Assembly (NCBI GenBank): GCA_026929865.2
Contig: CM049395.1
Coordinates: 34,451,501-34,515,500 of the forward strand
Length of the DNA stretch: 64,000 nucleotides
From: Hyperoplus lanceolatus
Taxonomy: Eukaryota > Chordata > Actinopteri > Uranoscopiformes > Ammodytidae
Direction: 5' to 3'
Shown piece by piece: positions 1-64,000 of this stretch (position 1 is the first letter of the stretch; every line of letters starts with the position of its first letter). The translations under genes and the position numbers were made by a program. A model generated the notes under the pieces. It did not search any database. It saw only the letters and a program-made list of their open reading frames with translations, and was not told the DNA's origin.

Positions 1-3000
1 TTTGTATTTGTCGAATTTGGTTTTAAAAGAAATCTCACTTTTAAATGTTTTTTGAACACTAGAGCTGAGGGACATCTTTATTAATGCACAACCTGAGCCC
101 AGTATCTTCACATAGCACCCAGGTAGCACTGAAGACTTCTCCCCGGACATATACACACAATAAATAGTGATGCATTAGTCTGAGGTTAAAAACTATAGAA
201 GGATTTACTGTGACATTCACAGATAACACCAGGAAGCAGTTTTATTTCTTAATCTCCCTATAAACAAGGTGGCTCATGAGGGATGCTGCAAAACTGTTGA
301 ACAGTGAGGCAGTTTGTATGTGTTTGGTACTTGCGCTGCATATTATGTGTCAGACACTGACTGGATTTCAGGTTCTTTCCACCGTCTGCCTCCTGCAGAA
401 CAGTATTAGTGCACTTTGCTGCAAATACAATGATTACTGTCTATTCCTGGTCATACCTGTATTTAGGGAATTGTCTCACATAGGAGACAAATACAAATCC
501 TATGAGGAACATATACACGTTTGTTTAAAGGCCTTAAAGTTTATGTTGACTTATCACACTTACAAATTCTCAGTTGTCACTACTTAAAGAAGTAATTTTG
601 GTCATAATTTGAAGATGAAATATTCCTTCAGAGAATATGATATTGATTAAACAATAACAGCCTTCATTAGCTTAAATATCACCCAAATTTAAGTTTGTTA
701 CGTTGGAACGCCCTTTAATTTTCTGGCTCAGGAGTCAGACTATGGTAAATTAAGTTGGATAATTTCACACGGATGAGGATGACAGAGATTGACAAAGTGT
801 AATTTAGGGTGTGGTGTGAAGAAACAGTTACAAACACAAACACACATGACAAACATTCTCAAAAATTATTTGAGTATTTGATGCTCTTAATTTGCCATAC
901 ATGATAGTAAACATACTATATTTGACTTTTTGACTGTCACTTTGGGCTGTAGAAAATTATAACAGGTACTTTTTTTCAAAACCATTTTCAATAATTTCAT
1001 TGACAGAATGTCAAATTGACAAAATATTTTGGAGATTAACCCATAATATTTTTTGGGGAAAACAACAAGAATTTAGGGATGTAGAGATATATAGCCTTAG
1101 ATGTCTTTGCAGATTATATCGGTAAGAGATGAATCAGACTTTAAGTGTTAAAGTCTCAGCCGTCAATAAGCTGTGACAGGGATCTTTGGGTCATAGTCTT
1201 GTAGTTTCTGAACTAAATCCACGTGAGCTTGATGAAGAAGAGGCACTGTTTGTTACATAACAGAACAAAACATACAAATGAATAATTTATTTAGATGTGA
1301 ATTTGACAGGACAAGGATGGGATTCAAACCCATAATAATCAGGTGCCTGTGGAAGCTGGTGCAGTTTGGTCAACCAAGGCCACGGTCACATTTATATGGC
1401 AGTTATAATCCAGTTTATCTTCATGAGTCATTCTGATCCTCACAGTCATCTCACCCGCAGAGAGGTAAACTATCTACATGCAGCCAGTGGAGATGTTGCT
1501 GCACTGCTGCTGTGCCGTAGGGCTACAGTGTGGATGGTCATTTATAATAGCGACATACATTCATTCCTACATACTTGTTATTTTTTTGGGGTGGGGCGGT
1601 GGTGGTGGGGGTGCTTTTGTTTTAATGTTACTGCTTCACATATGTGTTTGCCTAATATTCAAACTGTCCATTTGCCACTGCTTCTTCACTCATAACAAAG
1701 GAGGGAAATAATGATCAATCAAAGGAATCAAAAGGAAAACTGACGGTTACAATTAACAAACATGTAAAATATTTCTACAATTCAGGGTGTTGAGAAATAT
1801 CCATGTGAGTTTTGGCCAGCCTTGCTTTTATTCTGCATGATGCTTTGTTTTGAGAAAATTGCATCCTAACCCAAGGTATGTTTGTATTATTTTTCCAGAG
1901 TGAGCTCCTCTCCTTCTCTTTCATTCTCTCTCTCTCTTTCTCTCTCTCTCACTGTATCTTTGGAGCTTCTCACTTCTAACCTTAATTCTTTCTTTTTTTG
2001 GTAAACCTTCCAAGTTCTGGATTTTCTACATTCATAACATTTTGTAGACAGCAATATGAGATGTGATTGAAAATGGAATATGTGCAATGTTGATTAAAGA
2101 AAAAAATAATATATTCAATAAAAATTCAGAAAAACAGAAGCGTTTCAAGAAGTGCTTTTTTTCATCAGAGGTGAGCTTTGAGTCAAGTCTATAGGTTTAT
2201 AGCCGACCATGCCGTTATGTTTGTTCGAGCTAACTTCAGGAGGCAGCCCCACATGCTTTCACTTGTACATTTAAATGCATTCAGTTCAACTGTGCCACAC
2301 TGCAGTAATAGCAGTGTCACTTCGGAGTTGTACCCATAAATTAGGCGACAAATTAGTCTATTCACAGGAGTTTAATTTCCTCTCCCATAAAAGGTACAAC
2401 ACTGTTTAAGCTCCAGGCTATCAGGGGTATCAGCAGCCTTATTTGTGGTCTGGTTTCTATTAACTTTCACTCAGTACTGGTTTCTCAAATAAAAGTGTCC
2501 CAAATATTTCAGAATCGCAGAAAAAGCAGCACAATTGCAACAGATGTACGTTTATTGAATATTTTTCACTCAGAAATCCAATCCAATTAAAAATTATCAT
2601 GTTGTGCAATCCATTGCTTGGTGTCGCCATACAGAGAAGCTAATTTGCTAAAATTCAGCATATTTGCCAACCTGACTAAGTGTTTTCAATGCTGACCTGT
2701 TGGGACTTGTTTACGTACATCGCTTGTGTCTCTTAGACAGAATCAGCTTTGTCAGCAGCGGCTGTATATCTCAGTGACAGAATGTTTTCATCCCCAATGG
2801 CCTTTTACAGTAGTTGCTTTTGAAACTCGATGCCCGAGCCGTTCATGTTTGACACCGTTTAAATATTTTAAATGGGTCCGTTGTGGTGCAATTACTTGAC
2901 TCTTGGACAAAGAACACATCATCCATCAACCTGATGGACAAACTGCTGTGCCTTGCCTCATAAAAAAATTTTGTTCACCTTCAACAAAACCTCCACAGAA

Positions 3001-3586
3001 CAAGGAAAAGAAACAGACAGCTAATAAACAAAATGTTGCAATGCTCCACACACCTTTGAGAAACTAAAGGAGTTTTTTGTAAGTTTGTCGAGCATGACAG
3101 CGTCCCCTGAAAGGCCAATGTATGACTCGGGCCACAGTGAAGAAAATTAGACCATCCGTTGAAGATATATATAGGCTAGTAGCTCACCCTATACAGCTGT
3201 CTCCACTAAACAAGACAAGGCACACAAGGTCTATCCTACACAATCACAGAAGTGTGTGCACACAGACATGCCTAAAGCCAACCCAAACACTATAAGCACT
3301 AAATTTTAAAGCCACACACCCAGAGAGACTCCTTCAGATGACTGCTTCGTCATTGTGAGCCCACCTGAAAAAGCAGTGATGCAGACCAAATTCTCATTGG
3401 CTGTTTTGCACTTGTGATTTTACTTGTATAAACTATGAATGTGGACAAATAAGCCAGTCCTAGGTTGTTGGAAAACATTTAGTTACTTCTTGGATTTAGC
3501 TCCATTGAAAAAAGTATTTGGTTGTTTTTCCAATGTATTATGATATGATTCCTAAAGTTTGTAGCATCCTGAGGTAAGCATACAAT
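1..3586. other. Unassigned AT-rich DNA, no gene seen
   Basis: I see no exon series, transposon end or RNA gene here. Open frames are short (the longest about 100 codons, 276-587 and 1366-1695) and have no recognisable domain. The only clear structure is a short CT-rich tract near 1.93 kb. Confidence applies to the statement that nothing recognisable is present. Confidence 0.6.
1925..1950. repeat. CT-rich microsatellite
   Basis: A run of CT dinucleotides interrupted once by TTT. It reads as GA repeats on the other strand and creates a spurious Arg-Glu repeat frame there. Confidence 0.8.
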
Positions 3587-3589
3587 TAA

Positions 3590-4613
3590 GGGTGTATTCA
3601 CACATGCCATGTTTAGTTCGGTTGAAACGAACTCAGGTGCACTTCCACCTTCGGTGCGCATCTTTCAGGCAGATGTGAATACAGCAATCGCACTCGGGGG
3701 CGGCCCCAACTCGCGCTCCGAGACCCAGCTGAAGAGGTAGTCTCGGTGCGTTTCCAAACGCACTCTGCTGCAGTTCGTTTGTGGTGTGAATTTGTCCGTA
3801 CTCGATACGACCCAAATGCAGGAAGCGCTGTGCCTTTTATTTTTTGATAAATTGCTATCAGCTTCACATTATGGGAAAGTGTTGTTGTCGCCATTGTAAG
3901 GACGATAAGTTGTTGTTTGACCGGGAGCCCAGAACAATAGTACATACATTTGATCGAGAGGACGCGTAAAAATGCTGAATGTGTTCAGCGATCAGATGAA
4001 GGAGAGGAGAGCATCACCCGCCCAGTGCCAACAGGTTCACGCTGCGCAAGAAGTGTGTGTTTTTATTTTGCTTCCCATGTACGGGACCGTCAATACTATC
4101 CCCGTGTCAGTTTGGAGCTGAACTGCGCCGAACTGACACCCAGCTGATACACAGTTTAATCAGCTGAGTGTCGGCATGAGCCTATTCTTCTCGCGAGCCG
4201 CACGTCCAGCAGCAAAAATACAGTAAAAATTATGTTTCACATTGTAGACTACAAGCCACATAACGTGGCATTGTCATAGGGCTTCATATTATAACCATAT
4301 GAAACAACAATAATTAGATTTTTTTCTTCTTTATGTATAGGCTAGATGTAGGCCGTTTTATTATTTTTAATCCCATATTATATCCATGATATATTTCGCA
4401 TTTTAACTTCGTGCTTCCTGCTTCTCTCCACCCCAGAATGTCTGTCCAATGAATGAATGACCTCAGATCACGTGTGGTTTTGCTTCGTACTGCTGGTTCA
4501 CTTACAAAAGGGGCAATATGAAAGTGGACCACACCAAACAAACAAAATCTAAACTCTATTTGGTCTGGACCAAAGCAAGTGAACTAGCGGACTTTCCCTG
4601 TGTGAATACACCC
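3590..4613. mobile_element. Harbinger-type non-autonomous DNA transposon (TAA duplication)
   Basis: The ends are perfect 14-bp inverted repeats (GGGTGTATTCACAC at 3590 and its complement ending at 4613). They are flanked by a direct TAA at 3587-3589 and 4614-4616, a three-base T-A-rich duplication typical of PIF/Harbinger elements. Beyond the perfect part the ends share only the general GGTC/GGACC-rich character. No transposase can be read in the 1024 bp, so it would be moved in trans. The family assignment is inferred from end sequence and duplication length. Confidence 0.75.
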
Positions 4614-4616
4614 TAA

Positions 4617-5912
4617 ATCTCCCAGCATGCAACAGACTCATGAACGAGATAATCATCTTGCATTGTTAACAGTGTTAATGTCAATTACATTGTGCTCTAA
4701 AATGTTTCCACTGTTTTCATGATAACAATGAGTCATGAAGAGTAAATGCAGTTAAACCATGAGTAGTTTTGTGTCGTGTTGTGTGCACTGTTAGTAACAA
4801 AGCTGGCTATTTTAGATCTAAGAGTGTATAAGCCACAAATCCAGGTTTGTGGAAAAAAGGCTATTACTTTGATCCTCAAAATTCCATTTAATTAAAAGTT
4901 CAGATTTTGCATGGCAATGTAAACTACATGGAATTTGCTACATTGCTTTTAGTTTCATTGAGAAGAATGGAGTGCCTTGCCTCATATTTTAAAGTGCAGA
5001 CAAATTGTTGCAGTGTATTTGGGGCTAAGCAAAAAACAAAAGGTTTTGAGTGTAATATTACATATTACATAGTGATAGAAGAAGAACTTCTCAAAAGGCT
5101 GCCACCTTCTCAGCTTCACACTTGTCACAGCTCTTGTTGCTTGTGTCAGAGTCTGCTACTGTCTTCCAGGAAAAGACTCCATCACTCAGAGGTGTAAGAC
5201 AACACCTGACAGGGAACAATATCTTTACACATGGTGGGAGGGTTTGCTCTCATACTTCCATGCCAGTGAATTTGGCCTTCACCGTTTCCCTTCTGCATTG
5301 AAACCCAACGCCGCCATACTGTACGCAGCCGGCCCCTGAAACTCAATCGTCCAGATCCCAAAAGGTCCCGCCCACTTCTTTATAAACCACACTCACGTCG
5401 CAAGGTACGGATGGAAAAGTTGTCAGCAACAATTGTGCTTGATGCTGCCATAGACAAACTGTTCTTTTAAGTCCAGCAAATGTCAGTAGGGCATTCTGCC
5501 AGACAAATACAACATGACTCAGGCCAGTGACCTCCTCAGGGAAACATTTACCACTTTCTGCACTTAGATCCAGTGGCGCTGACCTTGGACATACTCCCCT
5601 GGCATACTCCTTTCACTCTCAATTTATTAAATTTGACAGTCAATGACATTGGAGAGTTGTGGTGTCAAGGATAGAGATAACATTTCACAGAATTGCTGTC
5701 GTATTAATCTATGTCTAAAATGATAGATTTACGTAGAAGTAGAATAACAGAGATTGAGAGCTTGAGATAGATAGATCAGATGGCAGACAGATGGATGGAT
5801 GGATAAACAGGCCAATAGATCGATATAAACATAGATAAGGTCACTAAATGCAAACATCCTGACAAACTTAAGAGTAAGATCAATTCTCAGGAAACGTGAG
5901 TGTAGAAGAGAG
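4617..5912. other. Unassigned DNA, no gene seen
   Basis: No convincing coding frame or repeat end. A frame of 96 codons at 4907-5197 has no recognisable domain. A degenerate GATA/GATG tract lies near 5.8 kb. Confidence 0.55.
5765..5836. repeat. Degenerate GATA/GATG microsatellite
   Basis: Short runs of GATA and GATG tetranucleotides broken by unrelated bases; an eroded simple repeat. Confidence 0.65.
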
Positions 5913-6372
5913 CTTAAAGTGGATCTATGATGCTTTTTGACTTTTATGACCTCTAAACGTTGTTATGATGATTTATAGTCATGCTTAACCATACTAAATT
6001 ATCAAATAATGACTTACATGCATTTCGACGTATTCCCTGCTGACCGTCTGGGGTGTCTGTGCAGAGCACTAGACACTATTCTAGCCAGTCGAGAAGTCAC
6101 GTGTTGAAAGCAGCTTGACGCTTTGTAACTTCGTGATGTCGCATGTAACTTTGTGAAGTCACCACGCGGATGTTTCCATGTCCATGCTCGCGCTTCCCGC
6201 CACTGAAAGTGTTCCGGAAGGAAGGTAACCAATCACAACGGAGTGGGGTTTGCAGGAGGGGGGGGGAGGCGAGCGGAGATTGCCGAAGCACAGGCGGAGT
6301 GAGCGGAGATGCCCGAAGCACACACACTCAAGTGTTGACAGGACGTGCTGGATCGCCAAAATAAGGAGAGGC

Positions 6373-7632
6373 ACCTATTTGCAGACCCATGGGGAAAGTG
6401 GAGCTCCACCGGAAGCCACGCCCCAAACTCATTTCATTGGTCAGAATTGTAACCTACTCTGAATTTGTTGTCTTCTTCTTGTTTTACTGCCGGAGTTCAC
6501 CTAGCGGTGAATAATAATACACAGTTTCCACCGGTTATGGTGCTAGTACACAGTAAAATACGTCAGTTTTTTAAGGGTCCCACGTGGCCAGGGCGGTGGT
6601 AAAATGTAGATGTTGAGGTAGAAGATGAATGAAGCAACGAAGCTTTGGGTACATCTTCCGAAATCCGTCTCTTTAATTCACAATTATCACAAGTAGGTCA
6701 ATCACATACAAATATCAACTCTTATAAATGAAACACAAAAAGTTGAACTTTTATCTTAGGAGTCCTGGAAACAAATGCTTGTCTTTTCCTCTTAAACGAA
6801 GCTGTAAATAGCCTTTACGTAGTGTCAGTTGGAGCCTTGTTGCAGCAGTGCAGGCTAATGCTAACTGTGTTCGGATTAATAAACCTATTGTATTGTAGCC
6901 TATCTCATTCTGCGGCTGCACGCGATCGTTACTGTTCACTTGCGTGATCACAAAGTCACAGACGAGCCTCGTTAAATAGCCTAATATGAACATAGGCTAT
7001 TTATGTCTGGTTGAAATGTAATTCTGCGGCTGCACACAATTGTTACGTTCATTTGCGTGATCACAAAGTCACAGACGAGCATCGATCGTTCAATAGCCTA
7101 ATATGAATATAGAAATTATATAATAATTAAAACTGTGATCACTAGAGGACAAGGGATCTGGTAATAAATCAATCAGGATCTAGAATGGAAACTGTCACCT
7201 TATGTGTCAGACGTTAATTCCTTTCAACCCGCTTTTTAAAATGAGCTGTTTATTTTAATGTGGTGGCACTTTTTGTGTTTTATTTATAAGAGTTTATATT
7301 TGTATGTGATTGACCTACTTGTGATAATTATGAATTAAAGAGACGGATTGTAGAAGATGTACACAAAGCTTTGTTGCGTCATTCATTTTCTACCTTAACA
7401 TTTTACCACCGTCCTGGCCACGTGGGACCCTTAACAAACTGACGTATTTTACTGTGTACTAGCACCATAACTGGTGGAAACTGTGTATTATTATTCACTG
7501 CTAGGTGAACTCCGGCAGTAAAACAAAAAGAAGACAACAAATTCAGAGTAGGTTACAATTCTGACCAATGAAATGAGTTTGGGGCGTGGCTTCCGGTGGA
7601 GCTCCACTTTCCCCATGGGTCTGCAAATAGGT
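6373..7632. repeat. Large inverted repeat (arms about 370 bp), core of copy 1
   Basis: The left arm at 6373-6743 is complementary to the right arm at 7268-7632, beginning with ACCTATTTGCAG on both sides. The arms are highly similar, with small indels. The approximately 520-bp spacer is not palindromic. A long foldback of this kind could form a cruciform in DNA or a long hairpin if transcribed. Confidence 0.85.
6908..7112. repeat. Two-copy tandem repeat of about 114 bp inside the spacer
   Basis: The segment starting TTCTGCGGCTGCAC at 6908 recurs at 7022 and runs through a shared GCGTGATCACAAAGTCACAG block to AGCCTAATATGAA. The units differ by scattered substitutions. The same tandem pair is present in inverted orientation in copy 2 near 13.7-13.9 kb. 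Confidence 0.8.
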
Positions 7633-7767
7633 ACTCTTGAAAATAAGAGAAAGAGCTTCCCGAAAATCTACATAGTTTTTTGTGATGTGATTCGTGTCAG
7701 GTTGCTCTATAGCAGTGTAAAACAAGAAATTAAGACCAGAAAAGTAGTATAATAGGTCCTCTTTAAG

Positions 7768-8318
7768 AAAGAGGCAGCAGGCCAAATTTAAAAAATCCAA
7801 ATAACAGAACCATCAACAATCTCCAATGGATTTATCTAGCTGCTGCTTTAAAATTGGAAGCTTCCCACCAGTGTGAAAATAAACAATCAGTAAATAGTTT
7901 TGTTCCTATTGTTTAAATTTAGTATGTTTTCACTAATTTGACCAGTGACATCTCCTGATAACAAAACATCTTATTGGTCCAACACATACTTTGGCAGGCG
8001 TAAGTCCGTTGAGATCAAAGTCTAACCGGATATTTTTTTCATTTGCACGGATGTTCGGCAGTGGTATGAATATGTTAAAAGGAACCCACTGAATTTATTC
8101 AGAGCACAATGTAAATGACATTCCATGAAATAATTGAAGACGAAAGTCTATGCTGGTTGTGAAAGGGCTTTTCAAACAGCTAAGTTTCTAATCTTTCTGC
8201 ACACTTCGCTTTCTTATAAACAGTGAGTAAATTGCACTTTCTTTTGGTTTACTTATTCACACGTTAATGGTGTTTGAATGTTTATGCTTTCTTGTTTTCA
8301 AGAAAGAACATTTTGGGC
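7768..8318. other. Unassigned DNA
   Basis: No gene, repeat end or regulatory element recognised between the composite transposon and the candidate exon. Confidence 0.5.
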
Positions 8319-8697
8319 TTAAATATTTTCCAAATACTCCTGCTCGGTTTTCAAAATGTCATTTCTAAGATACACAGAACTGCCCTTTACCCTGAATAGA
8401 GCCTCTGACAGATCTTCATCCATCTCTGACACTTCAATGTCTGAGAATGGATGGAGGTCAAGGGTTGAATTGTCCCAAAACAGGCCCAGGTCTGATGTGG
8501 CATCCATGCTCAGCAAGCCTGGCATCTTGGTGTCGGGGACTCTCACGATGCGTAAGTTTATCTCCACTGCCAATTGTCGCTGCTGGCTCAAAGGTAAGAT
8601 GTTTGTCCCGTCTATTTCTGTTTGGTGACCAAAACCAAAAAGGTTTTTCAGGTTTGGCCTCAGGTGACTGAGTGAGCGTCTTCCCCCATCACTCATC
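8319..8697 (-). CDS. Candidate coding exon, product not recognised
   Basis: A minus-strand frame of about 125 codons reads like real protein: mixed hydrophobic and polar residues and an acidic stretch (SDIEVSEMDEDLSEAL), with little low-complexity sequence. An acceptor-like ACCCAG precedes it at about 8698, and a donor-like GTAAAG lies near 8387, after the codons for SEALFR. If that donor is used, the last 20 or so codons before the stop are intron. No start codon or neighbouring exon was found, so it could be one exon of a host gene with long introns, a retrocopy fragment, or chance. The end of a hAT-like repeat touches its upstream side. I do not recognise the family. A plus-strand reading of the same DNA also has a donor-like GTAAGA at about 8595, which leaves the strand formally open. 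Confidence 0.35.
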
Positions 8698-10001
8698 CTG
8701 GGTATCCCCAGAGATCTCAAAGTTACATTTGAAAATGTTAAAGTTTTTTTAATGCAACTTAAAATGAAATGTAATACTGGTAAAAGTATGAGGGATATAG
8801 TAGAAATTCTGATGCACTTTAAGGTACTTTAAAAAAGAACATGTATTGTAAACTCACATTAATAGGGGAGAACAGGGTAATTTGTCACACGTGTTGGTTG
8901 TCATAATCGTTATATCTCGGAACCAGAAAGCGCTGTCTGTGATATTTTGATATGTAAATATCCAGAATTGGGATCAGAGGTCATCTACATAGTCTTCCTT
9001 GGAGTTAGACTGCTGAATTTGAGGTGAGACGACTGTTTGTGTTTTTCATGTCAAATTGAAAATATTTAGCTCCTCAGTATTTTTCTACTAGGCTTTTACA
9101 CAATGGGTTTATAACAAAACACTTGTTACCCTAAAAAAGTGTGAAGGGTAAGCTATAGTTTAGATTGTGGTTAGCAAGCTGATTAGTTGTCAGATGGTTG
9201 TTGGCCTTGATGCTAGCAAGAAATTCAAGTTGGGGTTGGTCGTCAAATTTTTTGGGGGGTTGGTTGTCACATGTTATCTCAAGGCTGCAGCCAGAAAAGG
9301 AACCCAATAACGAAATAAATTGTCAAGCTGTAACCTCACTGACACCCCAGAGAAGGAAAGAATAGAGCAGGAAAAGGCAGCTAGCAAGCAAAAGAAAAAA
9401 GGGCAACAAAATCAAAACAACCCAGTGCATCCCAAACTAGACCAGCTGCCAAGGCTACAGTAAGTTCTGTAGGCCTATTTGGCAACTTGACAATGCAATT
9501 AAACTTTCAAATTTAGTTCTTCTTTATTTCCTTCTTTTTAAGATTATTCCCATTAAGATTACATTGTGACAAACAACCCCAAAGTGTTTGACAACCGACC
9601 CCTTGATGGGGTTGGTTGTCACAATGTGTAAGGGTGTCTTTGATGATTAATTTCTTCTTTATTACAATAAGATAGAAAAAGTGAGGGGTACACATTTCAA
9701 GCCAACACCTTAAGCTTCAATTTAATGTAGGAATGACTATTGAAAGATGTTTAGGTGATAAGCAATTCTCACTAGAATAAAAAGTGTGCCTACTTACCCC
9801 GTTCTCCCCTATACTCACATTGATATACTGTAACAACAAGGTATTTTTTTTATTGTTGCAGTGGCTCAAAGTATTTTAAAGAGCAATAAAAAAAATATAA
9901 GGCCATTGTAAAGTTCAGTACTCTGCAGTGAAATTCAATAATTTTAAGGCCTTATTTTGAGAATATTAAATTCAATGTTTTTAAGACCCGGCGGGTACCC
10001 C
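8698..10001. mobile_element. hAT-like non-autonomous element, degenerate ends
   Basis: The right end (9985-10001) reads inward as GGGTACCCGCCGGGTCTTAAA, and the left end at 8700 begins GGGTATCC with a similar ATCTCAAA. Ends of the type GGGT..C...GGGTCTTAAA and the internal AAGGCC...TTGAGAA...TTAAATT motif are common in fish hAT-type repeats, from memory. An 8-bp duplication is not evident. It holds a second, independent element at 8862-9812. Confidence 0.45.
8862..9812. mobile_element. Non-autonomous TIR element with 9-10 bp target duplication
   Basis: The ends are inverted repeats of nearly 30 bp (ATAGGGGAGAAC at 8862, then GGGTAA and CACAC, mirrored at 9812). The direct repeat ACTCACATT lies outside at 8852-8860 and 9813-9821. 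A 9-10 bp duplication fits Mutator-like elements better than hAT (8 bp) or Tc1 (TA); this is inference. The interior repeats a TTGTCAC motif in both orientations (for example near 8885, 9265 and 9613). No transposase frame. Confidence 0.65.
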
Positions 10002-11346
10002 AAAGCCTGACAACGTTTTCTATATGCAGCTTCCTTAGATGGTGATGCATGATAGCCCAAAGTAGTCGAACAGCTGGGGTCACCCCTGCACATCTCGCAG
10101 TACTCTGACACGTTCGTGAATAGCAGCTCTATTCATTCTGTTGCTGATTATGTGATTTAGTCACAGCTGCCGCTGCCAGAGTGGCTTGCTCACAAATTGA
10201 TGCCGCTTGGAAAGAGAGAAGAAAGAAATGAGGCAGTGATCTCATCATCTGACATCTGAATTAGACTCGAGGTCTCGCCTCGCTTGTCTGTTGGAGATCA
10301 ATTGAAGTGTATTCCCCAAACTCCATAGGATGCTGGGAGCAGAGGAGCGGGTAGTAACTTTGAGGGGAAGATGGTTTGAGTGTAGAAAAGCACTTGGGTA
10401 AAGTGCATGAAGGGAAACTTCTGTTTGTTGTCATGGTAACAAGCAGTGTGGTCTGTAGCAAAAAAACATCCCTGGCTTGATCCAGCGGCTCCTCACAGGC
10501 AGCACAGCTCCCTCCTCGATTTTGAACGTGGGAACACTGGTTGTTCTGCAAATGTTTAATGATGCGTGATGCTCTGAATCATACGAAATATACAGATCAT
10601 CAGAGCAGAAGAGAAATGTGGAGAGTTCCATGTGTAAGAACTGTGCTGTAGTAAAGTACTATCAGGGTGGATTGTAGGATTTCATACTGTAAATGGGAGG
10701 TGAATCACTGAATTGTTTTGGGGAGTGTGAGGATTGGAAGATGTGTCTTTTTATGATGTGTGGGATTCCGATGCAACCATGCATAAAGGTGAGGGAGGAA
10801 AATTGTCAACAACAATGACACTTACTGTAAGGGTGATACCGAACAATGTCAGTGGCAGATTTAAAGCGCCATCATGTGTAAAAATTGTGCTGACGGTCTG
10901 AGGGATACAACCACATAAATATGATAAACAGTGTTGGGTGGTACCTAAATATTCAGGGACCTCGGTGAATAAAATCAATTTGATACTCCTAGAAATACAT
11001 TCTTCAGATATTTTAAACAATGCATTTGAAAACTTTGGCAGTTTGGCACTACATGAAAATATCAGAGGCATTTACATTGTACAGTGTTATCTGTTAAAAT
11101 GTGCAACTTTGAAGTTATTCAAGTACAATTGTTGAGTAGTTGCTTGGGTTATGTTAGTGATAACAAGATTGTGAGGCAGTCAGTAACTTGCTTACATTAA
11201 TTATTTTAGAGTATCTCATTTTGCGGTTTTAATGGAGAGACATGGCTAGCATATCACTAATAAAACTTCCCATCTGTCACTTAATTATGTAACTTTAAAA
11301 ATATGTTTTGCTGCAGGACATTTTCTGTCAGCGTCCTGTTTGTATG
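10002..11346. other. Unassigned DNA
   Basis: No gene or repeat end recognised. Frames are short (under 110 codons) and have no domains. Confidence 0.5.
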
Positions 11347-12140
11347 CAGTGTTTCCCCTACCATTATACAGGCGGGCCCGCCAGGCCAACAGCAGCCTGA
11401 CTTAAAAAAAAAAAAAATCTTTTTAAATCAATCTTTCATTGATTCCGTAATAATCATTTGCGCGCGTCTGCGCGGCACTGTCGGTCTACCCCTCGTGTAC
11501 GCCTGTCTCGCGGCGCGATGTGCGTGTGCATTCGGTGCACACTTGTTAAACACGGATGCCAATGAGCACAGAAGCATGACTAGCAAGCAAACGCTGAACT
11601 AGAGGCGAAAATAAAACCAGCGTCTGCTCTGTGGAAATATTAAGGACTCAGTAACAGGGACGTTGAACAGGAAAAAGTGCTGAGCAAAACTTAGAAAGTT
11701 AAAATCGCTACGTCGCCGTGGCAACACAACCAATCTGTATCAACAGCTGAGACAGCGCTGAAAAAAACAGCATGCACACGTTTCAGTAAGTTTACTGAAG
11801 CATTCATTTATTTTCAAGGGACATATTAATGTATTTATTGTTTTAACTGTTAAGTTATCTTGAAAACAACAGGCTATAGTAGGCCTACAAGCTTTACGTT
11901 TTTGTATTTTCAATGCTACTTTATTTTTATGTTTTAAATTGAGAAATAGGCTAGATGAAATATAATGGGAATAGGGAATTTGCCTTATGTGGCACACATG
12001 TTGATAGGCTAATCATGATGTGTAGCCTATGTTAATTAATTTATTTTCAACAAGGCTATTTGCCGAAAAAATAAATAAATAAATCAGTAGGCTAGCTTCA
12101 AGGTTAGGTGATTCAGATTATTCCAGAAATGAGTACTAGA
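11347..12140. mobile_element. hAT-like element, one end only
   Basis: CAGTGTTTCCCCTACCATTA at 11347 matches the style of hAT terminal repeats beginning CAGTGTTTCCC. It is followed by a GC-rich stretch (about 11450-11540) and then an AT-rich interior. I could not find the opposite end; it may have been lost, or the palindromic copy 2 may have inserted near it. The right boundary is arbitrary. Confidence 0.4.
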
Positions 12141-12627
12141 CAGGACCTGTCTATATTAGATCTTAGGGTTTATTGTTTTTTATTGAAATCCACGTGTTTT
12201 TCTTCTTGTTTTACACTGCTATAGAGCAACCTGACACGAATCACATCACAAAAAACTATGTAGATTTTCGGGAAGCTCTTTCTCTTATTTTCAAGAGTAC
12301 CTATTTGCAGACCCATGGGGAAAGTGGAGCTCCACCGGAAGCCACGCCCCGAACTCATTTCATTGGTCAGAATTGTAACCTACTCTGAATTTGTTGTCTT
12401 CTTTTTGTTTTACTGCCGGAGTTCACCTAGCAGTGAATAATAATACACAGTTTCCACCGGTTATGGTGCTAGTACACAGTAAAATACGTCAGTTTGTTAA
12501 GGGTCCCACGTGGCCAGGATGGTGGTAAAATGTTAAGGTAGAAGATGAATGAAGCAACGAAGCTTTGTGTACATCTTCTAAAATCTGTCTCTTTAATTCA
12601 CAATTATCACAAGTAGGTCAATCACAT

Positions 12628-13507
12628 TTAAGCAATAGCACACAAGAGGGAGCATGTTGTCGCTCTATATCAGCACTGCTGTGATTCGGTCCTAGGCACG
12701 AGGCCGCAGGCCGAGTGCCGGAGTGAAACACAGCAGTGCTGATATAGAGCGACAACATGCGACCTCGAGTGTGCTATTGCTTTTATACAGCAGTTTTACA
12801 ACTGAAATTCACAAGTTAACTTTAAAATGTGATCTTTAATCATTTAAGAATGTATTTGCTTCCGCCAACACAAATAGTTCGACAACAGCAGTCAGAGCGG
12901 AGCGCGTTGCTATGCAACAACTTGACGCGAGTGAGCTCGTCTTGCTTTGTTTACTCTGGTAACATTAACCACGGCGGCCCTATGTCCCGTAAAAATCACC
13001 AAAGAAACGGAACGGCGGATCTTAATCTAGTTGGTAATAAGGTCCGCTGCCCAATCAAACCCCCACGCTTCATTTCCCAGAGTTTATGAGTGTATTTCGG
13101 CCCGGGGGAAGTAACGTTATACAATGAGGTGGGAAAGCTAGGCTAGGCTAAAGCTATGCAGCGCTCGTATTATTCAGCAGCCTGAGTTTATCTCCACACA
13201 CTATTGCTGTCTTCAGTAACGTGAGTGTGAGCGACTACCGCACACTGTCTCTGTCTGTGTCTGTGTGTGGCAGTGATGCCCACTCACAGGGGAGAGACTC
13301 GCCACAGTCAACCGGAGTCACACACACACAGATAACACACATGTAAAGCTCCGGCTCATCAATGAGCCGCGGAGTGATTTTGACAGTTGGTCTACAGTTT
13401 GGTGAACAGTCCGAGTGATGTTGTTCGCTAATATCAGCACTCCTTCAGAACGCTCAGAAGGTCTCTCGTCCAATCAGATCACTCGCTCAGAACCAACTGC
13501 TGTATAA
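12628..13507. mobile_element. Insertion interrupting palindromic copy 2
   Basis: In copy 1 the sequence runs CAATCACAT directly into ACAAATA; here about 880 bp separate those two halves. The inserted DNA has a strong hairpin at its left (12630-12782), then a region bounded by the 14-bp inverted repeat TTTATACAGCAGTT (12782 and, inverted, 13508). It may be one element with a subterminal hairpin, or a small foldback beside a second TIR element. No target duplication can be set with confidence. No coding frame is convincing. Confidence 0.7.
12630..12782. repeat. Near-perfect hairpin with 54-bp arms
   Basis: The arm at 12630-12683 (AAGCAATAGCACAC...) pairs with 12729-12782 with only a few mismatches. 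The 45-bp loop itself has a GC-rich internal palindrome (GGCACGAGGCC / GGCCGAGTGCC), so the whole segment could extrude as a stacked cruciform. Confidence 0.85.
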
Positions 13508-14375
13508 ACAAATATAAACTCTTATAAATAAAACACAAAAAGTGCCACCACATTAAAATAAACAGCTCATTTTAAAAAGTGGGGTGAAAGGCATTAACGT
13601 CTGACACATAAGGTGACAGTTTCCATTCTAGATCCTGATTGATTTATTACCAGATCCCTTGTCCTCTAGTGATCACAGTTTTAATTATTATATAATTTCT
13701 ATATTCATATTAGGCTATTGAACGATCGATGCTCGTCTGTGACTTTGTGATCACGCAAATGAACGTAACAATTGTGTGCAGCCGCAGAATTACATTTCAA
13801 CCAGACATAAATAGCCTATGTTCATATTAGGCTATTTAACGAGGCTCGTCTGTGACTTTGTGATCACGCAAGTGAACAGTAACGATCGCGTGCAGCCGCA
13901 GAATGAGATAGGCTACAATACAATAGGTTTATTAATCCGAACACAGTTAGCATTAGCCTGCACTGCTGCAACAAGGCTCCAACTGACACTACGTAAAGGC
14001 TATTTACAGCTTCGTTTAAGAGGAAAAGACAAGCATTTGTTTCCAGGACTCCTAAGATAAAAGTTCAACATTTTGTGTGTAGGCCTACCCAAAGCTTCGT
14101 TGCTTCATTCATATTCTACCTCAACATCTACATTTTACCACCGCCCTGGCCACGTGGGACCCTTAACAAACTGACGTATTTTACTGTGTACTAGCACCAT
14201 AACCGGTGGAAACTGTGTATTATTATTCACCGCTAGGTGAACTCCGGCAGTAAAACAAAAAGAAGACAACAAATTCAGAGTAGGTTACAATTCTGACCAA
14301 TAAAATGAGTTTGGGGCGTGGCTTCCGGTGGAGCTCCACTTTCCCCATGGGTCTGCAAATAGGTGCCTCTCGAGC

Positions 14376-14815
14376 TAGCGGGGCAGTTCGGCTGCTGTCC
14401 CCGCGGGCTGTCAAGCGCTGCCCAGCTCGCAGTGTAAAGTTCCAATAATGTGTGGCCCGGCTGCTCTCTCAGCTGTGAGAAGCTCCTGCACTCCCCGGGC
14501 GGTCACCCTCTCCGCGGGGTGCATTTACAAGCTGCCGCAGCCTCAACTGAAGACGATAGCTCCATTAGGGCAAATGTTACATTTGCATTTTTTATTTTGT
14601 TGAATGCTTGAAAATTTGCATTTGAATTAAAGCAGAAAATAATAAAATATAGGTAAATACTTTATTTGTTGAGAATTTAATTATTTATATGAAATTTTTA
14701 TATTTATTAATTTAATTAATTTACAGAAAATATGCTATATCGTCAAATGTATCGTTATCGGGATAAGTAATTCCTATATCGGGATATGAGACTTTGGTCA
14801 TATCGACCAGCCCTA
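14376..14815. mobile_element. DNA-transposon end, probably hAT-like
   Basis: The right edge (14785-14815) reads inward from TAGGGCTGGTCGATATGACC, close to the widespread fish terminal motif AGGGCTGGGCGATATGG, with the usual CCCGATA/ATCGTTATCGGG interior. The left half (14376-14580) is GC-rich with no coding frame. The left end is not visible because copy 2 of the palindromic element abuts it. Confidence 0.5.
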
Positions 14816-15534
14816 AGTGACACACACAGAAATACTATTCTCTATTATATTGTTGGATTACTTAGAAATGTGGGACCAACGGGCTGTGGGAACATAGACA
14901 TGCTCGCGCCTGGGGCATTTGTGTATTCTCCTCTTGTTTGTGTGAAAATCTCTACGAACAGTCCAAACACATTCAGGTTAAGTGAACTGAAAAACTCAAC
15001 ATTTCTCAGTGGTGTGAATGAAATGGGAAACGCTCCCTATGGGTGGATATAAATGATGGAAATGTCGTCTTTTTGTTATTGACAGAATTGTTTTATTAAT
15101 TTATATGTGTTGTCTATTGTTTTTATTGTATGTCTTTTAAATTGACCTTGAGTCTTATAATGAAAATGATAATGATATATAAATGAAAATCACACAAAAG
15201 GGACAAATATATAATAGGATTAAGTTTAGGTTAGGATGGGGATTAAAGTGTATTATAACGAATAGACAGGGGTTTAAGATGTGGTTTAAGGAGTGAATCT
15301 TGTCAGTGGAGGTCTTCAGAAGTGTAGAAAGCCAAATGTGAGTATTTATGTGTGTGTGTTTTGTGGAGGCGGAAGAGACGCCTTATCACAGTACGGAAAG
15401 CCGCCTTGTTTGTCAACAAAGATCCTGTGTGAGATCAGGGACTCACCACTTTTGAATCAGACAACTTTCAGAGAGGCTTCAAAACACATTTTCCTTCAAG
15501 GTGCAAACGAGAAAAAAAACAATGAAACTTCTTT
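14816..15534. other. Unassigned DNA
   Basis: No gene seen. A stretch near 15.21 kb with TTAGGTTAGGATGGGG resembles the degenerate GGTTAGG-type repeats that often neighbour fish microsatellites. Confidence 0.5.
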
Positions 15535-17610
<2,076 letters not shown>

Positions 17611-18279
17611 TAGTGCTGTCAGTTTAACGCGTTATTAACGGTGTTAACGCAAACCCATTTTAACGGCGTTCATTTTTTTTAATCGCACTTTTATGACTCT
17701 GGGACTACGCAGTGAAAGAACAGAAAGAAAGCTTGTCATTTGCAAAAGTCCTACTAATAACCCTGCACTCACACCAAAAGCTTCATGAACGTTAGTGGCA
17801 GCCGCCATTCATTCATTTACACTTTAATTTTCGCTACAAAGGGCGACTGGAGCCTCGGCTGCAGCAGCGACATAGCAACCACACACAGTCTGAAATAAGC
17901 CGTGGATGAATGACTCACAAAACATTTAGGCCTACAACAACCAGTTTAATTTAGCCTTAATACTAATTTGTTTTATATAGCCTAGTTTGGTTTTCAATTA
18001 AAAAAAAGGAAGTTCCACTTGTGTTTGTATATGCTGTTCTAGGGGTGGGGTGGGGGGGATCTACATTGTGGGCTATTTGCACTGAATTGGAAATTATCAT
18101 AGGCCAATTTTAGAAGAAATACACTGATTCACAAGGGTGTAGATAATGGGTGTGATAAGAGCATTTAAATGAGAAAAAATAATGGGACAAAAAGAAATCA
18201 AGTGACATTTAGAATAGATAAAAATGTGCGAGTTAACTATGAAATTTATGCGACTAATTTTATTTGTTTTACAGCACTA
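17611..18279. mobile_element. hAT-like non-autonomous element (AGTGCTGTCA ends)
   Basis: It starts TAGTGCTGTCAGTTTAACGC followed by TTATTAACG and ends with ACAGCACTA, an inverted 9-base match. The GTTAACGC / TTAATCGCAC subterminal text is typical of a fish repeat family that I know as hAT-type. The interior is AT-rich without a transposase. An 8-bp duplication is not obvious. Confidence 0.65.
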
Positions 18280-20590
18280 ATAAATGAATTTTTGTTTTAA
18301 GACTTCACACAAAACAAGCAATCTGAAGATATCACCTTTTCTGAAAACCTGTGATGAGCATTTTCTAAATATCTCTGAGGATTTATAGATTAAACAGTTT
18401 ATATATCAATAAAGAATCAATAAAGATTTATATTAACACATAAAAACACCAGTTTGTTCCCTCTCCACAACTAAACAATGATATCAGATAAACTTATCGG
18501 TAGAATAAATTAAGGACGAAAGCAGGTGCACCTGTTGCAACTTGGCACAAACATTGCGCAGTTAACACTAATTGCGCTATTAAACACTCATAAACACCAG
18601 CATGCCAGATACATTTTATTCCTTGCATTGATGACAGTGACAGGCGGACACTCCAACTTTCTTCATCTTGATGAAATGTGAAGGACGGGGTATGTCAAAC
18701 CGCTACAGATGGAAAGCGCAGTCCCTAAAGCCCACTTTACTAATTAAGGTCTGATGATATGTGACATTAAAATGTGCTCCCCCAGCTATTTTTCACCACG
18801 TTTGGATACATAAAACTCATGACCTCTGGCTTTCGAAGATGCTGTTTCCAAATGACATGAGGAGGCCCCTTTGGTCTGTTAACTTCCTGCACGTAGACGA
18901 CAGAGATAATTTAAATGAACGCTAGCTATCAGCTTGACAATGTATCACCTACACGTACTGATCAATCTCAACTCTTTCTGCTGTTCTCACATTGCTCTTG
19001 GAAATATATAATGTCAACAGGGCTTTCCTCGAAACAATGAGAGTGGCTTGAGTTTCAGACAAGCTTTTCTTTTCAACACTTACATCTATTTACATGCCAA
19101 ATTACTTGGTTAAATTGAGGGAAACATAAACCTTTTAAATAACGTCTTCGTTATGGTTTGGGAATGGGATCCTTTCTGATTATGGTTTCCATCAAATCAC
19201 CCTGACCTTGTCCGTTCACTGACTTTCTCACTCTAATAAAGTCACCTGACTTCCTAATTTGCTCACGCCTTAATAACTGACCCTTAGTGGTCGCCCTGGC
19301 AAGTGTTTACCAGCACACACTCCCCTCCAATTAATTTTTCTAAAAATATTTACATTTATTTTCCTGTGCTCATGCATGCTAACATCTAGGCCAAAAACTG
19401 AGAAGTATTGAAATTTTAATGTTTATAAATGATCAACTGTGTACTGAATTACTAATGCGGAAGGTGCAGCACAGAAGATGAAAGGCACACAGTGAAATGT
19501 GTGAATGCTGAGAGGTTTATAGCAGAGAGAAAGAGGGAGAAACATAACACAGTAGTTGAACAACAGTATATGTCCCTAAAACACCCGAATTGTCAGGCTG
19601 TTCAAATTACGTCACAATCGATGTCACAAAGTAAAACCACTCAATGCAGAATAATGATATGACATATCAAAGATTATTAGAACTGATAAGTTAGAAGCAG
19701 GATTTGACTGTTATACTTGCTTGAGGTGGAGCTCATTTTTAACTTTTTATAAAGAACTGCAACTAAACAACAAATTATTTTTGTCATGGAGTAATTATTT
19801 TATCCGTTAATCGATTGTTTGATTTGTATAAAATCTGAAAATCATGTAAAATCCCAGCCCAAAGCAACAACTTCACAATGCTTGTTCCTAAATTAAAATT
19901 GTTCAAATAATGAAAAGGAAGAGCAGCAAATCCTCAAACGCCGGAAATCATTCAATGCTTTTATATGAAAAAATTGCTAAACAATCAAAACTAATTAATT
20001 TTCAGTCAGTCAACTAACCTATTAATCTACTAGTTATTTCAGTTGTACTTTTTAAATTGTTAAAAGATATTATTTTAAAAACTATTTATATGTTTTGTAT
20101 TTAAAAATCTTAATTTATCTGACAATTTGTGACTACAGAGATATCAAAAAAAATTGGTAAAGTCCGATATGCCCCAATAAAATGCAGCAGAGTATAAGTA
20201 GTAGTATGGAATACACATACTCCACCTTACCTTGGTACCTTAAATGTATACCTTAGTATAGTGATGGAGGGGATTTACTTAGTTACTTTCCAACTGATGT
20301 CAACTACAGGAAATGTAAGAAAATAAATGTGTACTTTTAAGATAATTTAGGAACAGTGTCACCATTACATGATTTGCCCAGTAGAGGGCCCTGAGAAGTA
20401 ATGTTTTAAACTATTAATAATGTCCTTCTTAGTATGTATTTTGGAAACAATAAAAAAAATAAAAATAAAACAAAAGATATTAAAATTGTTTATGTTAATT
20501 GTTTGTTAAAAATAACGTATTATCTTTATATCTTCATTGATTTACGCGTATTAGTATCGGCCATAGGCTAGGTTTAAAATGTATTGACAT
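18280..20590. other. Unassigned AT-rich DNA
   Basis: No frame long enough to call on either strand over more than 2 kb, and no transposon ends recognised. Confidence 0.55.
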
Positions 20591-20954
20591 TTAAAGGAGA
20601 AGTAAGTGATAGTAAGTCATTCAGCTTTGCAGTAATTGCCAGATAAAATGTAGAGTATCCCGCTCGTTTTTATCCAATCAGTAGACAGAGCGCTATAAAG
20701 AGGCAGGTCTCTGTGCCCTAGAACGATGACTCGCTTCTTTACATCGCGGCACTATCTGACAAAGACGGCTGCACGTTCATCTGGTGTTGATGTTATGTGT
20801 TGAAAATGCTACAATAAAGTTTTTTTTAGTGTAAACAGACACTACGCATTTTTTTGCAGGTAACAGTGACGTAGGGACAAGGGAGGGGGACTGCTAACTA
20901 CGGTAACTGACAGGAAGTTGGCTAAAAGGACCATATCACTTACTTCTCATTTAA
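20591..20954. mobile_element. TTAAAG-type MITE, copy A
   Basis: Inverted ends of about 20 bp (TTAAAGGAGAAGTAAGTGAT at 20591, mirrored with one small change at 20954). The interior contains GTATCCCGCTCG, TCCAATCAG, GTGACGTAGGGAC and ACTGACAGGAAGTTGGCTAA, which recur in a second copy at 27.1-27.5 kb. No coding capacity. Confidence 0.8.
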
Positions 20955-21019
20955 CAACATAGGAACGTGAAAAATAGTCTTGCTTTCTTCCACAAAAGTA
21001 CAGTATCCTCCAGCAGCCT

Positions 21020-21253
21020 CCTGGAGAATAAACTCAACAAAGTCAAACCAATTTGACTCCTTAAAACCACTGTTTATATACACTTTGTTACATGATAGAG
21101 CCTAGGCTGTGTATGAACATAAAAAAAAAAAATCAGCGCACACACAGTACCAACAGGTAGTGGATTGTGAGGAGATATTCACCGATTTTTGAAAGAATAA
21201 AATTGGACAACAAGCTGGGATTGGAAAATTTGAATCACTGACTACACCTTTAA
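21020..21253. mobile_element. Diverged TTAAAG-type MITE related to 39240-39600
   Basis: Shares TTTATATACA, GAGCCTAGGCTGTGTA, GTGGATTGTGA, ACCGATTTTTGAAAG and the terminal ATCACTGACT...CCTTTAA with the better-preserved element at 39.24-39.60 kb, at clearly lower identity. The left end is eroded. Confidence 0.55.
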
Positions 21254-21639
21254 TACAGGTAGGCTATAGTACAAATTCTTCTTCCCAATGATGCTAACTG
21301 TTCTCTCCTTGCCTCGTGCACATTTTTCCTCCCTTTAATTTTTGCAGATTTTTTTTTTGCATCTCAATTAAAAGCCCTTTTATACAGAGCGAAAATTGGA
21401 CTCAATTGAACCAGGTTGACATATTGTTTTTATACCTTACATTTCCTTAAAAAACTAATATATGTGTTATATATATTGACAAATATATATGTATGGTAAT
21501 GGTCAAAACATCTAACAACTGCATATAAATCCATTAACATTAGAAAACATCTCCCTCCCATATGCAACAGTCGCCAGTTAAATGTGTTTGCAAAACCCCA
21601 TAAATTGCTTGATTTTCTTTTTTTTTTCTATATGTACTG

Positions 21640-21745
21640 TGTTCTCATATTCGGTTTCCTTCGTTCCTCTTGGAACCGATTTCTTTGCTGCTGCAGTGAC
21701 ACAATTCCCCCACAGGGATCAATAAAGTTTTAATCTCGTCTTATC
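21640..21745 (+). mobile_element. LINE 3' tail fragment
   Basis: ACAATTCCCCCACAGGGATCAATAAAGTTTT is very like the 3' ends of fish L2/CR1-like LINEs (AATTTCCC..GGGATCAATAAAGT). Only the tail is visible. The left limit is a guess. Confidence 0.5.
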
Positions 21746-22254
21746 TTTTATGAATCTCTGCACAAGGGCAAAAGCCTCGGTAACGTGAAGATGTGAACAG
21801 AGAGGTGAACAGGAGAACCACTGCAACGTTAATCATTCTATCATCCCTATAATATCATTTTACTTAGCATTTTGAGTGCAGTTGCAGAATCAGTCCGTCA
21901 TGAGCGGTCACTGATTTTGTACATTGTGAGCACATCCACAATTTTGCCCCTATTAGCTAAACCAATTATCTGGAATCAAAGTCTAAAAAAGTGGGTGCAC
22001 CTAATATGCCTATTATGATTTTCCATTACACAGAAACAGGAGTTAAGGTCTATGGCCACAGAAGCATAGGTTATGCAATGCTTATTCCACATCAGAAAAT
22101 GATATGGTTGGATGGTCGAATTTTTTTTTTACAGATTTCTTTAATCTGCTATCATTGCAAGTAGAACAATAGAAAAATAAACTTTGGCATCACAAAAATA
22201 AGCATCTGTACGGTTACTGTGTTAGAACGTATTGCTCTTGGTCAGAGCAATACT
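21746..22254. other. Unassigned DNA with a small hairpin
   Basis: No gene seen. A perfect 8-bp stem with 5-base loop (ATTGCTCT / AGAGCAAT, 22231-22251) lies just before the MITE end at 22255. Confidence 0.5.
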
Positions 22255-22284
22255 TTAAAGGTGAAGTGAGCGGTTTATTTGTGT

Positions 22285-22587
22285 TGTGACAGCTCCTGGC
22301 ACCTCCTGATTGGCAGGCTTCCAGGAGATGATCGCTAATTACAAACACCCATGCTGGCTGATCTCCTCAGCTATATAAGCTGCAGGAATCAGCCACTTGG
22401 GTGTTTTGCACATACATTACACTCACACAGACACAGCACCCATTACTGATTACTGACAACTGACATCTGACATTCACTCACCACTTAGTAACCTACGTTA
22501 AAGTTTGTTTAAATAAATTATTATTTGGTTAAACTTAATCTCTTGTGTGGTTTCCTCATTGTCATTCCCTTGAGCCGGGCTGTGACA
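22285..22587 (+). repeat. 5' LTR
   Basis: Starts TGTGACAGCTCCTGG and ends GGGCTGTGACA. It holds a TATA-like TATATAAG at 22372 and AATAAA at about 22512, in the order expected for promoter and polyadenylation signal. It matches the 3' LTR closely except for insertions in the latter. Confidence 0.9.
22372..22379 (+). promoter_or_regulatory. TATA-like box in the 5' LTR
   Basis: TATATAAG about 88 bases into the LTR. The corresponding place in the 3' LTR reads TATGTAG and is followed by an insertion, so the 3' copy would not be an equivalent promoter. Confidence 0.5.
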
Positions 22588-22599
22588 TGGGGGCTCATC
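22588..22599 (+). other. Primer-binding-site-like sequence
   Basis: TGGGGGCTCATC starts exactly at the end of the 5' LTR, as expected for annealing to a tRNA 3' CCA end. I did not assign the tRNA. Confidence 0.55.
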
Positions 22600-23393
22600 A
22601 ATAAGTGGTTGGATTGAGTAATTGAACAGTTTGGAGGAATCACACAGGACAGGTTGGTAGTTTGTTTGGGAGCAGCTTCTTTTAATGGGGGCTACGTCAA
22701 ACTAATTTGGTAAGTTTTTCAGTGATGAGTAAAACTTTTGGTAGTTAAACTGGTACTTGCTTCATCTAGCTTACTCTATAGGTATTATGGTGAAGGAGTA
22801 GGGTTTAACCTTGCATAATGGAGGAAATCAGTCTGGGCAATAATTGAAGGGACTTATTAGTCTTGGGATTAAAGGTGCGCAGTACTGGTTTTTGGGGAGG
22901 CCGGTTAGTCTTTGTTAAATCAGTTCATTTGTGCGCTAGTTAGTATATTTTGGAAGCTCTTTTGTGGTTTAGTATTGTAAAGCAGGAGTGCATGGTTGGG
23001 GATTGAGCTTTGTGTCTGGAGTGGGTAATCGGCTAAGGCTAGGCTAACAGAGTTGATTGTCTGGTGAGCACATGTCTGAATTTGAACTTTCCCTGTTAGG
23101 CTTCAGTTGCGTTTCCCCTTTGGGTTCCGTGATTTTTTTTTTTCTTTTGTTGTTTTTCCCTTTTGGTAGTGCTGTGGGGCGTGGTTAGTGTCAATTGTTC
23201 AATGTCAATTGTATCCGAAGGATCTTGGGGGTTGTCTGCTTGCAGGTCATCTTTCAAACCGGCTGGTTTACAGTGCATAAATACCCACCGCAAGCTGCAT
23301 GAACACTAGGGTCAAGATTATTCAGGTTTGGATAGGCAGTTAGTGGGGAAGTTCTAATTCTATTTGCATCCCAGTGATCAAAGCTGTTTTGTC

Positions 23394-25724
23394 ATGGCTT
23401 CCGTCGGTAGTTTTGTTAAACCTCCCTCTGAGGCAATGTTGAATGGTTGCACAAAAGACCAACTTTTGAAACTCGTGGAGCATTATGAGGTTGACATTGG
23501 GGATAAAAAGTTAAAGAAGGAAATTAAAGGGGCACTGAGGGCTGCTTTAATTGAAAGTGGTGTTTTGCCAGTCACAGTGCAAAGTAATGCTGTGGTTTCT
23601 CCTACTGTAGGTCTCACCTTTGATCAACAAAAAGAACAGATGTTAAAGCCACTACGAGTAACATGGCACGTTGGCGTCCCCTTTGGACAAAAGCGGTAGT
23701 ATTTTTACGACGCCCGCTGTCACAAAGCTGTTTTCTAGCTTGTGCCAGGCGCGTGAGTGTGACCTGAGAAGGGAGCAATATAGTGCATGTCCGTGTGTTG
23801 AAAGTGTGAGGACTCTTTTCGGCTCCGTGAGAGTGGTTTTGACACTGCATGAACCAATGCCAGTCACTGCCACACGCACCTGATTGCAATGAGTTGATGC
23901 AGCAGTGTCACCTAACTACTCTCTCACGGAGCTGAAAGATTACGTGTCCGACTCCTCACAGAAAGCGAATGAACGATAGACGGCAGTTAGTATGGATCAC
24001 GATGAGGTAATGTGTTTATGTTGTTGTAAATAATTACTATTTCAGATAATGGTTATCTGATGATGGTGATGCAAAGCAAACTTTGTGTTAGTACCAACCG
24101 CTCATTCATTTAGGAGTAAACACTGCAGTCTAGTTTCGCTCTCGTGAAATTGTATACACGTTGCTTGGCAACGCCCTCGTCCCCCCCATAGCCTATATCA
24201 CTCTGCCTTTTAGCTTTTCTTCATTGCATTTTCTTTTTTTTCTTTGATGGTTCAGCCCTGTTATCAGTCATTATGACGACAAATAACTGTATCAAACAAG
24301 GCTCCCGCTCCCCTTCCCTCACCTGGAGGGATAGGCTTCTCAATTCACGTTGCTGCGCCACACTGAAATCTGCGACCAATACGGATATGTGACCATAGAG
24401 CTTGCACGAGCGAACCGCAAATCGGACTGGGTGTGCGACCAGACCAAAAGCAGTAATAAAAACTATTTAAAAACGTCTTTCTTTGCACTGATGGTTTCGT
24501 TTGCTGTTAAAGGTAATTTATGATTATCAGAGGAAACATGAGGCTGTTTAAAAGATATTTAAATGTTACTCGTAGCCGCTTTAATACAGATGGAACATGA
24601 AAAGGCTCTTGAACGTACACAAATGGATAAGGAGTTAGCGCTTGAAGCAATGAAACAAAGAACAGAGCAGGCAAAACTGGACATTGAACAATGTAAACTG
24701 GATCTAGTTAGAGAAGGTAAAATGGCAGGAACTGATATAACTAGGTCTGCTGGTTCATCTAGGGTGGATTGTACTAGGAATCTCAGTTTGCTGCCTAAAT
24801 TTGATGAGGAAGACCCAGATACATTTTTTCCTTGTTTGAGCGTCTCGCTGATACACAGGAGTGGCCTGATAGTGAATGTACGTTGTTACTTCAATGCGTG
24901 TTTAGAGGTAAAGCCCAAAAGGCATATGCAGCATTAACAGCAGAACAGTGCACAGAGTATAAAATGGTGAAAGAAGCCGTTTTAAAAGCTTATGAATTAG
25001 TTCCTGACGCTTACAGGCAGCTCTTCAGAAATTGGAAAAAAGGGGAAAAGCAAACGCATGTGGATTTTGAAAGGGAGCTGGATATACATTTTGATCGGTG
25101 GTGTTCTGCATCCATTTGAAGAACTGCGTGACCTGGTTGTGCAGGAAAAAGTTAAGCAGTCGGTGCCTAACTACATATCTACTTATATCAATGAGAGAAA
25201 AGTTAAAACTCCAAAAGAAGCCGCTGTACTTGCGGACAAATATGGTTTAACACACAAGCGTATCTTTGGGGAGCAAAGTCAACAACGGTTTAGACTCAAA
25301 GACAGCGGGGAGAAAGGTGAATCAGATTTCAATCGGGGTTCTGCAAAGGGAGAGCTAGGCACAGTTGGGAACAACAAACCTAATACAACTTGTAATTATT
25401 GTCAGCGACAGGGGCACTGGAAGAAGGAGTGCCCTTTGTTAAAATCAAAAAAGGGTTTCAGTACAGGGCCTGCTCAATCCGTTGGGTTAGCTGTTCCGCT
25501 TAGTAGCTCCGAGTTAAGTACTGACAAAATTGTCCCTCCATTTCAGATGCAACCCAGAGTGTTGAGTGTAGCTGATATTGCTTTAAGATATGCTCCATTT
25601 ATATCAGAAGGTTTTGTATCCTTAGTTGACAATAGCAAGAAGGTGCCTGTCAAAATGTTTAGAGATTATGGGGCTCTAGTTAGCTTCATTAGGGAGTCAG
25701 CCTTACATTTTTCACCAGACTGAC
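23394..25724 (+). pseudogene. gag of the Gmr1-like element, interrupted
   Basis: Starts at ATG 23394 (MASVGSF). The first ~80 codons are followed by a 942-bp transposon (23643-24584). The frame then resumes with a charged coiled-coil-like segment (EKALERTQMDKELALEAMK), a capsid region at about 24780-25260 and a CCHC zinc knuckle (CNYCQRQGHWKKEC, about 25390-25432). The capsid part YRQLFRNWKKGEKQTHVDFE, then FDRW and later KTPKEAAVLADKY, has the layout of the vertebrate SCAN domain, which is known to derive from Gmr1-like gag. Two further frameshifts are visible, one in a T run near 24830 and one near 25108, so no complete Gag can be made. Confidence 0.75.
23643..24584. mobile_element. hAT-type MITE inserted in gag
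   Basis: Inverted ends start TTAAAGCCACTACGAGTAAC at 23643 and mirror at 24584 with about two changes. The flanking 8-mers AACAGATG (23635-23642) and TACAGATG (24585-24592) differ at one base and are the target duplication expected of hAT. Leaving out the element plus one duplication copy keeps the gag reading frame. There is no transposase in it. Confidence 0.85.
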
Positions 25725-26390
25725 ACAGGAAGGTGTATTTGAATCAGAGGAATGGGTTTAAACACCATTGTTGTGCCTGTCCATACTGTGCATTTGTCTT
25801 GTGGCATGATACAGGGGGATGTAGAGGTGGGTGTGCGTCCAGATTTGTCAATGAAGGTGTTGACATTATTCTGGGCAATGATTTGGCAGGAGCATGTATG
25901 TGGCCTGATGCGTCCACCTCTGATGGGATGTGTGTATTGTCTCCTGCTAAAGCGAGGTCTGAGGTCCCTGAGCAGTCGGTGTGTGCCGTGTCCCGTTCTC
26001 TCAGTGTGCTGCTAAGAGTTGACGTGCAAATAGCTGATCTTGGGTCTGTTTCTCATGCAGAATTGGTGAAGGACCAGATGGATGACCTTTCTTTAGTTAA
26101 ACTATTTGATCGTGCTGTGTGTTCTGGTAAGTTCGGAAACCATTCTGGAGCTTATTTTCTCCATAATGGCCCGCTGATGAGGAGGTGGGTCCCTCATGGG
26201 AGAAATTTGGCTGGGGGATCAGTGGGGAAGATTGTGCTTCCTGTGAGATATAGACAGCCGGTGATCGAAATGGCGCATGTAGCTGGTTAAGGGGGAGTGA
26301 GGAGTACATATGGGCGGGTACTTCAGCACTTTTTCTGGCCTTGTATGAAACGGGATATATCCACTTGTATAAAGACCTGGTAGCATTCAT
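25560..26390 (+). pseudogene. pol remnant: aspartic protease then start of integrase
   Basis: The protease begins after the knuckle and linker. The catalytic triplet reads D-Y-G-A (about 25660) where D-T/S-G-A is expected, so the active site is damaged. A LGNDLAG motif (about 25880) sits in the flap-to-C-terminal part typical of these proteases. A frameshifted stretch lies between (about 25720-25860). It then runs through about 120 codons to LPVRYRQPVIEMAHVAG and, after a stop at 26288, a YGRVLQHFFWPCMKRDI motif, which is the zinc-binding integrase N-terminus. The sequence ends there; the catalytic core, reverse transcriptase and RNase H are missing. Confidence 0.7.
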
Positions 26391-26601
26391 TCCTGTGGTG
26401 TGTTCCCGGTCTGTAGGGTCTTAGTTGCTTCTCGGGGATGCCGGTAAACAAAACGTTAGGACAAAGAGAGATATTTGTTCAACGGGTCAGTGGTCAGGCC
26501 TGAGCATACATTGTCTTAGGCTTGTTTGTTTGGTAATATAACTATGTTACCCGTATCTAACTGTTGTTGTTTTGCAGGTTACGTGTTGAACCTCGTTTCT
26601 A

Positions 26602-26611
26602 TGGAGGGGGG
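26602..26611 (+). other. Polypurine tract
   Basis: TGGAGGGGGG directly before the 3' LTR, as expected for the plus-strand primer site of an LTR retrotransposon. Confidence 0.75.
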
Positions 26612-27042
26612 TGTGACAACTCCTGGCACCTCCTGATTGGCAGGCTTCCAGGAGATGATCGCTAATTACAAACACCCATGCTATCTGATCTCCTCAGCTA
26701 TGTAGGCAAGGCAAGTTTGGCTAGGCAAGGCAAGTTTATTTATATGGCACTATTCAGACACAAGGCCACTCAAAGTGCATATGAGCTGCAGGAATCAGCC
26801 ACTTGGGTCCCCCTTCCTTGATGTACGGTTTGTTTTGCTTTGCTTTGCTTTGGATTTGCTTAGTTAGTTGTTTTGCACAGTATACATTACACTCTTCACT
26901 CACACAGACACAGCACCCATTACCGATTACTGACATTCATGAACCACTTACGTTAAAGTTTGTTTAAATAAATTATTATTTGGTTAAACTTAATCTCTTG
27001 TGTGGTTTCCTCATTGTCAATCCCTTGAGCCGGGCTGTGACA
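26612..27042 (+). repeat. 3' LTR with internal insertions
   Basis: Matches the 5' LTR but is 128 bp longer. Extra sequence sits after CAGCTATG (about 26704-26782) and after CACTTGGG (about 26808-26875, with TTTGC repeats). It ends GGGCTGTGACA. The next bases ATGTT do not clearly duplicate the bases before the 5' LTR (TGTGT). Confidence 0.85.
26704..26782. mobile_element. Short repeat fragment inside the 3' LTR
   Basis: GGCAAGGCAAGTTTATTTATATGGCAC...CACTCAAAGTGC is a motif I recognise as a very common teleost interspersed repeat. The first part (GGCAAGGCAAGTTTGGCTA) is duplicated. It is absent from the 5' LTR, so it arrived after the retrotransposon inserted. Confidence 0.6.
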
Positions 27043-27525
27043 ATGTTAATATATGTGTCATATCACTCCATATTACCTACAGCAATCACTTCAACAGAGT
27101 ACGGACGTCATAGCACAGGTCTCCAAGTCATTCTGATTTGCAGTAATAGCTCAATTAAAATGTTGTAGTATCCCGATTTTTTTTTTATCCAATCAGGAGT
27201 GAGAACGCTACAAACCGTCACTCGTCTCACTCATATATGCAATGTACACTCCATGGTCTCACTGCCGGTGCACGCCAGAGCAACAGATGGGTGAATGTGT
27301 ATGCGCCTTCAATAGCGGAGCAGGTAAAAATCCTTCCCAATGTCTGTTTTGATGGTTTTTATCATGTTTTACCACACCAATGGATCTGAGATTATGCTAG
27401 ATAACTTGCTGCTTGAAGACCACAATGCATTAATGTGGTGACGTAGGGACGAGCGAGGGGACTGCTAACTGCAGTAACTGACAGGAAGTTAGCTAAAAGA
27501 ACCATTCCGCTTACAGCTCCTTTAA

Positions 27526-28609
27526 CATCCAAGCCCTATTCGACTGCTTTGAGTTGTAATGTTAGCATGCTAACTGAAAACTACATTACAAGCTATACAC
27601 AATTCACACAATGTTCCCAGTTAACAAAAATAAACATTGTTGGAATATTTACTGTAGTGAATACTGCAGTACCATCCATTTAACCATTCGTCATCTGCTG
27701 AAGTATCCAAAATGTGCACTTTTTTTTATTGAACAGGCTTCGAATATCCAAGCTGACAGTTTATTTTATCGGTGATGACTAGGATTTAGAAAAAGCCAGT
27801 GAGATTAAAGACTAATCAAGGAGTGCCAAGTAAAATTAGTTGGCACACTACAAAAGTTTTGACAAGCAAGCTTTCAACTGCCTTCTGTCCACTGCTATTG
27901 ATCCTAAAGGAAACAGACTGGCAGGATGCAGTGCAAGGCTGCTGGTCCAGGTCCCTAGACTGGAGAGTAAATTAATTTATTTGCTCCTTTGTGTAAACCA
28001 TCTAATGAGTTCTACAAAGATTCTGCTTTAAAGGTACTTCATGTGTTTTTAGCGCTTCAGCTTTTTCCTTTCTTGTCTGTTCATAGTTAACATTATTGTA
28101 ATTTTTTTATTTTTTATTTTTTACTAGTATTTAATACTAGTATTTCTTGCGCCACTGCGCATGCACACCACACAAGTGCGAGTTGTTAAAAGTGGCGACA
28201 AAAGGGCAGAGAGCAGCAAACCCATAAGACCTGCACTGGCTTTGTGTCTGTTTACGTTTTTGTATGTGAGCTGAATTCCAAGCCATACTTTTTGCACAAT
28301 GTGTTGAAATTACATAGAAAATAATAGAATAGAAATCCTTTAGAAACATGATTTACAAGAGTAGAAAGAAAATGAAAGTGAATTGGTTTAGTTTTTACAT
28401 ACTTCCATATTGTGTTGAAATGCAAGCTGAATTGATTATTGCACTGTTCATAGAAAGTCATATTTGTCACATGAAAAGCCTTTTCTCTAATATAATATTA
28501 GAGAAGGCAATTAATCTGTTGATTGTATTTAATAATCATTACAAAAGTAGGAAGTGAGTAGCAAACTCAGATGTGTATAAACCCATGTGATATTTTTGAA
28601 AATCACGCA
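27526..28609. other. Unassigned DNA
   Basis: No gene or transposon end recognised; frames are under 75 codons. Confidence 0.5.
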
Positions 28610-28729
28610 TGTGTATATATACGTTAAAAAAAAAATTGCATCGAGATGCATTGATAATCGATTTTGAATTGAATTGTTGACCTCTGAATCGGAATCGAAT
28701 CGTAAGGTGCCAAGAGATTCCCACCCCTA
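28610..28729. mobile_element. hAT-like terminal fragment
   Basis: Reads inward from TAGGGGTGGGAATCTCTTGG at 28729 through ACCTTACGATTCG and ATCGATTATCAATGCATC. This is a common teleost hAT-type end, by memory. The other end was not found; the left boundary is uncertain. Confidence 0.55.
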
Positions 28730-29830
<1,101 letters not shown>

Positions 29831-31469
29831 CTTTCATAAAGTGTAGCATAGCAGTTGAAAAACGTGATTTAAAAGGAACACGACAACAGGCGGAGTGAAG
29901 TACACTACACCAACTAACTCTTCACTCTGGGACAAAAGCTCAATGACATAAGCACCCACTGCTACTCCCCTCAGGACAGGCATAAACAAGTCTACTTGTG
30001 TTGTTAAAATGGTCTTGGTGTTAAATTATACAGTAAGTAATTTTAACATTCAACTAACTTATAATAAGTATACAGTATAATATTTTTCTTTCTTATATTG
30101 CTACGGTAGGTCACATTCAAACCAGAAAAGGTTAGGATTAGGTAGCAAACACAAAAAGACCAAATTGCACCTGCAATCAAATGATTCTTTGGAAACGGCT
30201 ACATGAAGCTTACTATGTGGAGAAATTGTTGAGATTTCAAATAATAAACTGTAGGATATGTGAATATTTATTTATTGTAGGCTACGTATCATCAAAATGT
30301 TCAGTGTACATGTCTGTTGCACCATGACAATAGAATACACAAATATTCATTCAGTTGGTTGCAGGAATACCAACTGAAATGAACAGTTTCAGGGTTGTTG
30401 TGTACGTAGAATGTACTGTAGAATTTGTAGGTTGACATTTGAGTCCACCTACACATTCTTTTGTATCTGAACCACCTCCTCCACAAACTATAATACAAGA
30501 AGTCTTAGCAATATTGCCATGAAGCTGCTCAGTGAATAGTCTAGTTTTGTACTGCACCTCACATTCCTTTGAGTACTGAGGTTGGCCTGAAGAAGAAAGG
30601 TGGGCTACGCAATTAAACAAGGACAAATTTGTATATATTTTTTTTTGCTCCCTTCCTAGTTGGTTCCTACTCAAAACAAGCATTAATGCAGTGCAACTTG
30701 CCTGAAGCTGAGTATTGTCAGACATAAAAACAAATCTCCCATTTCCCCAGAAAATCCTTCAACAAGGGCATCTGGGGGGTATTCGATGCTTTGTAAACAG
30801 ACAGTTGTCATCCTGTTAAAATTAGGGATAATCTGTGACCTTGCTTGTGTATGGTGTGTACTTTGCATGTGTTTAGCCTGCACACAAAAGATGAATTAGT
30901 TGCAACAGTTAACAAATGCCAGAACTTTGGGGAAATTGCAATGTAACTAATAGGCTTTGAGTTTGTGTTTGAACAGATTCAGAGCCTGGCTGATTTAATT
31001 TCATCTAGAGGAATATTGCAAATACAACAATGACTTCAACATTGCAGAGTTGCGCTTTTAAACTGATGGTATAACATCAGCATCCTTAGTGACAGAAAGA
31101 CGCATGCAGCACCTTTAAAAACATCATTGTACCTCTAAAATGGGAGCAATATGCTGCTCTTCTTACTAGTCAAACAACACTCCCTGTTGTTCACCTGAGT
31201 CATGCCGCCCCTTGTCTCGATGCTGAACACCTATACCTACCACGTGAGACTCTGCCTTAAATTATACTTGATTTAAATAAATATATCTTGTTATGCTGTA
31301 TATATTGTTATGAAAATGTTAACTATTCCTGGAAACGTGGTATGTCATTCGAAAAGTATCTCCCAATAGGCCCTTTTAACAGCCCACATTTTGATTTCAT
31401 ATATCAAAGTAGGAAGCACATAAGAAACAGCTCAACTTAATCAGCCATCATTTATTTTATCATTTACAC
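29831..31469. other. Unassigned DNA
   Basis: No gene or transposon end recognised; overlapping short minus-strand frames around 30.3-30.9 kb have no domains. Confidence 0.5.
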
Positions 31470-32510
31470 CAGTGCTTCTCAATTATTTTCTGTCATGCCC
31501 CCCCTAGGAGACTGAAATTTTTTCGCGACCCCCCTAAATTGAAATACTATTGAGAACCTGCTAATATTTATTTATTTATCTGTATAAGAGTTATGTATGA
31601 GTTTGAGTTGCTAGCACCAGCATTCTGCATACAATCACCTTATTATTAAAATAGATTAATAAAATTTGCTGACATCTGCAACATCTTAAAACAATTTCCA
31701 AGTTTATTAACTCAATTTGTAACATTTAAACAAGACCGTTCAGTCTGTGTGAATCTCAAAACACAGAAACAAGAGCAAATGTTTCACTGGGGTTTTCATT
31801 TAATTAATAACATTTTTAAACAGTAAACATTGGTCACTTGTCAGTCAGCTTCATCAGCTTATTCCCTTTCAAAAATATATATGACTTAAAAATAAACATT
31901 ACTCTTTGTGTGCAACATTTGCAACAATATTTAATGTACAATTTGCATACTTTCCCTGAACATAACACAAGACATTAAAAAAGCCTTGAACCCTGAACTA
32001 TTTGAAACTGGCAGCTACATCAGTTTGAGCATTTTTAATATAACTAAATTCACCTTCACAATTATTTTGAACTTATTTCCCTATTTGTCTGTTTTATATG
32101 AACACATTCTGCTTATAATACACACAAATACAATTTGCTCTGTATTCTAGTGGCTGCAGTGAGCCCTCTTTGCAGTGCACATCATTCCAAATCTGGGCTT
32201 CAAACTTGATACTGCTACTCTTAACTCTTGCTCAATGTTAAGCTGGGACCTGTACTTTGTCATGAGTGCAGCAACAGTGGAAAAGCCCATCTCACACAGA
32301 TAGGATGTGGCAAAGGGTAGTAAGATGTTGACAGCCTTCTGTCCAATGAGTGGATACTCCCTTTCTTTGTAAGATCTAAATTCTGTTACACTTCTGACCC
32401 TTGGTATAATGTTTATTTAAGAAAAAAAAATATATATATATAAAAAAAAAATAAAAAAAAAAACACTAAGTCCCCCCTGCCGCTCGCGCCCCCCCTGAGA
32501 CCCCACCAAG
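31470..32510 (-). mobile_element. hAT element (Charlie-like), mostly deleted
   Basis: The left end CAGTGCTTCTCAATTATTTT, then TGTCATGCCCCCC, is typical of hAT elements. The right edge has the expected CTCGCGCCCCCCCTGA but lacks a clean CAGTG mirror. The interior keeps only the last part of a transposase on the minus strand (32147-32410). No 8-bp duplication can be confirmed. Confidence 0.7.
32147..32410 (-). pseudogene. hAT transposase C-terminal (dimerisation) fragment
   Basis: A minus-strand frame of about 85 codons ends at a stop at 32147-32149. It contains LLPFATSYLCEMGFSTVAAL followed by TKYRSQLNIEQELRVAVS. This is the hAT family dimerisation region as seen in Charlie/ZBED5-like transposases. 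The catalytic part is absent: upstream sequence runs into an A-rich tract at 32420-32460. It is an inactive relic. Confidence 0.75.
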
Positions 32511-35500
32511 GTCTACTGCTACTGTAAGAGTTGTGAGACACGGCTCAGTCCTCAGTTAGTAGTAATATACTGTGACTTTGTTTCGTGGGGACATCAGCAC
32601 CTTTGGAGCCTCTTCTTAAGTCCTTCATCATCTCATGGTTGCCCAGACGACGATTATCATTCTGGCTGGTACAACTGACCCACATATGTCAGCTGCCAAT
32701 GTATCATTTGCTGAGTGGACTGCACAAGCCAGTGATGAATGGACCTGCCTCCTCTGCTCAATATGATCTCGGCTGGCTTGCTGGCAATAATAGCTGGAAA
32801 CGAAATAACTCCATAACAAGGTCCACCATTTGTTGTATTCAAATTTTCCAAAATGGCGAAAACTACTGCACTTCAGTTTAAAGGTTAACTCTTTTTTACT
32901 TGGGTAATTCAGGGTGTAAATAATATAAAGAATGATGGCTGTTTTCCATTTATTATGCATGCTGGCTCACTGTCACGGCTTACTGATACATTTAAGTACA
33001 ATGGAGGAATTTTAACACTTCTCCTGCAATGAAAAGTCAAGTAAGGTGGCCCCTAGTCCTAAATCTGGATTGGCAGCGGGGGATGGGCAAATCGATATTG
33101 GCGATTGGGGTGTGACCGGAAAAAATACAAATGTATGAGGCTGAAGGAGGAAAGTCACTTTAAAAGACAGATTTCATCCACTACAGAACTTACAATAAGA
33201 CTTTGAAAGCTTTGAGATTTCAACACATTAAACAGCGGTTACTTTTGAGCAGTAAGCAGAATTTCTTTTTTCTCCCCATAACAGATTTGAGCATATTTTA
33301 AGGAAGAGAACCTAGGGAATATACTTTGAAAGCACTTCAAACATACTCATCCTCCTCATCTCCTAATACACTGGAGCTGAGCGGCTAGTTGGATGAAGTG
33401 GATTCCCCTTAGGTACTAGGCAGCGTGACTAAGTCCAAGTAATTTCTTCCCCCAGCTACGACAATAACAGCATCCGTTTACTGTTTTGAACGAACAGAAA
33501 AACCAGGGAGGGCAAACTAGTCTATAGTGACAGTGGTATGATCTTAGTATCACCTACGGGTGGTTGCTTCCGTGTCTAGAGTTTATTTATTTTTTGCTCA
33601 GTCTTTGACTCTTTTGGCTCAAGGACCTCTATGTGCGTGACATGGAAAACTGAAGCTCTTAAAATAACAACCACCACAGACTCTGCTGGTAGAAAGTCCC
33701 AAGGACATTTCATTCTGTAGGATGCCGGTTGGATTTCATACCATCATTTATAAAATAAAACTGATTAAAACATTTAGTTGGGGGTTTGAAAATCATGTAC
33801 GTTCAAGGTGATAAAAAATTTGGTGATGATTGAGTCATATCGCAACACACCCAAATCCCTATTTGAAATGTTTGAAACCTTTTTGGTTTGATTGACTTGT
33901 GGATTTAGACATCTACTATGGCACATCATTTTAAAACTTCAATCGATCCAAAGTTTATGCAGAAAGAAGAACAGTTGACAAGTGGCAGCTTATAGAGTGA
34001 TATAATTTAGTCACATCTGGAAACAGGTGAATGCACTGCTGGGCAGTTTCCTCATGCTCACACAACAATCTAAATGCTATAGAAATGCTCAAAATAGCTA
34101 ACATAAACAATCAAATTTGAACATGCTCATAAATTTGTTCATTTTGGCTCCCAAAGTCTTTTTTTTTAATCTTTTTTACACATTTAAAAATGCAACTAAA
34201 AATATGTTAACATTTACACTGCAACATTTAATAAGCCAGAGATCTGACAGCTTATGTTTAAGATTAAACTATAGCTGAATGTTTGGTGAAATCCGGATTG
34301 ATTTAGTCCAAAACAAAAAGTTATATAATACCCTGGTAGATATATTGATTTAGAGGAAGACAAGGAAATCCTGGGAACACAAAAAAGTGTGGATTTTCTG
34401 CTAAAAAACAGCTTAGAGAGGATTAATTGATTTGCTTTATAGGTTGCACAAATGCTTTCCCAGCAGTGCCTGTATTTGCATTTACATATCAATCTATTTA
34501 TTTCTGTATGGTGGTCATAATCAAAATGTTCAAATGGCATTATTCTCCTGTCTCTATGTAAGTAGTACTATGTTTGCAGAAACTTCCTGCTGTGTAGCAA
34601 GTCGTTCTGGAGGCGCCTACGGTGCCTCACATGCTTCAGGATCGGCATGACAAGCTGTTCATCACGTCCGGTCATTCATCAGTCATAGTCTGACCAAGTG
34701 TCTGGCAGTGAGGATGGACAAATACCCCACTACATGGTCCCACAGACACCTCCAGCTGTCTGGCTGAATGGCTGTCGGAGCCTCAAAGCCAGCGCTCACA
34801 GTCTGGGCCTCCTGAGTCACGCGCTTTGCTTCAACGACTTCGTCAGAGGCAGTATAGTCCAAAATCTGACTGGCACTGAGCAACACTTCTTTCATTGTCG
34901 TGTTTGTCATTGTAGTTTTTACCACCTGAAGGTTATTTTTACAGATGTGCACGGTGGCTAAAATCCAAACAAATGTAAACAAAGGCAGGATCTAAGATAT
35001 AAGACTGTGAGAACCTGCAACATTAACGTAAAACTAATCAATCAGCTAATATTCATCCTGAATTTACTCAACAAAATTGCTCAGCATAATTAGAACCGCG
35101 AACAGATTAATTTATAATTCAGTTTCAGTGTGGGAATAGCCAAACTATCAGAAAGTAATTACAGTGCAATTCTATTTAATACTATTAGATAGTGAAAGAG
35201 CGACTTTGTATTTTGTCTTGGGACCATATCTTTCCTGTAAAATAGAAATTAGTGGACCCAATATGATTTTGTTAAGTGAACCATCAGATACAGTGTCTTT
35301 ATCTGGTAATTTTACCAGAAGTGATCATTCATGAATACAGTGGAATATGGAGCTGTATAGGAATGTCTGCCTTCACCCACATAGCTTCACCCACTTTGTA
35401 AAAGTAGCTACAAGAAACTTTTAGATTGTGTTGATAGTAGCAGCCCCTTTAGACAAAAGCAAATTGCTTGCCAGCATCGTGTACATTTGTTCAGGAAGCA

Positions 35501-36025
35501 GGTGAATACTTCCAATCAGGATACACAGGATGTTCTGGTGTGCCTGCCATTCATCATTTTGTAAGTTTCCGGGTATCTTAATGTGAATCTCATGAATGAG
35601 ATTTTGTAATATTTTGCTCAATTTGATTGAGGTTTTCCTGGTGGCATTGCCTCCTATGTCTGATTGCTTTCCAGGCCTGGTCCTGTTTTTTAAATATGAA
35701 CTTTGAGCACACCGCTGAACTTCCTGTAAAGAGTATAACATGCCACTGTAAAAACAAAGCTTTCAAGCTGATTTTCCAACATCTTTCCCTAGTAACCACT
35801 ATGTGTTTAGGTCCCAATGGCATTTATTTCAAATACATTTCTTTCTTGTATTTCTGCTTTTTGAAACAAGCATCAAAAGGTTCTGAAAAAATCTGAGCCA
35901 CCAGGAAAGCACAGAGGTTTCCTGTTTCTACCTTAAGATAAAAAAGGTCTCCACCAAACCTTTATAAAAATTGTCTTTAGTACAACTCTGCGAGACATTC
36001 AATTACCGGACGGTGAAAGTACAGT
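32511..36025. other. Unassigned DNA with one weak coding candidate
   Basis: No transposon ends recognised. A minus-strand frame at 34683-34982 (about 99 codons, with KEVLLSASQILDYTASDEVV) looks less random than most. It has no domain I recognise and no clear neighbouring exons. A plus-strand frame at 32585-32881 is likewise unassigned. Confidence 0.4.
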
Positions 36026-36033
36026 GGTGGAAG

Positions 36034-37269
36034 CAGGGGCGGTTCTACAGGGGGGCTACTGAAGAGCCTTGCCCCCCCAGCTGTCCCCCTAACTTTTGCA
36101 TTCTCAAAAATGTACTTGTAAGAACAAACCGCCACTATGTCAACAAGCCACTCAAATAATTGAAACAAACAATAAATTGAACAAAAGTAAATAATTTTGA
36201 ATCTAATCTTATGCCCTGCCCCTCAAATACTTAGCCACGGCCCTGCATCATATGCGCATATCAGCGATCACACAGTTTGTCAGCGACTCAGCGCGCTGCT
36301 TTGCCATGCAGCCCGGTGAAGAAAAGTGACCTGCCCCGAGCATCTGAAGGTGAAGTCAGTTTACCCTTGTGAATTTTAAACACACCAATTTAACTTAAAT
36401 TTGTAATTAATGTAATGCAATGTAAAAGTAGCTAATTCATCAATAAGAGCAAACCAATTAATCATTGGCCAATAGGGAAATCACTCGCTTGTGACTTGTA
36501 GGAGCATATTGCCCTTTTATTAATTTGTAGGCCTATTGTAGTACAGGCAAGAGCTTGATAAAAATATTTTTAAAAAACTTGTTCATGTTCGGATCCATAC
36601 AATTTAACAGTGGGTCGCCGTAGAGAGCGAGAGAGAGAGAAAGAGAGAGAGAGAGAGATGCCGTTTCTGAGACATTAAGTTACTACAGTGTTACTGACAG
36701 TGCTAGCTAGGAGATCGATAATTTTCGATAATAATATCGATAAAACTCTCACATATCACAGCAAACTCTCACATATCACAGCAAACGAGCAGCACAAATT
36801 AAACCAGGTTACACAATCATATGTTAAAGACATGAATAAATAAGTGAAGGAAAAGAGGGAAAAGAAGAAATAAATGTGAGAGATGAAGAGGAGGTTTTAT
36901 ATTCAGACAGGGAGGGACAGATGCAGGTAGTGATCAGCAGGCAGATGGAAGGTAGACAGAGGGTCTGACTGCAGTCCCAGCCTAAACTACTGTATTGTTA
37001 TTCTCCTTCCATATAAATTCCACTAGACTAGAATGATATGTCATGTCACTCAATAACATGTTTCAGTTATTGCCTGTTTTCTGTTGTAGCAATGTGTTGT
37101 AAAGGGTAAGCTATGTAGGCTTAAGATATACAAATTTCTTATTTAATCAGAAATGATGATCAATATAATATATATGGGGATTCCCGCTACCGTCCTTCCC
37201 ATGCCCCCCTGCCAAGACTTCTTGCCCCCCCTTCGCCACCCCATGTACAATTTTCCAGATCCTCCACTG
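36034..37269. mobile_element. hAT-type non-autonomous element with perfect 8-bp duplication
   Basis: The direct repeat GGTGGAAG flanks it exactly (36026-36033 and 37270-37277). The ends are imperfect inverted repeats (CAGGGGCGGTTCT against CAGTGGAGGATCT), and CCCCCC-rich subterminal text occurs at both sides, as in hAT elements. No transposase frame remains in the 1236 bp. The interior has a GA microsatellite (about 36622-36658), two copies of AACTCTCACATATCACAGCA (from about 36745) and ATCGATA words. Confidence 0.85.
36622..36658. repeat. GA microsatellite
   Basis: GAGA run with one CG and one AA interruption inside the hAT element. Confidence 0.8.
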
Positions 37270-37277
37270 GGTGGAAG

Positions 37278-38269
37278 GCAATGCTTTATAAAAGGTAGGC
37301 TTATGAGAAGCTACAATATGGTAAAATGTATTTGACCTTTGACATCCAAACTCTATTCAGTTCATCTTTGAGTCAGAGTAGACATTTGTGATAACTTTGA
37401 AGAAAATCCCTCCAAGCGTTCATGACATATTGCGCTCACGAGAATGGAACGGAAGGACAGACGTACGTATACATTACATACTGTATGCACAGACAGACGG
37501 AAAACCCAAAACATAATAAATGTCTCTGGGCTTTCGGCTATTGCTAGTGCGGAGACATCCTTAAAAATAGACAACACAGCAGAATAAAAACACTGAATTT
37601 CCCGTGTTTTGCCACCGGGCTTCATCAGAATTGCTCATCCATGAAGTGTGTTGGTGAAACAAAACTGAGATACTTCTGTGTGTTGGCAACTGTTTTCACT
37701 ATGACCAAATGTTGGATGAACACACTACTGTTTGGAGGACATATACATATCCAAATTAGTTGGGTTCCCAAAATGTCATCATCATAACACATATTTACAA
37801 TTTAACTAATTCCATTTGACTTGAGTGAAATAAAGCAATCGATGATAAAAAGATAATACAGGACAGTAAAAGAAAATCAGTCTCAATGTTCACTTAACGC
37901 TCGTCCCGCTCCTCGTATAAAATATATAAAGTGAAAATGGGTCTACGACTCAAATGAAATATATAAAAATATCACCAAAAAGAATAACAATCATCATTAC
38001 ATTAAGAATAAGAATCCATCTCAAGCTTGCTTATCATTAAGTCATTAATCCCAATGGGATTCAATTAACATTGATGTGAAATAGGAAAATGTGTAAATCT
38101 TTGCATCCACGAAGTGGAAAGCAGCGAGTGTTTGACCGAAGTAATCATACTTTAAACGATAGATCTATTATCAAATTTCTATATATGTTGTTGCCTACTG
38201 CTCGCTTGTAATACAATCTTATAAATTTGGTGAAATTAGCTTTGACAGGTTCATACAATGATGTCAAGT
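37278..38269. other. Unassigned DNA
   Basis: No gene. A stretch near 37.40-37.52 kb (TTCATGACATATTGCGCTCA, then GAGAATGGAACGGAAGGACAG) resembles a widespread fish interspersed sequence, but I cannot set its limits. Confidence 0.45.
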
Positions 38270-38362
38270 CCCATCCAGCTCAGTGGCTTTATAAGTGGGC
38301 TTCCCTTCCTGCCTCAGTGGCAGGAAGGGAAGCCCATTAATAAAGCCACTGAGCTGGATGGG
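38270..38362. repeat. Near-perfect hairpin, 44-bp arms and 5-base loop
   Basis: The arm CCCATCCAGCTCAGTGGC... (38270-38313) is complementary to 38319-38362 with two mismatches, around a TCAGT loop. It has no resemblance to the neighbouring repeats and no target duplication. The tiny loop and near-perfect arms suggest a replication template switch or a very small foldback. A short hairpin RNA is possible if transcribed. Confidence 0.9.
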
Positions 38363-39239
38363 TTAGTGAGGTCATAGCCTAGTTACATCACTAGTTGGTT
38401 CTCAAGCTGATAAAACTGAGCAAATCCGTTCAGTGGCCTAGGACCGTGGCTGGGTATGTAAGTACTGTATCATGTGACAATAGATAGAAGGTGATTTTAA
38501 AGTTCAAAGTAGCCTACAAGCATTTACATCATCAAATTTTTAATGACATTCACCAAAAGTTGTCCAGATAGCAACATTTGTCAGCACTTGTGCCACAATA
38601 CACCACCTGTGTGTGTCAAACACAATTTGCACATAGGAAAAGTTCAGCTGTCAAAACCACTTTGATACAAATGCTTGTTTGGCAGCGCAGCGCAACGGGG
38701 AACAAAGTGTAGAAAAACAGTACTGCAAATTGTCCTGGCTGTCACATCGAGTTGACTTTAATGAGCACAACTGAATGAATATAAAAACAGTATAAAAACG
38801 TCTCCATTCTGGTATAAGCTGTAGCCACGTCAGCGACAAACGGCGGCGGCCCACAGCAAGACTAACATTCTCAGATGCATCTCAATTGAGTCACTGAAGC
38901 AGCCCTAACCCATTTCCAAATGAGCGTCTGGCAAAAGACCCTCCTTGTCAAGGCGGATAGAATGACTGCGCTGAGTCGCGTGGACGAATGGTGAGGGCGT
39001 CGAGCTGCGAACAGAATGAAAATGACCAAGAGAGACAGAGGGAGATACCCGGAGAGAGACAGCAATGGCAAATGCATCTCCCACACATTTAATGTCTCCA
39101 TGTTGACGGTTTGTTTTTGCTATGATGATTCTGCAATGATTCACCATCTGACCTACATTTGAGCACAGAGGCTTATATAGAATCAAATAGATATCATTAG
39201 TCGTCTGCTCATCATCTACTTGGTACAAATTGCAGTCAT
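38363..39239. other. Unassigned DNA
   Basis: No gene or repeat recognised. Confidence 0.5.
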
Positions 39240-39600
39240 TTAAAGATGGAGTCAGCGATTCTGGAGAATGCTTGTTCTCAAAATAAATGAATATTTCCCT
39301 ACGATCTTAGCTCTCTGTACAGTGTGAGGGGAAAACATCTGGTGTTTATATACAGCCTAGGCTCTGTAAACTGGTATGTAAACAAAGGACATGTTAACAA
39401 AGGGGGGGCCCATCGTAGCTATCAACATACCTGTTTACAGCATCTAGGCTGTCTATTAACACTGTTTTCTTCTTTTCTTCAGTGCACAAACAGTAAAGTA
39501 GCGGATTGTGATGAAATATGCACTGATTTTTACAGAAAGTGATTTGGAACAAGTGATTTTCACAACAAGCATTCTCCTGAATTGCTGATTTCATCTTTAA
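39240..39600. mobile_element. TTAAAG-type MITE with long inverted ends
   Basis: About 37-bp inverted ends (TTAAAGATGGAGTCAGCGAT... against TTAAAGATGAAATCAGCAAT...) that continue through GGAGAATGCTTGTT on both sides. 361 bp, non-coding. The flanking bases show no duplication. A diverged relative lies at 21.0-21.25 kb. Confidence 0.85.
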
Positions 39601-41178
39601 TACCCCAACAGTGAAACATGTCCATGTCTTTTTCTGCCCCACATCCTGTGCAGTCATGAGGAGATAGTGTTGTTGCCTCTTAAACTGTCATATCTATCAG
39701 TCAAGAACAAGAGTTATACAATTGATGTTTAGCTGATTCTGAAGCAGGCCATGAAGAACAAATAAAAACTTCCAGACTTTAACCTGACCCAAAAATATCT
39801 TAGCATTTGACCCACTGGTCCTAATATTTCTGAGATCAAATGAAAAACTTACATCAAACTGCTGAGAAAGAAACTAAAGCCTCAGGATCTGAACAGCATA
39901 ATCTAATTTCAAGACCACTGAATTATTATAATGAGCCGTCCATGGATGTCGATGTGTATGTATGACAAACATTCCGTTGCCAACTTCCCTAAGGCGCTGT
40001 GTACACATACATACACTGCATGGCTTCGTGTGAGTCCACTTCACTGTTGACTGAATGATTTGGTGCAATGTGCACTCCTAGAAAGTAATTTTCTTGCTCA
40101 ACATGGGGAAGGAGGCTGTACTCACAAGACCCAATATCCAACTACAAAGGGCACAATATATAAGGCAAAAAAAGCTATTTCAGAAGAAGGTCGCACAATG
40201 TCTTGGCACATGCCAAGTAGTTTTTAGAGCTGCTACATTTGAAGGCGGAGTGAAAGTTGTGTGGCTATAGTGGTGAAGGTATTAATAAGTGGACCAGTGG
40301 GCATTTTTCCTTTAAAGTAATAGTTACATAAAAATGTCTGGCCAGTTCGTTTTCAGTCTTGCACGACATGCATGTTGTCACCGTACAGGAAAGGCTCACT
40401 ACACACTTTGGGGGTAAAGAATGTAAACAAACATGGCTTTATATATTTCAAACACAAACACATTGATAAAAATGCAATTTGAAGGTTGCTTAGAGATCCA
40501 TATTTTTACAGAAGAAAATAAAATGATTGGTCCAAAAAAATTATCAATATTGTGGTTGTGTGGCCTTAACAAAATCAACTATGGTGAGGTGCTGTACTTA
40601 TCGAGAAGCAAAACCTTTCTAACTGACCTCTCGACTTGTCCACATTTAAATGCTATATTGAGATTTCCTTTATCTTTCCACATAGGTTACGGTTTGATGT
40701 GGGTCATTCAGATTGCTTACAAACGATAAGAAGGCATTTGGCCTAAACCACAGCAAAGCGGCAGGAAAAATATTTATGTTTGATAAAGATTCAGTGATAC
40801 TGACTTTTATTTTCAGCAAGATAAAAAAAGCAGCTAGAATAACTCATAATGACCTTTGGAAACGTTACTCTTTGAAGCTATCTGCCACCTCCATAATCCT
40901 CAGAAGAAGTCAGAATGCACTTGTGTATAGAAGAAACTGAGCTCTCTCTCTCTCTCACACACAAATACACGACAAACACAAACACACACATGTCCTTTTC
41001 CACTCCTTCAGTTACATAACCTTAATGCAAAAGACAGCTTGACTAGGACATCCTGGGCTCATCTTGTGATCGTTGTTTACTTGGGCATGCTAGGGAATTC
41101 ATTCATTCATTACCATGTTGAGCTGATGACCTGTACTGTATGTCAGGAGAGATCAATCGTGTGTAAATGAAGCGCTGG

Positions 41179-41182
<4 letters not shown>
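39601..41182. other. Unassigned DNA
   Basis: No gene seen. Frames at 40433-40940 (up to 98 codons) lack domains. There is a short CT then CACAC stretch at about 40943-40990. Confidence 0.5.

Positions 41183-41239
<57 letters not shown>
41183..41239. repeat. GT microsatellite
   Basis: 28 or so uninterrupted GT units; it faces a CA array 57 bp downstream. Confidence 0.95.
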
Positions 41240-41242
<3 letters not shown>

Positions 41243-41296
41243 ATTTTGCTGCATGTCTGCTGTTTTACATGAAGAAAATCCACAAATGCCCATACG

Positions 41297-41320
41297 CACA
41301 CACACACACACACACACACA
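41297..41320. repeat. CA microsatellite, inverted partner of the GT array
   Basis: About 12 CA units. Together with the GT tract at 41183 they form an inverted repeat with a 57-bp loop. Confidence 0.9.
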
Positions 41321-43056
41321 GTCGCACACATTCAAATTTCCATCTGCAAGTTACATGACCAAGTTTACGGTAGCCTTTACTTGTCTACAATGCAGAAGAA
41401 GATGAAGAGTGAGGAAGCCCATAACAAATAAGTCAATGGAAAATGAATAGAACTTGAAGCGGTGAAAGAAACATTATATACTCTTTCATCTCTATTTAGT
41501 TTTCCTGAATTGAATCAAAAATTTAATTTTTCTTTTTATCTACAATAATATATATTATAGAAGACAATAAGACATGACATACATTAAGAATACTAGAGTT
41601 TGTAGTTACATAGAAATGAGCAAGGAATTATGACAGACATTTTTGACAGATGTAATATTTGAGTGTGTCATCATGACTTGTGGGGCGCACTTTATGTCGC
41701 AGTTGGGGTAGTTTGAAGGTTTAGTAGCGTAAATACATTACTATGCATGAAATAGCCTCAAATTTAGGTTACGTGTTCAATTGACCAAGGAGCAAACATA
41801 ATTAAAAAAAACTTCTATTGTTCAATACCCCCAATGTTGTTTTAGCCTGAATACACAGTTTGCAAAGGTTAACTGTGGTTTAATTTTCACTGTTATATGT
41901 TTGGATGAGATTGATCAATACAGGTTTGAGAAGATATACGCTTTATCTCGCAAGAATACATCACATTGGCACAATCATTTTGTGAGAAGGTCAAACATAT
42001 TTTATTCCAACTTAATGGGTGGCCACGTATATCTTACCTTATCTATTGTGACAGCAAGTGCCAAGCGAACCACCTCTGGACCACAGTGAATGGGAAGTCC
42101 TTGGCCCGGTCATGGAGAGGCATCCTTGGCAGGAGACCCATAATCCCTTGTTAGGGCCATCTGCTTCCCCCACAGTCTGTTGCCCTGTCCAACCTTAGCA
42201 CAACCATGAGTATGGTCCAGCTTGTGATGCTGCAGCCATGTCCAGCCTGGAGGTTCCTCTGCAGCATGACAGGACAACATGCCTTCATTCTAGTGTGTCA
42301 TCAGTGTTTTGTTGTATAAGGTGTGGAACCAGCTCCAGGGTGCGATTGTATCCTACTTGCAGCTTGTGTCCCTTAAACGGCCGTCCACATTTTCAGCAAC
42401 TGTTCACAGTTGGTTGTTCTTTGTCTTGTGAATGATAAATTATAACTTCTATAACTTTGATCTGTGAAATGATGATATCTGTCATGATAATGTCAGCTGA
42501 ACCGGATCAACACCTGTGTCATATTTATTAATGGATAAAGCAGGTGGAATAATAACCTAATACTTAACATGTTTGTGGCAGGGCAACAGAGCAGAGCTGC
42601 TCCATGCGTGGCTGTGTGCTTAGAAACTGAGACGTTGAGTAGCTGGGAACATAAATGAGCATGTATAGGTTGTTAGGTTCTTCTCACTTTTTAATAGTTT
42701 GAATAAAACAGATAGAGATGTTAGAGAGAGACTTTGACCAGAGTTAGGCTACTATTGTCACTAAGAACTGTTCATACTCAAAGTTAAATTAGTCATCTTA
42801 ATCAGTTATATGGGGTTAAGCTGTACAGTTTGAATGAAGCCCACATATAGTTCCTTAACAAAGTGTAGCCTACAATAACTTAACTATGGTTAAATGAGGT
42901 CCTGTCTGCTTCAAAATAAAAGTAATCTCACTTTTCGTCCATTAATTGCTTCTAATGTGAAGCTACGGCCCAGAGAAAAAGTGTGTGTGACTTGTTGTCA
43001 GTAGTGATGGCTTGTCCACTCACAAAGTTGTAATGGAGGCGGTCCGTGTGTGATGG
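41321..43056. other. Unassigned DNA
   Basis: No intact gene. The 42.0-42.4 kb stretch has short plus-strand frames and looks less AT-rich than its surroundings, but I cannot match it to a family. Confidence 0.45.
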
Positions 43057-43181
43057 TGCGTTCCAGTTACATCAAAACATATCGGAAGTCGGAGGTCGGA
43101 ACTGGGAGTGACGTCACCCCCGACCTGCTTGCGTTCCAGTTACTTGATAGTCAGAACTCGGGAAAAAAAGTGAGAAGAACG

Positions 43182-43297
43182 ATGGATGCCCGAAGAAAAG
43201 CTGTTGTCGTTTTAGCTCTTGCCGAGTACAAGAAACTACAAGAAAAATATGCAGTCCACTTCAAAAACATGACAGAACATGACAGTAAACGCAGAAA
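43182..43297 (+). CDS. Short first exon, Harbinger-transposase-like N-terminus
   Basis: Starts at ATG 43182 (MDARRKAVVVLALAEYKKLQ) and continues through EKYAVHF to SKRRK, where a good donor GTATGT follows (43298). The basic, leucine-rich start resembles the N-termini of fish HARBI1-like nuclease genes; this is recognition by memory, not a measured match. No downstream nuclease exons are visible before 44.5 kb, where the opposite gene ends, so the catalytic part is lost. It lies about 125 bp inside the left inverted repeat, where a transposon's own first exon would be expected. Confidence 0.4.
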
Positions 43298-45242
43298 GTA
43301 TGTCTGTTTGTTTTGATAAATGTTGTTTTCTGTTTAGTTTATACGGCTAACGGGATATTTCATTGGAGTTTTGTTTCAATTTACCGTGCATCAGAATAAA
43401 CGGGTACAACCATACAACAACTTCAATGAGAAATCCCGTTATCTTTACTTTAGACACAATAACAATGGGTTATGACCGGTTTCAATTAGGCGACTTGAAT
43501 ATTTAAAATAAAATAAAAACATCACGTCTTGCATTTCTTGTTGTGGCTGGGCTGATTTTTGCCATCAACTGTCAACCGTGGTGGAGGCCGGCTCACCTTA
43601 TTAAAATAGCCTCTTTGGTCTGAAAAGAGAGCGAGATAAAAAAAAAATCGTATCGTTATTTTCTTATAAGCCTAGGTGTAATGCTGATTGACAAAAAGCC
43701 TCTGACTCAAGTTTGATTAGCATAGGCTACCTGTTTCACTGTCATTTATTGTTCAATTGGTTGTGTTGGTAACACATTATAATACAGAAGATTGCTACTG
43801 TTTTTGGGTTTGCTATTGGCTCACTGCAAACCAGGGCCTGTTTAGTTACGAGTGTATTAGGTAGCCTACACCTTGATCAAACAAAATAATGCAGTCAATT
43901 GTTTTTTATGAGGATGTAGTAGGCAGGACCTATGTGTACTGTGTCATACAGTTGAAGCATTCGTTATTTGCAAAAACTTAATTTCAAATAAGATAAAAAC
44001 ATCCCCAACCCAAATTTTTCTAATTATTTCAAAATGAAGCAACTTATACAGTCATAGTACTTAAATAGTACTTTAATATATTCTATAGAATTGTATTCTT
44101 TATTTTAACCTCACTTTTTTTTTCTGACTTAGGATACTTATACAGTGGTTGAAACAAAGGTTTCAAAAGCACTTGCCCATAGTGCAAGTGTAGGTCATGT
44201 TTGACTTGCCCGAATGTAATGTTCACTTGCCCAAATAAAAACAAAAACGATTAAACAGTTATGGAGAGTATAATTTAATCATAACTTTTTACATAAAACC
44301 AACAACAATTCATGTAGCCTACATATCATACAGCCAAGCAACGACACACAGACAGAACTGTGAAATGAACTATCAATTGAAAAATAAAATATTTATAATA
44401 TATATACATCATGAAACAAAAGATTTAAATAGCTTATTTTTTTAACTTGCATATCAAAATTACACACAACATACAGAACTAACTTAAACTACAACATAAT
44501 GTACAAGGTGTACTTAATCCTCCTCTTCCTTCTCCTCCTCTGACACCAGTTCCTGAACCCCTTGTTGACTAGTTGTAGGTCGTCTTATTCTTTTTGAGGA
44601 TCCCCACCAACGCTGAATGGCAGCATCAGCGTCGAATGAGTCCTCAGGTGGACCCATGATGCTGAGGAACATCAGCATCTGGAGCTGGGTGGGTGTCAGC
44701 CTGGATCTTTGGTCCGATTTGATCCGCTTCATTGAGGCAAATCCTCTTTCACACCCTGCAGTGCTCACTGGGAGGACCAGGTACACCGCCATCAGATGGG
44801 CCAAGGCCTTGAACCTGGTCTTCTTTTCCTCTTAAAATAGAAAAGGTTATTTTATTATTAATATTATATTTTAAAACTGGGGCACTAAATCTGACTGTGG
44901 CTTTACTTCTTATAATCAAGAATTTTCAACATACCACACTGCAGGATGCCCAAAAAGAGCTCACTGATTGTGCTGTGAGTCCGACTCCTTGCATGCGACT
45001 TGTAAAGTGCAAAGTCAGCTTCTGCCTCCTCACAGCTGGTCCCAGCCCTCTCAAGGAGTTTCTTGTAATGCTGTGCCACCTTCCTGAACTGTTCCTTCCC
45101 GAATACCCCAAGGTCCTCTCTGGACGTAGGCCAACGGGAAGGATCCAGTACCGCAAACTGTGCCACCACACTGTCCTCCTGCAGGTCCTTCAGCCTCTCC
45201 TCGAGGTGTGTGATTATGGAGTCTGTTAAGAGTAGAGCAGTG

Positions 45243-45243
<1 letters not shown>

Positions 45244-45323
<80 letters not shown>
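45244..45323. repeat. ATT trinucleotide microsatellite (about 80 bp)
   Basis: Pure ATT/TTA repeat in an intron of the hAT-type gene. Poly-Ile and poly-Asn frames over it are artefacts. Confidence 0.95.
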
Positions 45324-48300
45324 TGTATTAATAAAAGTGATTTTATAAGTGCACAAAGGTTGATTTATTTACTGTATTATATAAATTCAGTTTTATTAGC
45401 CATCAAATCTTTAAGTGAAACATTACCTATGACTTCCTTTCTCGTGATGAGAAGTGTCGTGGTCCCCACTTTGTGGAGTTTCACTCCCCTGTAGGTCCCT
45501 GTACTCTCCACATCCTGGGCCACCTTTGACACCTCCGGGCCCATGCTGGATTTGAGCTCCACCAGGTTTAGAAAGCACCTGAAAGATAAAAGAGAAATCG
45601 CTGACATGCCTGACTCAAAACAGAGAGGTGCTCCAGGACATCACACATAAAGTGCATGAAGAGAACACTTTCGTGATTGAGGAGGAGGGAGAGAACCTTC
45701 TTTGCTCGTCCAGACACTGAAGGAGATGGTTTTGGGGAGCGCTCAGGACTGGCCATATCTTCAAAGTGGGCCACTAAGACCCTGTGGCTGTTACACACGA
45801 TCTGAAACAATAGTTATGTCAAAGATTTTTATATCCGTTCATAAGTTGAAAATCTGTTAAATGCCAAATGCAACTAACAAAAGCATATAATGATTAAATA
45901 ATGGTTTGTATAATACCTTAACAGCACGATAAACATACGGCAGCCATCGAGCGCCACGGAGTGTAGTGGGCCTCAGGACTTTCTCCTCCAGTGCCTCAGC
46001 AATAAAATGGAGCTCCCTTATTGCTTTAGGGGAGTAGAGGTATTGGTCATATAAATGAACCAACACCTCCTGTAAATTTGCCATCTTGGGGTTTTCCTTG
46101 ATCGCCCCCACCACACCGAGCTCCAATCTGTGGGCTGTACAATGGATCGAAACTAAGTGCTCCACCTCTTGCTTGAGTCGGGCTGCCACCCCCGACTTGG
46201 AACCCAGGTTGACTGCAGCCCCATCACTGCCGAACCCCACCAGCCTGGCTTTCCAGTCACTCACTCCTGCCTCGTCCATGCCTACAACAGAAGCACATTA
46301 TTTCTAGAGATAAAAAATTGTATATTTGACTTTTTTACTTATTTTTGCATAAATATAGCCTTTACATAAGTTGCTTTACAAATAATATATAAAATATTTT
46401 TTATGACCAGGCTACACAAATGTACTCACAAGTTTCAACAGCCTCCAAGACAGCCGCTGCATGAGCATGTCTTACTGCATGGATGCCCACATAAATATTC
46501 TTTGGGCCCCCTGCAGCCAAGAGCCTCACAAATACCACTTTGTTCTCCATCCTGGCAGAATCTGTGGCCCCATCAATCATAATGGAGAGATACCTAGCCT
46601 TGTTTATGGTCTGGACTAGTTTCTTCTGCTCTATCTCGAAAATTCCTCCAAGGAATCTAATTAAATAAAAATAAAATGTACTTTGACATAGACACTTTCA
46701 TCCAAAGCTGTGCCTTTAATCTTATCTATTTATATTCTAAATGTTTTTGTTGAAACTATTAAGCATGATTCATTTTCAGTGTTTAAATAACCACTATAAA
46801 TTACATTTATTTATATGGAATATGTATAAGTAATTATGAATTGCTATTAGAAAGTCAATCAATATATATTTTCTTAAGAAATAATTTACCTCTTGCATGC
46901 ATTATTGCTATTATAGCAATCGGACACCTTGCCGCCTGTTCTGGCAACCAGAGCACGGAGATGGGGGAATTCCGTGAACGGCTGCTCTCTTTTTGCTACA
47001 TAATATGCAATGTGCATGTTATTGACCATCTTCTCCCAGAGTTTTTCCTCCAACCGCAGAACACCCCTCATGACCGGAGGCAGCGGTGCGTCACCTCTAA
47101 GTGATGCACGCTGTTGCGCGTTCTCACAGAGGAGATGGCGCTTGCTCTGGCCGTGAGCTTTAAATATGGGTTGTCTGAATGACTGGCACCCATTAAACAA
47201 TGATGCTGTCCTGTAAATACATTTGAATTCCAGTAAATGTAACGTTAATGCCAACGTAATTAGGCTATGTTTACCATTAGTTGTAAAATAGAAGTCTTAC
47301 CGGTCGGCAATGGCAGGGAACTCCCTGCAGACTTTGCACAGGAGAACGCTCTCTTCTGCATTGCGCTGCACCCAGGGAAATTCAACCTTCCAGTCATCAA
47401 CAAACTTACGTTTGCGGGTTGTTTCGTATTTTTTCGGAGCGCTTGGTCGTGCTGCAGAATCTAGAAGGGGAGGATGCTTCTGGTTTTACGCTATCCTGGG
47501 GAGCTGAGGCTGTGGACACTAATGCCTCTGGCATCCGCACCTCTAGCCCTGCTGCTGTCCCAACCACAGGGAAGACCACATCGTGTTTATCAGCCAGAAG
47601 GTCATCCATTTCGCGGTAGAACTGGAACAGCATGGTTCCCTTCCCGGTGGAGCGGTTATTATCTTTTACCTTTTTGTATGCATCCACTAGTGTGTGTCAC
47701 TTTCTGGCGACCTTGTCCGGGCAGAAGGTCTGTTCGAAATGGCCACCCAACTTCTGTGCTGCCTCCTTCCACAGCATTTTTTTTATTTGATCGGGCAATC
47801 TTCAACCTCAAATTGAGGTCCTGGAGGGTTTTGGGCAGCCCCTCACCCTCAGCTGCAAGATTCTCCCGCATCAGGTCAATAAGGAACAATGTATGTTCCT
47901 TATTGAAGCCCTCATTGGCTGGGGCTGGTAATGGGGCTGGTGATGGGCTGGAGGCTGGGTCCTCGTTTTCATTCCAACTGTCTAAATCAACAGGTTAGCT
48001 AGGACTTAAAAAGAAACACAATTATTTCTAATATTATGACGATTCCTAACCTGCTAGGGTATGAAACTCACCATGTCCAATCATCTTGATCCTTATATTC
48101 AAGTCCTTATCTAGGAAATATGTGCTCCTGTCAGCATCAGTTTGGTACAGAGGACCGAGGAAGGGAATTGTTCTCATCTCATCCATGAACATGGCAGCAT
48201 CTTTATCTAAATAGACTTTAAAAAAGGACAAACATAGGCCTAGTTAACATCACATCATGATAGATGTCTACAATGAAATCATTATTTATATTACAATATT

Positions 48301-48470
48301 GGAGCACAACAGTGCCTCTCCATGCTCAGCCACACACTAACTGCCTACACAATTTAAAAAATAACCCATGAAAATAAAACGGCTAAATAAACACTAAGCT
48401 GTTTTAACCATTGTTTACCGATGTATTAGTCAGAATCTATTTTAAATACATCCAAATGGAGCATGTACAG

Positions 48471-49863
48471 AGGGGTATACTACAAAGCAAACTCAACAGA
48501 GCCAGACTCTCTTTTTTTGATCTGGTTCAACATAACACATACCCTCGCTCAGAGCTAACCAGTATCACGAAGGACGTTATCAACCTCTTATGTTGAACGA
48601 GGGTTTCAGCTTCAGGCTCTGTGCGCGTCCCCATAAGAGGGGGCGTTTGACCGTCATTTGACTCTGCTTCCGCACAGACTGGACTGATCTTGTGCCGCTA
48701 ACTTTACACAAAAGCACTGATTGTGAGCAGCTGAGTAAAACAAAAGTGTGTCGCCAACTTCATTCAAGAGGAAGAGTTTGTCAGTCTGAATCATTACAGC
48801 AGAAAACAGAGAGCCGAAAAAAACTCTTACTGCAAATAGGCTAAGGAGAGTGGAATGCTGCCAGCATGGAAATTATTTATTTATCTTGCCGATCGTTCTC
48901 GCAGTGCGTAACGTGACATTATAAAACAATGAAACGTGGAACTCGGATTTAAACACTATACCATTTAGCCTAATATATATAGGCTACTTTGCTATATAGC
49001 ACTACGCCTATAGTCCCACACTTAAGAATGTAATTTAAGTCTGACACTGTCCCCAAATGAATAGCCTATGGAAAATCATTTAGTTTTGGGCCACATCATA
49101 ATGAATACAATTTTAATTTAGACTATTAGTCTTTTATTTGAATCTTGCAAATACCAATAGGCCTACATTAAAAAACCTGTAGTCTGGATTTTTCGGACAA
49201 ATATGAATCTACTGTGAGAAGCTTAACCTGCGAGTCTGCAGCGATGTCCGAACTGTGACAGCTGTCACCTGTCACGTCCCAACTGTAATCGCTACTGATG
49301 AAAAGAAAGAAGCCCACAGTGAAATAATGTTGCAACCTGTGATTTTATAGAACGCTTTATTAAGAGCCAGTGTGTGTAGATCGCCAGGTAAAACCATTTG
49401 AGGTGAGAGCATAGAGTGGCGCTGCATACAGTAGGCTATAGGTGTGGGCTATTTTACATTTTCAATAACTGTATGCATGTGGCAAAAAGCCGCAGCGCGA
49501 TGTTACAGTTCACTCTGTAAGCCTAATGTCACAGCTTCGTTTCGTTCATTAACTTACTGATCAATAAGTTTAGATGTAACAGTTTCCTCAGTGAGAATGT
49601 AGCGCTCAGACAATATTGTCAGGTCCGCGGGATTTCTAAATGTGAAGTTTCTTTGAAGGGCAGCGCTCTAAAAGCCGAATTTAAGCTCAAACTCTGAAAC
49701 AAAAACTGCTCTGAGCAGGTTTGCCGTGCAGCCTCTGTTACCACGGTGATCTAGCCAGGTAAAAAGAGAGCCACCTTTCGTGATACTGAAAATTCTGGCT
49801 TTAGACCGCTTTAGACTCAACAGACCTCGCTCAGCCCTTAATCTCGCTTCGTAGTATACCCCT
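48471..49863. mobile_element. TIR element nested in the composite transposon
   Basis: The ends read AGGGGTATACTAC on both strands (48471 and, inverted, 49863), followed by similar AAAGC/GAAGC and CAACAGA text. 1393 bp with no transposase. Ends of this type (GGGGTAT..TAC.AAGC) occur in several fish DNA-transposon groups; I do not assign a superfamily because the flanking bases (CATGTACAG left, CATGTCATG right) give no clear duplication. It lies in the intron between the first two exons of the minus-strand gene. Confidence 0.7.
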
Positions 49864-50355
49864 CATGTCATGTCAACCTTTTCCGCCATCGTTTAATGCA
49901 GAACAATCGAAACTTTAAACATTGTTTAAAGAAAGTAGCCTATAACATTGGCCGCTTAATCGCTACAACCCAGGTTGACAGTTGTAGCAATCACCTCGGG
50001 TTAGCCGTTGGTTAGCCGTTGTTAGCTTAACAGTTAATAACAACGCTCTGTGGTACTTTGAGCTTCTTCATATCGTTTAATATTTCCTGACAATTAAACG
50101 TACAGATTTAAGAGAGGCAGTATCGTGGGTACGGGTACTTTTGCGTGACATAAATAATACATAAGAGCTAAAATGTTATATTACAGCTGTGTTTACTTAC
50201 TGTTAATTCGCGGAGCAGCCATCTTTATTGTTGATGTCGGGGTTGTCTACTTGTCTCCGACTTTCCGAGTAGGAAATCCGACTTCAGGGGGCGTTCCATT
50301 CTAAATTTCCGACTTTGAAGTCGGACATCCGAGTTCCCAGTACAACTGGAACGCA

Positions 50356-51497
50356 ACGCAACGTACTGTGAAGAGTTTTGTGGCTGATTCAGAGCACAGA
50401 CGGGTTCGTGCAGATAAAGGCATAATGAGGAAGTTTTCTGCCAGACAAATTCATTGGATTAGGAGAGCAGCTGCTAAAATGCCATTACAAAGCAGCAGAC
50501 AGGTATTTGAAGCCGCTGGTGCCGCTGGAGTCCCGCAAACCTCAAGGTGTAGGATCCTCCAGAGGTTTGCAGCTGTGCATAAACCAATTATTCGGCCACC
50601 CCTCAACAATGCTGAAAGCAGAAACGGTTGCACTGGGCTCAGAAATACATGAAGACTAATTTTTAAACAGTCTTGTTTACTGATGAGTGCTGTGCAGCCC
50701 TGGATGGTCCAGATGGATGGAGTAGTGGATCGTTGGTGAATGGCCACCATGTCCCAACAAGGCTGCGACGTCAGCAAGGAAAATGACCTCTGCAAAGTAT
50801 GTTGAGTTTCTGAATGACCACTTTCTTCCGTGGTACAAAAATAAGAACTGTGCCTTCCGTAGAAAAATCATCTTCATGAATGACAATGCACCATCTCATG
50901 CAGCAAAGAATACCTCTGTGTCATTGGCTGCTATGGGCATAAAATGAGAGAACCTCATGGTATGGCTCCAATCTTCCCCTGACCTCAACCCTATTGAGAA
51001 CCTTTGGAGCATCCTTGAGCAAAAGATCTATGCGGTTGGGAGGCAGTTCACATCAAAACAGCAATTATGGGAGGCTATTCTGGCATCCTGCAAAGATATT
51101 CAAGCAGAAACTCTCCAAAAACTCACAAGTTCAATGGATGCAAGAATTGTGAAGGTGATATCAAAGAGGGTTGGCCTGTTAAGATGTTTTTGATTGAAAT
51201 AGTTTTTGATTTCACTAAATATAACCTCCACATTCTGCAAATTCTACAAATAGCCATTTTTAGTTCTTCACAACCTATAAAATGTTTTGAAACTCTGTTG
51301 TGCATAATAATTTGGAACGGTGCATTTTGAGTTTTTTATTTAAAAAAAATACTGTTATCATTGGGAGGTTTGTTCAATAAAATTTGAATCATACTCTAAC
51401 GGTTGATGACTTGAAAATTATACTGACTGTCATTTGCATCGACTATTTAGGAAAATCTGGGAAAAATATAATTTGCATAATAATTTGGAACGCACTG
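50356..51497 (+). mobile_element. Tc1-like element, left end missing (DD37E type)
   Basis: The right end reads inward from CAGTGCGTTCCAAATTATTA at 51497, with TA at 51498-51499 as expected for Tc1/mariner. No matching left end is present: the composite element at 43057-50355 meets it at about 50356. The transposase is described separately. The junction may come from recombination, or from insertion of the composite element into the Tc1 5' part. Confidence 0.75.
50368..51193 (+). pseudogene. Tc1/mariner transposase, DD37E spacing, broken
   Basis: The N-terminal helix-turn-helix region is partial (ARQIHWIRRAAAKMPLQSSR, then SRCRILQRFA). The first catalytic Asp is in LFTDECCAALDG (about 50677), the second in FMNDNAPSH (about 50882) and the Glu in SPDLNPIENLW (about 50996). 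Counting codons, 37 residues separate the second Asp and the Glu, so it is DD37E and not the usual DD34E; the TRT group of fish Tc1-like elements has that spacing, from memory. Damage: the N-terminus is cut off, a frame change lies near 50.63-50.67 kb, an internal deletion removes the segment between the first and second Asp (only about 65 residues remain there), and a TGA lies at 50945-50947. Confidence 0.75.
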
Positions 51498-51499
51498 TA

Positions 51500-51839
51500 T
51501 GGCGGTTAGCAACATTGGCATATTTCAGCCACTGCGTGTCAGGTAAGTGTTGTCGTTGTCGTATGGTGAGTTTTGAAATTGAACATATGGCTATGTTTTA
51601 AATAATACATTTTGTCGCAACAACGTCATTATAATTATTTTCAGTGCGGCCAAAACCTGTCCGGATCCCCAGAGAGTATTTTGGCAAAGTTTGGAATCAT
51701 GGGATGCCGTGGTGCCTGCAGCAAACAGTCGTAAACACACAAACACACACGCAACCAATTATAGCCGCCAATTATAGTAGTGGGCTGGGATTTTTTATTT
51801 GCACTTTTGCTTATATTCATTCAGTTGAGTTTTCTAATG
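51500..51839. other. Unassigned DNA
   Basis: No gene or repeat recognised in this short stretch. Confidence 0.45.
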
Positions 51840-52060
51840 TCTATTTCTTATTTTATTGAGTCAGATATGATCTTTGTTACTGAACATGAGTATTGTATGT
51901 AGTGATTGTGTTGATAATAATAATATAAATGGTATAATAATGTTTAATGTTTGTGTATTGTCATTAATGTGATTGTTTAAATTGTATTAGAATGACACAG
52001 GACCCCAGGAAGAATAGCTTCTAGCTTATGCTGAAGCTAATGGGGAATAAATAAACAAGC
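51840..52060 (+). mobile_element. LINE 3' end
   Basis: GACCCCAGGAAGAATAGCTT, a short hairpin (AGCTT...TGCTGAAGCT) and TAATGGGGAATAAATAAA form the characteristic 3' end of a common fish non-LTR family. Only the tail can be recognised; the 5' limit is a guess. Confidence 0.6.
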
Positions 52061-52539
52061 AAAGAAACACACACACACACAAACATACACTGCTATCTAG
52101 AGGGAGTCACAGTCGTTCAGGTTCTTGCCTGGCAGATGCACTCGGTGAGATGTGAGGCTCCCGGAGGCTTTCGGTGCAACATGCAGGCAGGCGCCACTTA
52201 CAGCCGACGGTGACAAATAGTAGTCGACTTTTTACGCCCCAGCAACTCTATCCCCCCATCACCTCCAACACACAACCCCAGCACCCCCACTTCCTCCACC
52301 ATCTCCTTTCCCACACAGCAAATTAACAGTTCCTGGCTTCTTGTAATGGAAGAAATGCAGAAAATATAGGTTGGGCGATATATTGAATGTACAGTATTTC
52401 AAGAATACATGTACTTACATTGATTGTGTATAAATTGTAGTTTATTGTTCAAACGTATTTACTTGTGAATCTAATATTGCTATTGTTAAGCTATACCTTG
52501 TGACATTAAGCACATGTTTTATACACTTATTTCTTTTTA
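52061..52539. other. Unassigned DNA
   Basis: No gene. A hAT-like word TTGGGCGATATATTGA occurs at about 52371 without a partner end. Confidence 0.4.
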
Positions 52540-52635
52540 TACATGTTTCTATCCTAAATTGGAGCAATTGTAACAAACCGAATTTCCCCTTTGGGACCAA
52601 TAAAGTATTTCTGATGCTGATTCTGATGCATCGCA
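52540..52635 (+). mobile_element. LINE 3' tail with ATTCTGAT-type repeats
   Basis: GAATTTCCCCTTTGGGACCAATAAAGTATTTCTGATGCTGATTCTGATG is a typical L2/CR1-like fish LINE tail ending in short tandem CTGAT units. Confidence 0.65.
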
Positions 52636-54364
52636 GCTTGTTCTACATGGGACGTAGTAAATGACTATATCACGGACATCGAGTACAAATTGTTATGTAA
52701 ATGTTTTAAGCCGCCGGCATGACACAACCTTTAAGTTTCATTAACTATTATACTGCAACCTGAGGCTGACTTCAGTAATATGACACTAATGCATTCCCTT
52801 TGCTATTGCTACGGCAACGTGCTGGTTCTTCTCTCATGCGCCAGGAGAAACTTTCTTCAAGCTCACATACACAGGTAACAAAACAAGTGTAGTTTGGCTG
52901 TGCATACTAACATAGCTGGTTACATATGATAATTCATAAACCTTGATAGACAGAAAAAGAACATGGATTGAACACAGGGAACAGAGAACAACCTTTTTTC
53001 AGTAGTAGGCTACCCCTCGAAAAAATTAATAAAATCCAAAATCCACAAAAAATGTATTAGCGATCGCCGATAATGTGTACACTTAAATTCTCCTAAAGCC
53101 AAACAGAAAAAATACTTAAAAGCCTTCTTGAATGAAATCCATGAAAGGCATCTTCACACGGCTTAAAACAGGGTGTTTTTCTTTCCTTTTTTTTTTTTTT
53201 TTTTACCTTTTAGAGATATTGGCTGGTGGAAGGACAATGGCGCTACAAACATCATGATCTTATAGAATATGATGCACTTCTGTAGAATAAACTTACCTTA
53301 AACATGTAGAGCCATAAAATGCAAGCACACACTTTAATGCCACAACAGTAATATTGATCCAGAAAAATGTGTAAAACAGTTGGCTATATATAAAATAGTA
53401 AAACACTGAAGGGGACCATTTTCATCTAAAAGAGTAGCCTACTTAACTAATTCTGCATATTATGTTAGGGGTATTTCAAATGTATTTCAATATATCCTTC
53501 ATAACATTACAATATAGCAAAACACAATATCAAATAAGACAACATTTTCTCTAGTGACGATTGGCACTATATAAAAAACACCACACCTGTCACCTGTAGC
53601 CTTAAGGGATCCTTTTAACCTTATTTCATCTTATTAAATTACAAAACCAGTTCAACTCATTATAAAATTCATAATACTCATAATGTTTTTGTCATGTTTG
53701 ACAATGTATGAGCCAAACTATAGGCTAATCAAAAGACAATAAGTAAGCCCAACCACTGCACCAAATGCTACTTGTTAGCTTACAAGCAAAGATACAGACA
53801 ATGAGGAAATACCGCAATAACACAGCACATAAATAACTGACAATGACTGGCAATTAGCTAATTTATACACAAACACGGCCTGGATAAACATTATAAACAC
53901 ACAAACACAACCAAACCAGATTAGCAGCTTAGCTCAAACACCTAGCAACACAATCAATAGCTTAGCCTACTTATCAATAGCTTAGCCTACTTACCCTTGG
54001 CCCAGTAGCATATCTCTGCTGTCAGTAAAGACAAGAAAACTCCACCACTGGCTTGAAATGGCGGCATGAAATTCTAGTAGGCCTATTCCTCCCAAAAAAT
54101 AAAATTAAAAAAAAACACTTCTAGTTGGTAGACGAGCTAATTAATCACAGACTATATCAAAGCACCAAAACAGTGTAAGGTCTGGGTAGCAAGCAGGTAG
54201 CAAGGAGACAGTGAATACATGTGTATGATGAATACAGCCCGCCATGTTGAAAAACTATGTAAACAGTTACCGTCCGGCTGCGTGACTGCACGTGAGTGTC
54301 AATGGAAGGGGTGATTGAAGTAGCCTATAATTCAAGTCCTTTATTTTTGTAAAAGTATCAATAG
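52636..54364. other. Unassigned AT-rich DNA
   Basis: No coding frame of note in 1.7 kb. There is an 18-base T run near 53.19 kb and a short direct repeat TATCAATAGCTTAGCCTACT near 53.95-53.99 kb. Confidence 0.5.
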
Positions 54365-54800
54365 TCAGTGGTGGAAGAATTTCCCTATTATTTAAGTCCT
54401 TCAAGTCCTGAATTACATAAATAAAATAACTAATAGACAAATTGTACACAAGTGTAAAGTAGGCTACCATACACAAAAGCCTAGAGTAAGGCTAGGCTTC
54501 ACGTCCTTTAGCTATAAAAGTAGCAAATAGGCCTAGGTCTACACTACACAGATAAAAAGTGTTAAAACTTTTTTTGGTGAAAAAAAAATAGGCTACACTG
54601 CAGTAGAAGAAGATTTTAAGTATTTTATTCTTGCTAATAAAACTAAAAGTAGGCTACACACTGGACAGAAATCTTACAAGTTACTCTTGCATAGCCATAC
54701 AGATGTTTTAAGTAAAAATACAAAATTATTATTAACAATAGGCCTATATACTCAAAGTAAACCTAAAGTTGCGGAATGGTCCATTAGATAACTGGGTTAT
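54365..54800. mobile_element. Degenerate non-autonomous repeat (CAGTGGTGGAAGAA type)
   Basis: The left edge CAGTGGTGGAAGAATTTC and internal AAAAGTAGCAA, TTTAAGTAAAAATAC, ACTCAAAGTAAA and GCGGAATGGTCCATTA follow, in order, the text of a very common teleost repeat. It is much eroded and the right limit is uncertain. Confidence 0.5.
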
Positions 54801-55561
54801 GATTGATGCATTGATGAGTAGGCTATATTTGATTTGATTTCTTTATTTAAAAGGGACAGCGCACATTAATAGACATGAGCACCAAAGTTCAACATGTAAA
54901 TGTGCCAGATTTAGCCATGCAGGCTAATTTTCACCTGTAGTCCCTGGCAGGTAGAAAGAAAAAAAGAAACATTAAAAGAAGAAAAATACAAAAATACAAC
55001 ACATGAGCACAAAAACAAAATTACACAAGTAGACAAACAAAACGACACAATGATTTCTCCAGCAACATGAAGCATACAGAAACAGATAAAAGTGCATGAA
55101 CATATGGCACGATTAAAACACATAGGTATTTAAAGAAAGACAAAAAGCACAGACAAGGAGCATACAAGTGGCATGAATGCGGCCATAAAACATATAAGCA
55201 CAAACAAGAGTATACAGACAAGGAGCACAAAACTCAGACACAAACACAACTAGTAAACACAAAGACAAACACACTATCCCAGATGATTATGGATGCATAT
55301 TTGATTTGTCAGTAACCAGTTTTCTATAGATTTTAAGAGGGATTTGAGTGATGTAATGTTCCTTAGTTCTGTGGGTATGGTATTCCAAGTATGTGCTGCT
55401 CGATAGGAAAAGGCTGACTGCCCAAAATAACTTTTTCTATATGGTATTTTACAATCCCCTCTTGTGGATGCTCTGGTGGAAGAGTTTATATTTTGTTTAA
55501 CAAATTCCTTTAGCGGAGGGGGAGCCATACCATGAAAGATTTTATATACAACTAGAATGTC

Positions 55562-56429
55562 CAGGCCTGCCCAGACAAATGACTGGGCCCCTGAAAAGGT
55601 CCAGTCATTTGGCCCCCTTTACTCATACTGAACTTGTATCAATGTGCATGATGCACTTATTCCTACATAAACACATACCTGTACACAGGGCCGGTTTTAG
55701 CCAGTTAGATTAAGGTGGGCTACTGGAAATAATAGTGGGCAGAGACACTGACGATGCTCTTGCAAGATCTCTGCACCTGCTTTTTGGCACATTTACTGTA
55801 ACATTTCCTGTAATGTAAGCTTTTAGACACACCAATGCTGTAGGGGGGGGGGATTTACCATGATAGCACTGCTACCAGAAGCTTTCCTCATCAGTATAAC
55901 AACCATCTGCCACCTTCATTTAAAGGCTAAATATGTAATTTTCTTAGAAAATAATAGATAAAATATACAGAATAATTTCAAAGACACCTCAAAACTTGAT
56001 GAAATATCACAGTATCTCTGAATTGAAAATACACTTCTGCTAGCAGAAATACTGATATTAAGGAATTTTCTGGGGGTCTAAAGCCCTTGAAAGTTCCCTT
56101 TTTTTTCTTTCTTTTTTGGTACCCTGATTTATGTCCAGGTCCTGGCATCACTGAGCTTGCTAGGTTAGCTTGCTCATCATCAATGCATGCAACGGTTTTG
56201 AGGGGGAAAAAACGACCCATGATACTTTTAGTTTTTCAATATAAAATGTGATATATTTTACCCAAGTAACAATGAATAAAATGTTTTCTTTTATAGAAAG
56301 TTCTCTTGCGAATATAGCGTTCATAATAAAGGTTGGCTAAATTAGGTAATTTTTTTCTCTCTGGGCCCCCCCCCTGGTGGCTGGGCCCTAGAAAGCTTTC
56401 CCACTTTCTACCCCTTATGGGCGGCCCTG
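55562..56429. mobile_element. hAT-type element with perfect 8-bp duplication, inside the LINE
   Basis: AGAATGTC repeats exactly at 55554-55561 and 56430-56437. The ends match as CAGGCCTGCCCA against CAGGGCCGCCCA. There is GGGCCC-rich subterminal text on both sides and no transposase frame in the 868 bp. Confidence 0.9.
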
Positions 56430-56854
56430 AGAATGTCTGCCAACTTAATCATGTTTTCCCAGTTTAACAAATCATAGTTTATCAAGATTTTACAATGGTG
56501 ATATGAATTAGATTTTTTATCTAGCGTTTTCAAGGCCTGTTTAAAACGTGTTTCAACTGAGCGTAATGTGGTCCGTCCTGCCTGTGACCAGCTGGTAAGA
56601 CAGTGATTAATATGTGAGAAAATCATAGCATGAAGGTTCAACCTTGAGGCCTCTGTAAATTATTCCTGATGCGTCTGAAATTTGATAAGTTGAATTTGAT
56701 TTTGTTTAGGACTTTTTTAACTTGTGTTTTGAAAGTGAGCTTAGAATCTATCATTATTCCCAGGTACTTGATTTCTTGGACCACTGAGAGTCTTCTCCCT
56801 TCTACTGTCACGTCTGGATCTGGATCGCTGTTTGCAGATTTTGAAAGGAACATA

Positions 56855-58472
56855 CACTCAACAAAAATATAAACGCAACACTTTTGTTTTTGCTCCCACT
56901 TCTCATGAGATGGACTTAAAGATCTAAAATTCATTCCAGATACACAATATTACCATTTCTCTCAAACATTGTTCACAAATCTGTCTAAATGTGTGATAGT
57001 GAGCACTTCTGCTTTGCTGAGATAATCCATCCCACCTCACAGGTGTGCCACATCAAGATGCTGATCTGACATCATGATTAGTGCACAGGTGTGCCTTAGA
57101 CTGTCCACAATAAAAGGCCACTCTGAAATGTGCATTATTTTGCATTATTTGGGGTCTGGGGACTCAGAACCAGTCAGTATCTGGTGTGACCACCATTTGC
57201 CTCATGCAGTGCAACACATCTTTTTCGCATAGAGTTTATCAGATTGTCAATTGTGGCCTGTGGAATGTTGGTCCACTCCTCTTCAATGGCTGTGCGAAGT
57301 TGCTGGATATTAGTGGGAAGTGGTGCTCATGTGTGTGAAGTGCCCAAACATGCTCAATGGGTGACATGTCCGGTGAGTATGCTGGCCATGCAAGAACTGG
57401 GACATTTTCAGCTTCCAAGAATTGTGTACAGATCCTTGCAACATGGGGCCGTGCATTATCTTGCTGAAACATGAGGTGATGTTCATGGATGTATGGCACA
57501 ACAATGGGCCTCAGGATCTCATCACAGTATCTCTGTGCATTCAAAATGCCATCAATAAAATGCACCTGTGTTCTTCGTCCATAACAGATGCCTGTCCATA
57601 CCATAACCCCACCACCACCATGGGCCACTCGATCCAGAACATTGACATAAGCAAAGCGCTCACCCACATGATGCCACACACGCTGTCTGCCATCTGCCCT
57701 GAACAATGTAAACCGAGATTCATCCGTGAAGAGAACACCTCTCCAACGTGCCAGACGCCATCAAATGTGAGCATTTGCCCACTCAAGTCTGTTACGGCGA
57801 CGAGCTGGAGTCAGGTCAAGACCCCGATGAGGACGACGAGCATGCAGTTGAGCTTCCCTGAGACGGTTTCTGACAGTTTGTGCAGAAATTGTTTGGTTAT
57901 GCAAACCAATTGTTTCAGCAGCTGTCTCAGTGGCTGGTCTCAGACGATCTTGGAGGTGAACCTGCTGGATGTGGAGGTCCTGGGCTGGTGTGGTTACACG
58001 TGGTCTGCGGTTGTGAGGCCGGTTGGATGTACTGCCATATTCTCTGAAACGCCTTTGGAGACGGCTTATGGTGGAGAAATGAACATTCAATGCACGAGCA
58101 ACAGATCTGGTTGACATTCCTGCTGTCAGCATGCCAATTGCACGCTCCCTCAATGCTTGTGGCATCTGTGGCCTTTTGCTGTGAGACAAAACTGCACATT
58201 TCAGGGTGGCCTTTTATTGTGGACAGTCTAAGGAACACCTGTGCACTAATCATGATGTCAGATCAGCATCTTGATGTGGCACACCTGTGAGGTGGGATGG
58301 ATTATCTCAGCAAAGCAGAAGTGCTCACTATCACACATTTAGACAGATTTGTGAACAATGTTTGAGAGAAATGGTAATATTGTGTATCTGGAATGAATTT
58401 TAGATCTTTAAGTCCATCTCATGAAAAATGGGAGCAAAAACAAAAGTGTTGCGTTTATATTTTTGTTGAGTG
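56855..58472 (-). mobile_element. Tc1-like element with 280-bp inverted repeats
   Basis: Flanked by TA at 56853-56854 and 58473-58474. Both ends start CACTCAACAAAAATATAAAC and stay almost identical for about 280 bp (56855-57134 and 58193-58472), with only a handful of differences. Long inverted repeats are known in Tc1-like IR/DR elements. The near identity of the arms suggests recent insertion or gene conversion. It encodes the transposase on the minus strand. Confidence 0.95.
57174..58189 (-). pseudogene. Tc1 transposase (DD34E), one stop and one frameshift
   Basis: The frame opens at ATG 58189 (MSHSKRPQM) with a paired-like helix-turn-helix (RERAIGMLTAGMSTRSVARA), a GRPR-like NRRPRVTT linker and a second helix set (ETIGLHNQTISAQTVRNRLR). 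The catalytic triad is LFTDES, QQDNARPH and SPIEHVW, with 34 residues between the second Asp and the Glu. A TGA after NAHI (about 57759) is the only stop in the central part. Near 57.31-57.35 kb a small indel shifts the frame; the end (NIQQLRTAIEEEWTNIPQ, to HTRY and a stop at 57174-57176) is preserved in the other frame. Length about 338 codons is normal for the family. It is very close to intact but not functional as read. Confidence 0.9.
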
Positions 58473-60123
58473 TACATACAGTTTTTTCAACATTTAGACG
58501 CAGACAGGAGTTTGCTAACCAATTTGAAATATTGACCATTGCAGCTGATAGTTCTTCTGCAGCTTGCTTCTTGTTTTTAGCATGTAGATATATGACTGAA
58601 TCATCAGCGTACATCTGACAGGTGACAGTAGGTGGACAGACTTCAGGTAGGTCATTAATAAATAGACTGAATAACAAGGGACACAAAATGGAACCTTGGG
58701 GTACACCCACACAAACTTCAGCTATTTGTGAAATGTTATGATCCACTTGAACACATTGTTTCCTCTCTACAAGGTATGATTTTATCCATTTGATGACATC
58801 AGGTGAAGCATTAAACTTTGATAACTTCGTAATTAAGACCTCATGATTAACTAAATCAAACGCTTTCTTTAAATCAAGAAAAACAGCCCCCACAACTCCA
58901 CCCTTATCCAATTTAACTCTAATATTTTCCAAAAGAAAACAATTTGCTGTTTCTGTAGAATGATGTTGTCTAAACCCAAATTGCATAGGATGTAATGGGA
59001 AGGAACCTGTATTTAAATGCACTGTGATCTGTTCAGAAATCCATTTTTCTGCAATTTTTGATACGGCTGGAAGAATGCTTATGGGTCTGTAGTTGCTAAT
59101 GACAGTGTGATCCCCTGATTTGAATACTGGTGTAATTATAGCAGTCTTCCAGGAGCTGGGAAATACTCCTTCATTTATGGAACAATTTACAATATTTGAG
59201 ATGGAAGGGATGAGTGCCTCTTTATGAGCTTTAATAAATACTGTGTCCATCCCATATACATCCTTTTCCCTTGATCCATTAAGAGAGGATATAATCATAT
59301 TAACTTTGGAGTTGGTAACTCCTCTAAAACTCAGAATGGGAGCATCTGCATCTAGAGGGGTGACAGAGTGATTTGATCCAGAAAATTTCTGAGACAGGGT
59401 TGTTGTTGAGTTTATAAAATAATAATTAAATGCTGCTACCACTTGACTTGAATCCTTTGTTACATTTCCCCCTATGTTTAGTTCTATTGGTTTACTGATG
59501 ACATTTGATTTCCCTGTTAATTTTTTAAAATTCTTCCAGATTTCTTTGGTATTCCCCCTAGCTTCACGAATAGCATTAATGAAAAATGTTGCCTTTGCCT
59601 GCCTGAGTTCTTTTAAAACCTTGTTTCTTAGTGTGGTATAAAACCGCCTTTCATGAGCCAGTTTATTTTTGAGAGCCACCTTAAGAGCATGATCCCTCTG
59701 TTTCATAAGTGACCGTATAGTGTCATTTATCCAAGGTAGATGGTTTCTTTTGCCTGGTTTACATTTCATTTTCCTCATAAAACTGTGTATAGTTGTTTCA
59801 AGTTTCACGATAAAAAAAAGTACAATTATCTTCAACACTTTCATGTGCAAGCTGTTCATTCCAGTTGATTTGTTTAATTGCATTTTCCAGACTAGGTAAC
59901 TGATTTTTCGGGATTTTAAACTGATCTAACTTTGGGTAGGTTACTAGATTTGATCTATTTTTAGAGAGTTTTCTTACGATCAGAATCATATTGTGGTCGG
60001 ATAGCCCTGTGACGAAATTGTAAGATTTCTTTATTCTTTCTGGTCTATTTGTGAAAGCCAAGTCAATGAGTGTCTCTGATGAGCTTGTCATCCTCTTTGG
60101 CCCCTCAATGACCTGTTGGAATT

Positions 60124-60146
60124 ATATATATATATATATATTTTTT

Positions 60147-60228
<82 letters not shown>
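60124..60228. repeat. AT microsatellite with central T run
   Basis: AT repeats at 60124-60141, a T8 run, then AT repeats to 60228. It coincides with the truncated 5' end of the LINE. Confidence 0.95.
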
Positions 60229-60230
<2 letters not shown>

Positions 60231-60370
60231 TAAACTCAGTTAATATTGATCTGCCAGTGAACACATAGACATACTTTTGCGCAACTGCATATATATATAT
60301 ATATATAGTATAAACTCAGCCAATATTGATCTGCCAGTGAACACATAGACATACTTTTGCGCAACTGCAT
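60227..60370. repeat. 80-bp tandem duplication next to the AT tract
   Basis: TATAAACTCAG...GCGCAACTGCAT occurs at 60229-60290 and again at 60309-60370, differing by two bases (GTTAAT against GCCAAT), with a short AT tract between. The AT repeats at both junctions are the probable site of slippage or unequal exchange. Confidence 0.95.
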
Positions 60371-60591
60371 TCCCACTGCAATTACCTCCTGAAAAAAATA
60401 TGAAAACTTGTGAGGAGGGACAGTGCCCCAGAATGCTGACCTTATTATTGTGGCACATTCAGACACTCTGAGGAGCATTTGTCACTGCTGCTCAGATAGA
60501 AAAATTAAAAAGGAAAATGTCTGCAGATATAGACTGACAGCATATTGGTGCTCTTATCCATACATTTAACTGAATTAGAAATTGTTTCTGG

Positions 60592-60778
60592 CGGGGCCGG
60601 GGGGCGCTCCGGTGGCGAACCATGTTGACTCCGGCCTTCGTTGCAGTGGTCGCGGGTTCGGGTCCAGCCCGTGGACCTTTGCTGCAGGTCATCCCCCCTC
60701 TCTCTCTATCTCCCCATTTCAACTCTGTGCTGTCTGGTGGAGCTTGAAAATGCTGAAAGAATAATCTTAAAAAAATAA
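60592..60778 (+). mobile_element. tRNA-derived SINE with target duplication
   Basis: The head has an A-box-like TCCGGTGGCGAACC (about 60608) and a B-box-like GGGTTCGGGTCCA (about 60655) at tRNA-like spacing. A CCCCCTCTCTCTC region follows, then an A-rich tail to 60778. The direct repeat ATTGTTTCTGG (60581-60591 and 60781-60791, plus adjacent A residues) is the target duplication, a mark of LINE-driven insertion. An internal RNA polymerase III promoter would drive it; two B-box changes may weaken it. Confidence 0.9.
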
Positions 60779-60791
60779 AAATTGTTTCTGG

Positions 60792-63700
60792 GTTTGTGTC
60801 GTGATATGGTCCATTTGATTGGTAATATTAACCTGCTAGAGAAATGTATAATGGTATAATGTTAATGCAGTATGGATCCCACTTCCCTTGCCACAAGCAG
60901 CAATCATTATGTAGGCTCATCCCCTAAAAACACAATAACTTGTTGTCACTGTGTATTTTTCTTAGCCTGATGAGCTTGTTGGAAAAATTAGTTTAAAGAT
61001 ATTGAAAAAAATATATCTTTCTCCCCATCTTGCGTAATCCGAGCAGTCGATAAGCATTTTATTATCCACTTTGGAAAATCTCAGAAAATGTTAAGGCACA
61101 TTCAACGTTGCCGTCGGCTCTAAGTGCAGCTCACAGTCATTGACCCTAGACACTGTCGAGATGCAATCTGTTAGATGAATCAAGTGCACCTGTAGAATAT
61201 AATGTGAAATATAATGTACTTGAGAGCACTGAAATGGGTGATCCTGCAAAATTACAACATTTATGTTTCAAAACTAAGTAGATTTTTATCCCCAATACTT
61301 AAGTATTTTTTTAGCACATAAAACATTCTGAATGAAGGAATTTATTTGTAATGGAATATTTTTATAGTGCACTATTACAACTTTTACTTGATGTAAATCA
61401 TCTGGATACATACTCTACTACTGATTTAAACTGTGTTGTCCTTTGAATGTATTACCTATTCCATCATTATAACATAGAGATTTGTTTCTCAGACTTTCTG
61501 AAAAGAAATCAGAGCTTAAATAGGAAGGTCAACATGAGCATCCTCCCCTTCCTGTCAAGGTTTTAGAACCATGCTGTCCATTTAAATCATGGGCCTTTTT
61601 TTGTATTCCCATAGAGAAGTTTATTTAATATGCTGCTCAAGTTAACATTGTCTTTCTTTGAAGTTCAAACTGAACATACTGTATCCTCTCTTCTGTTAAG
61701 GTTTCACTTGAAAATCACAACCATATTCATTTATGGCCTTTTCCTTGTTTTTGAAAATGTTTTTTCAAACCTTGATTCTTGACTTCACCTTAATGTTACT
61801 AACCAAAATGGGCCTTTTCACATCCTTCCACAATCACAATATTCAAATGTATTCTTTAATTTGGATGGATATGAATTGTATGTTAGACTCAGAGTGTTTA
61901 AAGTGTTAAGGCGATTGTGTTCAAAGATAATGTGGCAAAACATACAACTACATTGGGTTTATTTCATCAGTGTAAGGTATCACATCTAATTCCATGCCCT
62001 CCACCACAACTCCTTCTGATTCCACATTTACAGCCACTGCCCTGTTGCCATCCCCGAGGACACACACACACCCTAGCCAAACCCCCTAAACAGAAACACT
62101 CCAGACCCTGAGAGGTATATCGAAGGCCAGCTGGTCAAAACCCCTTTGAGGGGATCTAAACACCTAAGGACTCCAATTCTGACATGACCCAGAAGAGTAT
62201 ATGAGGATGGAGAGCCAGATGTTGAGGCGCCACGCTTCAGGGAGCGAGCGTGGGCTGCAGTGTAAGCCCGAGCGAGCAAGTGAGTGACAGGCCAAATGAC
62301 GTAATATGTGGTGTACGTACGCTACTGTTACCCCATGCAGAGGGATAAGAGAGCTATATGTGAGCTTCTTGTCAGCACACTGGAGCTTTACCCTGATGTG
62401 CGTCCTAAAGTAGTCGCTCCTTTGCTTGACGCGTATGCACCGGTGACATCTCGGAGAAGCTGAGAGGCAGTATTAGTATCAGTATTATTCTGAGCGGAGC
62501 TTGAAAGGTACCAAGGCTCCATGCCTCACTCGCTTAGCTGAGCCAGTCACTCTCAAATTGGAGGAAATGTTAATGAGTTGCATAATCAGCACCCTCTTTA
62601 CACTCACCCCAAAACCTGTGAAGTAGGTGCTTAATAACACAGTCCATAACTGTGTAAAAACAGCCAAATATAGTCAGTCATTTTCAGCACGTTCATTTAC
62701 AGTTTGACCAAGTGAACAGACTAGAGTAAAGTGACACTTGCAGCGTAATGAGCCTCATCCTTGACCCATAGTCAGGATAATCAAGTGGGTGAAGTAGAAG
62801 CTGCGACTTTGTATTAATGAGACTGGATTGATCCACTTTGCATATCATGGGTAAGCTGTCATCCATATGACTGTTTTACAAAATGCACTGACTGCATGAC
62901 TATGCATACATTTGGCCTGAATATGGGCACAGATGTACGAAGTGCAAGGGAACTCGTGACACTGGATTAGTCCAATTAATTTCAATTTCAGTTGGCGGCA
63001 CCTTGACCGCCAAGACAAATTAATCTTTCTCGTTTTATTTAGACTGATTGGCCAAGAGTGTTGCTGCCATCTACAGACTCAATGTTACATGTGTTAACCC
63101 CCCTATACCCTCACCTCATACAATTACACAATGTAAACAGCCGAGGCCTTGAATGAAAAAATAAATGACCTGAGATTTCAATGACTGCACCAGAGATGTA
63201 TGCATTTATACAGCTACATACGAGGGCAGATTATGTTTAGACCTCCTCTATTCACATTCGGTAACAGTCACCGCTGTAAAGCTTCAGACGCAATATAAAA
63301 TATCCTGCCTATACAGAATTATCTGTTGTACTTCCCTGACATCACGGCCTGTCTATGCAGTGCAGTGCAGCACGCACGCAGACACACATAGACACACGCA
63401 GACACACATAGACACACAGATGTTGATATACAGTTGCCCAGTAGTTCGAAATGTCTTTGGCTTGTCTATTTGCGGCCCCATGTCAAAGGTCGCATATCTC
63501 TTCTCTACCCACTGTTGCCAGATGGCTTAAGATTCATTTTAGGGGCCTAAGGATATAATTATCCAGTGATTCATAAAGTAAAAAAACATCTGAAAAAAAG
63601 TAGCCACTGGGTATTTATCACACAACCTCTTTGGGAGGCCCTGCAGGGTTAACACTCATTTTCTTTGCTAAACTTAACCAGAAGTGAAACTCACCTTAAC

Positions 63701-64000
63701 CTTTACCCAACCCCGGTGAAGACATGAACCATTTTAGCTCATGATAAATGTAACTGTTGTGAAACAAAGTGAGTACCAACACCGTGTTAACCTCAGCAGA
63801 CAAGCTGTCCACAGTTGACCAAGTCTAAATTGAAAATTATATAAACTTTCCCTAAAATTAGACTTTCATACACACAGGTTTCTGTACCCTTGGGCTCCCT
63901 TGCCATTGGTTGACCCTGGAAATGAATGCCCATGTGTACTTCCCTCATGTCACCTCGCTGTTGTCTGCTTGTCCAGAAGGCACAGAAATCACATCACCTC
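60792..64000. other. Unassigned DNA to the end of the window
   Basis: No gene recognised. The stretch 61225-61430 (CAATACTTAAGTATTTTT, ACTTTTACTTGATGTAAATC, ACATACTCTACTACTG) looks like a very eroded relative, in reverse, of the repeat at 54.4 kb. Confidence 0.5.
63374..63420. repeat. Short minisatellite (GACACACATAGACACACGCA, two units)
   Basis: A 20-base unit repeated about twice with small changes, in CA-rich context. Confidence 0.75.

Follow-up and report, generated by a model that had tools for sequence, protein, structure and literature searches.

In the excerpts available, PHIS elements are described as carrying a Myb/SANT open reading frame separate from that of the DDE transposase, and the role of the separate Myb/SANT frame is termed unclear (PMC4482050). 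Mobilisation requires ORF1 together with the transposase, according to the accessible part of PMC2836001. The target-site duplications given are TWA for PIF/Harbinger elements and CWG for NuwaI, a PHIS element (PMC4482050, in part). ZNF862 contains seven coding introns and PRKRIR (THAP0), which is classed under hAT, contains four (PMC3257199, in part). In ZNF862, a KRAB domain and TTF zinc fingers are found together with a hAT dimerisation region (PMC8856651, in part).

The locus described here occupies positions 43057..50355 of the window, the whole stretch of 64 kb of Hyperoplus lanceolatus DNA that was analysed. A Myb/SANT gene starting near one end and short inverted ends are shared with PIF/Harbinger and the PHIS elements Pangu, NuwaI and NuwaII, but in the present locus a hAT body is attached to the Myb/SANT part, a DDE gene was not recognised and the target-site duplication was not matched, as compared with the excerpts of PMC4482050. 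The resemblance to hAT genes of the C17orf113/ZNF862 type lies in a dimerisation region scoring above the cut-off, a C17orf113-type zinc finger scoring below it, and coding introns as in ZNF862 (PMC3257199, in part). ZNF862 differs at its front, which consists of KRAB and TTF zinc fingers (PMC8856651, in part) and not of Myb/SANT as here. In PRKRIR/THAP0 (THAP12), too, a hAT body is joined to a DNA-binding domain that is usual in another superfamily. That domain is THAP, where the present gene has Myb/SANT, and PRKRIR is a host gene. Neither a Myb/SANT-hAT fusion nor a hAT/Harbinger chimera was described in the titles or abstract beginnings among the matches listed from the open-licence literature, and the arrangement is, as far as seen in that literature, a new combination of known parts.

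Ten exons were traced on the minus strand, the first opening with an ATG at 50222 and the last closing with a stop codon at 44514. Exon 1 (50201..50222) contains the ATG and is followed by a GTAAGT donor. Exon 2 lies at 48072..48215, exon 8 at 45427..45578 and exon 9 at 44935..45222. Exon 3 (47301..47981), with an AG acceptor and a GT donor, was found exactly where the earlier note had put it; it holds the Myb/SANT domain, a linker at about 47411-47576 and the first half of a zinc finger, and its frame is broken. The second half of the zinc finger is encoded by exon 4 (46890..47210). Exons 5 (46430..46656) and 6 (45917..46281), which presumably belong to the hAT core, follow, and exon 10 (44514..44830) carries the hAT dimerisation region and the stop codon. 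AG is present at all nine acceptors and GT at eight of the nine donors. The exception is exon 7 (45610..45801), in which the GT donor is missing and from which the frame is not carried on into exon 8; its right-hand limit was chosen by the analysts. Exon phases were consistent at every other junction. The end of exon 7 seems to have been lost in the present copy, and the earlier count of about ten exons with usable splice sites holds except at this donor. No stop codons were present in the chosen frames of exons 4-10, compared with a mean of 29.5 and a minimum of 17 in 500 shuffles. The traced exons are genuine coding exons. Two introns contain repeats of other kinds. An (ATT)n microsatellite lies at 45246-45324, between exons 8 and 9, and intron 1 holds a nested inverted-repeat element (48470-49864) with 19-base arms, GAGGGGTATACTACAAAGC, that are 95% complementary. 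The limits given for the latter are provisional, and it is possibly flanked by direct repeats, ATGT or CATGT.

For the domain search the exons were joined, with X placed at the frame breaks. Myb_DNA-bind_4 (PF13837) was matched with 28.2 bits against a cut-off of 27, and Dimer_Tnp_hAT (PF05699) with 37.7 bits against a cut-off of 21.4. The hAT-type zinc finger zf-C17orf113 (PF25431) reached 25.8 bits, below its cut-off of 29.5. When ten single pieces were searched before joining, one of them, the hAT dimerisation exon (exon 10), scored above the Pfam cut-off. No Pfam match to an RNase H-like hAT core was obtained from the joined exons. The motifs IMIDGATDSA in exon 5, GSDGAAV in exon 6 and GCERGF in exon 10 presumably mark the places of the catalytic D, D and E of hAT transposases. 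The hAT part gave no match by sequence in the PDB at E values up to 1. Three PDB rows were returned for the Myb part, headed by plant GT-1 (2ebi_A) at an E value of 0.13, which was considered too weak to count as a relationship. A Myb/SANT domain, such as PIF/Harbinger elements carry in an open reading frame, is present as read with X at the breaks, but it is fused and not separate.

The junction between the two parts lies within exon 3, which had been thought to read from Myb through the linker into hAT. This was not confirmed: the exon spans three frames and crosses one stop, a TGA at 47697-47699. The frame change in the Myb half is probably situated at a run of eight A residues (47777-47784). 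The last change occurs somewhere in 47406-47485, mostly within the linker, and the hAT half is in the third frame. Three of the four lesions in the minus-strand gene are located in exon 3 (p 0.052). An error of assembly is a possible cause of the two frame changes, with homopolymers perhaps involved in both.

The Myb-to-hAT linker of 166 bases was found to resemble an exon. Its GC content of 0.548 compares with 0.40-0.54 in the exons. Among 1420 overlapping noncoding windows drawn from the left gap and the introns, any intron below the linker's length being used entire, the highest value was 0.43, and in the whole 64 kb 1.8% of windows of the same length reach that of the linker. The Myb frame is open throughout the linker. 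In the hAT frame the stretch from the last stop to the zinc finger contains no ATG, and this frame crosses the exon 3 donor in the correct phase. A sequence resembling a hAT end was observed inside the linker at 47557 in the correct orientation, but was rejected as a hAT 5' end on account of 3 mismatches in 13 positions and the lack of a matching duplication. Between the two coding parts no convincing hAT end was detected, in agreement with the earlier note. The domains and splice sites, together with a linker that resembles an exon and offers no start codon for hAT, make a fusion at the level of the gene the best reading, with the frame broken at the junction in the present copy. The fusion in a single exon-rich gene claimed earlier is thus retained, but not its intact frame.

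The main rival, considered unlikely, is a nested insertion: a hAT element would have landed within a Harbinger-type element, either inside its Myb gene or behind it, and later deletion of the hAT's 5' end and start codon would have brought the two parts together by accident. The Myb and hAT frames do differ at the junction, and the poor hAT-end resemblance at 47557 also counts in favour of this rival. Furthermore, a candidate hAT-like 3' end, CAGTGGTTGAAAC, preceded by TACTTATA, is located at 44143..44155 (plus strand), behind the hAT stop codon and inside the unit. It was judged against what is assumed to be the consensus of hAT ends. Against an accidental join speak the exon-like GC content of the linker and its openness in the Myb frame, as well as the correct phase of the hAT frame at the exon 3 donor, and a search for a counterpart of the end at 44143 that shares a duplication with it gave none. 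Nor was a pair of hAT ends flanked by a 5-8 bp duplication found: there was the lone lookalike at 44143, and an 8-base repeat with two mismatches at outer ends that are out of register.

The fused gene, which sets the orientation of the unit as minus, lies between paired outer ends. They share a 12-base inverted repeat, TGCGTTCCAGTT, and common GTCGGA motifs. In the left end (43057..43187, plus strand) GCGTTCCAGTT occurs twice, 73 bases apart, at 43058 and 43131, and in the right end (50225..50355, minus strand) it occurs at 50354, with the inverted GCGTTCCATT further in. When the window was shuffled 100 times, three matches to GCGTTCCAGTT with at most one mismatch were reached in 6 of the shuffles. 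Six of the window's ten GTCGGA motifs are found within the two terminal stretches of 131 bases; for related motifs the numbers within the ends are 9 of 36 (TCGGA) and only 3 of 31 (CTCGG). When the terminal 36 bases of the two ends were compared, 9 of 20000 randomly chosen pairs of places matched as well. Over 220 bases the best alignment was equalled by 20 of 2000, and it runs through the inner copy near 43131 instead of the outer end. The left and right ends probably belong together. ATG exons are situated about 130 bases inside each of them, exon 1 beginning 133 bases inside the right end. On the left, a stretch at 43182..43298 (plus strand) with an ATG, 39 codons and then a GT may be the first exon of a second, convergent gene; this stretch gave no Pfam match above the cut-off. 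Its counterpart at the right end would be exon 1, an arrangement suggestive of two genes that once converged.

Among 384 pairs of possible boundaries no convincing target-site duplication was observed. Exact 3-base repeats were present in two pairs (CGT and CTG), where about six would be expected by arithmetic, and one 8-base repeat with two mismatches was seen; all three occur at ends out of register with one another. TWA, the PIF/Harbinger duplication, was absent, CGT and CTG being the only exact 3-mers among the 384 pairs. CTG, which is of the NuwaI type, flanks 43128 and 50365, but those ends do not align and exact 3-mers are no commoner than chance. No known domain, and in particular no DDE transposase, reached a Pfam cut-off between 43050 and 44513, where one plus-strand frame and ten of the eleven stop-to-stop open reading frames of at least 40 residues were searched, the eleventh being covered by that frame. 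The Harbinger-like ends proposed earlier are therefore only weakly borne out: the ends are paired by 12 shared bases and clustered GTCGGA motifs, but neither the TWA duplication nor a DDE transposase accompanies them.

The failure to find a convincing target-site duplication at the outer ends would suit another explanation, in which a hAT family gained a Myb/SANT domain by exon capture and the outer ends are unrelated flanking repeats. The hAT-like end at 44143 would also suit it, and there are known cases, in host genes, of a foreign domain at the N-terminus of a hAT body (PMC8856651 and PMC3257199, both in part). The clustering of GTCGGA and the matching GCGTTCCAGTT at both outer ends are difficult to reconcile with unrelated repeats, and so is the start of exon 1 so close to the right end. 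Capture of a Myb exon is considered improbable.

It is still less probable, and indeed very improbable, that the locus is not a mobile element but belongs to the host, as a gene or pseudogene containing a domesticated hAT portion. Intron-rich host genes derived from hAT do exist, namely ZNF862 and PRKRIR (THAP0) (PMC3257199, in part), but the paired inverted ends near the first exon argue against such a gene here, and neighbouring open reading frames resemble transposon remnants when read. A Tc1-like transposase relic, also recognised by reading open reading frames, lies directly to the right of the unit (50362-51492, plus strand). TGCATAATAATTTGGAAC is present in it at 51301 and again at 51474, as if the relic had two 3' ends. 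Insertion of the unit into this relic was considered and rejected: the end motif occurs twice, both times on the right, no Tc1 part was recognised on the left, and no empty site could be derived. Farther away, two open reading frames at 57239-58213 (minus strand) presumably represent a nearly intact Tc1-type transposase, a frame of 505 residues at 58408-59925 (minus strand) is taken to be a LINE reverse transcriptase, and frames at 24563-26290 (plus strand) with a CCHC knuckle (CNYCQRQGHWKKEC) are assumed to be a retroelement gag. Scans of the window for tRNA genes (ARAGORN, bacterial code) and with Rfam were empty.

Further copies of the unit were sought in the window and in sequence collections. 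DNA from 42001-52000 gave no other match in the window at an E value of 1e-3. With tblastn, three pieces of the protein detected the gene itself and weak matches, the best being 32335-32228 (E 0.047) and 51302-51114 (E 0.077). A short open reading frame at 32147-32416 (minus strand) resembles a second, different hAT C-terminus, matched by tblastn to the exon 10 part at the E value of 0.047. Thus no second copy of the Myb-hAT unit was found in the 64-kb window by DNA comparison or tblastn. The N-terminal hAT part (359 residues) had no relative in viral_contigs, genome_contigs, phages or plasmids, nor had the C-terminal part (172 residues) in viral_contigs or genome_contigs; these collections comprise prokaryote genomes, plasmids, phages and viral contigs and no animal genomes, and are hence uninformative on fish. 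The Myb-hAT element is known here from a single copy and is not established as a family.

The explanation preferred, and held to be somewhat probable, is that the locus represents a DNA transposon, now decayed, in which a long gene on the minus strand encoded a single Myb/SANT-hAT fusion protein. It is favoured by exon phases that are consistent up to exon 7 and again from exon 8, and by the domains, the linker and the paired ends described above. Weighing against it, a change of frame at the junction would also be expected from an accidental join, three of the four lesions fall in exon 3, the shuffle result for GCGTTCCAGTT and the shares of TCGGA and CTCGG in the ends count against the pairing, the ends have no convincing duplication, the hAT-like end at 44143 lies inside the unit, and a second copy was not found. 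The fused protein would begin with a trihelix-like Myb/SANT domain and the linker, continue with a zinc finger of the C17orf113/ZNF862 type and the hAT core, and close with the hAT dimerisation region. Transcription in intact relatives may start from a promoter situated shortly inside the right end. The Myb domain would bind the repeated GCGTTCCAG/GTCGGA motifs of the ends, and cutting and joining of DNA would be carried out by the hAT core. Most likely, the Myb part and the ends came from a Harbinger-type element with two genes, whose DDE gene may have been replaced by, or lost to, the hAT region. The present copy is no longer able to make the fused protein. A bolder proposal, regarded as rather doubtful, posits a family of vertebrate transposons derived from a Harbinger-type element that gave up its DDE transposase and acquired a hAT transposase instead, joined to its Myb protein. 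The ends would have been kept, with the Myb part recognising them for a foreign core.

If the locus is merely a nested and decayed pair of elements, it is ordinary. If other copies are found to carry the same Myb-hAT join, it would be an unusual hybrid transposon. A true fusion would mean that the element shows an exchange of transposase between superfamilies, and, with its Myb/SANT domain attached to a hAT core, it would offer a natural way of testing whether Myb/SANT provides recognition of transposon ends.
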